From Mesorhizobium sp. YC-39 (GTDB lineage Bacteria; Pseudomonadota; Alphaproteobacteria; Rhizobiales; Rhizobiaceae), in contig NZ_JAOWPS010000001.1 in assembly GCF_025753795.1 (NCBI RefSeq), positions 868,001 through 932,000 of the forward strand: 64,000 bases of DNA, read 5' to 3'. Under the pieces are notes generated by a model. It saw nothing but the letters and a program-made list of their open reading frames with translations, had not been told where the DNA came from and made no database searches. The first letter of the stretch is position 1; each line of letters opens with the position of its first letter. This document shows, in pieces, positions 1-64,000 of the stretch. Both the position numbers and the translations under genes were made by a program.

Positions 1-690
1 CAGGTTTGCCGGCTCCGAATAGATGGTGCGCGGCGTGCCGATCTGCACCAGCACGCCGTCGGCGAGGATGCCGATGCGGTCGGCCATGGTCATCGCCTCG
101 ATCTGGTCATGCGTGACATAGAGCATGGTGGCGCCGAGCTCAGCCTGGATGCGCTTCAGCTCCAGCCGGAGGTCGGCACGCAGCTTGGCGTCGAGCGACG
201 ACAATGGCTCGTCCATCAGGTAGATCGAAGGCTTGCGCACCAGGGCACGCCCGATGGCGACGCGCTGCATCTCGCCGCCGGAAAGTTTCGTCGAGCGGTT
301 ATCCAGCTTGTGATGGATGCGCACCATCCTGGCCACCTCCTCGACGCGGCGGCGCACCGCCTCTTCGGGGAAGCGCCGTGCCGGCGAGCGCAGCGGAAAG
401 GCGAGATTGTCGTAGACCGACAGATGCGGATAGAGCGAATATTGCTGGAAGACGAAGGCGGTGTCGCGCTCGGCCGGCGACAGCATGGTGGCATCGCGGC
501 CGGCAATATGGATCGTGCCCGTGTCGGGCCGTTCCAGCCCGGCGATCAGGCGCAGCGTCGTCGTCTTGCCGGCTCCGGTAGGTCCCAGCAGCACGACGAA
601 CTCGCCGTCCTTGATCTGCAGGTCAAGCCGGTCGATGGCGGTGTGCTCGCCAAAATTCTTGGTCACGCCCTTGATGTGCACGTCAGCCAT
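1..690 (-). CDS. ABC transporter ATP-binding protein (MalK/UgpC type), 3' end outside window
   Basis: ATPase subunit of a sugar-type (CUT1) ABC importer; it would power uptake of the substrate captured by the binding protein at 4121-5452. The translation begins MADVHIKGVTKNFG and shows Walker A GPTGAGKTTT, Q-loop FVFQQYSLYPH, signature LSGGEMQRVAIGRA, Walker B IYLMDEPLSSLDAK and the H-loop in YVTHDQIEAM. About 230 residues are visible; the C-terminal regulatory domain lies beyond base 1. Its ATG (688-690, minus strand) overlaps the stop of the upstream ATPase gene by 8 bases, so the two are translationally coupled. The substrate is not readable from sequence. Confidence 0.93.
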   Translation of the reverse strand, partial: MADVHIKGVTKNFGEHTAIDRLDLQIKDGEFVVLLGPTGAGKTTTLRLIAGLERPDTGTIHIAGRDATMLSPAERDTAFVFQQYSLYPHLSVYDNLAFPLRSPARRFPEEAVRRRVEEVARMVRIHHKLDNRSTKLSGGEMQRVAIGRALVRKPSIYLMDEPLSSLDAKLRADLRLELKRIQAELGATMLYVTHDQIEAMTMADRIGILADGVLVQIGTPRTIYSEPANL

Positions 691-1789
691 GACGCGCCTC
701 CACCGCTGCGTCATGGATTGCGGTCCTGACCGCCCGGCCGGAGCCCTTGTCGAACAGCGACAGCCGCGCGCTGCTCAGCGCCAGTCCGACATGGTCGCCC
801 GTGTTGAGTCGGATCTCGGCCGGCACCCGCGCCTTGATGATGCCGTCCGCCGTCTCCACCGCCACGATCTGCGTGGTGCCGAGATACTCGGTGCCGTAGA
901 TGGCGCCGCGCAATTTCGATGCGTCGTCGAAGCGGATGTGTTCGGGACGGATGCCGAGTGCCATCGCGGCCGGCGCGATGTCCTCGCGCACCTCCGGCAC
1001 CGCCACCTTGGCGCCTTGCACGACGATCTCTTTCGACCCTTTCGCGAGCCCGCCGCCGAAGCCCAGAAAATTCATCGGTGGCGAGCCGATGAAGTCGGCG
1101 ACGAACATGGTCGCCGGCCGGTCGTAGATCTCGCGTGGCGTGCCGAACTGCTCGATGACACCGTGGTTCATCACCGCGATCTTGTCGGCCATCGACATCG
1201 CTTCCATCTGGTCGTGGGTGACATAGACCGTGGTGGCGTGGATGCGGTTATGCAGCTCGCGCAGTTCATGGACCATCAGATCGCGGAATTCGGTGTCGAG
1301 CGTGCCGAGCGGCTCGTCCATCAGGAAGCATTTCGGCCGCCGCACGATGGCGCGGCCGAGCGCCACGCGCTGGCGGTCGCCACCGGCAAGGCCGGAGACG
1401 GACTTGTTGAGAAGATGGTCGATGCGCAACAGCTTCGCCGTCTCTTCCACCCGCTGGCGGATTTCGGCTGACGGCATGCCTTGCGCCAGCAGCGGAAAGC
1501 CGATGTTCTTCCTGACGTTCATATGCGGATAGAGCGCAAAGAGCTGGAAGACGAAGGCGATGTCGCGCTCGCGGGCGCGGCGCATGGTGACGTCCTCGCC
1601 GCCAAGCAGGATCTTGCCGCCGGTCGGCAGTTCGAGCCCGGCGATCATCCTGAGCGTCGTCGTCTTGCCGCAGCCAGACGGTCCCAGCATGACGAAGAAC
1701 TCGCCGTCCTCAACGGCGAAGTTGGAGTCCTGCACGGCAACGAAGTCGCCAAAAGCCTTTCTCAGATGCTCAACGCGGATTTCAGCCAT
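683..1789 (-). CDS. ABC transporter ATP-binding protein (MalK/UgpC type) with altered signature motif
   Basis: Second ATPase of the same importer, 368 aa. Walker A GPSGCGKT lies at residues 36-43, Q-loop FVFQLF near 79-84, Walker B CFLMDEP at 154-160, the switch histidine in YVTHDQ at about 192, and a TOBE-like C-terminal region follows. The signature reads LAGGD (134-138) instead of the usual LSGGQ, and the D-loop is GTLDTEF. The partner ATPase has a canonical LSGGE, so the pair could form an asymmetric heterodimer, as in rhizobial systems that carry two ATPase genes; that is inference. It starts 3 bases after the small membrane protein gene and overlaps the next ATPase. Confidence 0.93.
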   Translation of the reverse strand: MAEIRVEHLRKAFGDFVAVQDSNFAVEDGEFFVMLGPSGCGKTTTLRMIAGLELPTGGKILLGGEDVTMRRARERDIAFVFQLFALYPHMNVRKNIGFPLLAQGMPSAEIRQRVEETAKLLRIDHLLNKSVSGLAGGDRQRVALGRAIVRRPKCFLMDEPLGTLDTEFRDLMVHELRELHNRIHATTVYVTHDQMEAMSMADKIAVMNHGVIEQFGTPREIYDRPATMFVADFIGSPPMNFLGFGGGLAKGSKEIVVQGAKVAVPEVREDIAPAAMALGIRPEHIRFDDASKLRGAIYGTEYLGTTQIVAVETADGIIKARVPAEIRLNTGDHVGLALSSARLSLFDKGSGRAVRTAIHDAAVEARHG

Positions 1790-1792
1790 CGT

Positions 1793-1999
1793 CTACTCCG
1801 GAAACTTCGAGACGATGATGAACATCGCCGTGCCAATGAGCATGGTGATGAAGGAATAGGTATAGAGCGACAGCGCGAACGGCTGGAACAGCATCAGGAA
1901 GCCGATACCGATGATCGCGGTGGCGATATTCTCCATCAGCCCGCGCCTTGCCCAGACCGGCCAGCGCGATTTGCGTTTTGCGGGTTGGGTCAGGCTCAT
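1793..1999 (-). CDS. Small two-helix membrane protein of the ABC operon
   Basis: A 68-aa protein with a basic N-terminus (PAKRKSRWPVWARR) and two hydrophobic stretches (about residues 23-43 and 45-63), predicted to span the inner membrane twice. Its ATG overlaps the permease stop by four bases (ATGA) and the ATPase follows three bases after its stop, so it is embedded in the transporter operon. I recognise no characterised family with certainty. Small membrane proteins occur at the same place in some rhizobial two-ATPase importers, which suggests an accessory subunit, but no function can be shown here. Confidence 0.75.
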   Translation of the reverse strand: MSLTQPAKRKSRWPVWARRGLMENIATAIIGIGFLMLFQPFALSLYTYSFITMLIGTAMFIIVSKFPE

Positions 2000-2946
2000 T
2001 TACGCACCGCGCCAAAGGTGATGCCGCGCAGCAGCTGCTTGCGCAGCAGGATGGTGAAGACCAGGATCGGCACCAGGAAGATTGTCGTGCCGGCGGCAAC
2101 CGCCGGCCAGTCCTGGCCGCCTTCGCCGATAATGGTCGGGATGAAGGGCGGCGCGGTCTGCGCCGTGCCGGAGGTCAGGAGTGCGGCGAAGGCGTATTCG
2201 TTCCAGGCGAAGATCAGGCAGAAGATGGCGGTCGCGGCAATGCCTGTGGTCGCCTGCGGCAAAACTGTGCGCCAGAAGGCCTGCAGCCGCGTATAGCCGT
2301 CGATCATCGCCGCTTCCTCATATTCGCGCGGGATCTCGTCGATGAAGCCTTTGAGCAGCCAGACTGCCAGCGACACGTTGACCGCCGTATAGAGCAGGAT
2401 CATGCCGAGCGCCGTGTCGGAGAGGCCGAGCTCGCGATACATCAGGTAGATGGGAATCGCGACCGCGATCGGCGGCATCATGCGCGTCGACAGGATGAAG
2501 AACAAAAGATCGTCGGCCAGCGGCACCTTGAAGCGCGAGAAGCCATAGGCAGACAGCGTGCCGAGGAACACCGCGCAGAAGGTCGAGCCGAAGGCGATGA
2601 TCAGCGAATTGACGAAGCGCGGCATGAAGTTGGACGGTCCGGCGATCACCATGTTGCGCTTGCGCACGGTCTCGTCGCACAACCCGGTCGCCGGTCCGAG
2701 TGAGTTGATGTATTCCGGGGTCTGCCTTGTGCGCGTCGTGAACAGATTGCAGTAGCCCTCGAGGCTCGGCTGGAAGACGATCTTCGGCGGATAGGCGATC
2801 GAGTCCGGTGGCGTCTTGAAGCTGGTGGCAAAGATCCATAGCAGCGGCACGATCGAGATCAGCGCATAGGCGACGATGATCGTGCCGGCGATAAGCTTCG
2901 AGTTTGCCGAGGGTGCAACGACCGAATGGGCTGTGGTCAGGCTCAT
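1996..2946 (-). CDS. Carbohydrate ABC transporter permease (MalG type)
   Basis: Inner-membrane permease of the CUT1 family, 316 aa, starting MSLTTAHSVVAPSANSK. Six membrane segments are apparent, and the cytoplasmic EAA loop reads EYEEAAMIDGYTRLQAFWRT. An unusually long periplasmic loop after the first helix contains TTRTRQTPEYINSLGPATG. The frame stays open upstream into the neighbouring permease gene, but the ATG at 2946 overlaps that gene's stop by four bases (ATGA) and gives the expected N-terminal length. The stop again overlaps the small membrane protein start by four bases. Confidence 0.92.
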   Translation of the reverse strand: MSLTTAHSVVAPSANSKLIAGTIIVAYALISIVPLLWIFATSFKTPPDSIAYPPKIVFQPSLEGYCNLFTTRTRQTPEYINSLGPATGLCDETVRKRNMVIAGPSNFMPRFVNSLIIAFGSTFCAVFLGTLSAYGFSRFKVPLADDLLFFILSTRMMPPIAVAIPIYLMYRELGLSDTALGMILLYTAVNVSLAVWLLKGFIDEIPREYEEAAMIDGYTRLQAFWRTVLPQATTGIAATAIFCLIFAWNEYAFAALLTSGTAQTAPPFIPTIIGEGGQDWPAVAAGTTIFLVPILVFTILLRKQLLRGITFGAVRK

Positions 2947-3926
2947 CTCTGCTTCACCTTGTTCAGCGCCTTGACGTAGATGTTGGCGAGCCCGAACACC
3001 GCGACGAACAGGATGATGGCGAAGGCCGAGGAATAGCCGGTGCGCCAGCTTTCGAAGGCCTGTCGTTTCAGCGTGATCGAGGCGACCTCGGTGGTCGAGC
3101 CCGGTCCGCCGCCGGTCAACAAATTGACCATGTCGAACATCTTGAAGTTCTCGATGCCGCGAAACAGCACCGCCAGCATGATGAAGGGCAGCGCCATCGG
3201 CAGCGTGATCGACCAGAACTGCCGCCAGTTGGAGGCGCGGTCGACCTCGGCCGCCTCGTAGATATATTCGGGGATCGAGCGCAGGCCGGCGAGGCAGATC
3301 AGCATCACGTAGGGCGTCCACATCCAGGTGTCGACGATGATGATCGACCACGGCGCCAGGGACACATTGGAGAGCATCTGGATATCGGTCGGCGGGATGC
3401 CTGACACGAAGGAGATGGCGTAGGCGAACAGCCCGATCTGTGGCTCATAAAGGAAGCGCCAGAAATTGCCGACCACCGCCGGCGACAGCATCATCGGCAC
3501 CAGGATGATGGTCGTCCAGAAGGCGTGGCCGCGGAACTTGCGGTCGATCAGCCAGGCCAGCGTAAAGCCGATCAGCGTCTGCAGCAGAATGGTCCAGAAG
3601 ACGAAATGTGCCGTCGTCTGCATGGCAATCCAGATGTCCTGGTCGCCGAGGATACGCTTGTAGTTGGCAAGGCCGACATTCTTCACCACTTCGTTGGGGC
3701 GGTTGGCACGGTAATTGGTGAAAGACAGATAGATCGCCCAGAACAGCGGGAAGATGTTGATGGCGAGCAGCAGCAGGATCGTCGGCGAGATGAACAGCCA
3801 GGCGAGCCCCTTGTCGCTGATGCCCCGGACTTTGCGGGCCAACGGCTCAGGCGTGGCCCGGGCAACGCTGTCCGCAGTCCGATTGAGCATGGTCAGTCCC
3901 GCTTCGGTCACTTTAAGTCTCGACAC
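2943..3926 (-). CDS. Carbohydrate ABC transporter permease (MalF type)
   Basis: Partner permease of 327 aa. A cytoplasmic N-terminus of about 40 residues is followed by six membrane segments beginning at GLAWLFISPTILLLLAI. The EAA loop reads EYIYEAAEVDRASNWRQFW, which contacts the ATPases in this family. It is the first permease gene after the binding-protein gene; the 194 bp between them carries two hairpins (3974-4022 and about 4041-4080) that could uncouple binding-protein abundance from the rest of the operon. Substrate unknown, probably a sugar, polyol or related compound. Confidence 0.92.
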   Translation of the reverse strand: MSRLKVTEAGLTMLNRTADSVARATPEPLARKVRGISDKGLAWLFISPTILLLLAINIFPLFWAIYLSFTNYRANRPNEVVKNVGLANYKRILGDQDIWIAMQTTAHFVFWTILLQTLIGFTLAWLIDRKFRGHAFWTTIILVPMMLSPAVVGNFWRFLYEPQIGLFAYAISFVSGIPPTDIQMLSNVSLAPWSIIIVDTWMWTPYVMLICLAGLRSIPEYIYEAAEVDRASNWRQFWSITLPMALPFIMLAVLFRGIENFKMFDMVNLLTGGGPGSTTEVASITLKRQAFESWRTGYSSAFAIILFVAVFGLANIYVKALNKVKQR

Positions 3927-3973
3927 TGGAATTTATCTGAACTGTGTCCCGTGCCAAGGGCGGCACGGGACCA

Positions 3974-4080
3974 GAGCATGATGCCGAAAAGTGTTAAGCG
4001 GTTTTCGGACAACATCATGCTCACTCGCTCTTGGTCCGGGGCCGGATGATTTCGGGTCTTCGATCCGAAATAATCCGGCT
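3974..4080. repeat. Intergenic hairpin repeat, copy 1 (module A plus a second hairpin)
   Basis: Arms GAGCATGATGCCGAAAAGTG (3974-3993) and CGGACAACATCATGCTC (up to 4022) fold into an interrupted hairpin, followed by a second dyad, GCCGGATGATTTCGG / CCGAAATAATCCGGC, at about 4041-4080. Related copies occur at 14658, 21876, 24132, 42669, 51615 and 61971. It sits between the stop of the binding-protein gene and the permease start, where an mRNA-stabilising or attenuating role is plausible. Confidence 0.75.
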
Positions 4081-4120
4081 CTGGGGTCGTGGCTCGGGAC
4101 GAGCCTTACATCTTGCCCGG

Positions 4121-5452
4121 TTACATCTTGCCGTCGTCCTGGAAGACGCTGGTCCAGTCTTTGACCAGGCCATCGAGCGCGTCCTTGGCCGAACCCTGGC
4201 CGGCGACGACATAGTCATGGAAGCGCTTTTGCGACGCTTGCAGCAGCGACGCATAGCTGGGCTCGGCCCAGAAGTCCTTCACGATGGCCATCGAATCGAG
4301 GAAGGTCTGCGCATAGGGCTGGCTGGACGGGAAGCCCGGGTCTTTGACCACCGCGTTGAGGCAGGAAAAGCCGCCGAGTGACCACCATTTGGCCTGCACG
4401 TCCTTATTGGCGAACCATTTGATGTATTTGAGCGCGGCCTCCTGCTTGTCGGAATAGGAGACCACCGAGATGCCCTGGCCGCCGAGCTGCGCGAACTGGT
4501 CGCCGTCGGGACCCTTGGGATTGACGAAATAGCCGATCTTGTCGCCGCCGACATTCTCATCCTTCTGCAGGCCTGGCCAGGTGAAGGCGAAGTTCATATG
4601 CATCGCCACCTGGCCGGATTTGAAGGCATCGACGCCTTCGCCCATGTAGCTGTTCGAGGCGCCGGGCGGCGTGCAGCAGTCATAGAGCGCCTTGTAGAAT
4701 TCCAGGCCCTTCACCGACTTGTCGGAATTGACGAAGCCTTCCATCTCGTAGGGCTTGTCGGGATTGTCGTATTTGAAGCCGAAGCTGTAGAGCACATCCA
4801 TGGCGCCCATGGTGATGCCTTCGGAGCCGCGCTCGGTATAGATCGAGGCGCCGTAGACGGTCTTGCCGTCGATCTCGCGCTTCTGGAAGAACTCGGCGAT
4901 CTGCTTGAGCTGGTCGAAGGTCGTCGGCGCGGCGAGGTCCCAGCCGTACTTTTCCTTGAATTCCTTCTGCAGTTCCGGCTTGGAGAACCAGTCCTTGCGA
5001 TAGGTCCAGCCGACGACGTCGCCCATCGCCGGAAGCGCCCAGTAGTTCGGCGTGTTCTTCGGCCATTGCGAATAGCCGACGACGGTTGCCGGCACGAAGT
5101 CGTCCATGCTGATCTTCTCCTTGTCGAAGAAGTCGTTCAGCTTGACGTAGTGGCCGTTCTCGGCCGCGCCGCCGATCCACTGGCTGTCGCCGATGATCAG
5201 GTCGCACAGCTTGCCCTTGGAATTCAGTTCGTTGAGAAAGCGGTCGGCATAGTTGGTCCACGGGACGAATTCGAATTTCATGCCGATGCCGGATTCCTTG
5301 GTGAAGTCCTTGGACAACTCCACAAGCGCGTTGGCCGGATCCCAGGCTGCCCAGCAAAGCGTCAGATCTTCCGCATGCGCGACGTTCGAAGCGGCTGTCG
5401 ACGCCAACATCGCCGAGGCCAGACCCAACGTCAGTTTCAAGGTCGATTTCAT
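4121..5452 (-). CDS. ABC transporter substrate-binding protein (family 1, sugar type)
   Basis: Periplasmic binding protein of 443 aa and the first gene of the leftward importer operon. A classic Sec signal peptide (residues 1-27, cleavage after NVAHA, mature start EDLTLCW) precedes a two-lobed family-1 binding protein. Recognisable family patterns include WTNYADRFLNEL, DLIIGDSQWIGGAAENG and WALPAMGDVVGWTYRKDW. It delivers substrate to the permeases at 1996-3926. The ligand is not deducible; the tryptophan-rich cleft fits a carbohydrate. It is probably controlled by the TTTAGT-type dyad about 100 bp upstream. Confidence 0.92.
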   Translation of the reverse strand: MKSTLKLTLGLASAMLASTAASNVAHAEDLTLCWAAWDPANALVELSKDFTKESGIGMKFEFVPWTNYADRFLNELNSKGKLCDLIIGDSQWIGGAAENGHYVKLNDFFDKEKISMDDFVPATVVGYSQWPKNTPNYWALPAMGDVVGWTYRKDWFSKPELQKEFKEKYGWDLAAPTTFDQLKQIAEFFQKREIDGKTVYGASIYTERGSEGITMGAMDVLYSFGFKYDNPDKPYEMEGFVNSDKSVKGLEFYKALYDCCTPPGASNSYMGEGVDAFKSGQVAMHMNFAFTWPGLQKDENVGGDKIGYFVNPKGPDGDQFAQLGGQGISVVSYSDKQEAALKYIKWFANKDVQAKWWSLGGFSCLNAVVKDPGFPSSQPYAQTFLDSMAIVKDFWAEPSYASLLQASQKRFHDYVVAGQGSAKDALDGLVKDWTSVFQDDGKM

Positions 5453-5522
5453 GCCTTCCTCCCATTTGCGAAACGCGTCCGGATGACGGTTTCAAGAAAC
5501 CTCGACCCCCCTCCTCAGGGGC

Positions 5523-5593
5523 CTAAACATGACGACGCGATCGAGCGCCGGATGTTTAGTAATTTGTTTAGTGATGCAATTTTTACTAAACAA
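5523..5593. promoter_or_regulatory. Putative operator cluster upstream of the ABC importer operon
   Basis: The half-site motif occurs as CTAAACA (5523-5529), TGTTTAGTAA (5553-5562), TTGTTTAGT (5564-5572) and the inverse ACTAAACAA (5585-5593). This gives one direct and one inverted arrangement in an A+T-rich patch 70-130 bp upstream of the binding-protein start. Such spacing is typical of a repressor or activator site for a sugar operon. No regulator gene lies next to it in this window, so the binding protein is unknown. Confidence 0.5.
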
Positions 5594-5672
5594 GGCAAGC
5601 GAATTCGTCGCTGCACCGCAGCATGGCGCGATCGGCCCGGGCCGCTGGCCGGAAAAGACTGAGTTCTGCAGG

Positions 5673-6835
5673 CTAGTGGTCAAAATCTGACGCTTGGTGC
5701 CCGAATACCTCTCCCGACCCGTTGCGGAAGTTCCTTAAGACATCGCGTAGTTCTATTGGGTATGTATTGGGATGCGGGCTACGAGCACCGGAGAAATGGG
5801 TATGGCCGAGGTTCTGAATTCTGTCGTTGATGCGATCGGAGGAACCCCGTTGGTTCGACTCGACAGGTTGACGGAACAGGCAGGCGTAAAAGGCACAATC
5901 CTTGCCAAGCTGGAATACCTAAACCCAGGCTTTTCAAAAAAGGATCGTGCGGCGCTGGGAGTAATCGAGGAGGCCGAACGCTCCAGTGTTCTCAAGCCGG
6001 GACAAACGGTCGTCGAGCTAACTTCCGGAAACATGGGCACGGGCCTTGCCATCATCTGCGCGATCAAGGGTTACCCATTCGTTGCGGTGATGTCGAAAGG
6101 CAACTCGGAAGAGCGTGCGCGAATGATGTGCGCGCTCGGTGCAGAAGTGATCCTCGTCGACCAGTTGCCGGAGTCAGTGCCGGGTCAAGTGTCGGGCGGC
6201 GATCTGGCGCTCGTTGATCAGACTGCCAAGAAGGTAGCGGCAGAACGTGGCGCGTTCCGCGCGGATCAATTCAATCGGGATGGAAACTGGCTTGCGCATT
6301 ACCATAAGACCGGACCGGAAATTTGGGACGCCAGCCACGGAGCTGTCAATGCATTCGTGGACTTCATCGGTTCGGGCGGAACTTATGCGGGAGTCACAAA
6401 GGCGCTCAAAGAGCGCAGCCCTCTGATCAAGTGTTTTATCGTCGAGCCCGAGGGTGCTGCTGCCGCAGCGGGTGAGAAGATCACACAAGCCGAGCATCCG
6501 ATCCAGGGTGGTGGCTATTCAATGCCTGACCTGGCTTTCCTTAAGAACGTACCTGTCGATGGCTACCTTCAAGTGTCCGGTGATGAGGCGCGCCAGACCG
6601 CCCATTTGCTCGCGCGCAGTGAGGGCATTTTCGGCGGTTTCTCATCCGGTGCCAATGTTGCCGCTGCACTTCGCCTCCTTGCCGGCGAGGAATCAGGGAA
6701 GACCGTAGCCGTCGTGATTTGTGATTCAGGCCTGAAATATCTGTCAACTGACCTCTGGTGTTGAAAAGAGCGGGCGGCGTTGCTGTCCGCTTTCCACCCA
6801 ATGCGGGCCTACGGTTCCAGATTTTGACCACTAGG
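5673..6835. mobile_element. Putative cassette with terminal inverted repeats around a cysteine-synthase-like gene
   Basis: CTAGTGGTCAAAATCTG (5673-5689) recurs as its exact reverse complement at 6819-6835. Inside each 17-bp repeat, after nine unmatched bases, a second similar box appears (GCCCGAAT left, GCCCGCAT in the right-end orientation), as expected for two-box transposon ends. The outermost CTAG is self-complementary, so it could be a 4-bp target duplication rather than part of the ends. The 1163-bp unit holds one gene and no transposase. Codon use inside is visibly less G/C-ending than in its neighbours. The mobile-element reading is inference. Confidence 0.55.
5802..6764 (+). CDS. Cysteine synthase-like PLP enzyme (CysK/CysM family)
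   Basis: Fold-type II PLP enzyme of about 320 aa, related to O-acetylserine sulfhydrylase. The PLP lysine is K47 in NPGFSKKDR (usual form NPSGSVKDR). The substrate loop is TSGNMGTGLA (usual TSGNTGIALA), the phosphate-binding glycine loop is GSGGTYAG, and EGIFGGFSSGAN and CDSGLKYLST match the family C-terminus. The start at 5802 is preferred because GGAGA (5790-5794) is correctly spaced; ATGs at 5772 and 5796 are alternatives. The motif differences make a side reaction or different acceptor possible, so cysteine synthesis is not certain. The gene stands alone inside a 17-bp inverted-repeat pair and looks foreign by codon use. Confidence 0.85.
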   Translation: MAEVLNSVVDAIGGTPLVRLDRLTEQAGVKGTILAKLEYLNPGFSKKDRAALGVIEEAERSSVLKPGQTVVELTSGNMGTGLAIICAIKGYPFVAVMSKGNSEERARMMCALGAEVILVDQLPESVPGQVSGGDLALVDQTAKKVAAERGAFRADQFNRDGNWLAHYHKTGPEIWDASHGAVNAFVDFIGSGGTYAGVTKALKERSPLIKCFIVEPEGAAAAAGEKITQAEHPIQGGGYSMPDLAFLKNVPVDGYLQVSGDEARQTAHLLARSEGIFGGFSSGANVAAALRLLAGEESGKTVAVVICDSGLKYLSTDLWC

Positions 6836-6885
6836 CCGGAGAGAGCCGTAAAGCAGTCAGAATTCTCAGCGCGCTTGCGAGCCGC

Positions 6886-7575
6886 TTATTTGACCGTCTT
6901 GGTGCTCACCGTCACTGGCCGGATCACTGGCGCCGGCGGCAGCAGGGCGCGGATGTCGGCGAAGGGGAAGACCGGCTCGAAGCGAAACGCCTCGGCGAAG
7001 CAGCCGGCCGCGCCATTGCACTGGCCGGCGCGAAACTCGTTCTGCGTGCGCGCCGCCTCGACGAAGCGCTCGGGATCCTGCGATTGATGCGCCAGGATCG
7101 CCTTGGCCTTGAGATCGAAATGCCCTGAAATGTCGACATAGTGCGTCGGCGAAAAACCGGTGCCGCCGAGCGTGTCGGCATGCAAGACAGGGACTGCGAA
7201 AGACGCCGCGATGCGCACGCCATCCGACAGCGCGCGATGGTCGCCATGGTAGTCGTTCGGCGCATGGGTGATCGCCAGATCCGGCTTTACCTCGCCGATC
7301 AGCGCTTTGAGGGCTGCGATCAGGGTGGCATCGGCAATCAGCACACCATCCGGGAAGTCGAGAAAGTGTGGCGTGGCGCCAAGCAGGCCCGCCGCGGCCA
7401 TCGCTTCCTCGCGCCGGGCGCGGGCGAGCGCTGCCGGATCGCCATGGCCGCCCCTGGCCCCATCCGTGGCTATCGCAAAAATCAATTCTGCGCCTTGCGT
7501 GGCATAGGCCGCCATCGTACCGAACATGAAGATCTCGATGTCGTCGGGATGCGCACCGAGCGCCAATATTTTCAC
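6886..7575 (-). CDS. PIG-L family (LmbE-like) deacetylase
   Basis: Zinc-dependent N-acetyl-sugar deacetylase superfamily member, 229 aa. The metal motif AHPDD is at residues 8-12 and the second motif is HAPNDYHGDHRAL. A GTG start at 7575 is chosen because AGGGAGAG lies just upstream and because it places AHPDD at the usual distance from the N-terminus; the open frame further upstream would overlap the divergent exporter gene. Substrate unknown; family members act on GlcNAc-type sugars and thiol-sugar conjugates. It is divergent from the EamA gene with only 26 bp between start codons. Confidence 0.88.
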   Translation of the reverse strand: MKILALGAHPDDIEIFMFGTMAAYATQGAELIFAIATDGARGGHGDPAALARARREEAMAAAGLLGATPHFLDFPDGVLIADATLIAALKALIGEVKPDLAITHAPNDYHGDHRALSDGVRIAASFAVPVLHADTLGGTGFSPTHYVDISGHFDLKAKAILAHQSQDPERFVEAARTQNEFRAGQCNGAAGCFAEAFRFEPVFPFADIRALLPPAPVIRPVTVSTKTVK

Positions 7576-7601
7576 TGCTCTCTCCCTGGAAATGGAAGAA
7601 C

Positions 7602-8492
7602 GTGACGAACGGAATCCTGCTCGCCCTGATCGCCTATGCAAGCTATTCGTGCAACGATGCCGTTGTCAAAAGCCTGGGCGGGCAGTTCACCGTGTTCGAG
7701 ATCGGCTTCTTCTCGACGCTGTTCGCCGGCTTTTTCATGCTCTTCACCAGGCCGAACGGTGAGCGCTGGCGCGATTTCTGGCGCACCAAGCGGCCCTGGG
7801 CGGTGCAGGCCCGCGCCTGGGCCGGCATCGCGTCCGGCGTGCTCAGCGTCTATGCCTTCACCACCATCCCGCTGGCTGAGGCCTACGCGCTGATCTTCCT
7901 GGCGCCGCTCTGCGTCACCATCCTTTCCACCCTGATCCTCAAGGAGAAGGTCGGCCCCTGGCGTTGGGCGGCGGTGATTGCCGGCTTCGCCGGCGTCATG
8001 CTGGTGGTCAGACCTGGCTTTCGCGAACTGCATCTCGGCCATCTCGCCGCCTTCTGCGTCGCTTTCCTTGCCGCCGCCAGCGTTATCCTGATGCGATCGC
8101 TTGCCCAGCAGGAAAAGCGCACGACCATACTCGGTGTGCTGATCGGCTACGGCCTGCTCTTCAATGGCATCGGCGCCGCGGCCACTTCGTTCACGCTGCC
8201 GGACGCCAGGCAATTGGTATGGTTTGTCATATCCGGCGCCTTCACCTCCTGCGGGCAGCTGCTGCAGTTGCTCGCCGTCAAATACGCGCCCGCCAACCGC
8301 ATTGCGCCGACGCATTATTCGCAGATCGTCTGGGCGGTGATCCTCGGAGCGCTGTTCTTCCAGGAATATCCGGACGCACTATCGCTCGTCGGCCTCGCCG
8401 TCGTCGGCGCTTCTGGGCTGCTGACCATGGTGCGCGAGGAGGTGCGGCTCGGCACCGTCCGCTGGAATCCGTTCACGCGCACGAGGCTGTGA
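7602..8492 (+). CDS. EamA/DMT family transporter
   Basis: Inner-membrane drug/metabolite transporter of 296 aa with about ten hydrophobic segments arranged as two EamA repeats (about residues 3-135 and 145-285). Typical patterns are YAFTTIPLAEAYALIFLAPL in the first repeat and the NRIAPTHYSQIVWA segment in the second. The GTG start at 7602 follows GGAAGAA. Substrate cannot be predicted. It is divergent from the PIG-L gene, and hrpB follows after about 50 bp. Confidence 0.9.
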   Translation: MTNGILLALIAYASYSCNDAVVKSLGGQFTVFEIGFFSTLFAGFFMLFTRPNGERWRDFWRTKRPWAVQARAWAGIASGVLSVYAFTTIPLAEAYALIFLAPLCVTILSTLILKEKVGPWRWAAVIAGFAGVMLVVRPGFRELHLGHLAAFCVAFLAAASVILMRSLAQQEKRTTILGVLIGYGLLFNGIGAAATSFTLPDARQLVWFVISGAFTSCGQLLQLLAVKYAPANRIAPTHYSQIVWAVILGALFFQEYPDALSLVGLAVVGASGLLTMVREEVRLGTVRWNPFTRTRL

Positions 8493-8541
8493 GTTGCCCG
8501 ACCGGTTGCGCGTTGGCCGCGGCCGCTGATATGCGGGCTCG

Positions 8542-11118
8542 ATGAAGACGAAGTCTTTGCCGGAACTTCCGGTGTCCGCCGTGCTGCCGGCGCTCGGCGA
8601 AGCGCTGGCAACGCACAACAGCGCCGTACTGGTGGCGCCGCCCGGCGCCGGCAAGACGACGCTGGTGCCATTGGCGCTGCTCGATGCACCATGGCTCGGC
8701 ACGGGCAAGATCGTCCTGCTCGAACCGCGCCGGCTCGCTGCACGCGCCGCGGCCCGCCGCATGGCCGAACTCATCGGCGAGGAGCCCGGCGGAACGGTCG
8801 GCTATGCCATGCGCATGGAAAACCGTACCTCGGCCCGGACGAAAATCCTCGTCGTCACCGAAGGTGTCTTGTCGCGCATGATACTGGACGATCCGGAGTT
8901 GCCGGGCGTCTCGGCGGTCCTGTTCGACGAATTCCACGAGCGCTCGCTCGACGGCGATTTCGGCCTGGCGCTGGCGCTCGACGTGCAGGGTGCGCTCAGG
9001 CCCGATCTGCGCTTGCTGGTGATGTCGGCGACGCTCGACGGCGCGCGCGTATCCCGGCTGCTGGCAAAAGCGCCGGTGATCGAGAGCGAGGGCCGCGCCT
9101 TTCCTGTCGACATCCGTTATGACGAGCGGCCCGCCGGCATCGCTGTCGAGGACGCCACGGCCAAGGCGATCCGCGCCGCGCTTGCCGAGGAAAGCGGTAG
9201 CGTGCTCGCCTTCCTGCCCGGCCAGCGCGAGATCGAACGTACCGCCGAGCGACTGGCGGGCAGGGTCGGCGTAGACACCGATATCGTGCCGCTCTACGGC
9301 ATGCTTGACGGCAAGACGCAGGATGCGGCGATCAGGCCGGCGCCTCCGGGCCGTCGCAAGGTGGTGCTGGCGACGTCGATCGCCGAGACCTCAATCACCA
9401 TCGACGGCGTGCGCGTCGTCATCGATTCCGGCCTGTCGCGCCTGCCGCGCTACGAGCCGGCCAGCGGCCTGACGCGGCTGGAGACAGTGCGTGTTTCACG
9501 TGCATCGGCCGACCAGCGCGCCGGCCGCGCCGGCCGCACGCAAGCTGGCGTAGCCATCCGGCTGTGGCGGGCCGAGCAGACTTCAGCACTGCCTGCCTTC
9601 ACCCCGCCGGAGATCCTCGAGGCCGACCTTTCCGGCCTGCTGCTCGATTGCGCCGCCTTCGGCGTCGCCGATCCGGCGAGCCTCTCCTTCCTCGATCCGC
9701 CGCCGGCCCCGGCGCTCAACGAGGCGAGGGCATTGCTTCGCGCGCTCGACGCCATCGACGGGGCAGGGCGCCTGACGGATGCGGGTGCAGCGATGCGCAA
9801 GCTGGCGCTGCCGGTGCGGCTCGCCCATATGGTTGCCGAGGCCGCCAAGACCGGTCAAGCCTATGAGGCGGCCATGCTCGCCGTGCTGCTCACCGAGCGC
9901 GGGCTCGGCGGCGACGGCGCCGACCTCGAACGGCGGCTGATGCGGTTTCGCAGCGAAAGATCGCCGCGCGCCACATCGGCGCGGCAGCTTGCCGAGCGGC
10001 TGGCAAGGCAGGCTTCACCCTCCCCCTTGAGGGGAGGGTCGGCGAGCGAGCTGAGCGGAGCGAAGCGAGGGAGACGGGGTGGGGTCGCCGATGGTGTGCC
10101 CGAACCGACCCCACCCCGCTCCGCTTCGCGGATCGACCCTCCCCTCAAGGGGGAGGGTGCCGGAGCGCTCCTCATCCATGCCTGGCCGGACCGCGTCGCC
10201 AGGGCGCGCGGCGAGCGCGGCCGTTTCGTGCTGGCCAATGGCTCCGGCGCCATGCTCGACGCCGCCGATCCGCTGGCCGGCGAGATCTGGCTGGTCGTTG
10301 CCGACCTGCAGGGCAAAGCGCAGAACGCCCGCATCACCGCGGCAGCTGCGGTCGACGAGGCTGATATCCGCGCAGCACTGGCCGACCGGATCGAGACCCG
10401 CCGGGAAACCAGTTTCGACCGCGACCGGCGAGCGGTGCGCGTGCGCGAGAGCGTTCGCCTCGGCGCCATCACGCTGTCCGAACGCATGCTGCCGGCGCCA
10501 TCAGGCGCTGATGCGGACCGCGCCATCCTTGACGCCTTGCGCGAACACGGGCTGTCGCTGCTCGACTGGAGCAAGGAGGCGGAGACGCTACGCCAGCGGC
10601 TTGGCTGGCTGCATCGCGGGCTTGGCGCGCCCTGGCCCGACATGTCCGATGCCGCCCTCATCGACCGTCTCGACGACTGGCTGCTGCCGTTTCTTACAGG
10701 CGCCGCGTCCTTCGCCGCGATCGATCCGGGCGTTCTTTCGGCCGGCCTCATGGCCCTGGTGCCGCATGAGCTCCAACGCAAGGTCGAGGCCTTGGCGCCG
10801 ACCCATTTCGACGCGCCGTCGGGCAGCCATGTGCCGATCCGCTATGACGGGCAATGGCCGGTACTGGCAATCCGCGTGCAGGAGCTTTTCGGCCTCGACC
10901 GGCATCCCACAGTCGCCGGCGGCACCGTGCCGCTGACGCTCGAGCTTTTGTCGCCGGCGCACCGGCCGATCCAGACAACGCGCGACCTGCCCGGCTTCTG
11001 GCGGGGTTCCTGGGCCGATGTTCGCACCGACATGCGCGGCCGCTATCCCCGGCATGTCTGGCCGGAGAACCCGTTGCTCGCTGCTGCCACCAGCCGCGCC
11101 AAGCCACGTGGCACCTAA
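8542..11118 (+). CDS. hrpB: ATP-dependent helicase HrpB, with an in-frame palindromic insert
   Basis: DEAH-box RNA helicase of 858 aa. Motif I is APPGAGKTT (about residues 32-40), motif Ia LEPRRLAARAAA, motif II DEFHER, motif III SATLDG, and motif VI QRAGRAGRTQAG; the HrpB-specific C-terminal domain ends RGRYPRHVWPENPLLA. HrpB homologues are about 810-820 aa; the excess equals a 144-bp palindromic repeat (10016-10159) read through as 48 residues (about 492-540, beginning SPSPLRGGS) between the helicase core and the C-terminal domain. The frame is kept. HrpB's physiological role is poorly defined in alphaproteobacteria. It lies upstream of regB/regA, a common arrangement in this order. Confidence 0.93.
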   Translation: MKTKSLPELPVSAVLPALGEALATHNSAVLVAPPGAGKTTLVPLALLDAPWLGTGKIVLLEPRRLAARAAARRMAELIGEEPGGTVGYAMRMENRTSARTKILVVTEGVLSRMILDDPELPGVSAVLFDEFHERSLDGDFGLALALDVQGALRPDLRLLVMSATLDGARVSRLLAKAPVIESEGRAFPVDIRYDERPAGIAVEDATAKAIRAALAEESGSVLAFLPGQREIERTAERLAGRVGVDTDIVPLYGMLDGKTQDAAIRPAPPGRRKVVLATSIAETSITIDGVRVVIDSGLSRLPRYEPASGLTRLETVRVSRASADQRAGRAGRTQAGVAIRLWRAEQTSALPAFTPPEILEADLSGLLLDCAAFGVADPASLSFLDPPPAPALNEARALLRALDAIDGAGRLTDAGAAMRKLALPVRLAHMVAEAAKTGQAYEAAMLAVLLTERGLGGDGADLERRLMRFRSERSPRATSARQLAERLARQASPSPLRGGSASELSGAKRGRRGGVADGVPEPTPPRSASRIDPPLKGEGAGALLIHAWPDRVARARGERGRFVLANGSGAMLDAADPLAGEIWLVVADLQGKAQNARITAAAAVDEADIRAALADRIETRRETSFDRDRRAVRVRESVRLGAITLSERMLPAPSGADADRAILDALREHGLSLLDWSKEAETLRQRLGWLHRGLGAPWPDMSDAALIDRLDDWLLPFLTGAASFAAIDPGVLSAGLMALVPHELQRKVEALAPTHFDAPSGSHVPIRYDGQWPVLAIRVQELFGLDRHPTVAGGTVPLTLELLSPAHRPIQTTRDLPGFWRGSWADVRTDMRGRYPRHVWPENPLLAAATSRAKPRGT
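10016..10159. repeat. Palindromic repeat element translated inside hrpB
   Basis: Perfect 26-bp outer arms, beginning CACCCTCCCCCTTGAGGGGA at 10016 and ending at 10159, enclose an inner G/C-rich dyad (GGGGTGGGGTCG against CGACCCCACCCC). The element is 144 bp, divisible by three, and has no stop in the hrpB frame. It resembles the intergenic palindromes elsewhere in the window (13155, 22091, 57139), here caught in a coding sequence. Confidence 0.85.
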
Positions 11119-11181
11119 AGGCGGAGATCGAGGCACCATGGACCATCACACCATTCCCTTTCCCGGCTATAATCCCTGGCC

Positions 11182-12507
11182 ATGATCAACATCCTGCGTA
11201 CCCCCGACTTCCAGCAAAGCCAGCGGCTGCGCCTCAACACGCTGATCAGGCTGCGCTGGCTGGCCATCGTTGGCCAGAGCCTGACAGTGCTCGTCGTTGC
11301 TTACGGGCTGAAATTCCCGCTGCCGGTCAGCCTGTGCTTCGCGCTGATCGCCTGTTCGGCCTGGATGAACCTGCTGCTGACCTTCCGCTATCCGGCGGCG
11401 CATCGCCTGACCCCGGTCTCGGCCTTTGCCATACTGACCTTTGACAGCCTACAGCTTGCCGGCCTGCTCTATATGACTGGTGGCCTCACCAATCCCTTTT
11501 CCGTGCTGGTGACCGTGCCCGTGGTCATCTCGGCGGCATCGCTGCCGCTGCGGCTGACCGCGGTCCTCGGCGCGCTGGTGATGGTGGCGGCGAGCCTTCT
11601 GGTCTTCTTCCATCTGCCGCTGCCCTGGCACGAGGGCGCACCGCTGGAGATGCCGTTCATCTATGTCGCCGGCATGTGGATGGCGGTGTTTTCCTCGGTC
11701 GCCTTCACCGCCATCTATGCCTTCCGGGTGGCCGAGGAAGCGCGCCTGCTCGCCAACGCGCTTGCCGCCACCGAACTGGTGCTGCAGCGCGAGCAGCATC
11801 TGTCGGCGCTCGACGGTCTTGCCGCCGCCGCGGCGCATGAGCTCGGCACGCCGCTTGCCACCATCACGCTGGTCGCCAAGGAGATGGAGAAGGCGCTCGG
11901 CGAAGACCCGAAATACCGCGAGGACGTGACGCTGCTGCGTTCGCAGAGCGAGCGCTGCCGCGAAATCCTGAAGCGGCTCACCAGCCTGTCCTCTGAAGGC
12001 GAGGCGCATCTCTCCCGCCTGCCGCTGACCTCGCTGGTCGAGGAGGTGACGGCTCCGCATCGCGACTTCGGCATTTCGATCAAGCTTCGGCCTGGCGAGC
12101 GCATCGGTCCCGAGCCAGTTGGGCGGCGCAATCCCGGCGTCATCTACGGCCTTGGCAATCTGGTCGAGAACGCCGTCGACTTCGCCCGCAAGAGCGTCAC
12201 CATACGCTGGAGCTGGGATGAGGCCGCGGTCACCTTCTCGATCATTGACGACGGGCCTGGTTTCCCGCCTGAAATCATCGACCGCATCGGCGAGCCCTAT
12301 ATGTCGACGCGCCAGGGCACCGAAGCCGGCGGCGGCCTCGGTCTCGGTCTGTTCATCGCCAAGACCTTGCTGGAGCGCTCGGGCGCCACGCTCGATTTCC
12401 GCAATTCGAGCGGGCTGGGCGAGGGCGCCATCGTGCAGATAGCGTGGCCGCGCAGCGTCTTCCTCAATCCTGAATCAGCTTCTGCCACAATGTTCGACAC
12501 GGCCTGA
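11182..12507 (+). CDS. regB: Redox-sensing histidine kinase RegB/ActS/PrrB
   Basis: Membrane sensor kinase of 441 aa. Six hydrophobic segments occupy about residues 22-182 and include the ubiquinone-site heptapeptide GGLTNPF (100-106) that marks the RegB family. The H-box AAHELGTPLATI has the phospho-histidine at about 219, and the family redox-active cysteine is in SERCREIL (C259). The N-box is NLVENAVDFA, and the G-boxes are DDGPGFP and GLGLGLF. In relatives RegB/ActS phosphorylates RegA/ActR to control respiration, carbon and nitrogen fixation and acid tolerance. Its response regulator gene begins about 75 bp downstream. Confidence 0.94.
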   Translation: MINILRTPDFQQSQRLRLNTLIRLRWLAIVGQSLTVLVVAYGLKFPLPVSLCFALIACSAWMNLLLTFRYPAAHRLTPVSAFAILTFDSLQLAGLLYMTGGLTNPFSVLVTVPVVISAASLPLRLTAVLGALVMVAASLLVFFHLPLPWHEGAPLEMPFIYVAGMWMAVFSSVAFTAIYAFRVAEEARLLANALAATELVLQREQHLSALDGLAAAAAHELGTPLATITLVAKEMEKALGEDPKYREDVTLLRSQSERCREILKRLTSLSSEGEAHLSRLPLTSLVEEVTAPHRDFGISIKLRPGERIGPEPVGRRNPGVIYGLGNLVENAVDFARKSVTIRWSWDEAAVTFSIIDDGPGFPPEIIDRIGEPYMSTRQGTEAGGGLGLGLFIAKTLLERSGATLDFRNSSGLGEGAIVQIAWPRSVFLNPESASATMFDTA

Positions 12508-12583
12508 CAGGTGCTAAAAATTGGACATTGGCGCTTCAAAACTATATCTGCGTAAAAATCGGGCAGCAGGAATTCCAGAGACG

Positions 12584-13147
12584 ATGGTTGGCGACGAAAC
12601 GATTGGCGCAATGGTTGAAGGCGAGGACACCTCGCTGTTGATCGTCGACGACGACAAGCCGTTCCTGACGCGCCTCGCCCGAGCCATGGAAACCAGAGGT
12701 TTCCTGGTCGAGACAGCCGAGAGCGTCGAGGAGGCGGTAGCCAAGGCGCGTGCCAATCCGCCGGCCTATGCGGTGGTCGACATGCGGCTTGCCGACGGTA
12801 ACGGCCTCGATGTTGTCGCCGCCATCCGCGAGAAGCGCGACGATGCCCGCACCATCATCCTCACCGGCTACGGCAACATCGCCACGGCGGTGACGGCGGT
12901 GAAGCTCGGTGCCGTCGATTATCTGTCGAAGCCGGCCGATGCCGACGATGTTTTTGCAGCGCTCACCCGCACGGCGGGCGAACGCGCCGCACCGCCGGAA
13001 AATCCGATGTCGGCCGACCGCGTGCGCTGGGAACACATCCAGCGCGTCTACGAAATGTGCGACCGCAACGTTTCCGAGACCGCGCGCCGGCTCAATATGC
13101 ATCGCCGCACGCTGCAGCGGATACTCGCCAAGCGGGCCCCGCGCTGA
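12584..13147 (+). CDS. regA: Response regulator RegA/ActR/PrrA
   Basis: Two-domain response regulator of 187 aa. The receiver domain has the acidic cluster VDDD (about 21-24), phospho-acceptor D66 in VVDMRLADG, T94 of LTGYG and K116 of SKP. The Fis-type DNA-binding helix-turn-helix at the C-terminus reads ETARRLNMHRRTLQRIL, almost invariant in RegA/PrrA/ActR. A TTG at 12521 would extend the N-terminus by 21 unconserved residues; the ATG at 12584 gives the family's usual length. It pairs with regB just upstream. Confidence 0.94.
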   Translation: MVGDETIGAMVEGEDTSLLIVDDDKPFLTRLARAMETRGFLVETAESVEEAVAKARANPPAYAVVDMRLADGNGLDVVAAIREKRDDARTIILTGYGNIATAVTAVKLGAVDYLSKPADADDVFAALTRTAGERAAPPENPMSADRVRWEHIQRVYEMCDRNVSETARRLNMHRRTLQRILAKRAPR

Positions 13148-13473
13148 GCCCAGTGTCGTCATCCTTGGGCGTAGCGACGCAAAGCGGAGCGAAGACCCAA
13201 GGATCCATGCCGTGACCCCAGCGAAGAATGCAAACGGAGCAGAATACTGCATCGCGGCAACGCTCCGAAGTCACGGCATGGATCCTGGGGTCTGCGCCGC
13301 GTCGCTTCGCTCCTTGCTCCGCCCCAGGATGACGAAGCGATAGGTGTTTCGGCCAATTTCCGAGGCATGCGATCTGCCAATGTGAGCTCAATACGAATCT
13401 AGGCAGGCGCCTTGCGTCGCCGGCAACGACTGCGCATCATCCGGCAATAAGAGTCTGGGTGGAAGGAGGGCAT
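13148..13473. repeat. Intergenic region with a large palindromic repeat (13155-13338)
   Basis: Between regA and nhaA. The arms GTCGTCATCCTTGGG (13155-) and CCCCAGGATGACGA (to 13335) are complementary with one mismatch, and an inner pair GGATCCATGCCGTGAC / GTCACGGCATGGATCC extends the stem, giving a nested cruciform of about 180 bp. No gene is convincing inside. The remaining 130 bp hold the nhaA leader, with AAGGAGGG at 13463-13470 as ribosome-binding site. Confidence 0.8.
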
Positions 13474-14658
13474 ATGCGGGACGAGCGGCCAAAATCCATT
13501 TTCCGCGAATTCCTTGACAGCGAGGCGGCCGGCGGCATCATCCTGATGGCGGCCGCCGCCCTTGCCCTGATCGTCGCCAATTCACCGCTGGCCGAAGTCT
13601 ATTTCTCCGCCCTTCACGCCTATCTCGGCCCACTCAGTGTCTCGCACTGGATCAATGACGGGCTGATGGCGGTGTTCTTCCTGCTGGTCGGCCTGGAGAT
13701 CAAGCGCGAGATGCTGGACGGCCAGCTCTCGACCTGGCCACGGCGCGTCCTGCCCGGCGTCGCCGCTGCCGGCGGCATGCTGGTTCCGGCTCTCGTCTAT
13801 GTCGCCATCAACCGCGGCAACCCGGCCGTTCTGTCCGGCTGGGCGATCCCGACCGCCACCGACATCGCCTTTGCGCTTGGCGTGCTGTCGCTGCTCGGCA
13901 GCCGCGTGCCGGCCTCGCTGAAGGTCTTCCTCACCGCGCTTGCCATCATCGACGATCTCGGCGCGGTCATCATCATCGCGATCTTCTACACCAGCGGCCT
14001 GTCGCTCGCTTATCTCGGTGCGGCCTTTGCCATCATCGCAGTACTTGTGGTGCTCAACCGCATGCGCGTGATGAACCTGCTGCCCTATCTCGTGTTCGGC
14101 GTCATCCTGTGGGTGCTGGTGCTGAAGTCGGGCGTGCACGCCACGCTCGCCGGCGTGGCGCTGGCGCTGACCATCCCGCTCGAGCGCTCCGCCGGCATCG
14201 GCCATGATCTCGACCATTCGCCGCTGCACCGGCTCGAACACGGTCTGCACAAAATCGTGCCGTTCGTCGTCATCCCGATCTTCGGCTTTGCCAATGCCGG
14301 CGTCTCGCTCGCCGGCTTGAGCCCCGCCGCCCTGGTCGAGCCGCTGACGCTGGGCGTCGCCGCCGGCCTCGTCGCCGGCAAGCTGGTCGGCGTGTTCGGC
14401 TCCTCCGCGCTTGCCATTCGCTTCGGCCTTGCCGATCTGCCGGTCAATGCCGGCTGGCTGCACATGGTCGGCATTTCGTTGCTCTGCGGCATCGGCTTCA
14501 CCATGAGCCTGTTCATCGGCCTGCTCGCCTTCGCCAACGACGTGGCGCTGCAGGACGCAGTCAAGGTTGGCATCCTGGCAGGCTCGTTCATCGCCGCCAT
14601 CCTCGGCGCAGCGGTCTTGCTGATGGCGCCGGCGGTGGGCGAGGCGGAAGCGGACTAA
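13474..14658 (+). CDS. nhaA: Na+/H+ antiporter NhaA
   Basis: Inner-membrane sodium/proton antiporter of 394 aa with about twelve helices. Family hallmarks are the N-terminal [39 protein letters not shown] (unwound helix IV with its conserved TATD), and [13 protein letters not shown], which holds the ion-binding aspartate pair. The ATG at 13474 follows a strong AAGGAGGG; an in-frame GTG at 13459 overlaps that site and is rejected. Likely role: sodium export and pH homeostasis. The stop codon directly abuts a two-module hairpin repeat. Confidence 0.95.
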
Positions 14659-14760
14659 TGCATGTCGCGCAAAAGTGTGCAGTGGTTTTGCGATAACGAC
14701 ATGCATAAAAACAAGAACTTAAAGCGCGTCGCATGAATCCGTTCAAACGCGACGCGCTTT
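14658..14760. repeat. Two-module hairpin repeat, copy 2 (A then B)
   Basis: Module A: ATGCATGTCGCGCAAAAGTG with its partner GTTTTGCG..CGACATGCAT (14658-14706). Module B: AAAGCGCGTCGC with GCGACGCGCTTT (14721-14760). It starts at the last base of the nhaA stop and ends at the stop of the convergent sigma-factor gene, so it may also act as a bidirectional terminator. Confidence 0.8.
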
Positions 14761-15781
14761 AGACCGGCGGCAGGCCGAAGGCTGCAAACAGTTCGGGTCC
14801 GAGCGGCGGCACATAGATCGTCAGGGAAGCGATTTTGCCGTCGGCGGGCTCAATGACATGTAGCGAGTGGGGTCGCCAAACAAGGTCACGATGGTCCAGT
14901 GCATAGACCCCGACAGCGGGCTGGCCGTTGGCTCGGGTGGCTACCGTGCGATAGCCGGCAAAATTGCTCCATACGGTCTCGATGAAATCGCGGATCGCCT
15001 TGCGCCCTCGGTACCATTCCCGCCATGGCGGCATGTGGTAGGTGGCCTCCTCCCTCAAGAGTTCGATGAAGCCGTCGAGGTTGGCGGTCCGCCAGGCCCG
15101 CATGTAGCGTTCGAGCAGCAGGGCCTCTTCCGGACTGGACCGTGACCGCTGCACGGGGCGTCCGTGAGTGTATCGCTCGCCAAGCGTTGCGCGGGCCCGC
15201 TGCAAGGCGCTGCTGATCGAAGCGGTCGATCCACCCAGCAATTGCGCCGTCTCGACCGCAGACCACCCCAGCACGTCGCAAAGCAACAGGGCGGCCCGCT
15301 GCCTGGGCGGCAGAAGCTGGATCGCCGCGACGAAGGCAAGTTGCACCGCTTCACGGGCCTCGTAGCGTGCTTCCGGACCGGGCTCGCCATCAACGAGGTC
15401 CGGAAGCTCGGCGTCCGGATAAGGCTCCAGCCAGGTGAGTTCGGCGGGCCCGCCGACGGCCCGCCCGTCGGAGGGCGGCCGTTCGGGTTGCTGGAGAATG
15501 CGATGCGCCGTCGACCTCACCTTGATGGCGTTGAGGCAGCTATTGGTGGCGATCGTGTAGAGCCAGCCGCGAACCGAGCCTCGTCCGTCGAACTGTGACC
15601 GTGCGCGCCACGCCCGCAGGAAAGTGTCCTGGACGAGGTCGTCCGCCTCGTGCAGCGAGCCCATCATCCGGTAGCAGTGGAGCTTAAGCTCGCGGCGATG
15701 AGCCACTGTCAAGCGCTCGAAGGCCAGCCGACCGAGGATCGGCCGGCCCAATGGCTCAACAGGGCCAGGAGCGTCTGTCAT
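14759..15781 (-). CDS. ECF-type sigma factor with C-terminal SnoaL-like domain (SigG/SigX5-like)
   Basis: RNA polymerase sigma factor of 340 aa. Region 2 is AHRRELKLHCYRMMGSLHEADDLVQDTFLRAW; region 4 (about residues 150-205) reads LPPRQRAALLLCDVLGWSA and ends in a helix-turn-helix. Residues about 220-340 form a SnoaL/NTF2-like domain (RTANLDGFIELLREEATYHMPPW), as in ECF groups that replace an anti-sigma factor by a fused C-terminal domain. No anti-sigma gene is adjacent. The SDR gene immediately upstream on the same strand (42 bp gap) is probably co-transcribed and could be linked to its function. Confidence 0.9.
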   Translation of the reverse strand: MTDAPGPVEPLGRPILGRLAFERLTVAHRRELKLHCYRMMGSLHEADDLVQDTFLRAWRARSQFDGRGSVRGWLYTIATNSCLNAIKVRSTAHRILQQPERPPSDGRAVGGPAELTWLEPYPDAELPDLVDGEPGPEARYEAREAVQLAFVAAIQLLPPRQRAALLLCDVLGWSAVETAQLLGGSTASISSALQRARATLGERYTHGRPVQRSRSSPEEALLLERYMRAWRTANLDGFIELLREEATYHMPPWREWYRGRKAIRDFIETVWSNFAGYRTVATRANGQPAVGVYALDHRDLVWRPHSLHVIEPADGKIASLTIYVPPLGPELFAAFGLPPV

Positions 15782-15823
15782 AGGAAGCCCGCGGTGCTGA
15801 AGTCGGCTGGCATCCTGCGCGCC

Positions 15824-16570
15824 TCATGCCGCCGCAGCAAGTCCGCTGCCGCTCACCACGAAGGAGCTGCCCTGCGCCTGGCCGGTGGCGAGCGCGACTA
15901 CAGCCCGTGCGACATCGGCCGGCGTCTGCATGTCGGTCATGCTCGCCAGGAAGTCCGCTGGGCTAATGCCCATATAGGCCGAAATGCCGTCGATGCCGCG
16001 ATCGCCGACGCCGGTGCCCGGCATGATGCGTGCCGGCGAAAGCGCCATGAAACGCAGGCCGAAACCAAGTCGGTCGGATTCCTTCTGGCTATGACCGGCG
16101 AGGAACAGCTGCATGCGTTTTGCGCCGGCGTAGCCGCCAGAGTTCGGCGGCCCGCCGCTGAATGCCGCGCCGCTGGAGATCAGAACCACCCGGCTCCCCT
16201 GTTTGAGCCGGCCCTGGAGTGCAGCCTTGCAGAACAGGAACGATGCCTTGACGTCCATTTCCCAGTTTACCGAGAAGTCCTCCCAGCTCTGTTCCTGGAC
16301 CGGCGCGGACGGAGCGAGGGCGCCGGCGCAGATCAGCAGGACGTCTGGTTCAAGCGCGGCGAAAACCGCATCGGGCGCGGTTTCTTTGGTGGCGTCGACC
16401 GCAAGCGTCTTCACGCCTGATGTCGCCCGGGAGAGCTCTTTCAGAGCGGCTGCGCCACGAGCAACGGCAAGCACTGTCGCCCCCTCGCCAAGCGCGGCTT
16501 CCACGATCGAGCGGCCGACGCCCCGGCTGCCTCCGATGACGACGACATTCTGACCTTGTAACGATCCCAT
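15824..16570 (-). CDS. Short-chain dehydrogenase/reductase (SDR)
   Basis: NAD(P)-dependent Rossmann enzyme of 248 aa. The cofactor loop GGSRGVGRS starts at residue 13, the family NAG motif is replaced by CAGAL, the catalytic serine lies in LISSGAAFSGG, and the YxxxK pair is YAGAK. It is classical SDR in length. The C-terminus ends SSFVVSGSGLAAAA, close to the usual G-x-DGG region but without the aspartate. Substrate unknown. It lies upstream of, and in the same direction as, the ECF sigma gene. Confidence 0.88.
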   Translation of the reverse strand: MGSLQGQNVVVIGGSRGVGRSIVEAALGEGATVLAVARGAAALKELSRATSGVKTLAVDATKETAPDAVFAALEPDVLLICAGALAPSAPVQEQSWEDFSVNWEMDVKASFLFCKAALQGRLKQGSRVVLISSGAAFSGGPPNSGGYAGAKRMQLFLAGHSQKESDRLGFGLRFMALSPARIMPGTGVGDRGIDGISAYMGISPADFLASMTDMQTPADVARAVVALATGQAQGSSFVVSGSGLAAAA

Positions 16571-16710
16571 GGATCACCTCTCTTTCCGCCGCAGGACCAT
16601 TCCAGCGCGCCTGTTGGTAAGGACAGCCGAGGCGAGTGGAAATCATCGGTGAGGAATCAAAAATCTTTCACGGGCGATCGGCAAGGCCAGCGCCAAGGGT
16701 CGCGGCTGTC

Positions 16711-16770
16711 TCCTTCTCCCCGTTCACGGGGAGAAGGTCCCGGCGGGGGGATGAGGGCGGCGCAAACGCC
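16711..16770. repeat. Partial palindromic repeat
   Basis: CTTCTCCCCGTTCACGGGGAGAAGG forms a short perfect hairpin followed by GGATGAGGGCGGCGC, the right-hand half of the element found whole at 22091-22270. It lies in the 236-bp gap between the SDR start and the MmcB-like stop; the rest of the gap shows nothing recognisable. Confidence 0.65.
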
Positions 16771-16806
16771 ACAGGATGAAGCCCCGGCAGGCTGAGTCAG
16801 CCGGCC

Positions 16807-17319
16807 TTATTCGCTCTCGCCATCCAGCGCCGGCACCGACACTCCGGCGAGTTCCGCCGCCAAAAGCCGTGCGGCACCCGCCCGCGCGATCCTCAGCATC
16901 AGCGCCTTGCGCGTCGCCGCCGCCATGCGGTGCTCCGGCGCATCGCGCAGGACTTCGGCGCCGTAGCCATCGGAGAGGATGAAGCCGCATTCCTCCGGGA
17001 AGATCTCCGAGGGCACGCCGGGATGGGTGGCGAAGAAGAAGCGGTCGGAATGCAGCCGGTAGTCAGGCCACTTGCGGTCGACCCGGAAATCCTCGATCGA
17101 GGACTTGATCTCGATGATCCAGATGTCGCCCTGGCGAGTCAGCGCGACGAGGTCGGCACGGCGGCCGGTGGCCAGCGACAGTTCGGGCAGCACATGCATG
17201 CCCATTTCCCGCAATAGCCGCTGCACGCCGCGCCGCACCAGCATGGCGCGTTCCGACTGGCGGCCGTCGATCAGGGGATTGAGGGGAATCGGGGAAATGA
17301 TGGGCATGACGGACATCAT
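16807..17319 (-). CDS. mmcB: MmcB-family DNA repair protein (PD-(D/E)xK nuclease-like)
   Basis: Protein of 170 aa matching the alphaproteobacterial MmcB (DUF1052) family, described in Caulobacter as an SOS-linked putative endonuclease. A nuclease core is visible: ATGRRADLVAL supplies the acidic residue and WIIEIKSSIEDF supplies the E-x-K of a PD-(D/E)xK fold, followed by the conserved DRKWPDYRLHSDRFFFATH. The first ATG is used; an internal ATG at 17307 is equally possible, as neither has a clear ribosome-binding site. No LexA box was identified by eye. Confidence 0.85.
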   Translation of the reverse strand: MMSVMPIISPIPLNPLIDGRQSERAMLVRRGVQRLLREMGMHVLPELSLATGRRADLVALTRQGDIWIIEIKSSIEDFRVDRKWPDYRLHSDRFFFATHPGVPSEIFPEECGFILSDGYGAEVLRDAPEHRMAAATRKALMLRIARAGAARLLAAELAGVSVPALDGESE

Positions 17320-17445
17320 GCCAGATTTTGTTCACGGTTTGAACCCGTTTTTATAGGGCGATTATGTACTTTACAAACACGGATGGGCGCCGAGTTTTGA
17401 ATGCGTCTGTAGTATAGCGGAACAAATAAGCGCTAGTGGGCTGGC

Positions 17446-17519
17446 TGGAGGTCTGAGTGGGAATTGAACCCACTCCGTCGGTTTTGCAGACCGATGCGTC
17501 ACCGTCCCGCCCTCAGACC
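17446..17519 (-). tRNA. tRNA-Cys (GCA)
   Basis: On the minus strand the acceptor arms GGTCTGA and TCAGACC pair perfectly. The discriminator is T and CCA is encoded (17446-17448). The anticodon arm is TCGGT-CTGCAAA-ACCGA, giving anticodon GCA. The T-arm is GTGGG-TTCAATT-CCCAC. The U73 discriminator fits cysteine identity. The D-arm is weak: position 8 is G instead of the near-invariant U, and the loop lacks A14. It may still be functional, but is worth checking. No integrase or other tRNA is nearby. Confidence 0.85.
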
Positions 17520-17670
17520 CTTGGTGCCTCTATGCCCAATCCATCAACGCCTAGTCAACCTAGTCGATGCCCAGATGGCGCTGGCAAAACTGGCGCGAAG
17601 GCTTAGCGCTCGGTTTCCCTTTTATGGCGTGCCAGTTCCTTTGTCGCTTCCGGGCCTCAGGTGCTTCCAA

Positions 17671-18078
17671 CTACTCTACCATCTCGATCTCTACCGGCAC
17701 CCCCCGCCGCAGCGAGTTACCGACCGCGGTGATTGCGTTGGCGCTGTCGATGATTGTCCTGGGATCCGAGCCGTCCAGCGTCTCGCAGGAAACCGTCATG
17801 GTTGCCGACGTCGCCAGCAAAGGCTTGCCTTCGAGGTTTACTGTAACGGTGACAGCGATATTTCCGACCTTCACGCCCATGTCCTCGGCGACATAGCGAA
17901 GATCGTTGCAGAAGCATCCGCCGATCGCCAGCGCCAGCAACTGGGCGCCATTGAAGCCGAGGCCCATGCCGCCTGCTCTGCCTTCGGGCCGGTCGACGAC
18001 GATCGTGTGTCCGCCGGCCCAGCCCATCGCGGCTTCCGTGCCTTCCACCGTGCGCAGTTCGACGGTCATGGAAACCAT
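17671..18078 (-). CDS. OsmC family protein
   Basis: OsmC/Ohr-superfamily protein of 135 aa. The fold's signatures are the central helix with its cysteine, GAQLLALAIGGCFCNDL, and the strand NIAVTVTVNLEGKP. Many members are peroxiredoxin-like hydroperoxide reductases needing two cysteines (usually one near residue 50 and one near 115). Here C54, C56 and a later one in SCETLDG are present, so peroxidase activity is plausible but not assured. The start at 18078 follows AAGGAAGAGGA. Confidence 0.85.
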   Translation of the reverse strand: MVSMTVELRTVEGTEAAMGWAGGHTIVVDRPEGRAGGMGLGFNGAQLLALAIGGCFCNDLRYVAEDMGVKVGNIAVTVTVNLEGKPLLATSATMTVSCETLDGSDPRTIIDSANAITAVGNSLRRGVPVEIEMVE

Positions 18079-18138
18079 GTGGGGATGTCCTCTTCCTTGT
18101 CGTCGTTCACGAGGCGTGAACGCATCGACATGCAGCGC

Positions 18139-18503
18139 TTATACCGACGCCGAAGCGCCCTTGTCGCCATCCAAAATCGGGCAGTCCGGCCGGTCCTCGC
18201 CGTGGCAGGCGTGGATCAGCTTCGCACTTTCTCCTCGATGGCACAGACATGGGCGGCCGCGATCTCGCGCACGTCGTGGCTGGCGTGGCTGCGATCCTGG
18301 TACAGCGCCATCAACTGGCGGCAATCGTCGATGGAAAACCGAGGTTGCGCGCGCGGCGCAGGAAGGCCAGCCGGTGGATGTCCTCGTCCGTATAGTCGCG
18401 GTAGCCATTGTCGGCGCCGGGGACGAATCAGGCCGATCTCTTCATAGTAGCGGATGGTCTTGGCCGGCAGGCCGGAGCGCTGGGCGGCATCCCCGACATT
18501 CAT
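18139..18503 (-). pseudogene. CueR/HmrR-type copper-responsive MerR regulator, frameshifted
   Basis: The N-terminus reads like a normal MerR-family regulator (MNVGDAAQRSG, then KTIRYYEEIGLIRP). An extra C in a CCCC run (about 18419-18422) then shifts the frame: the correct continuation GADNGYRDYTDEDIHRLAF is in another frame. A one-base loss near 18331 restores the original frame at FSIDDCRQLMALYQDRS. A third disruption near 18225-18235 leads to an early stop at 18216, while the copper-binding tail CHGEDRPDCPILD continues out of frame to 18139, and about 15 residues of the dimerisation helix appear missing. CueR-type C-x7-C spacing is kept. Sequencing error could explain the compensating pair but hardly the loss of helix. 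Confidence 0.75.
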
Positions 18504-18729
18504 GGTGACTTCCTCGACTTCCGGCAGCCCGCACGACTGCCCCATTGATTTTCCTTCACAATCCTGTGAGGCCTGTTGCCGAAATGCCATAGTAACGTGG
18601 TTACCGGCACGTAAGCTCTCGCATATACGCATCGCGCGCTTGGCAAGCAAAGCAAATGCCAGCATGAATAATTGAGACAAAGCGGCCGTAACGAGCCGCA
18701 CTATTTTGGGCGGGGCATCGGACCTTTTT

Positions 18730-19347
18730 ATGCGCTTGAAGTCATTTGCAATTGTCGCCGCCCTTGCGCTGTCGACCGCTATCGCCGGTTGCAGCACCAT
18801 CGGCTCGCGGATCTTCACCAACGACTACGGCGCGATGACCGATGCAGGCTATCAATTGCCGCGCATCCCGATCGAAAAGGTGCCGTTCAAGTACCGCCGG
18901 CAAGTGGTGGATTACGACACCAGGGAAAAGCCGGGCACCATCATCGTCGATACGCAGAACAAGTTCCTCTATTACGTCATGGGCGATGGCGAGGCGATGC
19001 GCTACGGCATCGGCGTCGGCCGTGAAGGCTTTGAATGGCATGGCACTGCCCGCATCGCGCTGAAGCGCGAATGGCCGACATGGACGCCGCCCGGAGCGAT
19101 GATCAAGCGCCAGCCGGAGCTCGCCAAGTTTGCCGGCGGCATGGAACCGGGATTGAAGAACCCGCTCGGCGCGCGCGCCATGTATCTGTTCAACAAGGGC
19201 GGCGATTCAGGCTACCGCCTGCACGGCAGCCCGGAATGGTTCTCGATCGGCAAGGCGATGTCGTCGGGCTGCATCCGGCTGATGAACCAGGACATTATCG
19301 ACCTCTACGACCGCACTTCGGTCGGCGCCAAGGTCATCGTTTTGTAA
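18730..19347 (+). CDS. L,D-transpeptidase (YkuD domain) lipoprotein
   Basis: Envelope protein of 205 aa. A signal peptide ends in a lipobox (STAIAGC, C21), so it is probably lipid-anchored. The YkuD catalytic core contains GTIIVDTQNKFLYYVMGDG and the motif with H165 (YRLHGSPEW) and the catalytic C181 in SSGCIRL. Such enzymes form 3-3 peptidoglycan crosslinks or attach lipoproteins or outer-membrane proteins to the wall. The ATG at 18730 is chosen over an upstream GTG frame because it starts the signal peptide. A strong terminator follows at 19397. Confidence 0.92.
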   Translation: MRLKSFAIVAALALSTAIAGCSTIGSRIFTNDYGAMTDAGYQLPRIPIEKVPFKYRRQVVDYDTREKPGTIIVDTQNKFLYYVMGDGEAMRYGIGVGREGFEWHGTARIALKREWPTWTPPGAMIKRQPELAKFAGGMEPGLKNPLGARAMYLFNKGGDSGYRLHGSPEWFSIGKAMSSGCIRLMNQDIIDLYDRTSVGAKVIVL

Positions 19348-19396
19348 GACCAATCACACGCGGACCGTCTAGGCAACAACTGACGTCCAAAACAGA

Positions 19397-19424
19397 AAAC
19401 CGGGCAATTCGGCCCGGTTTTTTG
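19397..19424 (+). terminator. Rho-independent terminator after the L,D-transpeptidase gene
   Basis: Stem AAACCGGGC / GCCCGGTTT with a short loop, followed by a T-run (TTTTTTG). It lies 50 bp after the stop at 19347, with the convergent nfuA-like gene beyond. Confidence 0.85.
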
Positions 19425-19456
19425 TTTTGCTTGAATGTGAATTTTGGACCGAGTCT

Positions 19457-20026
19457 CTAGGATACTTGTTCGACCTGCTGCACTTCCGGAACGAAATGCC
19501 GCAAAAGGTTCTGGATGCCGTGCTTCAGCGTCGCCGTCGATGACGGGCAGCCAGCGCAAGCGCCCTTCATGTGCAGGAACACGGTGCCGTTCTCGAAGCC
19601 GCGGAAGGTGATGTCGCCGCCATCCTGGGCGACGGCCGGGCGCACCCTGGTGTCGAGCAGTTCCTTGATGGTGATGACCAGTTCCTCGTCGGCCTTGTCG
19701 TAGAATTCGCCGGTCTGGCTGGTCTCAGTGGCGGGGCCGGCCTTGGTCATGACCGGTGCGCCGGACATGAAATGCTCCATGATGGCGCCGAGGATCGCCG
19801 GCTTCAGATGCTGCCAGTCGGGGCCGTCCTTGGTCACGGTGACGAAGTCATAGCCGAAGAAGACGCCGGTGACGCCCGGGATCTCGAACAGCCGGCCGGC
19901 CAATGGCGAAGCCGCTGCAGCGCTGGTGGCATCGCGGAAATCGGCGGTGCCTTCGATAAGCACTTCCTTGCCGGGCAGGAATTTCAGCGTCGCCGGATTT
20001 GGCGTCGATTCGGTCTGGATGAACAT
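19457..20026 (-). CDS. NifU-like Fe-S scaffold protein (NfuA/Nfu type)
   Basis: Protein of 189 aa with an N-terminal Nfu domain (FIQTESTPNPATLKFLPG, about residues 2-88) and a C-terminal NifU domain (about 115-185) carrying the cluster-binding CxxC in GACAGCPSS (C157, C160). Likely a carrier that transfers Fe-S clusters to target enzymes in the cytoplasm. The ATG at 20026 has GGAG eight bases upstream and gives the conserved N-terminus; an ATG four codons earlier is less likely. It is a single gene, leftward, with the UspA gene behind it. Confidence 0.92.
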   Translation of the reverse strand: MFIQTESTPNPATLKFLPGKEVLIEGTADFRDATSAAAASPLAGRLFEIPGVTGVFFGYDFVTVTKDGPDWQHLKPAILGAIMEHFMSGAPVMTKAGPATETSQTGEFYDKADEELVITIKELLDTRVRPAVAQDGGDITFRGFENGTVFLHMKGACAGCPSSTATLKHGIQNLLRHFVPEVQQVEQVS

Positions 20027-20179
20027 GGCCGTCTCCATACCCGTTTCGGGCAGATAGTTTGGAATAATTCTAAATAGGCTTTATCGGCTGGACATTCAAG
20101 CGAAACGCATCACCGGAATGGCTGGCTGGCGGAATGTTTTGCTAGGGATTCTGCGATGCCCCTTGAGATGTGCTGATAT

Positions 20180-20671
20180 TCAGGCGAGGCTATCGATCTC
20201 TTCGTCCGAAAGATTCTGCGGCACCACGGTCACCGGGATCGGGAAGGCGGCGCCCTTGCCGGCGACCGCGCCGACCAGCGGTCCAGGCCCCTCCTTGCCG
20301 GCGCCGGCCGCCAGCACCAATATGGCGATGTCCTGGTCTTCCTCGATCAATTTGTGGATCTCTTCCGTCGGCTTGCCTTCGCGCACCACCAGTTCCGGCT
20401 CTATGCCGAGCTTCTGGCGCACCTTGTTGGCGTAGCTGTCGAGGGCCGCGCGAGCCGTGGCGGTGGCCTCCTCGCGCATGATCTTCTCGACGCCCAGCCA
20501 GTGCTGGAAATCGTCCGGCTCGATGACATAGAGCAGCACCAGCACACCGCTCGTGCTCTGCGCGCGCTTCGAGGCGTAGGCGACCGCGCGCTCGCATTCC
20601 GGCGTGTCGTCGATGATCGCCAGGAACTTGCGGCGATGGCCGGCTTCGCGGCTAAGGCGTTTGGAGACCAT
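20180..20671 (-). CDS. Universal stress protein (UspA family)
   Basis: Single UspA domain, 163 aa. The first strand RKFLAIIDDTPECERAVAYA and the strand with LVLLYVIEP are typical. The expected ATP-binding G-x2-G-x9-G(S/T) region is GAGKEGPGPLVGAVAGKGAAFPIPVTVVP, an atypical form. It belongs to the conserved trpS–usp–nifU gene order seen in Rhizobiales. Role: stress-related, otherwise undefined. Confidence 0.88.
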   Translation of the reverse strand: MVSKRLSREAGHRRKFLAIIDDTPECERAVAYASKRAQSTSGVLVLLYVIEPDDFQHWLGVEKIMREEATATARAALDSYANKVRQKLGIEPELVVREGKPTEEIHKLIEEDQDIAILVLAAGAGKEGPGPLVGAVAGKGAAFPIPVTVVPQNLSDEEIDSLA

Positions 20672-20777
20672 GTCTGTCTACTCGGTATCTTGTGGGCCGC
20701 AATCTGCCACCGCCACTGACTGGCCGCAAGCGGCCGGTCATTTCGGCAGTGTCAGAGCGGCAGTGTTAGGTCAGGGA

Positions 20778-21845
20778 TCAATCCTGCAGCAGGCCGATAA
20801 TGTCGCGCACCGTCTTCATCGTCGCCTCGGCCAGGACGCCGGCGCGCTCGCCGCCATCCTTCAAGACGGCGTCGACATAGGCGCGGTCGCCCGAAATACG
20901 GCGCATCTCGCTGGCGACCGGCGCCAGCTTTTCCACGGCAAGGTCGGCCAGCGCCGGCTTGAACACGGAAAACTGTTGGCCGCCGAACTCCTTGAGCACC
21001 GCCTCCTTAGAGATTTCGGCCAGACCCGCATAGATGCCGACCAGGTTTTCCGCCTCCGGCCGGCCAGTCAGGCCGTCCAGCTCGCCCGGCAATGCTTCGG
21101 GATCGGTCTTGGCCTTGCGGATCTTCTTCGAGATGGCGTCGGCATCGTCGGTCAGATTGATGCGCGACAGATCCGACGGATCCGATTTCGACATCTTCTT
21201 CGAGCCGTCGCGCAGGCTCATGATGCGCGCCGCCGGCCCGCCGATGACCGGTTCGGTCAGCGGGAAATAGCCGTTCACCGTCTCCTCGCCGACCTGCATT
21301 TCGACGCCGACGCCAAGGCGGGCGATGCGGTCCGAGAAATCATTGTTGAATTTCTGCGCGATATCGCGGGTCAGCTCCAGATGCTGCTTCTGGTCCTCAC
21401 CCACCGGCACGTGGGTGGCGCGATAGAGCAGTATGTCGGCAGCCATCAGGCTCGGATAGGCCAGCAGTCCGAGCGAAGCGTTCTCGCGGTCCTTGCCTGC
21501 CTTGTCCTTGAACTGGGTCATGCGGTTCATCCAGCCGATGCGCGCGACGCAGTTGAAGATCCAGGCAAGCTCGGCGTGCTGCATGACCCGCGACTGGTTG
21601 AAGACGATATGCTTCTTCGGGTCGATGCCCGAGGCGAGGAAGGCAGCGGTGATCGCGCGTGTCTGATCGGCAAGGTCGTCATAGACGAGCTGCGCGGTCA
21701 GCGAATGCAGGTCGACGACGCAATAGATGCAGTCGGACGTGTCCTGCAGGGCGACGAATTTCTTGATGGCGCCGAGATAGTTGCCGAGATGCAGATTGCC
21801 GGTCGGCTGGACGCCGGAAAAGACGAGTGGCTTGAAGGCGGTCAT
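20778..21845 (-). CDS. trpS: Tryptophanyl-tRNA synthetase
   Basis: Class I aminoacyl-tRNA synthetase of 355 aa. The HIGH-type motif is TGNLHLGN (about residues 15-22), preceded by VFSGVQP, and the KMSKS motif is [10 protein letters not shown]. The bacterial TrpRS core follows [25 protein letters not shown]. The ATG at 21845 has AGGA seven bases upstream and gives the canonical [11 protein letters not shown]; another ATG four codons earlier is less likely. Confidence 0.96.
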
Positions 21846-22327
21846 GATTGTCCTCATGGCTTGTGGAGGGCCGTAAAAGCGTGATTCCGAAAAGTTGCAG
21901 ACTTTTCGGAGCCAATCTCGCGGCTGGAAACCGCGCGCGGCGAAAGTCTTGCGACGGCGCGCTTATGGACGAGAGAGATGAGAGGATCAAGGGGCTGTAG
22001 GCGATCGCGGCGGAGCAATTGCTTCAGGCCGGATTGCTTGTTCCTTGTTGTTGGGCGTCGCGCTTGTGCGTCTGTCTCGGATTGATAAGTCGGCGCCGCC
22101 CCTCATTGTCCTGCCGGACATTTCTCCCCGTATAGAGACGGGGAGAAAGACGCTCTCATCGCCGGTTTCGCTAATCGCCAACGTTACCAGAGAGGCGCCG
22201 CGTTGTGGTCAGCTACTTTCTCCCCGTTTACGGGGAGAAATGCCCGGCAGGACAATGAGGGGCGGCGCCGACATCGATATGTATGATAGGGTGGAACATG
22301 TTCTGCATACGATCTGATGAGAAATGG
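21846..22327. repeat. Repeat-rich intergenic region upstream of trpS
   Basis: This holds a module-A hairpin (CCGAAAAGT-TGCAG-ACTTTTCGG, 21887-21909) and a large palindrome, 22091-22270, whose arms begin CGGCGCCGCCCCTCATTGTC and end in its complement. Within that palindrome are two smaller hairpins (TTTCTCCCCG / CGGGGAGAAA), arranged as mirror halves. I see no protein gene on either strand here apart from the small antitoxin-like gene that starts at 22328. Confidence 0.8.
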
Positions 22328-22495
22328 ATGACCATCACCATCAACAATGAGAAAGCTCTGGAGCGCCGGCGCAATCGCGAAACGCCGCTGGAGACGGCGA
22401 CACGGCTCCGGGCCGAGTTCGGCATTGAGTTGAGCGAGCAGGCGCGCAACCCGCTGCCACGTTCTGTCTACGACGAGTTGTCCGGCGAAGACTGA
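22328..22495 (+). CDS. Small antitoxin-like protein (VapB-like), orphan
   Basis: Predicted 55-aa protein starting MTITINNEKALERRRNRETP, rich in charged residues and lacking membrane segments. The TITI strand followed by a basic helix, and the tail NPLPRSVYDELSGED, resemble the N- and C-ends of VapB/PSK-type antitoxins, but the similarity is weak and the protein is short. No VapC toxin follows; the next gene is the end of murJ on the other strand. It may be a decayed remnant or a solitary regulator. GAGA lies upstream as a weak ribosome-binding site. Confidence 0.45.
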   Translation: MTITINNEKALERRRNRETPLETATRLRAEFGIELSEQARNPLPRSVYDELSGED

Positions 22496-22510
22496 TGTTT
22501 GAGTTCCGGC

Positions 22511-24109
22511 TTACGGATCTGACGACGGTTCCCTGACAGGCGGTGAGCCCTTGCGCCTGACATTCCGCCGGATCATGCCGAAATCGGCGCCGCCGGTGGC
22601 GAAGGCGGTGACGAAGTAGAGCAGCGCCCCGCCGGCAACCAGCGAAAGCAGCGTTACTGCCTTGATGACCAGCGGTGAGCCAGGGCCGAGCCTGGCCGCG
22701 AACCAGTGTTCGGCAAAATAGAGCGCCGCCGCCATCACCGCCGCCGACAGCACCAGCCGCGGAATGCGTTTGAGCAGCGGCACGTCGCGGCCCCAATGGC
22801 CGCGCCGGATCAGCACGGCGAGCAGCATCAGCGCATTGACCCAGCCGGCGACGGCGGAAGCAACCGCAATACCGGGCGCACCCATCTTCGGAAACAGCGT
22901 CAGTGCCGTAGCGACATTCACCGCCACCGAGATGGCGGCAAAGATCATCGGCGTGCGCGTGTCCTCGCGGGCAAAATAGCCTGGCGTGAACGCCTTGATC
23001 AGCACGAAGGCCGGCAGACCGAGGCCGAAGATCGCCAGGATCGCCGCCACGATCGGTGTCGAGTTGTTGGCGGCGAAGGCACCGCGCTCATAGACCAGCC
23101 GCACGATCGGCTCGGACATCACCAGCAGTGCAGCGGCAGCCGGCAAGGTCATGAACAGCGTGAACTCGACCGAGCGGTTCTGCAGATTGGCCGCTTCGAT
23201 CAGATTGCCCGACTTCAGCGCCCGCGACAGTTCCGGCAACAACACAATCGCGACGGCGACGCCGACGACGCCGAGCGGCAACTGGTAGATGCGGTCGGCA
23301 TAGGCGAGCGACGAAACAGCGCTGTCCTGCGCCGACGCGATCGCCGTGCCGATCAGCTGGTTGATCTGGGTGATGCCGCCAGTGATCGCCGCCGGCAGCG
23401 CCAGGATCAGCAGCCGCTTGACGCTGGGCGTCATCTTCGGTCGGCGAAAGCCGATCGAGATGCCGGCATGGCGCACCGCCACCCACACGATCGCCAATTG
23501 CACCAGCCCCGCCGCCAGCACGCCCCAAGCCAGCCCGAAGCCGACGGTGCGGGCGTCCGACCCCTTGTACCAGGCATAGGCGAGCACGCCGATCAGGATG
23601 ATGTTGAGGAACACCGGCGCCACCGCGGCCGCGAAATAGCGGCGCAGCGAATTCAGCATGCCGGCCATCATGGCGCCGAGCGACATGCAGATCAGGTAGG
23701 GAAACATGACGGTCGCAAGCTCGACCGTCATCTCGAATTTGCCTGGCGTGTCGGCAAAGCCCGGCGCCACCAGGTAGCGCACGATCAGCGGCATCGCCAG
23801 TTCCATGGCTATGGTCAGCGCCAGCAGTGCCGTGAACAGCACGCCGAACACTTCTTCGGAAAAGCGCTTGGCGCCGTCGGTGCCGTGGGTTTCGATCTCC
23901 TTGGCGAAGAGCGGCACGAAGGCGGCGTTGAAAGCGCCTTCGGCGAACAGCCGGCGGAAGGTGTTGGGAAACTGGAAGGCGGCGTTGAAGGCGTCGGCGA
24001 CCGGTCCGGTACCAAGGGCTGCCGCCATCAGCATCTCGCGGCCGAAGCCGAGCGCACGGCTCATCAGCGTGCCGGACGCGACGGTGGCGAATTTCTTGAC
24101 GAGGCTCAT
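22511..24109 (-). CDS. murJ: Lipid II flippase MurJ (MviN)
   Basis: Inner-membrane MOP-superfamily flippase of 532 aa with about fourteen hydrophobic segments. Family landmarks are GTLMSRALGFGREMLMAAALG, ADAFNAAFQFPNTFRRLFAEGAF and the conserved central cavity region (RLFAEGAFNAAFVP). It flips lipid II for peptidoglycan synthesis. It lies downstream of glnD on the same strand, separated by a two-module repeat. Confidence 0.95.
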   Translation of the reverse strand: MSLVKKFATVASGTLMSRALGFGREMLMAAALGTGPVADAFNAAFQFPNTFRRLFAEGAFNAAFVPLFAKEIETHGTDGAKRFSEEVFGVLFTALLALTIAMELAMPLIVRYLVAPGFADTPGKFEMTVELATVMFPYLICMSLGAMMAGMLNSLRRYFAAAVAPVFLNIILIGVLAYAWYKGSDARTVGFGLAWGVLAAGLVQLAIVWVAVRHAGISIGFRRPKMTPSVKRLLILALPAAITGGITQINQLIGTAIASAQDSAVSSLAYADRIYQLPLGVVGVAVAIVLLPELSRALKSGNLIEAANLQNRSVEFTLFMTLPAAAALLVMSEPIVRLVYERGAFAANNSTPIVAAILAIFGLGLPAFVLIKAFTPGYFAREDTRTPMIFAAISVAVNVATALTLFPKMGAPGIAVASAVAGWVNALMLLAVLIRRGHWGRDVPLLKRIPRLVLSAAVMAAALYFAEHWFAARLGPGSPLVIKAVTLLSLVAGGALLYFVTAFATGGADFGMIRRNVRRKGSPPVREPSSDP

Positions 24110-24131
24110 GCGTTCGGAGACTGCCTGCTAG

Positions 24132-24231
24132 AGCAATTCCAGGAAAAGTGCATAGCGGTTTTCCGTCCGGAATTGCGCAAAAACAAATAGTTAGAGCGGA
24201 TCGGCGATTCTTCCAAAAGCTGATCCGCTCT
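24132..24231. repeat. Two-module hairpin repeat, copy 4 (A then B)
   Basis: Module A: GCAATTCCAGGAAAAGTG with its partner CGGTTTTCC..CCGGAATTGC (24132-24177). Module B: AGAGCGGATC / GATCCGCTCT (24193-24231). It sits between glnD (stop 24258) and murJ (start 24109). Confidence 0.8.
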
Positions 24232-24257
24232 AGGTTGGGACAAAGTGATGGTAACAG

Positions 24258-27059
24258 TCACTCGGCAGCCGCCTTGGCCTTGCCGCCACGCTCGGGCGCT
24301 GTGCCCTCGAGCGCTGCGACCAGCCTGTTATGGATGGCGGTGATGCGCGCCGGGCTGTCGATCTTCTGGCCGGTGAGGTCGGTGACGTAGAAGGTATCGA
24401 TGACCTTCTCACCGAAGGTGGTGATGTGGGCCGACGCGATGTCGAGCGACAGGTCCGATAGCGCCCCGGTGATCTCCGAAAGCAGGCCCGGCCGGTCCAA
24501 CCCCTCGACCTCGATCACGGAAAACCGGTTCGACAGTGTGTTGCGGATTTCGGCACGCGGCGGAATGCGAAACACCTTGGCGCCGCGCCGCGGCTTGGTC
24601 CGCTTTTCGATCATCTCGGGCAGCCAGCTCTTGCCCGACAGCACGTCCTCGATCAGCCGGCCGACGCGTTCGGCGCGACGGCGCTCGTCCTCGTCGCGAT
24701 CGAATTCCCGCGAGATCAGGATGGTGTCCAGTGCGCGGCCATCCGAAGTGGTAAAGATCTGCGCGTCGACGATATTGCCGCCGGCCGCAGCGCAGGCGCC
24801 GGCAATGACCGACAGCAGGCGGGGATGGTCCTGCGCCAGAACGGTGATTTCCGTCACCGCCTCGAACTGATGGGTCTTGACCATGGTGACGAGCTTCTTG
24901 CCCGCCGCGTCCGCCTCGCGAATGAACTCGGCATGACGGAGCTGGTCGGCGAGATCGACCGCCAGCAGATAGTTCTCATAATGCAGGCCGACATAGCGCT
25001 TGCGGGCCTTTTCCGGCCATTCGGCGAGCGCTTCGGCCAATAGCTCGCGCGCCGCGGCCGTCCGCTTGGCGCGTGACACTTCCGAGAAGCCGCCGGTCAA
25101 CAACAGCTCGGTCTCGTAGTAGAGCGTGCGCAGTAATTGGCCTTTCCAGCCGTTCCATACACCCGGGCCGACGCCCCTGATGTCGCAGACAGTGAGGATC
25201 AGCAGCAGCTTGAGCCGCTCGACCGACTGCACGACCGCCGCGAAATCCTCGATCGTCTTGCGGTCGTTGAGGTCGCGGGTCTGCGCCGTCATCGACATCA
25301 CGAGATGGTTCTCGACCAGCCAGGCAACCGTTTCGGTGTCGGCTGGCGAGAGCCCCATATGCGGGCAGATGCGCCGCGCTATCCGGGCGCCTGCTTCCGA
25401 ATGGTCCTCCGGCCGCCCCTTGGCGATGTCGTGCAAGAGCACCGCGACATAGAGCGCCTCGCGGCTTTTCCTCAAGCCGGGCATCAGCGTGTGCGAGAGC
25501 GGATGGACCTTTTCGCCATCGCCGCGCTCGATCTCGGCCAGCACGCCGATGCAGCGGATCAGGTGCTCGTCGATCGTATAGTGGTGGTACATCGAGAACT
25601 GCATCATGGCGACGATCTTGCCGAAATCCGGGATCAGCTTGCCCAGCAGGCCTGCCTCGTTCATGCGCCTGAGATTGAGCTCGGCATTGCGGTCCGAGGT
25701 CAATATGTCGAGGAACAGGCGGTTGGCCTCCTCGTCGCGGCGCAGCGCCTTGCCGACAAGGCCGAGCGACCGGGTCAGAAGCTTCAGCGCATCGGGATGG
25801 AATTCCAGCCCATGCTTATCGGCGAACCAGAACAGCCTCAACAGATTGACCGGATCGCGCTCGAACACCTGATCGTCGGCGATGTTGATGCGGTGGTTGT
25901 CGACAATGAAATCGGAGGTGCCGGCAAGCTTGCGCTTGCGGCGCGAGAAGGTGAGGAAGATGCGATTGAAACCCGGCACATGCTTGGCCTGCTCCTCCTC
26001 GAGCGCCGCGCAGAAGATGCGGGTGAGGTCGCCGACATCCTTGGCGACGAGGAAGTAGTGCTTCATGAAGCGCTCGACCGCCGACAGGCCCGGATGGGTG
26101 GTGTAGCCCAGCCGCTCGGCGATCTCGCGCTGGATGTCGAAATGCAGCCGCTCCTCGGCCTTGCCGGTGAGGAAATGCATGTGGCAGCGCACGGCCCACA
26201 GGAAATCCTCGGCCTTCTGGAATTCCCGATACTCGGCATCGGTGAAGACGCCCTTGTCGACCAGCTCCTCGCCGGTGCGCACCCGGTAGAAATATTTGCC
26301 GATCCAAAACAGCGTCTGCAGGTCGCGCAGGCCACCCTTGCCGTCCTTGACGTTAGGTTCGACCAGATAGCGGCTTTCGCCGGCCTTGGCATGGCGCTCG
26401 TCGCGTTCGGCGAGCTTGGCCTGCACATATTCGGGGCCGGTCGTGCGCACCACCTCGCGGTCGAAGCGCAGCAGGAGCTCGTCATAAAGCTTCTGCTCGC
26501 CCCACAGGAAGCGCGCTTCCAGGATCGAGGTGCGGATGGTGATGTCGGTGCGCGACAATCTCAGGCATTCGTCGATGTTGCGGGTGGCATGGCCGACCTT
26601 CAGCCCGAGATCCCACAGCATGTAGAGCATGTATTCGACGATCTGCTCGCCCCATGGCGTCTGCTTGTAAGGCAGCAGGAACAAGAGATCGATGTCGGAT
26701 CCCGGCGCCAGCGTGCCGCGGCCATAGCCGCCGACCGCGACGACGGCCATGCGCTCGGCCGATGACGGGTTTTTTACGCGGTAGACATGGTTGGCGGCGA
26801 AATCGTAGAGCGCTCGGATGATCTCGTCCATGAGATGCGACAGCCGGGCGGCGCAGGCGGTGCCGCCGCCATCCTCCATCAGCATGCGTTCGGCGATCGT
26901 GCGGCCCTCGTTGAGCCGGCCTTTGAGAAGCTGGAGAACGCCGGTACGCACAGCCTGCCCAGCGCCGTTGCCTGCCGTGGCCGCGGTCAGCGCGGTCATG
27001 TCACGGCGCAAGGCTTCGCTGTCGATCAATTCGTCGAGCTTCAGGGTTATTTTTGCCAT
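24258..27059 (-). CDS. glnD: [Protein-PII] uridylyltransferase / uridylyl-removing enzyme GlnD
   Basis: Nitrogen-status sensor of 933 aa that uridylylates PII at low glutamine and removes the group at high glutamine. Domains in order: a nucleotidyltransferase with [17 protein letters not shown] (about 110-126), a PII-UTase linker, an HD domain with [13 protein letters not shown] (the UR activity), and two C-terminal ACT domains ([22 protein letters not shown] and [20 protein letters not shown]) that sense glutamine. Full length for the family. Confidence 0.96.
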
Positions 27060-27092
27060 AAGTGGTGGTCGGCCTCGCCGTTTCGGCGGCGT

Positions 27093-27944
27093 CTATAGCG
27101 CGTTTTCGCGGCGCTGGGTATGGGGCGGGCGGATACGTTCTCCGCGATAGTCGAATGGGATGATTGTCTCTTGTCGCAGCCGGCAGAGGTCGAACATCTG
27201 TTCCGCTATCCGTTTGATCTCGGTCCTGATTTTGTTGATTCCGGTCTTCCTGCGCCTTTTGATCATCTCGATGACGTCACGCTGCTCGCCGCGTTCTTGC
27301 TTGAGCATGCTCGGCAATCCGACAGCCCGGTCACCCAGGAACTGGTCCTGCACGCACAGGGCCGGAACGAGCTGATAGATGGTCTTGCTGGACGACGTTG
27401 CCAGACTTGGATTGAAGACGACGTGGTCGACCGGTATACCGATATCCTCGGTGCCGGCGACGAGGTCGCGCGCGGCTTGTCTTGAAACGATGTAGCCCGC
27501 CGTCCCGATATGGGTCCGATGGAGCCTGGACACGCAAAAGCCGTGGCCTGCCGAAACGCGCTTGCGTCCGATCGTGGTTTTCTTGAAGAAGGTCTCCAGC
27601 TTGACGATATCGGCATCGGCCGGGATCCAGCCGGTATCGGCAAGCAAAGCGCCGGCTTTTGCGGAAAAGACGATATCGTCCTCGAAGATGGCGCCGTAGG
27701 CATCGTCGCCGGTCGCGATGATCGCCCAGCAGGCCCTATGGCTGAGCAGACAGGCGATCTCGGCATTCGTCATGCGCAGGGGCAATTTGCGCTTGACGCG
27801 CAGCGGCATAAGGGCGAGGTCGGGCCGATCCCGCGCGTCGATCGCTGCAATGCGTTCGAACCCAACGCCGATCCGGGCAAACTCGACCGTCATATGGGCG
27901 AGCCTGTCGCGGGACCGATCGAGGTTGATGACCAGACATTTCAT
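27093..27944 (-). CDS. Glycosyltransferase family 25 protein (LPS-type)
   Basis: Predicted GT25 glycosyltransferase of 283 aa. Family signatures are the N-terminal CLVINLDRSRDRLAHM, CLLSHRACW and the acidic IFEDDI; the region GTAGYIVSRQAARDL is also typical. Acts on lipopolysaccharide or surface glycans in relatives. The open frame extends upstream, but ATG 27944 starts the conserved domain; no strong ribosome-binding site is visible. It ends 33 bp before glnD, in the same direction, so they may be co-transcribed. No other surface-polysaccharide genes are adjacent. Confidence 0.85.
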   Translation of the reverse strand: MKCLVINLDRSRDRLAHMTVEFARIGVGFERIAAIDARDRPDLALMPLRVKRKLPLRMTNAEIACLLSHRACWAIIATGDDAYGAIFEDDIVFSAKAGALLADTGWIPADADIVKLETFFKKTTIGRKRVSAGHGFCVSRLHRTHIGTAGYIVSRQAARDLVAGTEDIGIPVDHVVFNPSLATSSSKTIYQLVPALCVQDQFLGDRAVGLPSMLKQERGEQRDVIEMIKRRRKTGINKIRTEIKRIAEQMFDLCRLRQETIIPFDYRGERIRPPHTQRRENAL

Positions 27945-28085
27945 TTGCAAGGCACTTCGTTTGGATAGGATCGACGCCGTTAGCCAAAAAGTGGTCGCGT
28001 CCATAGCACACCGGCACAAATGCGTGCGTTTTTTTCCGCTCATGCGGTTCGATGAGGGGCAGGTGCAGAAAATTGAAACTGGCCC

Positions 28086-28116
28086 TTGACCTTCCAGTTA
28101 CTGGAAGCACTACCTC
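28086..28116 (+). promoter_or_regulatory. CueR-type copper-inducible promoter upstream of copA
   Basis: -35 TTGACC (28086-28091), a 19-bp spacer and -10-like TACCTC (28111-28116). The spacer carries the dyad CTTCCAG-TTA-CTGGAAG (28091-28107). The 19-bp spacing and ACCTTCC...GGAAG core match promoters bound by CueR/HmrR. The copA ATG is 34 bp further on. Confidence 0.85.
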
Positions 28117-28149
28117 CGCTCCAGCATCGAGACACAGGGGCTTTTTCGC

Positions 28150-30654
28150 ATGACCCATTCCGGCCACGATCATCACGCGCATGGCGGTTGCTGCTCGGCG
28201 AAGGCAACTCCGTCCGCCGCGGATGCCGTCGTCCGCGATCCGGTCTGCGGCATGATCGTCGATCCGGCCGCCGGCAAGCCGGCCGCCGAGCATGGCGGCC
28301 AGCTCCATCATTTCTGCAGCGAGCGCTGCCGCCAGAAATTCGTCGCCGAGCCGGAGAAATACCTGACCGCCGCCGATCCCGTCTGCGGCATGAGCGTCGA
28401 CCGCGCTACCGCCAAGCACTTTCTCCGGCACGAGGGCCAGGGCTTCTATTTCTGTTCGGCTGGTTGCCAGGAGAAATTCGCGGCGGAGCCGGCAAAATAT
28501 CTCGGCGGCCGGCCGGAACCGCGGGCAATGCCGAAAGGCACGCAATACACCTGCCCGATGCATCCCGAAATCATCCGCGACAAGCCCGGCTCCTGCCCGA
28601 TCTGCGGCATGGCGCTGGAGCCGATGGGCATACCGACGGGCGATGAGGGCCCGAACCCGGAGCTGGTCGACTTCACCAGGCGCTTCTGGGTAAGTGCGGT
28701 GCTGTCCGCGCCATTGCTGGTCATTGCCATGGCGCCGATGTTCGGTCTGACCTTTCGGGACCTTATCGACGATCGGACGAAGGTCTGGTTGGAACTGGCG
28801 CTGGCCAGCCCGGTGGTGCTGTGGGCCGCCTTTCCCTTCTTCCATCGCGGTTGGGATTCGGTTCTCAATCGCAGTCCCAACATGTGGACGCTGATTTCCC
28901 TCGGCGTCGGCGCAGCCTGGCTCTACAGCGTCGTCGCCACGCTGTTTCCGGATATCTTCCCGCACCAGTTCCGTGGTCATGGCGGCACGGTGCCGGTCTA
29001 TTTCGAGGCCGCAGCCGTTATCGTGGCGCTGGTGTTCCTTGGCCAGGTGCTGGAACTGCGTGCCCGGGAGAAAACCGGCTCGGCGATCCGCGCGCTGCTC
29101 GACCTGGCGCCGAAGACGGCGCGGCGGATCGCCGAGGACGGTTCCGAGAGCGACGTGTCGCTCGATGCGGTCAAGGCCGGCGACCGCCTGCGCATCCGTC
29201 CAGGCGATGCCGTTCCGGTCGACGGTATCGTGCTCGAAGGCCGCTCTTCCGTCGACGAATCGATGATATCAGGCGAGCCGCTGCCGGTCGAAAAGACTGA
29301 AGGCGATGCTTTGACAGGCGGCACGCTCAACAAGAACGGCTCGCTGGTCATGCGCGCCGACAAGGTCGGCGCCGAGACGACGCTGGCGCGCATCGTCGAG
29401 CTCGTCGCCAAGGCGCAGCGCTCGCGCGCGCCGATTCAAGGGTTGGCCGACCGCGTCTCCTTCTACTTCGTTCCAGCCGTGGTGTTGATCGCGATCATTG
29501 CCTTCATCGCCTGGGCGGTCTTCGGCCCGCAGCCCAGTCTGATCTTTGCCATCGTCTCGGCGGTCTCGGTACTGATCATCGCTTGTCCCTGCGCGTTGGG
29601 TCTGGCAACGCCGATGTCGATCATGACCGCCACCGGGCGTGGCGCGCATGCCGGCGTGCTGATCAAGGAAGCGGCGGCGCTCGAACGCTTTGCCTCCGTC
29701 GATACGCTGATCGTCGACAAGACAGGGACGCTGACCGAAGGCCGGCCGCGATTGACCGATGTCGTCGCCGTCGACGGCATGCCGGAAGATGAATTGCTGG
29801 CGCTCGCCGCCAGCCTGGAAAAAGGCTCGGAGCACCCGCTGGCAGAGGCCATCGTCACGGGCGCTGGCGACCGTCGCCTGAAGGTCTCTGACGCCAGCGG
29901 CTTCGAGGCGGTCACCGGCAAGGGCGTTTCCGGCACGGTGTCGGGAAAGAAGGTCGCGCTCGGCAATGCTGCGATGATGGCTGATCTCGGCATCGACACC
30001 GCATCTGTTTCAGCCAGGGTTGAGCCGCTGCAAGTCGAGGGCAAGACCGTGATGTTCGTCGCTGTCGCCAGCAAGCTGGCCGGCATCGTTGCCGTCGCCG
30101 ACCCGATCAAGGCGACGACGGCCGAGGCGATCAAGGCGCTGCATGACCGCGGGCTGAAGATCATCATGGCGACCGGCGACAACGAGCGCACGGCGAAAGC
30201 CATCGCAGGCAAACTCGGCATCGACGAGGTGCGTGCCGGCCTGCTGCCGGAACAGAAGAGCGCGCTGGTCGAGGCATTGCGTGCCAAGGGCGGCGGCATT
30301 GCCATGGCCGGCGACGGCGTCAACGATGCGCCCGCGCTGGCCGCCGCCGATGTCGGCATCGCCATGGGAACCGGCGCCGACGTCGCGGTCGAAAGCGCCG
30401 GGATCACGCTGGTCAAGGGTGATCTCAACGGCATCGTCCGGGCCCGAACGCTCGCTCAGGCAACGATCCGCAACATCCGCCAGAACCTGTTTTTCGCCTT
30501 CGTCTACAATGTGCTTGGCGTGCCGGTCGCGGCCGGCGTGCTCTATCCGCTTACCGGGACGCTTTTGTCGCCGATGCTGGCGGCCGCGGCGATGAGCTTG
30601 TCCTCGGTTTCGGTCATTGCCAATGCGCTGCGACTCAGGACGTTGAAACTCTGA
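28150..30654 (+). CDS. copA: Cu(+)-exporting P1B-type ATPase with two YHS domains
   Basis: Copper efflux pump of 834 aa. The N-terminus carries a His-rich start (MTHSGHDHHAHGGCC), two YHS domains (each opening DPVCGM, about residues 30-70 and 76-116) and a heavy-metal-binding module (YTCPMHPEI, then CPICGMALEP) in place of classical CxxC HMA domains. Then follow about eight membrane helices, ACPCALGLATP with C479 and C481 for metal transport, DKTGT with D523 as the phosphorylated aspartate, and GDGVNDAPALAAADVGIAMG. Expected to export cytoplasmic Cu(+). The DUF305 protein follows in the same direction. Preceded by a CueR-type promoter. Confidence 0.94.
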   Translation: MTHSGHDHHAHGGCCSAKATPSAADAVVRDPVCGMIVDPAAGKPAAEHGGQLHHFCSERCRQKFVAEPEKYLTAADPVCGMSVDRATAKHFLRHEGQGFYFCSAGCQEKFAAEPAKYLGGRPEPRAMPKGTQYTCPMHPEIIRDKPGSCPICGMALEPMGIPTGDEGPNPELVDFTRRFWVSAVLSAPLLVIAMAPMFGLTFRDLIDDRTKVWLELALASPVVLWAAFPFFHRGWDSVLNRSPNMWTLISLGVGAAWLYSVVATLFPDIFPHQFRGHGGTVPVYFEAAAVIVALVFLGQVLELRAREKTGSAIRALLDLAPKTARRIAEDGSESDVSLDAVKAGDRLRIRPGDAVPVDGIVLEGRSSVDESMISGEPLPVEKTEGDALTGGTLNKNGSLVMRADKVGAETTLARIVELVAKAQRSRAPIQGLADRVSFYFVPAVVLIAIIAFIAWAVFGPQPSLIFAIVSAVSVLIIACPCALGLATPMSIMTATGRGAHAGVLIKEAAALERFASVDTLIVDKTGTLTEGRPRLTDVVAVDGMPEDELLALAASLEKGSEHPLAEAIVTGAGDRRLKVSDASGFEAVTGKGVSGTVSGKKVALGNAAMMADLGIDTASVSARVEPLQVEGKTVMFVAVASKLAGIVAVADPIKATTAEAIKALHDRGLKIIMATGDNERTAKAIAGKLGIDEVRAGLLPEQKSALVEALRAKGGGIAMAGDGVNDAPALAAADVGIAMGTGADVAVESAGITLVKGDLNGIVRARTLAQATIRNIRQNLFFAFVYNVLGVPVAAGVLYPLTGTLLSPMLAAAAMSLSSVSVIANALRLRTLKL

Positions 30655-30696
30655 GTGAGCCCCCCAAATAGAATTTGTTCAAAATGGAGACGATGA

Positions 30697-31089
30697 ATGA
30701 CCTTGGCCAAGAAGATCGTGCTGTTGCTGATGGCGGCGGGAATGCTGGTTGCCGTTTTTCTCGAAAGCGTTCCGGCGCAGTCCGAAGAGATGAAACACGA
30801 CATGGGCGCGATGGCGATGGGCGGCGATAGCCCTTCCACCGACGGCTATAAGGCGGCGATGGACAAGATGCATACCGATATGATGGCGATCGAATATTCC
30901 GGCAATGCCGATGTCGACTTCGCCCGTGGCATGATCCCGCATCACCAGGCGGCGATCGACATGGCCAAGGTCGAACTTGCCAACGGCAAGGACCCGGAAA
31001 TCCGCAAGCTGGCCGAAGCGGTCATCACCGCACAGGAAGCCGAGATCAAGTATATGCAGGCCTGGCTCGCCGCCCATCCGGTGAAGTGA
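30697..31089 (+). CDS. DUF305 (CopM-like) exported protein
   Basis: Protein of 130 aa with an N-terminal signal or anchor (residues about 5-25, [20 protein letters not shown]) followed by a methionine/histidine-rich segment ([12 protein letters not shown]) and a DUF305 domain containing [17 protein letters not shown]. Ferritin-like DUF305 proteins such as CopM bind copper in the periplasm. Being 42 bp after copA, in the same direction and with GGAG upstream, it is probably part of the copper-resistance transcript. Confidence 0.88.
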
Positions 31090-31180
31090 TCGCACCAGCC
31101 GTGATCGGAGTCCGGACCGTCATCTGGATTTCTCCCGGCGGTTGTGCTGCGATGCGCGCCGATCACGCCGGGAGCACGCC

Positions 31181-32026
31181 ATGCCAACAGTCATAAGAAC
31201 GACCATGCTGCCCTCCGGCGAAGCCGTTCCGGTGCTTGGCCAGGGCACGTGGAAGATGGGCGAGGACGCCCGCCGCCGTGCCGATGAGGTCAACGCCCTC
31301 AAGCTCGGGCTGGACCTTGGCGTCACGCTGATCGATACGGCAGAAATGTATGCCAGCGGCGGCGCCGAGGAGGTGGTGGCCGAGGCTATTGCCGGGCGCC
31401 GCGACGAGACCTTCCTGGTCTCCAAGGTACTGCCGTCCAACGCCTCGCGCGCCGGCGTGGCGCGCGCCTGCGAGAACAGCCTGAAGCGCCTCGCTACCGA
31501 CCGCATCGATCTCTACCTGCTGCATTGGCCCGGCAGCGTGCCGCTGGCCCAAACCGTCGAGGCGTTCGAAGCCTTGAAGAAGGCCGGCAAGATTCGCCAC
31601 TGGGGCGTCAGTAATTTCGATACCCACGAGATGGAGGAACTGGTCGGTTTGCCGGGCGGCGGTAACGTCCAGACCAACCAGATCCTCTACAATCTGTCCC
31701 AGCGCGGCCCCGAATTCGACCTTTCGCCCTGGAGCCGGCAGCGCGGCATTCCGCTGATGGCCTATTCGCCGGTCGATCAGGGCACGCTGGCGCGCAACGC
31801 CAGGCTCGAAGCCATCGCTGCCCGCCACGATGCCACGGCCGCGCAAATCGCGCTTGCCTGGGCGATGCGCCAAGACGGTGTCATCGCCATTCCCAAGGCC
31901 AGCAAGCAAGACCATGTCCGCCAGAACGTCGCCGCGCTCGACATCAAGCTCACCTCACAAGATTTCGCCGACCTCGACCGCGCCTTCCCGCCACCGACCC
32001 GCAAACGCGGTTTGGAGATGATCTAG
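31181..32026 (+). CDS. Aldo/keto reductase
   Basis: NADPH-dependent TIM-barrel AKR of 281 aa. Catalytic tetrad context: D and Y in LIDTAEMY, K in FLVSKV, and a histidine in LYLLHWPG; the cofactor region [14 protein letters not shown] is typical. The ATG at 31181 has GGGAG seven bases upstream. Substrate unknown. It follows the copper genes by about 90 bp and precedes an MBL-fold gene. Confidence 0.9.
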
Positions 32027-32072
32027 ATTCCGAAAATTGGGAACCGGTTTTCAGAAGAATAGAGAGTGAGCA

Positions 32073-32882
32073 TTGGAACGAATTTCAGCTGGGCATCATC
32101 ACACGGCGTACAAAATCGGGGATATGACGGTCACGTCGCTGCGCGACGGTTATGTCGACATGCCAACAAGGCGGCTGCGCCAGCCTGGAAACATTGTATT
32201 CGGCGATAATCTGCCATCGCAAGTTCCACTCATTGACGGCGCGCTCAGGTTGTCCGTCAACGCCTTTGCCATCGATGACGGCGACGAAATCACGCTGATC
32301 GACACAGGGGCTTCGAACGCCTGGCACCCGACAATGGGGCATCTGCCCAAGGCGCTGCGCGAGGCGAAGATCGCCGTCGACCGGGTGCGCACTGTTGCCT
32401 TCACCCACACCCATCTCGATCATATCCACGGGCTCATCCTTGCCGACGGTGGCGACGGCTTCCCGCAACTCTCGCGCCTGCTTGTCCCGCGACTTGAGAT
32501 TGGCATGTTTCGCGAGGAGACAAGGCTGGAGCGTTTCCACGGCCGCGCCCAGCCTTTCGATCCTGGGCAGCGCCTCAGCGCGCATATCGATACGATCGCC
32601 ACTCCTGGCCATGAAGTCGGCCACACCTGCTTTCGCCTTGTGAGCGACGGCGAAACACTGTTGATCTGGGGCGACATTGTGCATGTACCATCGCTTCAAT
32701 TCGACCATCCGGAGATCGCGTGGGAATTCGACGCCGACCAGGAGCAGGCGAGGACAACCCGGCGGCAAATACTGACGATGGCAACTGGCAACGCCTGCTA
32801 CGTCGCGGGAGCGCATCTCGATTCACCGGGCGTCGGTAGGGTTTCCTGCACCGAAACAGCCTTCCGCTTCGAGCCCTTGTAA
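32073..32882 (+). CDS. MBL-fold metallohydrolase
   Basis: Metallo-beta-lactamase-fold protein of 269 aa. The metal motif is THTHLDHIHGL, followed by the later histidine in TIATPGHEVGHT, the bridging aspartate in IWGDIVHV, and the last histidine in VAGAHLDSPG. A TTG start at 32073 is supported by GAGAGTGAG just upstream; ATG 32124 would lose the first strand. It is probably co-transcribed with the aldo/keto reductase (46 bp gap). Substrate unknown. Confidence 0.85.
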   Translation: MERISAGHHHTAYKIGDMTVTSLRDGYVDMPTRRLRQPGNIVFGDNLPSQVPLIDGALRLSVNAFAIDDGDEITLIDTGASNAWHPTMGHLPKALREAKIAVDRVRTVAFTHTHLDHIHGLILADGGDGFPQLSRLLVPRLEIGMFREETRLERFHGRAQPFDPGQRLSAHIDTIATPGHEVGHTCFRLVSDGETLLIWGDIVHVPSLQFDHPEIAWEFDADQEQARTTRRQILTMATGNACYVAGAHLDSPGVGRVSCTETAFRFEPL

Positions 32883-32888
32883 AAAACT

Positions 32889-33443
32889 CTAGCCGAGCGC
32901 CGCCCGCGCCCGTTGCAGCGCGCGGGAAAAAACCGCCGTATCGTCGAAAGCGCGTCCCAGCGTGAGCGCGCCCTGGATGGCGCAGACTGTCTCTTCGGCT
33001 AGTTCGTCTGCCCTGGCTGGGCTATGTCCGGTGCGGGTCAGCGCTTCGGCAAGATGCGCCACCCAGCGGCCGAAATAGCTTTTGATCGCCTTGGCAAACA
33101 GGTCGCGGGCGTCGTCCAGCGCGAAGGCGCCGATGAGGCACACCCGGCGACCGGAGCGGAAATAGCGATCTGTGGCCTCCAGCATGCGCTCGATGCCGGC
33201 ACGGGGGTCGTCGATGTCTTGCAACGGCGCGAACACGTTTGTTTCGAACCAGCCGTCGATATGGGCGATGACGGCTGCCGCCATCTCCTCCTTGCCGCCG
33301 GGGAAGAAGTGATAGAGGCTTCCCTTGCCCAGCCCCGTCGCCTCGCCGATCAGCGACAGGCTGGCGCCCTCATAGCCATGCTCGCGAAAAACCTCGGCCA
33401 GGATCGCCAGAAGGCTGTCGCGATCGGGCGCTATCCGTCGCAT
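32889..33443 (-). CDS. TetR family transcriptional regulator
   Basis: Regulator of 184 aa with an N-terminal helix-turn-helix (EGASLSLIGEATGLGKGSLYHFFPGGKEEM, about residues 26-55) and a variable ligand-binding C-terminal half. It is the second gene of a leftward operon with the DUF1348 gene (7 bp gap). The 22-bp palindrome at 33959-33980 upstream of the operon is its probable operator, implying autoregulation. Confidence 0.92.
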   Translation of the reverse strand: MRRIAPDRDSLLAILAEVFREHGYEGASLSLIGEATGLGKGSLYHFFPGGKEEMAAAVIAHIDGWFETNVFAPLQDIDDPRAGIERMLEATDRYFRSGRRVCLIGAFALDDARDLFAKAIKSYFGRWVAHLAEALTRTGHSPARADELAEETVCAIQGALTLGRAFDDTAVFSRALQRARAALG

Positions 33444-33450
33444 GCGCCCG

Positions 33451-33915
33451 TTACAGTCCGAGTTCGGAAAGGCCGGGATGGTTGTCGGGTCGGCGGCCGA
33501 GCGGCCAGTGATATTTGCGCTCGCTCTCGCTGATTGGCAGATCGTTGATGCTGGCCACGCGCCGGCGCATCAGCCCGGCTTCGTCGAACTCCCAGTTCTC
33601 GTTGCCGTAGGAGCGAAACCAGTGGCCGCTGTCGTCGTGCCATTCATAGGCGAAGCGGACGGCGATGCGGTTTTCGTTCCAGGTCCACACCTCCTTGATG
33701 AGGCGATAATCGAGCTCGCGTGCCCATTTGCGTGCCAGGAAACCGACGATCTCGTCGCGACCGGTGATGAATTCAGCGCGATTGCGCCACACGCTGTCCT
33801 CGGTATAGGCGAGCGAAACGCGTTCCGGATCGCGGCTGTTCCAGGCATCCTCGGCAAGCCTCGCCTTCTGCGCCGCAGTCTCAAGCGTGAAAGGCGGCAG
33901 CGGTGGACGGCTCAT
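33451..33915 (-). CDS. DUF1348 (NTF2/SnoaL-like) protein
   Basis: Protein of 154 aa belonging to the DUF1348 family with an NTF2-like fold: [36 protein letters not shown] and the C-terminal [14 protein letters not shown] are characteristic. No catalytic function is known. The start at 33915 has GGAGAACG upstream. It is first in an operon with the TetR gene and is probably its main target. Confidence 0.88.
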
Positions 33916-33958
33916 GACGTTCTCCATCGATAATGGCCGCAATACGGCTCGATGGGAA

Positions 33959-33980
33959 CATTGTACCTAACGGTACAATG
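33959..33980. promoter_or_regulatory. TetR-type palindromic operator
   Basis: Perfect 9-bp arms CATTGTACC (33959-33967) and GGTACAATG (33972-33980) around TAAC. It lies 44 bp upstream of the DUF1348 start and just past the mutS stop. Length and symmetry fit a TetR-family dimer site, probably bound by the regulator at 32889-33443. Confidence 0.75.
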
Positions 33981-34001
33981 AGGTCAAGATGCCGAACGGT
34001 G

Positions 34002-36734
34002 CTAGGGCTTCCCCGCCATCCCCTTCAGCCGATAGAGCGCTTCCAGCGCCTCCCTCGGCGTCATCTCGTCGGGATTGATCGCGCCCAGCGCCTCACCCAG
34101 CGCATCGTTCCTGGTCGGCTTCGGCGCCTCCCGCTTCAGCGCCACCGAAAACAGCGGCAGGTCGTCGACCAGCCGGTTCGCCTTGCCCGAAACTTCACCG
34201 GCTTCGAGCTGATGCAGCACCTCCTTGGCCCGGCCGACCACGGCTTCCGGCAGGCCGGCCAGCCGCGCCACCTGCACGCCATAGGACCGGTCGGCCGCAC
34301 CCTTGCCGACCTCGTGCAGGAAGACGACGTCGCCTTCCCATTCCTTAACCCGCATGGTGACGTTATGCAGCCGTGGCAGTTTCCCGGCCAGCGCCGTCAT
34401 CTCGTGGAAATGGGTGGCGAAGATCGCCCGGCAGCGGTTCTTTTCGTGCAGATATTCGACCGCCGCCCAGGCAATCGACAGGCCGTCGAAGGTCGCGGTG
34501 CCGCGGCCGATTTCATCCAGGATGACCAGCGCGCGCTCGCCCGCCTGGTTGAGGATCGCCGCCGTCTCGACCATCTCGACCATGAAGGTCGAGCGACCGC
34601 GCGCCAGGTCGTCGGAGGCGCCGACACGCGAAAAAAGCCGGTCGACGACGCCGATATGGGCGGATGTCGCCGGCACGAACGAGCCGGTCTGGGCTAGAAT
34701 GGCGATCAGCGCATTCTGCCTCAGGAAAGTCGACTTGCCGCCCATATTGGGGCCGGTCAGCAGCCAGATCGCGCCGTTTTTCGCATTGCTTTCCGGCGAC
34801 AGGTCGCAATCATTGGCGACGAACGGGCCTTCGCCCGAACGCCGCAGCGCCTGCTCGACCACCGGATGCCGCCCCCCCGAAATCTCGAAGGCAAGGCTTG
34901 CATCCACCATCGGCCGGCACCACGCCTCGCTTTCCGAGAGCAGGGCAAGGGCTGCCGATACGTCGAGCACGGCAAGCGCCTCGGCCCCGGCGCGGATTTT
35001 ATCCGCTTCGCCCACCGCCTCCGCCGTCAGCCGGTCGAAGGCGGCAAGCTCGATGCTCAGCGCCCGGTCGGCGGCATTGGCGATCTTCGATTCCAGCTCG
35101 GCCAGTTCCGTCGTGGTGAAGCGCATGGCGTTGGCCATGGTCTGGCGATGGATGAAGCGCGCCTTCGCCCCGTCGCTGCCGGTCATGATCGAATGGTGGT
35201 TGGCGGTGACCTCGATATAGTATCCCAGCACATTGTTGTGCCGGATTTTCAGTGAGCGGATGCCGGTCTCCTCGATCAGCGAGCGTTCCAGCCCGGCGAT
35301 CACCTTGCGCGATTCGTCGCGCAGCGCCCGCATCTCGTCGAGCTCGCCGTGATAGCCGGAGCGGATGAAGCCACCATCGCGCTTCAGCAGCGGCAACTCT
35401 TCGCCGAGCGCTTGCGTCAGATGGGAGGCCAGCGCATGCGGCAACGCTTCGATCGCCGCCAGCGCCGCCGCCAGCTCCTGGGGCAGGGTGGTTTCTCCAA
35501 ACAGTTCGGCAATGGTGCGCGCCGTCTCGAACCCGGCGCGCAGCGCGCCGAGATCGCGCGGGCCGCCGCGGTTGAGCGCCAGTCTGGACAGCGCGCGCGG
35601 CATGTCGGCGACGCTCTTCAGGCTTGTCCGCACCGTCTGGCAGAGCCGGGTCTCGGAGCGGAAGAACGACACCGAATCCAGCCGTGCGCCGATAGCCGCC
35701 GGGTCGGTCAGCGGCGCCATCAGCCGGTCGGCAAGCAGCCTTGCGCCGCCGCCGGTTACCGTGCGGTCGATCGCCTTGAACAGCGAGCCTTCGCGGCTAC
35801 CGGACAAAGTGCGCAGCAGTTCCAGATTGGCGCGCGTTGCCGGGTCGATGAACAGCGTCGAGCCCTGTTCCTCGCGTTCGGGCCGCGACAGTGGCGGCCG
35901 CTCGGCCTTCTGCGTCTTCTCGACATAGGCGATCGCGCCCGAGATCGCCGACAGCTCGGCGCGCGAAAACGTGCCGAAACTGTCCGGCGTTGCCACCTCG
36001 AAGAAGCGGGCGATGCGCGCCGCCGCCGAGGCCGAATCGAACAGCGAGGGCGGCTGCGGACTGGCGACGCGGCCAAGCACGTCGAACACCGGTTTCAGCT
36101 CGGGGTCGTAAAACACCGGCTCGGCAACGATCAATTCGCGCGGGTCGACGCGGAAGACATCGGCGAGCAGCCGGTCGGCGGTGGTCTCGGCGACACGGAA
36201 GCTGCCGGTCGAGATCTCGATCCAGGCCAGCGCAAAGGAGTGTTCAGCGCCGCCCTTCACCCGCCCCAGCGCCATCAGAAAACTCGATTCCGACGGCGCC
36301 AGCAATTTGTCCTCGGTGATGGTGCCCGGCGTCACCAGCCGCACCACGTCGCGGCGCACCACCGATTTGCCGCCGCGTTTCTTCGCCTCCGCCGGATCCT
36401 CGATCTGCTCGCAGACGGCAACGCGGAACCCTTGGCCGATCAGCTTCTGCAGATAGTCGTCGGCCGCATGCACCGGCACGCCGCACATCGGGATGTCGTG
36501 GCCCTGGTGCTTGCCGCGCTTGGTCAGCACGATGCCCAGCGCCCGGCTCGCCTTTTCGGCGTCGTCGAAGAACAGCTCGTAGAAATCACCCATGCGGTAG
36601 AACAGCAGCGAATCCGGGTTTGCCGCCTTAATCTCGATATACTGTTCCATCATCGGCGTGGGGCCGGCGGCAGCGGCCGGCATCGGCGTCACGGCCGCTG
36701 GGGCGTCGATATCCTTTGGGGTGCGCATATCCAT
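34002..36734 (-). CDS. mutS: DNA mismatch repair protein MutS
   Basis: Mismatch recognition ATPase of 910 aa. The mismatch-binding loop is [11 protein letters not shown] (near residue 50), the connector and core domains follow, and the C-terminal ATPase holds Walker [10 protein letters not shown] (about 658-666), the LDEIGRGT Walker B region and the ATHFHEM motif. A roughly 27-residue unconserved N-terminal extension ([12 protein letters not shown]...) is typical of alphaproteobacterial MutS. It is divergent from the glycosyltransferase gene at 36893. Confidence 0.96.
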
Positions 36735-36892
36735 GCCATGCTCTAGCAGATGTGGCCGGATGGTTTAATGCCGGCGGATTGAAAAACGGGGGAAACCGCG
36801 ATCGCGAATGCGGCAACGGGCAATGCGCCGACATTGCCTCGCGCCGGAATGCTCAATATTGATCAGATGGGATCGGAGCTTGGGCGGGCGCA

Positions 36893-38080
36893 GTGGACAA
36901 GGACAGGCACGAGACGTTTGAAGAAATGATCGGTCCCGTCGGATCGCCGTTGCAGCGCATGCTGCTCAAGGCAGCGCGCCGCGCCAACCGGACCGCCGAC
37001 AAGCTCAGGCTCTCGGCGCGAAAGCGGTTTCCCTTCATCCTTCCGTCCCGTGGTCCGCTGTCCGACCTCGACGGCGGCATCCAGGTTTCCGTGCATGTGG
37101 TCAGCCGCGACCCTCTGGTGTTGTACATCCCGGTCGGTGGGCCTCGCCCGTTCTATTCCGTCGCCGCCATCGGCCGGCGCCTGGCGTCGCGGCGCGCCGT
37201 ATTCCTGCTGATGCCGAGCTGGACCCTGGAGCGGCCTGCCGTTGTCGACCAGATCGGCCGGGATCTCGCCTGGTATGCCAGGCTTTGCCCTGATCACGAG
37301 GTCATCTTCCTCTGCAACACAGAGGAAGAGCGCCGCCTGATCGCCGCGGTCGGCGGCACAGCCATCTTTTCCAACCACAATCTGATGATATCGGAGGACG
37401 TATTCCGGCCGCTGCCGGACGTGCCGGTCGAGTTCGACGCGGTCTACACCGGCCGCATATCGCACACCAAGCGGCATTATCTCGCCTTCGACGTCGAAAG
37501 GCTGGTCCATATCGCCACGTCGATCGGCGAACTGCCGCCTTCCGGCGCCCGCGCCTTCATCCGCCGCCTGCAGGCGCAATCGCCGCTCCACCACATTGCC
37601 AATCCGATCGTCGACGGCATGACAGCAAGCCTGTCGCAGGAAGAAGTCAATCGCGTCTACAACCAGGCCGCGGTCGGGCTATGCTTGTCAGCGGCGGAAG
37701 GCGCGATGTACTCCAGCATGGAATATCTGATGGCCGGGCTGCCGATCGTCTCGACGCCAAGCCTTGGCGGGCGCGACGTCTTTTTCGACCCGGACTATTG
37801 CCTGATCGCCGAGCCGGAACCCGCGGCAGTCCGGAAAGCCGTAGAGACACTGCGCGACCGCGCCATCGCGCGCGAGGAGATCCGTGCCCGCACGCTGGAA
37901 AAGGTGCGCGCGCAGCGGCTGGAGCTGATGACCTATCTGTCGGCGCTGCTGCGGCGCATGGGCGGCGACGCCCCGCCGCTCTCGCAATGGCCATTTCCCC
38001 CGACCTCTGCGCTGATGCGATGGGCCCCGGTGCGTGACCATGCGCGCGAGCTTTCCGCGCCGGCCTCCTTGACCGACTGA
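36893..38080 (+). CDS. Putative glycosyltransferase (GT-B/family 4-like)
   Basis: Protein of 395 aa. The C-terminal half resembles a GT-B donor-binding domain: VGLCLSAAEGAMYSSMEYLMAGLPIVSTPSLGGR is the E-x7-E-type sugar-nucleotide motif. The N-terminal half (YIPVGGPRPFYSVAAIGRRL) is less typical. A GTG start at 36893 after GGGCGGG is used; ATG 36926 is an alternative. Acceptor and product unknown; no neighbouring polysaccharide genes. Confidence 0.7.
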   Translation: MDKDRHETFEEMIGPVGSPLQRMLLKAARRANRTADKLRLSARKRFPFILPSRGPLSDLDGGIQVSVHVVSRDPLVLYIPVGGPRPFYSVAAIGRRLASRRAVFLLMPSWTLERPAVVDQIGRDLAWYARLCPDHEVIFLCNTEEERRLIAAVGGTAIFSNHNLMISEDVFRPLPDVPVEFDAVYTGRISHTKRHYLAFDVERLVHIATSIGELPPSGARAFIRRLQAQSPLHHIANPIVDGMTASLSQEEVNRVYNQAAVGLCLSAAEGAMYSSMEYLMAGLPIVSTPSLGGRDVFFDPDYCLIAEPEPAAVRKAVETLRDRAIAREEIRARTLEKVRAQRLELMTYLSALLRRMGGDAPPLSQWPFPPTSALMRWAPVRDHARELSAPASLTD

Positions 38081-38213
38081 GCCTGAGAGTGCGCACGACC
38101 GCGATTCCGCACCGCTTGGCGGTTTACAGCGGCGGCGTGTGGCCTTAATTCGGAACTCCACAAAAAGCACCCGTCTCAAGCGGTGCTGCACCGGCGAGGA
38201 AATCGAAAGCATC

Positions 38214-40493
38214 ATGGCCAGGAAAACCGAAAACAACGGCCCCTCCGTCAGCGCCCAGGAGGCGCTTGAATTCCACGCCATGGGCCGGCCCGGCAAGCTG
38301 GAGATCGTCGCCACCAAGCCGATGGCGACGCAGCGCGATTTGAGCCTCGCCTATTCGCCGGGCGTCGCGGTGCCTGTCCTTGCCATCGCCGAGGACCCAA
38401 GCCGCGCTTTCGACTACACCACGCGAGGCAACATGGTCGCCGTCATTTCCAACGGCACCGCCATCCTCGGCCTCGGCAATCTCGGCGCGCTGGCCTCCAA
38501 GCCGGTCATGGAAGGCAAGGCGGTGCTGTTCAAGCGCTTCGCCGACGTCGATTCCATCGATCTCGAGGTTGATACCGAGGATGCCGACGAATTCATCAAC
38601 TGCGTGCGCTATCTCGGCCCTTCCTTCGGCGGCATCAACCTTGAGGACATCAAGGCGCCGGAATGCTTCATCATCGAGCAGCGCCTGCGCGAATTGATGG
38701 ATATTCCGGTCTTTCATGACGATCAGCACGGCACCGCCATCATCTCTGCCGCCGGCCTGATCAACGCGCTCGAAGTCACCGGCCGCGACATGAAGACCAC
38801 CAGAATGGTCTGCAACGGCGCGGGTGCGGCCGGCATCGCCTGCATCGAATTGATGAAGGCGATGGGCTTCGCGCCCGAGAACATCATCCTGTGCGACACC
38901 AAGGGCGTGGTCTTCCAGGGCCGCACCGAAGGCATGAACCAGTGGAAATCTGCGCATGCGGTCAAGACCGAGGCGCGCTCGCTGGCCGAGGCGCTCGACG
39001 GTGCCGATGTCTTCCTCGGCCTTTCCGCCAAGGGCGCGCTGACCACCAAAATGGTGCAGTCGATGGCCAGGAACCCGATCATCTTCGCCATGGCCAATCC
39101 CGATCCGGAGATCACGCCGGAGGAAGTGGCCAAAATCCGCACCGACGCCATCATGGCCACCGGCCGTTCGGACTATCCGAACCAGGTCAACAATGTGCTC
39201 GGCTTCCCCTACATCTTCCGCGGCGCGCTGGATGTGCGCGCCACCACCATCAATGACGACATGAAGATCGCCGCGGCACGCGCTCTCGCCGAACTGGCGC
39301 GTCAGGACGTGCCCGACGACGTCGCCGCCGCCTATCAGGGCAACCGGCCGAAATTCGGCCCCAGTTACATAATTCCGGTGCCGTTCGACCCGCGCCTCAT
39401 CTCGGCCATCCCGCTTGCGGTGGCCAGGGCCGCGATGGATAGCGGCGTCGCCCGCAAACCGATCCTCGATCTCGACCGCTACGCGCAGGAGCTGTCGGCC
39501 CGCCGCGACCCGATCGCCTCGACGCTGCAGCGCATCTACGATCGTGTGCGCCGCCAGCCCAAGCGCATCGTCTTCGCCGAGGGCGAGGAGGAGCAGGTCA
39601 TGCGCGCCGCTGTCTCCTATGTGAACCAGCGGCTCGGCACCGCCATCCTGCTCGGCCGCGACGACGTCATCAAGGAGAACGCCAGGCATGCCGGCATCGA
39701 TCTCAACAAGCAGGGCATCGAGATCATCAACGCCAGGCTGTCGCGCCGCAACGGCGTCTACACCGACTATCTCTACGAGCGCATGCAGCGCAAAGGCTTC
39801 CTGTTCCGCGACTGCCAGCGCCTGATCAACAACGACCGCAATCATTTCGCTGCCTGCATGGTGGCGCTGGGCGATGCCGACGGCATCGTCACCGGCGTCA
39901 CCCGCAACTATTCGACCGCGCTCGACGACATCCGCCGCGTCATCGACGCCAAGCCCGGTCACCGCGTCATCGGCGCCTCGATCGTGCTGGCGAGAGGCCG
40001 CACCGTGATCGTCGCCGATACCGCCGTGCACGACATGCCGAATGCCGAGCAAATCGCCGACATCGCCGAGGAGGCCGCCGGCTTTGCCCGCCGCATGGGC
40101 TACGAGCCAAGACTCGCCATGCTCGCCTATTCGACCTTCGGCCACCCGCAGGGCGAGCGCTCCGAACGCGTCCAGGAAGCGGTGCGCATCCTCGACAAAA
40201 GGCGCGTCGATTTCGAATATGACGGCGAGATGGCCGCCGACGTGGCGCTCAATGCGCGCGCCATGGCGCAATATCCGTTCATCAGGCTTACCGGCCCTGC
40301 CAATGTGCTGATCATGCCGGCCTTCCACTCGGCCTCGATCTCGACCAAGATGCTGCAGGAACTCGGCGGCTCGACCGTCATCGGCCCGCTGCTGGTCGGC
40401 TTGAACAAGCCGGTGCAGATCGTCTCGCTGAATGCCAAGGACAGCGACATTGTGAATATGGCCGCCATCGCGGCGTATACTGCAGGGGCCTGA
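38214..40493 (+). CDS. Malic enzyme with phosphotransacetylase-like C-terminal domain
   Basis: Oxidative decarboxylation of malate to pyruvate. 759 aa in two parts: a malic enzyme domain (residues about 20-430; [35 protein letters not shown] and the Rossmann loop GAGAAGIA) and a phosphotransacetylase-like domain (about 440-759) that lacks a shown transferase role and is typical of rhizobial Dme/Tme enzymes. Whether it prefers NAD (Dme, needed for symbiosis) or NADP (Tme) is not decided by what I can see. The ATG at 38214 starts the conserved MARKTENNG; upstream codons are probably untranslated. Confidence 0.93.
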
Positions 40494-40519
40494 CCGAAGT
40501 TCGCATCGCGGACAAAAAA

Positions 40520-40544
40520 GCCTTCCCCCGCATGCGGGGGAAGG
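40520..40544 (-). terminator. Rho-independent terminator of the His-rich protein gene
   Basis: Perfect hairpin GCCTTCCCCC-GCATG-CGGGGGAAGGC followed, on the minus strand, by TTTTTT. It lies 25 bp past the stop at 40569 and also marks the end of the convergent malic enzyme gene. Confidence 0.8.
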
Positions 40545-40568
40545 CCAGATAGATGGCGATGGGACAGC

Positions 40569-41246
40569 TTATTCCCAGCCGCGGCAGCTCTGATAGGCAT
40601 GCCGCCAGTAGCGCCAGCCGGTCGTCTTCCATTTCCAGAATTCATAGCCGCAGCCACCGTGATCGGAAGCGACGATCGTCACACCGCCCCAGAACCAGGA
40701 GCCATGCTTGTTGTGGCCATGGTGATTGCCGTGGTGGCCGTCATGGTCCTTGCCAGGTTTGCATCCGAACACCTTGCAATGCAGCTTGGGTCTATGCTTG
40801 AGGATCGGTGGCTTGGCTTTGCAGCCAGTCACCGCGCAGTTGAGTTTCCCCGTCATCTTGGGGCGAATCTTGTCGCCAAAGAGCGGCAGTTTGTCTGTCG
40901 GCCTGAGGGTTTCGCTGCGTCGGGCGAGGCGATACTGCGGCGGCGCCGAGTTCTGCTTCACCGCCTGTGAAATACCCTGTTTCATCTTGAACTTGCCATC
41001 TTCGGCGCGGGCGCCGTCGGTAACGGCCATGGCCCCGATGATCGTCGCCAGCAGCAGGACGATGCCGGCGAGGCGACGTTCGATCCTGAACATCGATGTC
41101 AGGCGCGCCATGCCTTTGGCGGGTGCGGCCGATCTTTCCTGACGGGTGCGTGCCATGGCGCCGGTGTACAGCTTCTCATGCTGCGTCGGCGTCAACACGC
41201 CGGGATCGACGCCGCTGAAAGCGTCGACTGTTACGGGAGTAAACAT
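40569..41246 (-). CDS. Hypothetical His/Cys-rich membrane or exported protein
   Basis: Protein of 225 aa, no family recognised. A hydrophobic segment (about residues 58-78, LAGIVLLLATIIGAMAVTDG) looks like a signal sequence or anchor ending near ARAEDG. After it come two repeats of C-x4-C type (NCAVTGCK and HCKVFGCK), a histidine-rich stretch (DHDGHHGNHHGHNKHGS) and a tryptophan/cysteine-rich tail. Metal binding or redox interaction is possible. The ATG at 41246 has AGGA eight bases upstream; starting at 41111 or 41093 would give a conventional signal peptide but lacks a ribosome-binding site. Confidence 0.65.
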   Translation of the reverse strand: MFTPVTVDAFSGVDPGVLTPTQHEKLYTGAMARTRQERSAAPAKGMARLTSMFRIERRLAGIVLLLATIIGAMAVTDGARAEDGKFKMKQGISQAVKQNSAPPQYRLARRSETLRPTDKLPLFGDKIRPKMTGKLNCAVTGCKAKPPILKHRPKLHCKVFGCKPGKDHDGHHGNHHGHNKHGSWFWGGVTIVASDHGGCGYEFWKWKTTGWRYWRHAYQSCRGWE

Positions 41247-41458
41247 CTTTCTGATCCTTCAGTTGGTTGGCGGCCTCGGCCGCGGAGCCGTCCCGTCGGG
41301 TTCGCTCCATGGCGCGGTTTTTCGCCCCCGGCTGTTTCGGACGAATGCCGAAATCCGACTGAAGTGTTTCAATTGTTGCGGTTCGCCCGTCCGGTGCGAC
41401 GGCAAAACCCGCCGCCGCTATGCGGCGACATCCACCATCAAGGCGGAGGTAAAAATCG

Positions 41459-42451
41459 CTAAATCAACCCCGCCTGCTCGGCCTCGCGGCGCAGATTCTG
41501 CCGCGGCCTTGGGCCGATCTGCTGGATGACCAGTCCGGCGGCCAGTGAGCCGAGATCGCCGCACGCCTTCAGGTTGCGGCCTTGCGTGTAGCCGTAGAGG
41601 AAACCGGCGGCATAGAGGTCGCCGGCGCCTGTCGTGTCGACCAGTTCCCTGATCTTCGTCGCCTGTATGGTGACGGTCTCGTCGCCGCGCACGATCACAG
41701 AGCCCTTTTCCGAGCGGGTGACGGCGGCGATCTTGCAGTCCTTGCGGATCTGCGCCAGCGCCTCGTCAAAGGAGGCGGTCTGGTAGAGCGACTTGATCTC
41801 GTGGCTGTTGGCAAAGACGATGTCGACCGTGCCCGAGCGCATCAGGTCGAGGAACTCGTCGCGGTAGCGGTCGACGCAGAACGAATCCGACAGCGTCATC
41901 GACACTTCGCGGCCGGCGGCGTGCGCCAGCTTCGCCGTCTGCCGGATCGCTTCCTTGGCGCGCGGCGGGTCCCACAGATAGCCCTCGAAATAGGTGACCG
42001 CAGCACCGGAAGCCTTGTCGGCCTCGACATCCTCCGGTCCAAGCTCGACGCAGGCGCCGAGATAGGTGTTCATCGAGCGCTCGCCGTCGGGGGTGACGAA
42101 GATCATCGAGCGTGCCGTCGGCGGTTCGCCCTGAAGCGGCCTGGTGTCGAAGGCGACGCCTTGCGCCTGGATGTCGTGGGCGTAAATCTCGCCGAGCGGG
42201 TCGTTGGAGACCTTGCCGAAGAAGGCGGCGCGGCCGCCGAAGGAGGCGACGCCCGCCGCCGTGTTGCCGGCGCTGCCGCCGGAGGCTTCGATCGCCGGGC
42301 CCATGCGGCTGTAGAGCAGTTCGGCGCGCTGGGTGTCGATGAGGTTCATCGCGCCCTTGATGATGCCGTTCGTTTCCAGGAACGCCTCGTCGCATTGGGC
42401 GATGATGTCGACAATGGCATTTCCGATGCAAAGCACGTCATAGTCCGGCAT
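41459..42451 (-). CDS. PfkB-family carbohydrate/nucleoside kinase (adenosine kinase-like)
   Basis: Ribokinase-fold kinase of 330 aa. The N-terminal motif is GGSAGNTAAGVASFGGRAAFFGKV, and the catalytic DTTGAGD contains the general-base aspartate and the anion-hole glycines. Annotated in relatives as adenosine kinase (adenosine to AMP), but PfkB substrates are hard to assign. The start at 42451 has GGAG at good spacing; an ATG five codons earlier is possible. Confidence 0.88.
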   Translation of the reverse strand: MPDYDVLCIGNAIVDIIAQCDEAFLETNGIIKGAMNLIDTQRAELLYSRMGPAIEASGGSAGNTAAGVASFGGRAAFFGKVSNDPLGEIYAHDIQAQGVAFDTRPLQGEPPTARSMIFVTPDGERSMNTYLGACVELGPEDVEADKASGAAVTYFEGYLWDPPRAKEAIRQTAKLAHAAGREVSMTLSDSFCVDRYRDEFLDLMRSGTVDIVFANSHEIKSLYQTASFDEALAQIRKDCKIAAVTRSEKGSVIVRGDETVTIQATKIRELVDTTGAGDLYAAGFLYGYTQGRNLKACGDLGSLAAGLVIQQIGPRPRQNLRREAEQAGLI

Positions 42452-42766
42452 CAATATCTCCGCCAAAAACCCACCGGCTTTCTGCCACGCCGGCCGCAGG
42501 CGGGTCTAGCGATTTGCCGCAACTTTGCCTACCCCGAAAATCATCGCGACGGCCTTGGCAGCGATCCGCTGCTGCAGCCATCGCATCGAACTGGACCAAA
42601 TCAGTCGCCACACTGACGACTATGGTTGCATCCACATCGAAACATTTTCGGTTGGTCATCAGCTAGAAGCATGATCCCGAAAAGTTGCAGACTTTTCGGA
42701 CAAGATCATGCGAACAAAGACCTAGAAGCAGATCCAATCGAAGTTTGTCGAAGGCGCTGATAAGCA
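42452..42766. repeat. Intergenic region with module-A hairpin repeat, copy 6
   Basis: Between the divergent PfkB and DMT genes. The hairpin GCATGATCCCGAAAAGT-TGCAG-ACTTTTCGG, then GATCATGC, lies at 42669-42711. The rest of the region shows no gene. Confidence 0.75.
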
Positions 42767-43669
42767 ATGCCAGAAAAGATCAACATGACGACGGAACTGG
42801 CCTTGCTCGGCGTGCTGGCCGTTCTGTGGGGCGCGTCCTATTCCTTCATCAAGGTCGGCGTCGAGACGATTCCCCCGGTGACCTTCATCGCGGGACGGAC
42901 CCTGATCGCCGGCGGCATCCTGCTGGCGCTCCTCCGCTGGCGCGGCCTCGCCATGCCGAGGGACGCGGCAAGCTGGCGCCGGTTCATGTTTCAGGCCTGC
43001 CTGAACAGCGTCGTGCCGTTTACGCTGATTGCCGCCGCCGAGCGCTCCATCGATGCGGGTCTTGCCACCATCCTCAATGCGACGTCGCCGATCTTCACCT
43101 TCCTCATGACCGCGCTCATCACCCGCCACGAGCCCGTGACCACGCGCAAACTGTTCGGCGTCGGGGCGGGCATCGCGGGCATATGCCTCATCGTCGGCAC
43201 CCAGGCGCTGGGCGGTCTTGGCCATCAGCTCTGGGCGCAGCTTGCCGTCATCGCTGCCACCGTCAGCTACGCGGGTGCCGCTATTTTCGGGCGCAACTTC
43301 AGGGGTCTCGACCCCATGGTGCCGGCCGCCGGCTCGATGATTTGCGGCGCAGCGATCCTCATACCGCTGAGCCTGGTTTTCGACCGGCCTTGGACACTCT
43401 CGCCGTCGACGGCCTCGATCCTTGCGCTGCTTGGACTTTCAGTGTTTTCAACCGCGCTCGCCTTCTCGATCTTTTTCCGCCTCATCCACACGCTGGGCTC
43501 GGTCGGCACCACCTCGCAAGCCTATCTGCGCGTGCCGATCGGCGTCGGCATCGGCGCCGTCTTCCTCGGTGAGAGCCTCGGCTCAACAGCTTGGCTCGGC
43601 ATGGCCTTCGTCGTCGCCGGCGTGGCGGCCATGACCATCCCCGCCCGGCAGACACGCCTTGCGCAATAG
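42767..43669 (+). CDS. EamA/DMT family transporter
   Basis: Ten-helix inner-membrane transporter of 300 aa in two EamA repeats (about 8-140 and 150-290). Landmarks are VLAVLWGASYSFIKVGVETI, RTLIAGGILLAL and ALAFSIFFRLIHTLGSVGTTSQAYL. Probably an amino-acid or metabolite exporter; substrate unknown. Start at 42767 or an ATG six codons further in; neither ribosome-binding site is strong. Confidence 0.9.
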   Translation: MPEKINMTTELALLGVLAVLWGASYSFIKVGVETIPPVTFIAGRTLIAGGILLALLRWRGLAMPRDAASWRRFMFQACLNSVVPFTLIAAAERSIDAGLATILNATSPIFTFLMTALITRHEPVTTRKLFGVGAGIAGICLIVGTQALGGLGHQLWAQLAVIAATVSYAGAAIFGRNFRGLDPMVPAAGSMICGAAILIPLSLVFDRPWTLSPSTASILALLGLSVFSTALAFSIFFRLIHTLGSVGTTSQAYLRVPIGVGIGAVFLGESLGSTAWLGMAFVVAGVAAMTIPARQTRLAQ

Positions 43670-43738
43670 ATAGAAGGTTGCACCTGCCACCAAGCCTGCC
43701 TATCTCGGGAACGTCTTTCTCGATGAGGGGTTGGAGAC

Positions 43739-44509
43739 GTGATTCTCGACGCCGCCCGTGCCGCCATTAGCCGGCTGTTCTCGCCCGAATTCCGCTCGGT
43801 GTTCATCAAGACGCTGGGGCTGACCTTGCTGGCGCTGGTGGCCTTGTGGTTCGGGTTGACAAGCCTTGTCGAATGGCTGGCCCTGCCGTGGCTTGAGACA
43901 CTGATACCCGGCCTGCCGTCCTGGGCCGGCTGGCTGGGCGGCATCATCGCCGCTATCGCTCTTGCCTTCGGGATGGCGCTGCTCATCGCGCCGGCGACGG
44001 CGATCGTTGCCGGCCTGTTCCTCGACGATGTCGCCGAAGTGGTCGAGCGCACCGACTATCCCCGCGATCCACCCGGACGCGCCATGCCAGCGCTGCGCTC
44101 GCTGGTGCTGGCGATAAAATTCTTCGGCGTCGTCATAGCAGGCAATATCGTCGCTCTGCTGCTCCTTCTGGTGCCGGGCATCAACATCGCCGCCTTCTTC
44201 ATCGTCAACGGCTATCTGCTCGGGCGCGAGTTCTTCGAATTCGCCGCCATGCGCTTTCGCCCGGAGGCCGAAGCCAGGGCCTTGCGCAGGAAATATGCCG
44301 GCACGGTATTCCTGGCCGGGCTGCTTATCGCTGCCTTCCTCGCCGTGCCGCTGCTCAACCTTGTGACGCCGCTTTTCGCCGCCGCCTTGATGGTGCATCT
44401 GCACAAGGCGATTTCCGCGCGGGAGGGGCTGAGTACCATTCAAAGCAGCAGAAAGCCGCGCCCCAGCTCGTCGTCGGGCTCGACGATGAATTCGGCCCGG
44501 CCCGAGTAA
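43739..44509 (+). CDS. EI24/CysZ-like membrane protein
   Basis: Protein of 256 aa with four to five membrane segments and the EI24 (CysZ-like) pattern: ISRLFSPEFRSVF, FLDDVAEVVERTDYP, NGYLLGREFFEFAAMR. CysZ supports sulfate uptake in other bacteria, but the family also contains proteins of unknown role. The GTG start follows GGAG. Its last 70 bp overlap the tail of the convergent proline-racemase-family gene. Confidence 0.85.
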   Translation: MILDAARAAISRLFSPEFRSVFIKTLGLTLLALVALWFGLTSLVEWLALPWLETLIPGLPSWAGWLGGIIAAIALAFGMALLIAPATAIVAGLFLDDVAEVVERTDYPRDPPGRAMPALRSLVLAIKFFGVVIAGNIVALLLLLVPGINIAAFFIVNGYLLGREFFEFAAMRFRPEAEARALRRKYAGTVFLAGLLIAAFLAVPLLNLVTPLFAAALMVHLHKAISAREGLSTIQSSRKPRPSSSSGSTMNSARPE

Positions 44510-45438
44510 TAGGCGCGACCGCCGACGCGGGCGACGACGGCGTCATGCGGTCCGGCCTTTGCGGTCCGTGTCACGCTGCCGGAAAAACGCGAGCCGGCGA
44601 TGCTCTCGAAGGTCCGTGCCTGCCCGATCGCGATCTCACCCCTGGCGTGCATTGCCGCGAGCCGCGCGGTGACGCCTGAGCCGGTCGGAGAGCGGTCGAC
44701 CTGGGCCTCGGCGAAGACGCAGATGTTTTTCGTCGCCTCTCCGGAAAACGCGTCCCTGCCGTCGGTCAGGATCGTGCCGTAGAGAAAGGCAAGATCGGCA
44801 TGGTCGGGATGCGACAGCGGGAATTCTGTCTTCAGCGTCTCCGTCAGCACTGTTGCGGCATCGACGAAATCGCGCACGCGGCTCCTGCCGAATTCCAGGC
44901 CGAATTGGCGGCAATCGGCCAGCGCGTAGAACGCGCCGCCATAGGCGATGTCGAACCCTATCATCCCGAAACCCGGCAGCTCGATCTGCTGGTCGCGGGC
45001 AAACAGAAAGGCCGGCACGCTTTCGAACGACACCGCACCCGCCTTGCCGTCCCTGACCTCCACGGAAGCCACCACCAGCCCGCACGGTGCTTCGATGTTG
45101 ACTGTCGTTACCGGCTCCTGCCGGACCACCAGCCCTTCGTCGACGGCGTAGCGGCCGAGCGCGACGATGGCGTGGCCGCACATGGTCGAATAGCCCTCAT
45201 TGTGCATGAACAGCACCGCGAGGTCGGCGCCGGGCAGGTCGGGCTCGACCAGCAGCGCGCCATACATGTCATAATGGCCGCGCGGCTCGAACATCAGGAT
45301 CCTTCGGAGATGATCGAGGTGATCGCGCACATAGGCGCGCTTTTCCAGGATGGTGCCCTTGGGTATCGCGGGATAGCCGCCGGTGACGATCCTGAGCGGC
45401 TCGCCGCCGGTGTGCATGTCGACGACGGTGAGCGTCAT
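44440..45438 (-). CDS. Proline racemase family enzyme, predicted trans-3-hydroxy-L-proline dehydratase
   Basis: Protein of 332 aa. Family motifs are DMHTGGEP, the first catalytic cysteine C87 in MCGHA, and DRSPTGSG. In true proline racemases and 4-hydroxyproline epimerases the second site is a cysteine (DRSPCGTG); here it is T252. Enzymes with a Cys/Thr pair are dehydratases of trans-3-hydroxy-L-proline, so dehydration rather than epimerisation is predicted; this is inference from family knowledge. The ATGA overlap with the ICL/PEP-mutase-like gene shows coupling. It overlaps the convergent EI24 gene by 70 bp. Confidence 0.85.
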   Translation of the reverse strand: MTLTVVDMHTGGEPLRIVTGGYPAIPKGTILEKRAYVRDHLDHLRRILMFEPRGHYDMYGALLVEPDLPGADLAVLFMHNEGYSTMCGHAIVALGRYAVDEGLVVRQEPVTTVNIEAPCGLVVASVEVRDGKAGAVSFESVPAFLFARDQQIELPGFGMIGFDIAYGGAFYALADCRQFGLEFGRSRVRDFVDAATVLTETLKTEFPLSHPDHADLAFLYGTILTDGRDAFSGEATKNICVFAEAQVDRSPTGSGVTARLAAMHARGEIAIGQARTFESIAGSRFSGSVTRTAKAGPHDAVVARVGGRAYYSGRAEFIVEPDDELGRGFLLL

Positions 45439-46232
45439 TTTTCAGCAAACAGCGCCTGCAGCTTGCCGAACGGCATGGCGGCGCGGCCGAAGCTGAACGT
45501 GCCGTCCTGCTGGATCTCGCGCGCCGCCGTTTCCAGCATGCCGAAGGCGAAGTTGGTCAGCCCCGATCCGAGCGAGATGCGCTTGACCCCTGCCATCGCA
45601 AGATCGGCGATCGTGAAGCCCGGTCTGGCCAGGACATTGACCGGCTTGGTCAGAGCCGAACAGATGGTTTGCACCGTCTCGATGTCGCTGATGCCCGGCG
45701 CGTAGAGCGCGTCGGCGCCCGCCTTTTCAAAGGCCTGTAGCCGCTTGATCGTGTCGTCGATGTCGGGCCTATCCCACAGGAAATTCTCGGCGCGCGCGGT
45801 GAAGACGAAATCGCGCTTCAGCGCCCGTGCCGCCTCCGCCGCCGCCGCGACGCGCTCGACCGCATGCGAGAAATCGTAGATCGGCTTGTCGGGTTCGCCG
45901 GTGTGATCCTCGATCGAGCAGCCGGCGAGGCCCGCCGCTTCGGCCGCGAAGATGGTCTCTGCGGCACTTGTGGCGCTGTCGCCCTTGCCCTTTTCGAGAT
46001 CGGCTGAGACCGGCAGGGCGGTCGCCGCCGTCACCTCGCGGCAGTGATGGATCATGGCGTCGAAGGTCACCGAGCCGTCGGGCAGGCCGCGCGAAAAGGC
46101 AAAGCCGGCGCTGGTCGTCGCCAGCGCCTTGAAGCCGAAGGAGGCGAGCAGCTTCGTCGTGCCGACATCCCACGGATTGGGCATGACGAAGATTGAGGCA
46201 TGCAGGTCACGAAAGATCTTGCCCTTGTCCAT
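45435..46232 (-). CDS. Isocitrate lyase/PEP mutase superfamily protein
   Basis: TIM-barrel protein of 265 aa. Superfamily landmarks are NPWDVGTTKLLASFGFKALATTSAG, the Mg-binding SADLEKGKGDS, and SIEDHTGE. The canonical catalytic loop of isocitrate lyase (KKCGH) is absent, so it is a member of uncertain activity (C-C lyase or oxaloacetate-decarboxylase type). First gene of a two-gene operon with the hydroxyproline enzyme. Confidence 0.88.
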   Translation of the reverse strand: MDKGKIFRDLHASIFVMPNPWDVGTTKLLASFGFKALATTSAGFAFSRGLPDGSVTFDAMIHHCREVTAATALPVSADLEKGKGDSATSAAETIFAAEAAGLAGCSIEDHTGEPDKPIYDFSHAVERVAAAAEAARALKRDFVFTARAENFLWDRPDIDDTIKRLQAFEKAGADALYAPGISDIETVQTICSALTKPVNVLARPGFTIADLAMAGVKRISLGSGLTNFAFGMLETAAREIQQDGTFSFGRAAMPFGKLQALFAEK

Positions 46233-46312
46233 GAATGCTCCCCTTCAGATGCGAAGATGTGAAAAGGGATTCTAGCGTGCCGATCTGCACCGGGCAAACG
46301 AATGCGTTTGGT

Positions 46313-47167
46313 TCAGAAGCGTTTGGCGTTTTCTGCTGACAAACGCTCGAACGCATCGGAGTCCCTCGCGTAACGCGACGCTGCCTTGTCCCAACGATAG
46401 GTGACGGAAATGTCGCGCGACGAAGCCTCGGGTGGCGCGTCGTCACAGCTTTCGCCGCTCGGTGCGGTCGTGTCGGTGACCGTCGCCTTGATGGCGGCAT
46501 AGGACTGGCTGTCCTCGAGAGTTTTGAAGGCGAGGTTCTGCGTGCGTTTGTAGGCGCACAAATTCTCGTCGAACGTATAGATCGTGTCGACGAGCTCGAA
46601 TCTGTCGTTGCGGACCATGATCAGCGGCGTGCTGACATAGCCCTGGTTCGAATTGAAATGCGTGCTCATGATCATGACTGCGTCGTCGCCGGCGCTGAGC
46701 GACAGCTTGCCGGGATCGCGGAAATAGGTGCTCCGGTCGGCGGCCACGTTGACCGCGTCGAGCAGTTTCGGCTTGCTGGTGAGATCGTAGAGCGCCAGCA
46801 CCGCATAACCCTCGGCGCTGTCCTCGGCTTGCCCAAGGTCGAACAGCATCGTCAGCCGGTCCTTGCCGCCGGCCTTAATGCCAAGCACGGCGGCATTGGG
46901 CAGGTTTGTTGTCGAAGGCGGCGAGCCGCCGTCGTCGGAGCCGCTGATGTCGCGCATCTCGATCGGCAAAGTGCCGCCGTAAGAGCCGTCCGCGCCGATC
47001 TTCAAGTCTGGAATGACCATTCGGGCAAGGTCGAGATAGGTAACGTCCTTATGGCCGGGAACGGCGCTGCCAAGGTCGGGAAAGCGGACGACCTGTGCGG
47101 CGGCCGTTCCCCATAGCCAGGGCAAAATCAGGCAAGCAAAGATGAAGCGAAGCAGGATGGAGGTCAT
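46313..47167 (-). CDS. Hypothetical exported protein
   Basis: Protein of 284 aa, family not recognised. A signal peptide runs MTSILLRFIFACLILPWLWG to about residue 24 (cleavage near GTAAA). The mature part is beta-rich (SYGGTLPIEMRDISGS, LTMLFDLGQ, AVLALYDL, FELVDTIYTF) with no membrane segment, suggesting a periplasmic protein. The start at 47167 is the methionine beginning the signal peptide; an in-frame ATG 14 codons earlier is less likely. It is flanked by genes unrelated to it. Confidence 0.7.
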   Translation of the reverse strand: MTSILLRFIFACLILPWLWGTAAAQVVRFPDLGSAVPGHKDVTYLDLARMVIPDLKIGADGSYGGTLPIEMRDISGSDDGGSPPSTTNLPNAAVLGIKAGGKDRLTMLFDLGQAEDSAEGYAVLALYDLTSKPKLLDAVNVAADRSTYFRDPGKLSLSAGDDAVMIMSTHFNSNQGYVSTPLIMVRNDRFELVDTIYTFDENLCAYKRTQNLAFKTLEDSQSYAAIKATVTDTTAPSGESCDDAPPEASSRDISVTYRWDKAASRYARDSDAFERLSAENAKRF

Positions 47168-47238
47168 GGAGTGGCACCCTTCGACAAAGCGCACGCTAGC
47201 ATGGACCATCCAGACGTACAGCCGGGCCGAAAATCAGC

Positions 47239-47895
47239 TCAGTGGATCGGCACCAGGCCGGCCAGCTCGCGCATGTCGTCGAACAGGATGCCGCCGGCCC
47301 CGGCGAGGCCGTCGCGGTCGGAATGCGGGTCGCCGTGATAGGAAAACACCCGCATGCCGGCGGCAATGCCGGCTTGCGTTCCGGCGACGCTGTCCTCGAT
47401 GACGATACAGTCGGCGGCCGCGAAGCCCATCGTGCTGGCGGCATGCAGGAACAGGTCTGGGAACGGCTTGCCGCGCGAGACCATGGTCGAGCTGAACAAC
47501 GCATGCTCGAACAGCGGCAAAAGCCCGGTCTGGCCGAGCGTGATGTGCATTTTCGACACGCGTGCCGAGGACGCGACGCAGGTGGCGATGCCGGCCGCGC
47601 GCACGGTCTCGATGAAATCCCGCACGTAAGGGATCGCCTCGATGCCATGCGCGAACAGGTCCGGCAGGCCGGCGTTCCAGCGATCGACGAAATCGGCGCC
47701 GAGGCTGACGCCGGTCGCCTCGACTTCCTTCTGCACCGAGACCATGCTGCGGCCGGAAAAATTCTTGCGGCAATATTCGAAGCTGGCCGGATAGCCAGCG
47801 GTGCTAAGCCATTCGGCGAGGCGTCGATTGGCCAGGTTCTCGGTGTCGACCAGAACCCCGTCGCAATCGAAGATGACGAGTTTGGGTATTTTCAT
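47239..47895 (-). CDS. HAD-superfamily hydrolase (beta-phosphoglucomutase-like)
   Basis: Cytoplasmic HAD phosphatase of 218 aa: motif I FDCDGVLVDTE with nucleophile aspartate, motif II SSARV, motif III GKPFPD, motif IV IEDSVAG. A small helical cap lies after motif I. Likely a phosphatase or phosphomutase for sugar phosphates, substrate unknown. It is co-directional with dut (13-bp gap) and probably in one transcript. Confidence 0.9.
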   Translation of the reverse strand: MKIPKLVIFDCDGVLVDTENLANRRLAEWLSTAGYPASFEYCRKNFSGRSMVSVQKEVEATGVSLGADFVDRWNAGLPDLFAHGIEAIPYVRDFIETVRAAGIATCVASSARVSKMHITLGQTGLLPLFEHALFSSTMVSRGKPFPDLFLHAASTMGFAAADCIVIEDSVAGTQAGIAAGMRVFSYHGDPHSDRDGLAGAGGILFDDMRELAGLVPIH

Positions 47896-47908
47896 TTCGC
47901 CACGCTCA

Positions 47909-48394
47909 TCAGGCCGTGCCGGTCGATCCGAACCCGCCCGATCCCCGCGCCGTGCCGCCGGCCAGTGTGCGCTCCTCGACCGTCGCCTGCATCACGGATG
48001 CAAAGACGATCTGGGCAATCCGCATGCCGCGCGTCACCGCGAAATCCTCGTCGCCGAGATTGATCAGCAGCACCTTCACCTCGCCGCGATAGTCGCTGTC
48101 GATGGTGCCCGGCGTGTTGAGGCAGGTGAGGCCATGCTTGAAGGCAAGGCCCGAACGCGGCCGGACCTGGCCTTCCACACCTTCCGGGATTTCCAGGATC
48201 AGCCCGGTCGGCACCAGCGCGCGTTTCCCCGGCAAGATCAGCAGCGGCCGATCATCAGGCACCGCGGCGCGCAGATCCATGCCTGCCGCACCTGCACTTT
48301 CATAGGCCGGCAGCGGCAAGCCTTCGCCATGCGGCAACCTGACGAAACCGACGGAGGGGCCGATGACGGAAGTGGGATAAAGGGCTGCGCGCAT
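47909..48394 (-). CDS. dut: dUTP diphosphatase
   Basis: Trimeric dUTPase of 161 aa converting dUTP to dUMP. The five motifs are recognisable: AGMDLRAAV (I), RPRSGLA (II), [11 protein letters not shown] (III), RIAQIVF (IV) and GSGGFGSTG (V, which closes over the substrate). Full length. Followed by the HAD gene in the same direction. Confidence 0.95.
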
Positions 48395-48478
48395 AAAGCC
48401 ACTTCTATCGGCACGAATGCCGATTCGGTCAACTCGGCCGCAAGGCTATCAACGGCTTTCTTTTTAGGTGGTTCCACC

Positions 48479-48949
48479 TCAACGCAGTTCCACCGGAACG
48501 ACCGTCGTCTCCTTGATCTCCTCCATGACGAAGGAAGCCGAGACATCCGACAGCGCCACCTTGGCGATCAGCCGCTGGTAGAGCCGGTCATAGGCTTTCA
48601 CGTCGGCGACGCGGGCGCGCAGCACATAGTCGAGGTCGCCGGACATCCGGTAGACGCCTGTGATCTCGGGAAAACTGGTCACCGCCGCGCGGAACTTCCG
48701 CAACCAGTCCGGATCGTGGTTGGAGGTGCGGATCAGGATGAACACCGACAGGCCGAGCCCAAGCTTGTCGGCATCGACCAGCGCCACCCGTCCGGTGATG
48801 ACGCCATCCTCTTCCAGCCGTTTGACCCGCCGCCAGCAGGCGTTGCGCGACAGCGATACACGCTCCGAAAGCTGGTCGACCGACAGCGTGCCGTCGCGTT
48901 GCAGCTCAGCCAGCAATCGTCGATCGATTTCATCGAATTCCAGCGCCAT
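48479..48949 (-). CDS. Lrp/AsnC family regulator
   Basis: DNA-binding regulator of 156 aa: the N-terminal winged helix DRRLLAELQRDGTLSVDQLSERVSLSRNACWRRVKRLEEDGVI and the RAM (amino-acid sensing) domain from about residue 65. Start at 48949 (MALEFDEIDRR), the usual length; upstream codons are discarded. A dyad at 48952-48965 lies at the start. It is divergent from the small DUF6356 gene. Confidence 0.92.
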   Translation of the reverse strand: MALEFDEIDRRLLAELQRDGTLSVDQLSERVSLSRNACWRRVKRLEEDGVITGRVALVDADKLGLGLSVFILIRTSNHDPDWLRKFRAAVTSFPEITGVYRMSGDLDYVLRARVADVKAYDRLYQRLIAKVALSDVSASFVMEEIKETTVVPVELR

Positions 48950-48951
48950 GT

Positions 48952-48965
48952 GGGATATTTGTCCC
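48952..48965. promoter_or_regulatory. Possible Lrp-type dyad at the regulator start
   Basis: GGGA-TATTTG-TCCC, flanked by T and A (tGGGA...TCCCa). It lies directly in front of the Lrp gene and in the divergent promoter region; a site for autoregulation is plausible. Confidence 0.4.
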
Positions 48966-49063
48966 AAAAAAACCTTTGAAACAAGGACAATTTGAGATCG
49001 ATGAACCTTCGACATGTGGCACGATACTCAACGTCGGGGCTCATCCCGGCAGGAGGGATCACC

Positions 49064-49318
49064 ATGACGACACGGCTTGCAAGTCTCTTCACCTCTCACC
49101 CGGCCAAGGTGGGCGAGACCTATTTCAGCCATATGGCCTTTGCCGCGTGGTTCTGTTCGCGCCTGTCCATGGCTGCGGGCGCCGCGCTCGTTCATGCTTT
49201 CTTGCCATTTCTGTTTGAGACTACTGCCAGCCGAATCGTCCGTGAGCTGTACGAACGGACGCACAACAGAGGCTCACACGCGGTCAAGGAGCCGGCAGCT
49301 CTGATGGATCGCGCATAA
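49064..49318 (+). CDS. Small DUF6356-like membrane protein
   Basis: Protein of 84 aa with one or two hydrophobic stretches (AFAAWFCSRLSMAAGAALVHAFLPFLF). The pattern HPAKVGETYFSHMAFA is that of the DUF6356 family, of unknown function. The start follows AGGAGGGATCACC. The glutamine amidotransferase gene begins 17 bp downstream in the same direction, so they are likely co-transcribed. Confidence 0.8.
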   Translation: MTTRLASLFTSHPAKVGETYFSHMAFAAWFCSRLSMAAGAALVHAFLPFLFETTASRIVRELYERTHNRGSHAVKEPAALMDRA

Positions 49319-49335
49319 CGAACGGGTGGAAGCGA

Positions 49336-50133
49336 ATGTGCCGATGGGCGGCCTATCTTGGTGAAGCGGTCTTCCTCGAAGACATCATCACGGCGCCCTG
49401 CCACTCGCTGATCGCCCAGAGCCATTGCGCCCAGGAGGCGAAATCGCCGACCAATGGCGACGGTTTTGGGCTCGCCTGGTATGGAGATCGGCCCGAGCCC
49501 GGCCTCTATCGCGATATCTTGCCGGCCTGGTCCGATCCCAATCTGAAAAGCCTGTGCCGACAGATCAAATCCAGCCTGTTCCTCGCCCATGTGCGCGCCT
49601 CGACCGGCGGCGCCACCAGCCGCATGAACTGCCACCCGTTCATCTCGGGCCGCTGGTCGTTCATGCACAACGGCCAGATCGGCGGCTTCGAAAAGATCCG
49701 CCGCGCATTGGAGAATTCGCTGTCCGACGCTGTTTTCGACCAGCGCGAAGGCACCACCGATTCCGAACTCTTTTTCCTGCTAATGATCGACGAGGGTCTG
49801 CCTGACGACCCGCAGGGCGCTGTGTCACGCGCCGCGAGCCGCGTCGTCGAAGCCTCGCGCCGCGCCGGTCTTGAGCCGGCTTTGAAACTAACCGCCGCTT
49901 TCTCGGATGGGCAAGCGCTCTATGCCGTGCGCCATGCCAGCGATGGCCATGCGCCGACGCTCTACACCTCCGTCTTCCGCAACGGCGGGCGTTGCATCGT
50001 TTCCGAGCCCTTCGACCGCGATGGCGGCGACTGGCAGGCGATCCCGCCATCGAGTTTCGTCACCATCACGACATCGGGCATGAGCATCCACCCCTTCGCT
50101 GCGACCGTCGCGAAACTGGCGCTAGTTGGTTGA
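49336..50133 (+). CDS. Class II glutamine amidotransferase (YafJ-like)
   Basis: Protein of 265 aa in which Cys2 is the N-terminal nucleophile (MCRWAAYLGE). It contains NGDGFGLAWYG, HVRAST, NCHPF and FMHNGQIGGF, which make up the glutaminase site. It is a stand-alone glutaminase domain; the acceptor is unknown. It is preceded by a small DUF6356 gene and followed by an amidase gene after about 110 bp. Confidence 0.9.
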   Translation: MCRWAAYLGEAVFLEDIITAPCHSLIAQSHCAQEAKSPTNGDGFGLAWYGDRPEPGLYRDILPAWSDPNLKSLCRQIKSSLFLAHVRASTGGATSRMNCHPFISGRWSFMHNGQIGGFEKIRRALENSLSDAVFDQREGTTDSELFFLLMIDEGLPDDPQGAVSRAASRVVEASRRAGLEPALKLTAAFSDGQALYAVRHASDGHAPTLYTSVFRNGGRCIVSEPFDRDGGDWQAIPPSSFVTITTSGMSIHPFAATVAKLALVG

Positions 50134-50244
50134 GCAGCACAATTCCGATCAAGCGCCTCTGATTGCCGAATGCTGAACTGGCTTGAAGCCAGGCCGCAAT
50201 CCTCCATTTGACAAGAGCACGGCCAGCAAGCCGGAGCATTCGTC

Positions 50245-51618
50245 ATGAACCTCGTCTTTTCCTCCACCACAGAACTGGCGGCCGCGATCCGCGACCGCAA
50301 GATTTCCGCCGTGGAGGCGCTGGACGGGCATCTGGCCGAGATCGACAGGCATAACGAGGCGGTCAACGCCGTCGTCACGCTTGACCGGGTAGGAGCCCGC
50401 GAGCGCGCAAAACAGGCCGACTCGGCGGTGGCGCGCGGCGACATTCTCGGGCCGCTGCATGGCGTGCCCTTCACCCTGAAGGATATGCACGAAACGGCGG
50501 GTATGAGGACCACGGTCGGCTTTCCGCCATTCGCAGACTACGTGGCGAGAAAGGACAGCCCGGTGGTTGCGAGGCTGAAGGCGGCCGGTGGCGTTTTGTT
50601 CGGCAAGACCAATGTTGCGACGATGCTCTCCGACTGGCAGTCGGACAACCCTTTGTTTGGCCGAACCAGCAATCCGTGGGATTTGTCGCGGACAGCCGGC
50701 GGCTCCAGTGGCGGCGCGGCGGCGGCACTCTGCTCCGGAATGACGCCGTTCGAGGTCGGCACCGACATGCAGGATTCGATCCGTTTGCCGGCTGCTTTCT
50801 GTGGCGTATATGGTCTGAAGCCGACCGAGCACCGCATCTCGCTCGCCGGTGCTTTTCCCGATCCGGGCGGTGCGCCGCGCAGCGTGCGGCTGATGTCCTG
50901 TCTCGGCCCGCTGGCCCGCAACGTCGAGGATCTGGCGCTGATCTATGGGATCATCGCCGGGCCGGATGGCCACGACACCGATCTCGCGCCGGTGCTGGTA
51001 GAGGATATGCCGAAGCTTGATCTCAAGACCTTGCGCATCGTCTTTGCCCCCTCCTTTCCCGGACTTCCGGTGGCCAGCGAGATCAGTGCCGCCGTCGAAA
51101 ATCTGGCAAGGCAGCTTCATCAGGCGGGCGCGAGCGTCGAGGAAGCAAGATTGCCGGAACTCGACGTGAACGACGATTTGGCCGAGGGCGGTGCGCTTAT
51201 CGGTATGATGATGGAGGCCGCGCAGCCTGAGCCGCCCGAGCATCCGACCTCGGTCACGCGCTGGTTCGCGGCACTTGCCCGCCGCGACCGCTCGATCCTT
51301 GCCTGGGACCGGTTCTTCGAAAGCTGCGATGCCTTGCTGTGTCCCATCGCCATGACCACGGCATTCCCGCATTGCGCGCCGGGAACGCCGATCGAGGTCG
51401 ACGGCAAGGAGCAAAGCTATTGGATGCTGCCGGCTTGTGGCGCGGTGTTCAATTACAGTGGCCACCCGGCGCTTGCGCTGCCGTGCGGGCAAGATCGCAA
51501 CGGCCTGCCAATTGGCTTGCAACTCATTGGCAAACGCTGGTCGGAATCGTGGCTGCTCGCCATCGCCAAGGCGATGGCGCCGCTGACCGGCGGCTTTATC
51601 CGACCACCTGGTTATTAG
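50245..51618 (+). CDS. Amidase signature family protein with altered nucleophile loop
   Basis: Amidase-signature hydrolase of 457 aa. The catalytic lysine is K79 (FTLKDM) and the cis-Ser region is GGSSGGAA (S154/S155). The nucleophile serine (S178) is in GTDMQDSIRLPA where the family has G-x-D-x-G-G-S-I-R: the two glycines of the oxyanion loop are Gln-Asp. The rest (AAFCGVYGLKPT) is normal. Activity may be altered or lost; whether it is an amidase, a different hydrolase or an inactive relative is open. No obvious partner gene. The start follows GGAG. Confidence 0.85.
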   Translation: MNLVFSSTTELAAAIRDRKISAVEALDGHLAEIDRHNEAVNAVVTLDRVGARERAKQADSAVARGDILGPLHGVPFTLKDMHETAGMRTTVGFPPFADYVARKDSPVVARLKAAGGVLFGKTNVATMLSDWQSDNPLFGRTSNPWDLSRTAGGSSGGAAAALCSGMTPFEVGTDMQDSIRLPAAFCGVYGLKPTEHRISLAGAFPDPGGAPRSVRLMSCLGPLARNVEDLALIYGIIAGPDGHDTDLAPVLVEDMPKLDLKTLRIVFAPSFPGLPVASEISAAVENLARQLHQAGASVEEARLPELDVNDDLAEGGALIGMMMEAAQPEPPEHPTSVTRWFAALARRDRSILAWDRFFESCDALLCPIAMTTAFPHCAPGTPIEVDGKEQSYWMLPACGAVFNYSGHPALALPCGQDRNGLPIGLQLIGKRWSESWLLAIAKAMAPLTGGFIRPPGY

Positions 51619-51717
51619 AGCGCCGCGCGTTCAACTGGACGCGCAAAGGACGCTCTAACACTTTGAGTTGGCGCATGATCCTTTCCGGAAACCGAGGTTT
51701 CCGGGGGGTCATGCGCT
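51615..51717. repeat. Two-module hairpin repeat, copy 7 (inverted: B then A)
   Basis: Module B (TTAGAGCGCC..GGACGCTCTAA, 51615-51658) then module A (GGCGCATGATCC...GGGGTCATGCGC, 51670-51717). On the minus strand this reads A then B directly after the DAO oxidoreductase stop; on the plus strand the amidase stop TAG lies inside module B. Confidence 0.75.
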
Positions 51718-52783
51718 AAGTGAAGCGTGACAATCCGTAGGGCGCCAACAGCGCATCGCGGTCGCCGTCGAGGATCTCCCGGGTGACGAACAGGCCGACG
51801 GCGGGCGCCAGCGTGATGCCGGAATGCATGACCGCGACATAGAGGCCGTCGACGCCCTCGGCGCGGCCGATGATCGGAAAGCCGTCGATCGGCGTCGGCC
51901 GGTAGCCGACAGTATGGAAATCCAGCTCCAATCCGTCGGCGCCCCGCAGCATGGCTTTCGTCGCCGCGAAGAGCTCGCGCGCCGTGGCTTCGGCATCCAT
52001 GCCGGGATCGGCGCCGCCGAAATCCGAGCCGGCGATGATGCGGCCCTCCGCGGTCTGGCGCATATGCAGCCGCTCGGCCAGAACCAGGCCGTTCAGCAAT
52101 TTTTCATAGGGGCGTGAATGGACGATCAGGCCTGGCGGTGTCTCGATCGGCAGTTTTACGCCCGCGGTCGCGGCGATGTCCGGCGACCCGACACCGGCCG
52201 CGATCACCACCTCCTCGGCGGCAATCAGCCCGGCGGACGTATCCACCCCGACAACGCTGCCGTCAGTCTGTGTCAACGCGGTAACAACCGTTCCGGCCAG
52301 GACGCGGGCGCCATGCCGCTCGGCATCGGCCAGCAGCGCTTCCGTGGCGGCAACAGGTTCGGCAACGCCTTCCCCAGGCACATAAAGGGCGAAATCCGGA
52401 AGCGCGGCCAGATTGGGCTCGATACGCGCCGCCCCCGCTCCGTCGACACGTTCGATCCCATAGCCCCAGGCGGAATGCTCCGTGGCATAGGTCTCGAGCT
52501 CGGCCTCCGGCAGATCCCAGCACAGGCCGCCGCACCAGGCGAGCGGCAGGCCCGGCAGGTCCTGCGCCAGCCGGGTCCATTCGGTCATGGCGCGGGTGCG
52601 CAGCCGGAAATACGTCTCGGGATTGCCCCAGCTGGCATTGATCCAGGCAAAGGAATTCGGCGTGGCGACACCGCCGGCGGCGCTGTCGGCAATGACCGTC
52701 ACCTCCGCCCCGGCCCTTGTGAGATGCCAGGCGATGGAGGCGCCGATGATGCCGGCGCCGATGACGATGATTTGCTTGCTCAT
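51716..52783 (-). CDS. FAD-dependent oxidoreductase (DAO/glycine oxidase type)
   Basis: Flavoprotein of 355 aa. The N-terminal dinucleotide-binding motif is VIGAGIIGASIAWHLTRAG (about residues 6-24); substrate and FAD regions include EEVVIAAGVGSPD and the C-terminal GYRPTPIDGFPIIGR, typical of D-amino-acid oxidase/glycine oxidase-like enzymes. Substrate unknown. The start at 52783 begins directly before the Rossmann motif, with AGGTCAGGC upstream. Confidence 0.9.
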   Translation of the reverse strand: MSKQIIVIGAGIIGASIAWHLTRAGAEVTVIADSAAGGVATPNSFAWINASWGNPETYFRLRTRAMTEWTRLAQDLPGLPLAWCGGLCWDLPEAELETYATEHSAWGYGIERVDGAGAARIEPNLAALPDFALYVPGEGVAEPVAATEALLADAERHGARVLAGTVVTALTQTDGSVVGVDTSAGLIAAEEVVIAAGVGSPDIAATAGVKLPIETPPGLIVHSRPYEKLLNGLVLAERLHMRQTAEGRIIAGSDFGGADPGMDAEATARELFAATKAMLRGADGLELDFHTVGYRPTPIDGFPIIGRAEGVDGLYVAVMHSGITLAPAVGLFVTREILDGDRDALLAPYGLSRFT

Positions 52784-52925
52784 GCCTGACCTTTGCCGAA
52801 CCGGATCTTCTGATGCCATTGCGACGATCCTATCTCAAGTGTGGGCAAGGCCTGTTCGGCCAAAACTGTTCGACAGGCCGCAAAAGCGCTGCTAGAAGCC
52901 CGCGCCACAGACAGGATTCCATAAA

Positions 52926-54518
52926 TTGGCTGAAGACATCGAAAACGCGGTATCGCGCCGCCGTACTTTCGCGATCATCGCGCACCCCGACGCCGGCAAG
53001 ACGACGCTGACCGAAAAGCTGCTTCTGTTCGGCGGCGCCATCCAGCTTGCCGGCGAGGTCAAGGCCAAGAAGGACCGCATCCAGACGCGGTCCGACTGGA
53101 TGAAGATCGAGCGCGAACGCGGCATTTCGGTCGTCACCTCGGTGATGACCTTCGAATATGAGGACAATGTCTTCAACCTGCTCGATACGCCCGGCCACGA
53201 GGATTTCGCTGACGATACCTACCGCACGCTCTCGGCGGTCGACAGTGCTGTCATGGTCATCGACGCCGCCAAGGGCATCGAGCCGCGTACGCTGAAACTG
53301 TTCGAGGTCTGCCGGCTGCGCGACATCCCGATCATCACCTTCGTCAACAAGATGGACCGCGAAAGCCGCGACCCGTTCGAGATTTTGGACGAGATCGAGC
53401 AGAAGCTGGCGCTGGACACCGCACCCATCACCTGGCCGATCGGCCGCGGCAAGACCTTTGCCGGCACCTATCACCTGGCATTGAATGCCGTGCGCAAGGG
53501 CGACGCCGAGAAGGAGCGGACGCCGGTCAACGGCCCGGATTCCAACCGCGTTGCCGGTCTTTTGCCGGAAAACGAACGTGAGGCCTTTATCGAGGAACTG
53601 GAACTGGCGCGCGAAGCCTGCCGTCCGCTCGACATCGATTCCTTCCGCGAAGGCCATCTGACGCCGGTCTATTTCGGCTCGGCGCTGCGCAATTTTGGCG
53701 TGCGCGACCTGATCGAGGCGCTCGGCGCTTACGGTCCGCCGCCGCGCGCGCAGGAGGCTGACACCCGCAAGGTCGAGGCGACCGAGGACAAGATGACCTC
53801 CTTCGTGTTCAAGATCCAGGCCAACATGGATCCGAACCACCGCGACCGCATCGCCTTCGTGCGCGTCTGCTCGGGCAAGCTCGAGCGCGGCATGAAGGCC
53901 AGGCTGGTGCGCACCGGCAAGCCGATGAGCCTGTCGGCGCCGCAATTCTTCTTCGCCCGCACCCGCGTCACCGCTGATGAGGCCTTTGCCGGCGACGTCG
54001 TCGGCATCCCCAATCACGGCACGCTGCGCATCGGCGACACGCTGACCGAGGGCGAGGAGATACTGTTCCGCGGCGTGCCGAACTTCGCCCCGGAAATCCT
54101 GCGCCGCGTCCGCCTTGGCGATGCGATGAAGGCCAAGAAGCTCAAGGAAGCATTGCATCAGATGGCCGAGGAAGGCGTCGTGCAGCTGTTTTCGCCGGAG
54201 GACGGTTCGCCGGCAATCGTCGGTGTTGTCGGCGCGCTGCAGCTCGACGTTTTGAAGGAGCGACTCAACTTCGAATACACGCTGCCCGTCGATTTCGAAA
54301 TGTCGCGCTTTTCCGTCTGCCGCTGGATCTCTGCCGATGACAAGGCCGAGGTCCAGCGCTTCATCGAGGCGCATCGCGGCGATATCGCCCGCGACCTCGA
54401 CAACGACCCGGTATTCCTCGCCCAGCACGCCTTCTCGCTCAACTACGAGGCCGAGCGCTGGAAGGCGATCCGTTTTGCGGCGGTGAAGGATTATCAGGTC
54501 CGCGACAAGGCAGCATGA
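52926..54518 (+). CDS. prfC: Peptide chain release factor 3
   Basis: GTPase of 530 aa that removes RF1/RF2 from the ribosome. G1 HPDAGKTT, switch I region ERERGISVVTSVM, G3 DTPGHEDF, G4 NKMD; the RF3-specific C-terminal domain follows (RFSVCRWISADDKAEVQRF). It starts with TTG, with AGGA upstream, and the conserved MAEDIENAVSRRRTFAII fits this start. A hairpin follows the stop. Confidence 0.94.
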   Translation: MAEDIENAVSRRRTFAIIAHPDAGKTTLTEKLLLFGGAIQLAGEVKAKKDRIQTRSDWMKIERERGISVVTSVMTFEYEDNVFNLLDTPGHEDFADDTYRTLSAVDSAVMVIDAAKGIEPRTLKLFEVCRLRDIPIITFVNKMDRESRDPFEILDEIEQKLALDTAPITWPIGRGKTFAGTYHLALNAVRKGDAEKERTPVNGPDSNRVAGLLPENEREAFIEELELAREACRPLDIDSFREGHLTPVYFGSALRNFGVRDLIEALGAYGPPPRAQEADTRKVEATEDKMTSFVFKIQANMDPNHRDRIAFVRVCSGKLERGMKARLVRTGKPMSLSAPQFFFARTRVTADEAFAGDVVGIPNHGTLRIGDTLTEGEEILFRGVPNFAPEILRRVRLGDAMKAKKLKEALHQMAEEGVVQLFSPEDGSPAIVGVVGALQLDVLKERLNFEYTLPVDFEMSRFSVCRWISADDKAEVQRFIEAHRGDIARDLDNDPVFLAQHAFSLNYEAERWKAIRFAAVKDYQVRDKAA

Positions 54519-54522
54519 GCTG

Positions 54523-54552
54523 CGTCCCTTCCCCCTTGTGGGAGAAGGGACG
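54523..54552. terminator. Possible bidirectional terminator between prfC and the VOC gene
   Basis: Stem CGTCCCTTC / GAAGGGACG with a 12-base loop between convergent genes. There is no clear T-run, so it may be a structure rather than an efficient terminator. Confidence 0.45.
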
Positions 54553-54563
54553 AGCGCGTTCGA

Positions 54564-55037
54564 TCACCCCCTGGCTGCCTCTTCGATCTTGGCGATGTCG
54601 ATCTTGGTCATCTGCATCATCGCCTGCATGACACGGCCGGCCTTTTCCGTATCGGGGTCCAGCAGCAGCTTCGGCAACTGCTCGGGAACGACCTGCCAGG
54701 AAAGGCCGAATTTGTCCTTCAGCCAGCTGCACTGGCTGGGCTCGCCACCACCCTCGATGAGCCTGTCCCAGAAATGGTCGACTTCTTCCTGCGTCTTGCA
54801 GTTGATGGAGAGCGAGACTGCCTCGGTGAACTTGAATTGCGGCCCGCCATTGAGCGCCTGAAACTGAACGCCGTCGAGCTCGAATGAGACCACCAACACC
54901 TTTCCCTCATTATCACCGCTGCCCTTGGGCCAGCGCATCACGCTCAGCACCTTCGAATTCTTGAAGATGGAGATGTAGTGGTTCATGGCGTCCTCGGCCT
55001 GGTCGTCAAACCACAGGCAGGGGGTGATCTTTTGCAT
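54564..55037 (-). CDS. VOC superfamily protein (PhnB/3-demethylubiquinone-9-methyltransferase-like)
   Basis: Protein of 157 aa with the glyoxalase/VOC-type fold of the PhnB-like group: PCLWFDDQAEDAMNHYISIF, FQALNGGPQFKFTEAVSLS and the KFGLSWQVVP motif. Often annotated as 3-demethylubiquinone methyltransferase, but without a methyltransferase domain; true function unknown. GGAG upstream. Confidence 0.88.
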   Translation of the reverse strand: MQKITPCLWFDDQAEDAMNHYISIFKNSKVLSVMRWPKGSGDNEGKVLVVSFELDGVQFQALNGGPQFKFTEAVSLSINCKTQEEVDHFWDRLIEGGGEPSQCSWLKDKFGLSWQVVPEQLPKLLLDPDTEKAGRVMQAMMQMTKIDIAKIEEAARG

Positions 55038-55285
55038 TTGCTTGCTCCTCGGGCTGTTTCAGTTGGCTATCACAGTGAAACGGCCTGGCTTGGCGTTTTG
55101 CCCTGCCGTTTGCTCAAGGACGGCCGGGCGGCCCGCAATCCGACAGTGTCATCAAATTTTCCTGGGAAAATCTGGCGCATTGCAAAATTGTGGCCAGACC
55201 AGGCTGCGGCGTCTATAACGCCTGCGATCCGAATTCAGCGCCGCCGCGCCATCCCTCGGCGCGGCCAGCCAGCTAAGGAAAGTTC

Positions 55286-57130
55286 ATGCCCGCCTATCGT
55301 TCCCGCACCACCACCCATGGCCGCAACATGGCCGGCGCCCGCGGTCTGTGGCGCGCCACCGGCATGAAGGACAGCGATTTCGGCAAGCCGATCATCGCCG
55401 TGGTCAATTCCTTCACCCAGTTCGTGCCGGGCCACGTCCATCTCAAGGATCTTGGCCAGCTCGTCGCGCGCGAGATCGAAAAGGCCGGCGGCGTCGCCAA
55501 GGAATTCAACACCATCGCCGTCGATGACGGCATCGCCATGGGCCATGACGGCATGCTCTATTCGCTGCCGTCGCGCGAGCTGATCGCCGATTCGGTGGAA
55601 TACATGGTCAATGCGCACTGCGCCGACGCCATGGTCTGCATCTCCAATTGCGACAAGATCACGCCCGGCATGCTGATGGCCTCGCTGCGCCTCAACATCC
55701 CGACCGTCTTCGTTTCCGGCGGGCCGATGGAAGCCGGCAAGGTCGTGCTCGCCGGCAAGACGCAGGCGCTCGATCTGGTCGACGCCATGGTTGCGGCCGC
55801 CGACGACAAGATTTCCGACGAAGACGTCAAGGTCATCGAGCGCTCGGCCTGCCCGACATGCGGCTCCTGCTCGGGCATGTTCACCGCCAATTCGATGAAT
55901 TGCCTGACCGAGGCGCTGGGCCTGTCGCTGCCCGGCAACGGCTCGACGCTGGCGACCCACGCCGATCGCAAGCGCCTGTTCGTCGAGGCCGGCCATCTCG
56001 TTGTCGATCTCGCCCAGCGCTACTACGAGCAGGACGACGAGAGCGCGCTGCCGCGCAGCATCGCCTCCAAGGGCGCCTTCGAGAACGCCATGACGCTCGA
56101 CATCGCCATGGGCGGCTCGACCAACACCGTGCTGCACATACTGGCTGCCGCGCATGAGGGCGAGGTCGACTTCACCATGGAGGACATCGACCGGCTGTCG
56201 CGGCGGGTTCCGGTGCTGTGCAAGGTGGCGCCGGCAAAATCCGACGTTCATATGGAAGACGTCCATCGCGCAGGCGGCATCATGGCGATCCTCGGCCAGC
56301 TCGACAGTGCCGGATTGATCAATCGCGACCTGCCGACCGTGCATACGGCAAGCCTCGGCGAGGCGCTCGATCATTGGGATATTTCGCGTACGACCAGCCA
56401 GAATGTCCGCGATTTCTTCCTTGCTGCACCCGGCGGCGTGCCGACACAGGTCGCCTTCAGCCAGGACCGCCGCTGGGACGAGCTCGATCTCGACCGTGAG
56501 AAAGGCGTCATCCGCTCGGCGGAAACGCCCTTCTCGAAAGACGGCGGTCTAGCCGTGCTGAAAGGCAATCTGGCGCTCGACGGCTGTATCGTGAAGACCG
56601 CTGGCGTCGATGAGTCGATCCTGAAATTCACCGGCCCGGCGCGTGTGTTCGAAAGCCAGGACGCCAGCGTCAAGGCGATCCTGTCGAACGAGATCAAGGC
56701 CGGAGATGTCGTCGTCATCCGCTATGAGGGACCGCGCGGCGGCCCGGGCATGCAGGAAATGCTCTACCCGACCAGCTATTTGAAGTCGAAGGGCCTGGGC
56801 AAAGCCTGCGCGCTGGTCACCGATGGTCGCTTCTCCGGCGGCACGTCCGGCCTGTCGATCGGCCACGTATCGCCGGAAGCGGCGGAAGGCGGACTGATTG
56901 GACTGGTCAGGGAAGGCGACACGATCGAGATCGACATTCCAAATCGTACCATCCGTCTTGCGGTCAGCGACGCGGAGCTGGCCGCCCGCCGCGCCGTGAT
57001 GGAAGCCAGGGGAACCGCTGGCTGGAAGCCCGAGGAAAAGCGCAAGCGCAAGGTGACGACCGCCTTGCGCGCCTATGCTGCTTTCGCCACCAGCGCCGAC
57101 AAGGGCGCCGTGCGGCGCGTGCCGGAGTGA
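55286..57130 (+). CDS. ilvD: Dihydroxy-acid dehydratase
   Basis: Branched-chain amino-acid biosynthesis: converts dihydroxy acids to 2-oxo acids, using an Fe-S cluster and Mg. 614 aa. Features: [31 protein letters not shown] (cluster cysteine), [16 protein letters not shown], the Lys/Asp catalytic region [19 protein letters not shown] and [27 protein letters not shown] precedes the ATG. The gene stands alone in front of a palindromic repeat. Confidence 0.96.
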
Positions 57131-57138
57131 GGTTCGCG

Positions 57139-57269
57139 CCGAGCCCCCTCATCCGGCCGCTTCGCGGTCACCTTCTCCCCGCTGGGGAGAAGAGGCTGGC
57201 GCCGACGTTGACAATCTCTTCTCCCCTCGGGGAGAAGGTGGCCCGAAGGGCCGGATGAGGGGGGCTCGG
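57139..57269. repeat. Palindromic repeat between ilvD and the ABC exporter
   Basis: Outer arms CCGAGCCCCCTCATCCGGCC and GGCCGGATGAGG...CTCGG (one-base bulge) enclose two inner hairpins (CTTCTCCCCGCTGGGGAGAAG and CTTCTCCCCTCGGGGAGAAG). It is in the convergent gap and could terminate both genes. Same family type as 22091-22270 and 16711-16770. Confidence 0.8.
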
Positions 57270-57290
57270 CTCCCACATCCGACACGACCC

Positions 57291-59090
<1,800 letters not shown>

Positions 59091-59221
59091 GGGGGCGAAA
59101 GGCGGCTTATAGAGCGAGTTGCGTCCGGATGGAACCTTCTACCCCTGTTGAAACAAACGGCTGCGGCAAGCTGTCTTTTGCGCCACGATGGCACGGTGAT
59201 TCCTAGAGAGGATGACGACAG

Positions 59222-60514
59222 ATGGATTTCGACCTTATCGTCCGAGGCGGCACGCTGCCCGACGGCACGATTGCCGACATTGGCATCATCGGCGAGACGA
59301 TCGCGGCGATCGAGCCCGAACTGAACGTCACAGCGGGCACGGCGGTCGATGCCCGTGGCAATCTGGTCTCGCCGCCCTTCGTCGATCCGCATTTCCATAT
59401 GGACGCCACGCTCTCCTACGGCATCCCACGCATCAATGCGTCGGGCACGCTGCTGGAGGGCATTTCGCTGTGGGGCGAGTTGAAGCCGCTGTTGACGCAT
59501 GAGGCGGTGCGCGATCGCGCGCTCGCCTATTGCGATTGGGCTGTCGCCATGGGCCTGCTCGCCATCCGCACCCATGTCGATATCTGCGACGACAGGCTGC
59601 TGGCGGTCGAAGCCCTGCTCGACGTGAGGAAGACAGTCGCACCCTATATCGACCTGCAACTGGTCGCCTTTCCGCAGGACGGATTCTACCGCTCGCCGAC
59701 GGCGCACGACAACACCATCCGCGCGCTCGACCTGGGCGTCGACATCGTCGGCGGCATTCCACATTTCGAGCGCACCATGGCCGACGGCACGCGTTCCGTG
59801 ACGGAACTATGCGAAATCGCGGCAAAGCGCGGGCTGATGGTCGACCTGCATTGCGACGAGACCGATGATCCGCTGTCGCGCCATATCGAACAGCTGGCCT
59901 ATGAGACGCAGCGCCTCGGCTTGCGGGGCAGGGTTGCCGGCTCGCACCTCACCTCCATGCATTCGATGGACAATTACTACGTCTCCAAGCTGTTGCCGAT
60001 GATTGCCGAGGCCGGCGTCTCGGCGATCCCCAATCCGCTGATCAACATCATGCTGCAGGGCCGTCACGACACCTTCCCCAAGCGCCGCGGCCTGACCCGC
60101 GTCAAGGAAATGCTGGCCATGGGCATCCGCGTCGGTTGGGGTCAGGATTGCGTGCTCGATCCCTGGTACTCGCTCGGCACCGCCGACATGCTCGACGTCG
60201 CCTTCATGGGCCTGCACGTCGCCCAGATGTCGAGCCCGGCCGACATGGCGCGCTGCTTCGACATGGTCACCAATGTCAACGCCGCCATCATGGGTCTGGA
60301 CCATCTCGGTCTCGCCGTCGGCAAGCGCGCCAGCCTCGTCGTCCTCGATGCCGGCAATCCGGTCGAGGCCATACGCTTGCGCCCCGAGCGCCTCTGCGTC
60401 ATCGCCAGGGGCAAGGTGGTTGCGGAGCGGACGAAGCAGGAGACGCGGCTGTCGATCGCCGGCAGGCCGGCGCAGGTGAATCGCCGGCACAAGGTGGCCG
60501 GTTTTTTATCATAG
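59222..60514 (+). CDS. Amidohydrolase, cytosine deaminase-like
   Basis: TIM-barrel metal-dependent hydrolase of 430 aa related to CodA. Metal residues are in DPHFHMDATLSYG (HxH type), DLHCDETDD, GSHLTSMHSMDNY and the QDCVLDPWYSLGTADML segment holding the late aspartate. These patterns, especially HCDETDD, fit the cytosine/isoguanine deaminase subgroup. Its true substrate may differ. No linked permease. Confidence 0.9.
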   Translation: MDFDLIVRGGTLPDGTIADIGIIGETIAAIEPELNVTAGTAVDARGNLVSPPFVDPHFHMDATLSYGIPRINASGTLLEGISLWGELKPLLTHEAVRDRALAYCDWAVAMGLLAIRTHVDICDDRLLAVEALLDVRKTVAPYIDLQLVAFPQDGFYRSPTAHDNTIRALDLGVDIVGGIPHFERTMADGTRSVTELCEIAAKRGLMVDLHCDETDDPLSRHIEQLAYETQRLGLRGRVAGSHLTSMHSMDNYYVSKLLPMIAEAGVSAIPNPLINIMLQGRHDTFPKRRGLTRVKEMLAMGIRVGWGQDCVLDPWYSLGTADMLDVAFMGLHVAQMSSPADMARCFDMVTNVNAAIMGLDHLGLAVGKRASLVVLDAGNPVEAIRLRPERLCVIARGKVVAERTKQETRLSIAGRPAQVNRRHKVAGFLS

Positions 60515-60630
60515 GCGAGCCGGCTTGTTAGGCCCAACAGGCCGGCCTCTCTGCATCAAGGCTCCCCGCTTCGCTTGGCCACAATTAAGTCTACAATAAA
60601 TCTCCACTTTAGTCCGAGGAGGATAATGCG

Positions 60631-60885
60631 ATGTGGCAAAGGACTGTGACGGTGGCCGCGCTGGCGGTGCTCTGCGCGGGCTGCATGACGGCGGAGGATC
60701 GTCGCGCCGCCGATGAGGCGAAATGCCGGTCCTACGGCTTCACCAAGAAGAACGACGCTTTCGCCGAATGCCTGCAGCGCATCGATCTCGATCGGCGCGC
60801 GGAGCTGCGAAGCGCCTCGGCTTTCGACCCCTGGGACAGGCCGGTGATCTATCGCCCGGTCATCATCCGGCCGCGGCCGAAGTAG
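60631..60885 (+). CDS. Small predicted lipoprotein
   Basis: Protein of 84 aa, family not recognised. The signal peptide ends in the lipobox AVLCAGC (C18), so it is probably lipid-anchored. Two further cysteines (AKCRSYGF and AECLQRI) and a tail of alternating Pro/Arg (RPVIYRPVIIRPRP). The start follows an excellent GAGGAGG (60616-60622). The role is unknown; similar small lipoproteins are common in Rhizobiales. Confidence 0.75.
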   Translation: MWQRTVTVAALAVLCAGCMTAEDRRAADEAKCRSYGFTKKNDAFAECLQRIDLDRRAELRSASAFDPWDRPVIYRPVIIRPRPK

Positions 60886-61045
60886 GGCGAACCCGGTCCA
60901 GCTCGAGAAGCGGCCATTCAAGCCGATCTGCGCCATAGGCCCAGCCGATTTCCGGCTCTGGTCCGGCCGGGTTTCCCGATTTCCGCTCGTCAAGCCGGCT
61001 GCTTGCGTCTACGAGGCGATACATGCGGGAGGAACCGAAAACGGC

Positions 61046-61969
61046 ATGGCACAGCCGATAGCCCAGAATTCGACGATCAGGAACGTGCTTTTGGCTGGCA
61101 TTCTGCTGATGCTGGCCGGCGATTTCCTGTTTGCGTTGAACGATGCGATGGGCAAATGGCTGGTCGCCAGCTTTTCCGTTGGCCAGGTCGTGCTGATCCG
61201 CTCGCTCGGCGCCTTTTTCGTGCTCGGCCCGATGATCGCGCATCAGGGCACCAGCAAGCTGTTTCGCGTCGAGCGCATCGAATTGCAGGTTTTGCGAGTC
61301 GTCATGACGACGCTCGACACCGCGCTGTTCTACGCCGCCGTCGTCTATCTGCCGCTCGCCGACGTCATGAGCTTCTACATGGCCGGGCCGATCTATGTCG
61401 CGGCATTGTCCCATCTTCTGCTCGGTGAAAAGGTTGGCTGGCGCCGCTGGATGGCGATCCTGGTCGGCTTCTGCGGCGTGCTGATCATGCTGAAACCATC
61501 GTCGGCTGCTTTTTCACTGTCGTCGATCTTTGCGCTGGTCGGGAGTATTTCCTTTGCCTTCGCCATCATCCTCAACCGCCGGCTGCGTGGCACTAGCGAC
61601 ACCTCGCTCGTCACCTGGCAGACCATCGGCACGCTGCTGGTCGGCGCGGTGCTGACCATTGGCAACTGGCAGACGCCATCCGCGCTCGATTTCGGCGCCA
61701 TGCTGCTGCTCGGCATTGTCTCCTGCGGCGCGCATCTGATGATCACCAGGGCGCTGAAGCTGGCGCCGGCCTCGACGCTGGCGCCGCTGCACTATACGCT
61801 GCTCTTGTGGGCTGTGGTCTTCGGGCTGGTGTTCTTCGGCGACGTTCCCAGCCCACGCATCCTGATCGGCTCAGGCGTCATCGTGCTGGCCGGTCTGTTC
61901 ATCTTCCATCGCCAGAAGGTGGTCGACACCGTGGTGCCGCCCGAGAACGTGCCAAAGGGCGTGAACTAA
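61046..61969 (+). CDS. EamA/DMT family transporter
   Basis: Ten-helix transporter of 307 aa with two EamA repeats (about 12-150 and 160-290): AGDFLFALNDAMGKWLVASF, TTLDTALFYAAVVYLPLADVMSFYMAGPI and PLHYTLLLWAVVFGLVFFG. The closest pattern is the group of SAM/metabolite-like permeases with a DAMGK motif; substrate unknown. The stop directly abuts a two-module repeat. Confidence 0.9.
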   Translation: MAQPIAQNSTIRNVLLAGILLMLAGDFLFALNDAMGKWLVASFSVGQVVLIRSLGAFFVLGPMIAHQGTSKLFRVERIELQVLRVVMTTLDTALFYAAVVYLPLADVMSFYMAGPIYVAALSHLLLGEKVGWRRWMAILVGFCGVLIMLKPSSAAFSLSSIFALVGSISFAFAIILNRRLRGTSDTSLVTWQTIGTLLVGAVLTIGNWQTPSALDFGAMLLLGIVSCGAHLMITRALKLAPASTLAPLHYTLLLWAVVFGLVFFGDVPSPRILIGSGVIVLAGLFIFHRQKVVDTVVPPENVPKGVN

Positions 61970-61970
61970 A

Positions 61971-62070
61971 GCAATTCCAGGACGGTGTGAAACGGCTTTC
62001 CGTCCACGGTTGCATCAAAACAAAGCATAGAACGCGTCACATGGTGCCGTTTCGAAGCGGCGCGTTTTAG
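61971..62070. repeat. Two-module hairpin repeat, copy 8 (A then B)
   Basis: Module A (GCAATTCCAGGACGGTGTG with its partner GGCTTTCCGTCC..TTGC, 61971-62014) and module B (AACGCGTC...GGCGCGTT, 62031-62070). It starts at the DMT transporter stop. Confidence 0.75.
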
Positions 62071-62233
62071 CGGCGCCTGATTATCGCTCTGAATAGCAGG
62101 AGAGTTTGGTCAAAAAGTCCGATGTTTACATCGATATTTTGCGGTGTAAGTTGCCTGCCGGGCGCAATCCGGAATTGATTCTTGGCAGGGTAAGCAAGAT
62201 CAATATTTCCGCGAAAACTGCGGTAGAGGGGGA

Positions 62234-62710
62234 ATGATGGGTAGTTTTTCTATATGGCATTGGCTGATAGTTTTGGTCCTTATCGGCTTGCCATTGGTGT
62301 TCGTTTTAAGAGCACCACCAGTTGGCAGCAATCGTTTCGGGGACATACCGCATCCGATGAATTTTACTGAAGCTATTTCAAGCTTTTTCGGAAATTATGT
62401 GACTTTTACGGGCAGAGCCAGCCGCTCGGAGTTCTGGTATTCCTACCTCTTCATTTTCATTGTCTCTGTCGTTGCGATAATAGCTGATGCTGTTGTGAAT
62501 AATGAAATTATCTCATCCCTTTGGAATCTTGCCGTCCTTCTGCCGACACTTGCCATGACCACTCGTCGGCTGCATGACATCAACAGAAGCGGTTGGCATC
62601 AGCTCCTTGCGGGATTATTCCCCATCGGCACCATCGCGCTGATCGTCTGGTACTGCAAAAAGTCTGACGTTACAGTGACAATGAGTGAAATAGAGAGGGT
62701 TTTCAACTAG
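62234..62710 (+). CDS. DUF805 membrane protein in an A+T-rich patch
   Basis: Protein of 158 aa: an N-terminal hydrophobic helix (residues about 4-24), then a DUF805 domain with the conserved YVTFTGRASRSEFWYSYLF and MTTRRLHDINRSGWHQLL and three more membrane helices. Function unknown; it is common in bacterial inner membranes. The coding region and its 140-bp leader are clearly richer in A and T than the neighbours, and use codons such as TTT, AAT and ATA, suggesting recent acquisition. Confidence 0.88.
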   Translation: MMGSFSIWHWLIVLVLIGLPLVFVLRAPPVGSNRFGDIPHPMNFTEAISSFFGNYVTFTGRASRSEFWYSYLFIFIVSVVAIIADAVVNNEIISSLWNLAVLLPTLAMTTRRLHDINRSGWHQLLAGLFPIGTIALIVWYCKKSDVTVTMSEIERVFN

Positions 62711-62822
62711 AGGCGGACGTCCAGCGCTTTGCTCCAAATCATGTCGCCTGCCCCGCTCAATCGCAATGCGCTTTTAGAGCATTCAAGCTTTTTACTGGAT
62801 CGCTGGAACTCTGGAACCGCTC

Positions 62823-63740
62823 TCATGTGGAATTGCTGTAACCCGTTCGCACTGCCGCCAGGTGCCTTGAAAACTCCGGCGTTTCCATCAAGGCCTTGCA
62901 GCGTGCGAACCGCCCGTCGGCATAGGCGCGGAAATCGTCGACCGGATTGTTGTTGGCAAGCTGGATCAGTCCCCACAGCGTCCACAGGAGGTCGCACATC
63001 GCCTTGTAGACGACGACACGGCCGCGCTCGGCCGGCGAAGGCTCGCCGCCGAAATAGGCGCGCATCATCTCTTCATCCTGCGCTGCGTCGAACTGTCCTT
63101 CGACACTCAGGTCGCCAAGATCCCAGAGCGGATCGTTCATGCCGGAATACTCCCAGTCGACGATCCACATCCGCTCGCCCGTATCGAGAAAGTTCTCGCA
63201 CAGCGGATCGCAATGGCAGGCGGTGAGCGGCGCAGGATGCTTGGCCAGCGCCTCGCGCACCGTCCCCGCCTCGCGCACCACGTCGTGGTAACCCTCCGGC
63301 AGGGTGACGTCCTTGGTCGACAGCACTTTCAGATAGTCGTCGATCATCGCGAAGAGCTCGAAGCGGAAAGGAAACATCGCACCCGACGTATGCAGCTTGC
63401 GGAAGGCCTCGCCGGCGCGCGCCGGGCTGCCCGGCCGGATCTTGAACTTTTCCGGCGACATCGTCTCCGCGCCGGCGATGAAGCGCGTCACCATCACGCC
63501 CGTCTTGCCGTCGACATGCAGCACATCGGGGCTTACACCGGCCTTAGCGGCTTCCTGCGCCGCCATCGCCTCATTGGCGCGGTTGATATACTCCTCGGTG
63601 CCCTTGCCGGGGATGCGCAGGCAGACATCTCCGGCCTTGAAGACGAGATTGGTGAGGCCGCCGAGGCGTTCCAGCGGCCCGTCATAGCCGGCCAGCACTG
63701 GAATGGTCGCAAGCCTCGCGCGTGCCTCGTCAATCACCAT
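62823..63740 (-). CDS. Choline/ethanolamine kinase-like phosphotransferase (APH superfamily)
   Basis: Kinase-like protein of 305 aa with the APH fold. The catalytic loop is TACHCDPLCENFL (H-x-D-x4-N), followed by the metal aspartate in WIVDWEYSGMNDPLWDLGDL. The N-terminal lobe begins LERLGGLTNLVFKAGD and has VCLRIPGKG with the ATP-binding basic residue. These motifs match choline kinase-type proteins. No neighbouring phosphocholine genes. The start follows GAGGGG. Confidence 0.88.
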   Translation of the reverse strand: MVIDEARARLATIPVLAGYDGPLERLGGLTNLVFKAGDVCLRIPGKGTEEYINRANEAMAAQEAAKAGVSPDVLHVDGKTGVMVTRFIAGAETMSPEKFKIRPGSPARAGEAFRKLHTSGAMFPFRFELFAMIDDYLKVLSTKDVTLPEGYHDVVREAGTVREALAKHPAPLTACHCDPLCENFLDTGERMWIVDWEYSGMNDPLWDLGDLSVEGQFDAAQDEEMMRAYFGGEPSPAERGRVVVYKAMCDLLWTLWGLIQLANNNPVDDFRAYADGRFARCKALMETPEFSRHLAAVRTGYSNST

Positions 63741-63854
63741 CGCTACGCCCCTCTTTTCACATCGTTATTTTCTCGCGGCGACGGTTCCACAATTTTCGCC
63801 ATTTGGCTATCATTCGGATGGTGTAAGAGCCCACGAGTCGGCGGACGGGACTGA

Positions 63855-64000
63855 ATGACGGACAAGAAAAACAAAGGCGCGCTCGCCGCTGCCTACGCGG
63901 CGAAGCGGCCCGAGGATGTGGCGGCCCTCTATGACAGCTGGTCCGACACTTACGATGCCGACATGTCGGCGGCCGGTTATCGCCATCCGACCATCTGCCT
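63855..64000 (+). CDS. Methyltransferase-like protein, N-terminal fragment (cut by window end)
   Basis: Only the first 48 residues are visible: MTDKKNKGALAAAYAAKRPE, followed by DVAALYDSWSDTYDADMSAAGYRHP. The YDSWSDTYDADM segment just before the expected cofactor site resembles SAM-dependent methyltransferases of the Williams-Beuren type. The gene continues beyond base 64000. It is divergent from the choline-kinase-like gene. Confidence 0.7.
   Translation, partial: MTDKKNKGALAAAYAAKRPEDVAALYDSWSDTYDADMSAAGYRHPTIC

What the first reader, a model, noticed from the sequence alone, without database searches (positions are those of the whole stretch)
5673..6835. Cysteine-synthase-like gene enclosed by perfect 17-bp inverted repeats
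CTAGTGGTCAAAATCTG at 5673 and its exact reverse complement at 6819-6835 bound a 1163-bp unit containing only one gene. After nine unmatched bases, both ends also share a second box (GCCCGAAT / GCCCGCAT), as expected for transposon ends with two transposase-binding boxes. The outer CTAG could be a target duplication. The gene's motifs (SKKDR, TSGNMGTG, GSGGTYAG) differ from housekeeping CysK, and its codon use is less G/C-biased. Together this suggests a non-autonomous element or passenger-gene cassette moving a metabolic enzyme, perhaps by trans-acting transposase.
Basis: partly seen in the sequence, partly recalled or inferred. Interest (0 to 1): 0.78.

Follow-up and report, generated by a model that had tools for sequence, protein, structure and literature searches.

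The report
Transposase-free single-gene jumping cassettes
This stretch is one gene for a cysteine-synthase-like enzyme enclosed between transposon-like ends; the same ends enclose many other, different genes in other alphaproteobacteria, and the units are likely moved by transposases of IS630-family insertion sequences encoded elsewhere, which would make them an unlabelled way of moving single genes between species.

Summary
It belongs to a family. A longer end, CTAGTGGTNAAAATCTGACGCTTGGTACC, recurs in Alphaproteobacteria; I collected 40 convergent pairs with 39 distinct interiors, and found no intact transposase of their own in the ORFs searched. CTAG is the target: 33 of 43 ends found without specifying CTAG begin with it, and one orthologous empty site holds a single CTAG. 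The ends resemble those of IS630-family elements of the IS870 group, which also run CTAG to CTAG, and one cassette keeps 53-59 residues of such a transposase. The window cassette's right end lacks 13 bp, and only a fragment of an IS630 transposase was found in its genome, so it may be stranded. Best reading: passenger-gene cassettes with IS630/IS870-type ends, likely moved in trans: a new variant of the mobile insertion cassette. Transposition itself is inferred.

The parts
5673..6834 (.). Whole cassette, CTAG to CTAG (1162 bp)
   Evidence: as L260
5673..5676 (.). Left CTAG: target sequence, whose central TA is presumed duplicated on insertion
   Evidence: 33 of 43 ends start with CTAG, little conservation outside; single CTAG at an orthologous empty site of a sister cassette
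5673..5701 (+). Left terminal repeat, 28 of 29 positions match the family consensus CTAGTGGTCAAAATCTGACGCTTGGTACC
5673..5720 (+). Left ('A-type') end including the conserved subterminal AATACC..CCCGACCC; 6 bp shorter than the relatives aligned
5753..6782 (+). Segment shared with the copy of the gene in G033 that has no cassette ends: gene plus about 50 bp upstream and about 18 bp downstream, the likely captured piece
5772..6764 (+). Passenger gene, cysteine-synthase/beta-cyanoalanine-synthase-like PLP enzyme; likely start at 5796 or 5802 (320-322 aa)
6794..6834 (-). Right ('B-type') end; lacks 13 bp after CTAGTGGTCAAAATCT relative to six family members aligned
6831..6834 (.). Right CTAG

Best explanation
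This is a gene cassette: one gene between paired inverted ends that also enclose 38 other, different stretches of DNA, most with a recognisable gene, in other alphaproteobacteria, and it was likely cut and pasted into a CTAG site by an IS630-family (IS870-group) transposase supplied in trans. Shown by sequence: the ends recur as convergent pairs around unrelated genes, most of them start with CTAG, they resemble the 3' ends of IS870-group elements base for base from the CTAG, and one cassette retains the tail of such a transposase gene. Inferred: the transposase recognises both ends, excises the unit and inserts it into CTAG, duplicating the central TA; the passenger was captured between two ends from a chromosomal copy; the window copy is now likely stranded because its right end lacks 13 bp and no intact IS630 transposase was found in its genome. 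Whether the gene was carried along by chance or kept because the enzyme is useful, the sequence does not tell.
For: Family: a 24-base end pattern in 41 stretches of genome contigs, in 13 named genera plus MAGs, and 2 viral contigs; in a class-wide sample 9 of 385 genomes (the window's included) match, and the reversed control shows none in the rows listed. 40 distinct convergent pairs, 102-6506 bp, median 1204.5; adjacent ends within 7 kb are convergent in 39 cases (one a shared CTAG) against 6 in other orientations. By blastn only L054 and L068 share more than 150 bp. For 25 of 40 pairs an ORF inside has a Pfam match, 24 over the curated cut-off. CTAG: 33 of 43 distinct ends found with a pattern that leaves it free; both ends start CTAG in 28 of 40 pairs. 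Empty site: G039 has a single CTAG exactly where L054's cassette sits, G025 has CTAA. IS630 link: IS870-named relatives; 6 of 6 plasmid elements fetched and L127 read CTAG..CTAG; their 3' ends match the cassette end at 16-21 of 27 bases past CTAG, against a shuffled mean of 6.8 and maximum 18 in 200,000. L056 6026-7272: metallo-beta-lactamase-fold cargo plus, at its left end, 53-59 residues of the IS870-group transposase tail at 61-72% identity. Gene mobility: 20 of 146 genus members carry the gene; 18 of the 19 others have it beside pyrD and a MATE gene, while the window genome's pyrD-MATE locus lacks it.
Against: No autonomous IS630 with exactly the cassette-type ends was found; the 5' ends of IS870-group elements match only weakly (11-14 of 27, except 19 in Methylocystis). 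No transposition has been seen. The window's exact empty site cannot be read because the intergenic region is diverged. Only a 66-position DDE_3 fragment was found in the window genome. Solo or decayed ends are common: 54 distinct end sequences had no partner at the threshold, and 26 of these had at least 3 kb of DNA held on the inner side. The ends are not frequent across the class (9 of 385). In the protein tree the cassette copy is not nested in the main pyrD-linked clade, so the donor locus is unknown.
Confidence: 0.77

Rival explanations
1. The conserved ends serve mainly as homology arms: cassettes spread and swap cargo by homologous recombination between existing ends, and transposition is ancient or rare.
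For: L039 (M. caraganae) and L046 (M. norvegicum) lie at the same site, share flanks (95-98%) and about 100 bp at each end, but have different cargo.
Against: The other cassettes listed mostly lie in different flanks; an empty site with a single CTAG and CTAG conservation point to insertion by a transposase. About 29 conserved bp is short for homologous recombination (general knowledge).
Confidence: 0.1
2. A different, unrecognised recombinase (not IS630) recognises the ends and a CTAG core.
For: The cassette ends form their own consistent class with A and B subterminal boxes not seen in the IS870-group ends read here.
Against: Base-for-base similarity from CTAG with IS870-group 3' ends, the shared CTAG boundary, and a transposase tail inside one cassette.
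Confidence: 0.1
3. Decayed IS630 insertion sequences in which a host gene replaced the transposase now and then; the family is a set of independent accidents, not a mobile pool.
For: L056 6026-7272 keeps a transposase tail and L059 6783-8385 a DDE_3 remnant (L152).
Against: Cassette ends are much more alike to each other, with A and B types, than to the IS870-group ends read here. No IS630 remnant was found in the other 38 pairs by tblastn with L127 and five IS870-group transposases, though remnants of other IS630 subgroups could be missed, as L059's was.
Confidence: 0.1
4. Ordinary chromosomal gene with a chance inverted repeat.
For: None found.
Against: 0 of 100 shuffles; recurrence around other genes; orthologous loci lack the unit.
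Confidence: 0.01

Closest known systems
Mobile insertion cassettes (MIC231 and kin, IS4/IS231 family)
   Same: IS-type ends, no transposase, passenger gene, presumed movement in trans.
   Different: Ends here are IS630/IS870-type, target CTAG, in Alphaproteobacteria, with 39 distinct interiors on one kind of ends. MIC231 is known to me from recall, reference-list entries in PMC2266710 (passages) and a mention in PMC4133298 (passages).
IS870 and the IS630 / Tc1-mariner family
   Same: CTAG boundaries, related terminal repeats; preference of an IS630-associated transposon for TA in CTAG (a title in the reference list of PMC2170065) and TA duplication by ISY100 (abstract and passages).
   Different: Cassettes carry no intact transposase and their ends are a distinct class. 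That IS870 needs CTAG to make its own stop codon is recalled; in L127 the ORF likewise ends in the TAG of the terminal CTAG.
TIMEs and TIME-COMP elements (Tn3-derived, Pseudomonas)
   Same: Transposase-free, mobilised in trans, can carry genes (abstract and passages of PMC4133298).
   Different: 38-bp Tn3-type ends with 5-6-bp duplications, and composites flanked by whole mini-elements; here single ends of about 50 bp flank the cargo.
Integron gene cassettes
   Same: Often one gene per unit, many functions, common flanking signals; two units can abut (L056 shares one CTAG).
   Different: Inverted ends at scattered CTAG sites; no integrase platform seen. Definition recalled.

Membership tests
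Mobile insertion cassette (MIC) | Terminal inverted repeats of a known IS type | tested here: met
   3' ends of seven IS870-group elements match the cassette end 16-21 of 27 past CTAG, shuffled mean 6.8; 5' ends only 11-14, one 19
Mobile insertion cassette (MIC) | No transposase gene, passenger gene instead | tested here: met
   Window: PALP gene only. Family: no intact transposase of its own in the ORFs listed and searched; L104 holds an IS1182-type IS with its own ends
Mobile insertion cassette (MIC) | Moved in trans by a related transposase | not testable with these tools
   Needs an experiment
IS630 family insertion sequence | DDE_3-type transposase inside the element | tested here: not met
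   Window cassette has none; therefore not filed as an IS
IS630 family insertion sequence | Insertion at TA, in CTAG for the IS630/IS870 type | tested here: met
   For the family: 33 of 43 ends; one orthologous empty site with a single CTAG, one with CTAA. For the window itself the empty site is unreadable
Integron gene cassette | attC site and integrase platform | tested here: inconclusive
   End repeats are inverted and no integrase was noticed among the cargo ORFs listed, but no dedicated attC or integrase search was run
Composite transposon | Two full IS copies flank the cargo | tested here: not met
   In the window about 50-bp ends only; the flanking ORFs look like a sugar ABC-transporter binding protein and a PIG-L-type deacetylase (my recognition of the translations, no family search)

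The most novel reading that the evidence does not exclude
Alphaproteobacteria share a pool of mostly single-gene cassettes with a standard pair of IS630-type ends (A and B) that capture nearly any chromosomal gene, insert at CTAG, can be chained through a shared CTAG, and can swap cargo between fixed ends: an integron-like gene-moving system without an integrase or platform, run by borrowed transposases.
Probability: 0.35. Interest if true: 0.85.

Novelty: new variant of a known kind. Interest (0 to 1): 0.68.

Why it matters
If true, an unlabelled route moves single metabolic, regulatory and other genes between alphaproteobacterial species without any transposase gene to give it away, so annotation pipelines would miss it. 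The ends are a 29-bp searchable tag, so the full cargo list, the rate of movement and the helper transposase can all be tested directly. My searches of the held open-access library listed no paper whose title or abstract start describes it: 'mobile insertion cassette' with IS630, IS870, IS630 with passenger gene or non-autonomous (20 of 56 listed), IS630 with CTAG, Mesorhizobium with MITE and cargo (none), passenger genes in Alphaproteobacteria (15 of 16 listed), gene cassettes with IS630 and Mesorhizobium (none). Most listed papers were not opened; subscription papers and ISfinder could not be searched.

Tried and rejected
IS1182 as helper: the IS1182-type transposase in L104 (family name is my recognition; Pfam DUF772/DDE_Tnp_1) lies within a cassette but is bounded by its own GGCTGTGTGAGAAC/GTTTTCACACAGCC ends. 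IS701-type (PF13546) as helper: hits in 3 of 6 genomes, no cassette-like end at 18 of 29 or better at those loci. IS110: eight of the 17-mer matches are followed by a different stretch (ATGGAGT..GATGCCC..) that in L044 leads into an IS110-type ORF (my recognition of the protein, no family search); in 5 of the 25 genomes this is the only match. They were left out of the end list unless they reached 20 of 29 (L066 did, as an unpaired end). Exact empty site of the window: intergenic region too diverged. Viral contigs: no relative of the gene. A tree that caught only 9 of 20 gene copies was replaced by one with all 20 plus 13 database proteins. Promoter inside the cassette: no + strand match to a simple sigma-70 consensus. 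Pair list: L048 (a second copy of L070's element) and L103 fell below 20 of 29 at one end and are not counted; L074 (6.5 kb, one end CCAG), L092 and L094 are counted although an end lacks CTAG, and may be chance pairings or decayed. Of the 40 pairs, 15 have no Pfam-matched ORF: L054, L068 (same cargo as L054, itself not scanned), L059, L061, L095, L116, L119 with no match, and L053, L056 (7269-7861), L086, L088, L099, L107, L110, L121 not scanned.

Full report
Observation. The two 17-bp arms are exact and are the only such matches in the window and in the genome held. The right arm is at 6818-6834, one base lower than stated, so the unit is 1162 bp. It contains one credible gene, a PLP enzyme of the cysteine-synthase kind.

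The ends are a family. In 150 genomes (G000 included) the 17-mer with up to 1 mismatch is found in 25, all among the 90 of the same genus and none among the 60 others; in 5 of the 25 the only match belongs to a different, IS110-like context. The genus is Mesorhizobium, inferred because contig lengths of G020 equal those of M. prunaredense. The true matches extend to CTAGTGGTNAAAATCTGACGCTTGGTACC, followed in many rhizobial members by one of two subterminal sequences, A (CGATGCGGAATACCTGTTCCGACCC) or B (GGAGCCGTAGGCCCGCTCAGGGTGG). A 24-base pattern that leaves CTAG free hits 41 stretches of genome contigs, in Mesorhizobium, Aminobacter, Rhizobium, Ensifer, Sinorhizobium, Microvirga, Methylobacterium, Nisaea, Novosphingobium, Sphingobium, Sphingomonas, Acidisoma, Propylenella and MAGs (that all these are Alphaproteobacteria is general knowledge), and 2 viral contigs. 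In a class-wide sample, 9 of 385 genomes match, G000 included, and the reversed control shows none in the rows listed: widespread but not frequent.

Pairs and cargo. Scanning the loci fetched by end searches at 20 of 29 matches gave 40 distinct convergent pairs, 102 to 6506 bp, median 1204.5. Counting neighbours within 7 kb without choosing the orientation, 39 are convergent (one of them the shared CTAG in L056) and 6 are not. 54 distinct end sequences had no partner at that threshold; 26 of these had 3 kb or more of DNA held on the inner side, so solo or decayed ends are common. Fourteen pairs show one A and one B end at 17 of 25 or better each. By blastn only L054 and L068 share more than 150 bp, giving 39 distinct interiors. 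For 25 pairs an ORF inside has a Pfam match, 24 over the curated cut-off: nitronate monooxygenase with a berberine-bridge-type oxidase, epoxide hydrolase with SelR, AAA ATPase, DUF1254/1214, cyclase/ATPase, Rieske-cyclase, sulfotransferase, Crp regulators, MFS with MgtC and PAP2, ankyrins, GFA, SnoaL/DUF4440, TonB receptor, aldo-keto reductase with TetR, O-methyltransferase, metallo-beta-lactamase fold, DUF5677, M28 peptidase, alpha/beta hydrolase, and the window's PALP enzyme. No intact transposase belongs to any of them in the ORFs listed and searched; eight small or gene-poor units were not scanned.

Target. Of 43 distinct ends found without specifying CTAG, 33 begin with CTAG, and the ten bases further out show little conservation. 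Both ends start with CTAG in 28 of 40 pairs. For the L054 cassette, joined flanks find an uninterrupted orthologous site in G039 with a single CTAG and in G025 with CTAA. Two cassettes in L056 abut on one CTAG.

Helper. Elements with an IS630-type transposase (DDE_3) in the same genus end in CTAGTGGAT.GAATCTAAC.C.TGGTGCCC. In L127, whose transposase is split over two overlapping ORFs, the stop codon is the TAG of the terminal CTAG. A tblastn search names relatives IS630/IS870. Six of six plasmid-borne members fetched read CTAG to CTAG. Their 3' ends match the cassette end at 16-21 of 27 bases past CTAG (shuffled mean 6.8, maximum 18 in 200,000); their 5' ends match at only 11-14, except 19 in Methylocystis. 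L056 6026-7272 carries a metallo-beta-lactamase-fold gene, and its left end is the last 53-59 residues of such a transposase at 61-72% identity. L059's element holds another IS630 remnant (L152). This is the direct link between cassette and IS. The published mechanism for an IS630-type element is cut-and-paste into TA with TA duplication (ISY100, PMC2170065: abstract and passages).

The window copy. Aligned with six relatives, its right end lacks 13 bp of the terminal repeat, and its left end 6 bp of the subterminal box. In 27 of 29 orthologous loci examined both flanks are present without the cassette; in 2 only the upstream flank was found. The window's exact empty site cannot be read. In the own genome one fragment of DDE_3 was found. 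The gene occurs in 20 of 146 genus members at E up to 1e-120. None of the other 19 has cassette ends within 1.5 kb; 18 of 19 have it beside pyrD and a MATE gene, while the window genome's pyrD-MATE locus lacks it (gene names are my recognition of the proteins). G033 has it at a third place, and shares with the cassette only the gene, about 50 bp before and about 18 bp after. A tree puts the cassette copy with G033 and database copies outside the main pyrD-linked clade, with weak support (87/57) for that grouping. So the cassette holds a copy of a gene known elsewhere in the genus; the donor is not identified, and whether the nearest database copies (97%) are also in cassettes could not be seen.

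The enzyme. The closest solved chain is the beta-cyanoalanine synthase entry 6pmu (E 1.5e-83; cysteine synthases follow at about 1e-56). Bacterial origin of an arthropod enzyme of this kind is described in PMC4011162 (title and start of abstract in a search listing; that 6pmu is the mite enzyme is recalled). Cyanide detoxification is thus a possible passenger function; untested.

What stays open. No autonomous element with exactly these ends was found, and no movement has been observed. The L039/L046 pair (same site, same ends, different cargo) shows that cargo can differ between fixed ends, by recombination or by loss from a larger composite. I file it as a new variant of the mobile insertion cassette, not as an IS630 member, since it has no transposase.

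Noticed in passing
L039:6211-10900 and L046:1491-4299: Same site in two Mesorhizobium species, same ~100-bp ends and flanks, different cargo: a cargo swap between fixed ends.
   Followed up: partly
L044 around 8092, also L041, L043, L047, L063, L066, L072, L073: CTAGT[T/G/C]GTCAAAATCTG followed by a conserved stretch that in L044 leads into an IS110-type ORF, as if an IS110-like element targets the cassette end.
   Followed up: partly
L056:6026-7861: Two cassettes abut and share a single CTAG; the first has a transposase tail as its left end.
   Followed up: yes
L104:5704-7255: IS1182-type insertion sequence inside a cassette that carries an M28 peptidase.
   Followed up: partly
L048/L070, about 430 bp before and 415 bp after the AAA-ATPase cassette: A ~49-bp direct repeat (98%) flanks the cassette region at a distance; unexplained.
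   Followed up: no
L121:6109-6210: A 102-bp pair of ends with no room for a gene, possibly a miniature form.
   Followed up: no
L118:6001-6834: A SnoaL-type cassette on a Rhizobium plasmid overlaps the annotated start of a VirA-like sensor kinase; described only.
   Followed up: no
window 5802-6764: Encoded enzyme scores higher against beta-cyanoalanine synthase 6pmu than against the solved cysteine synthases listed.
   Followed up: partly
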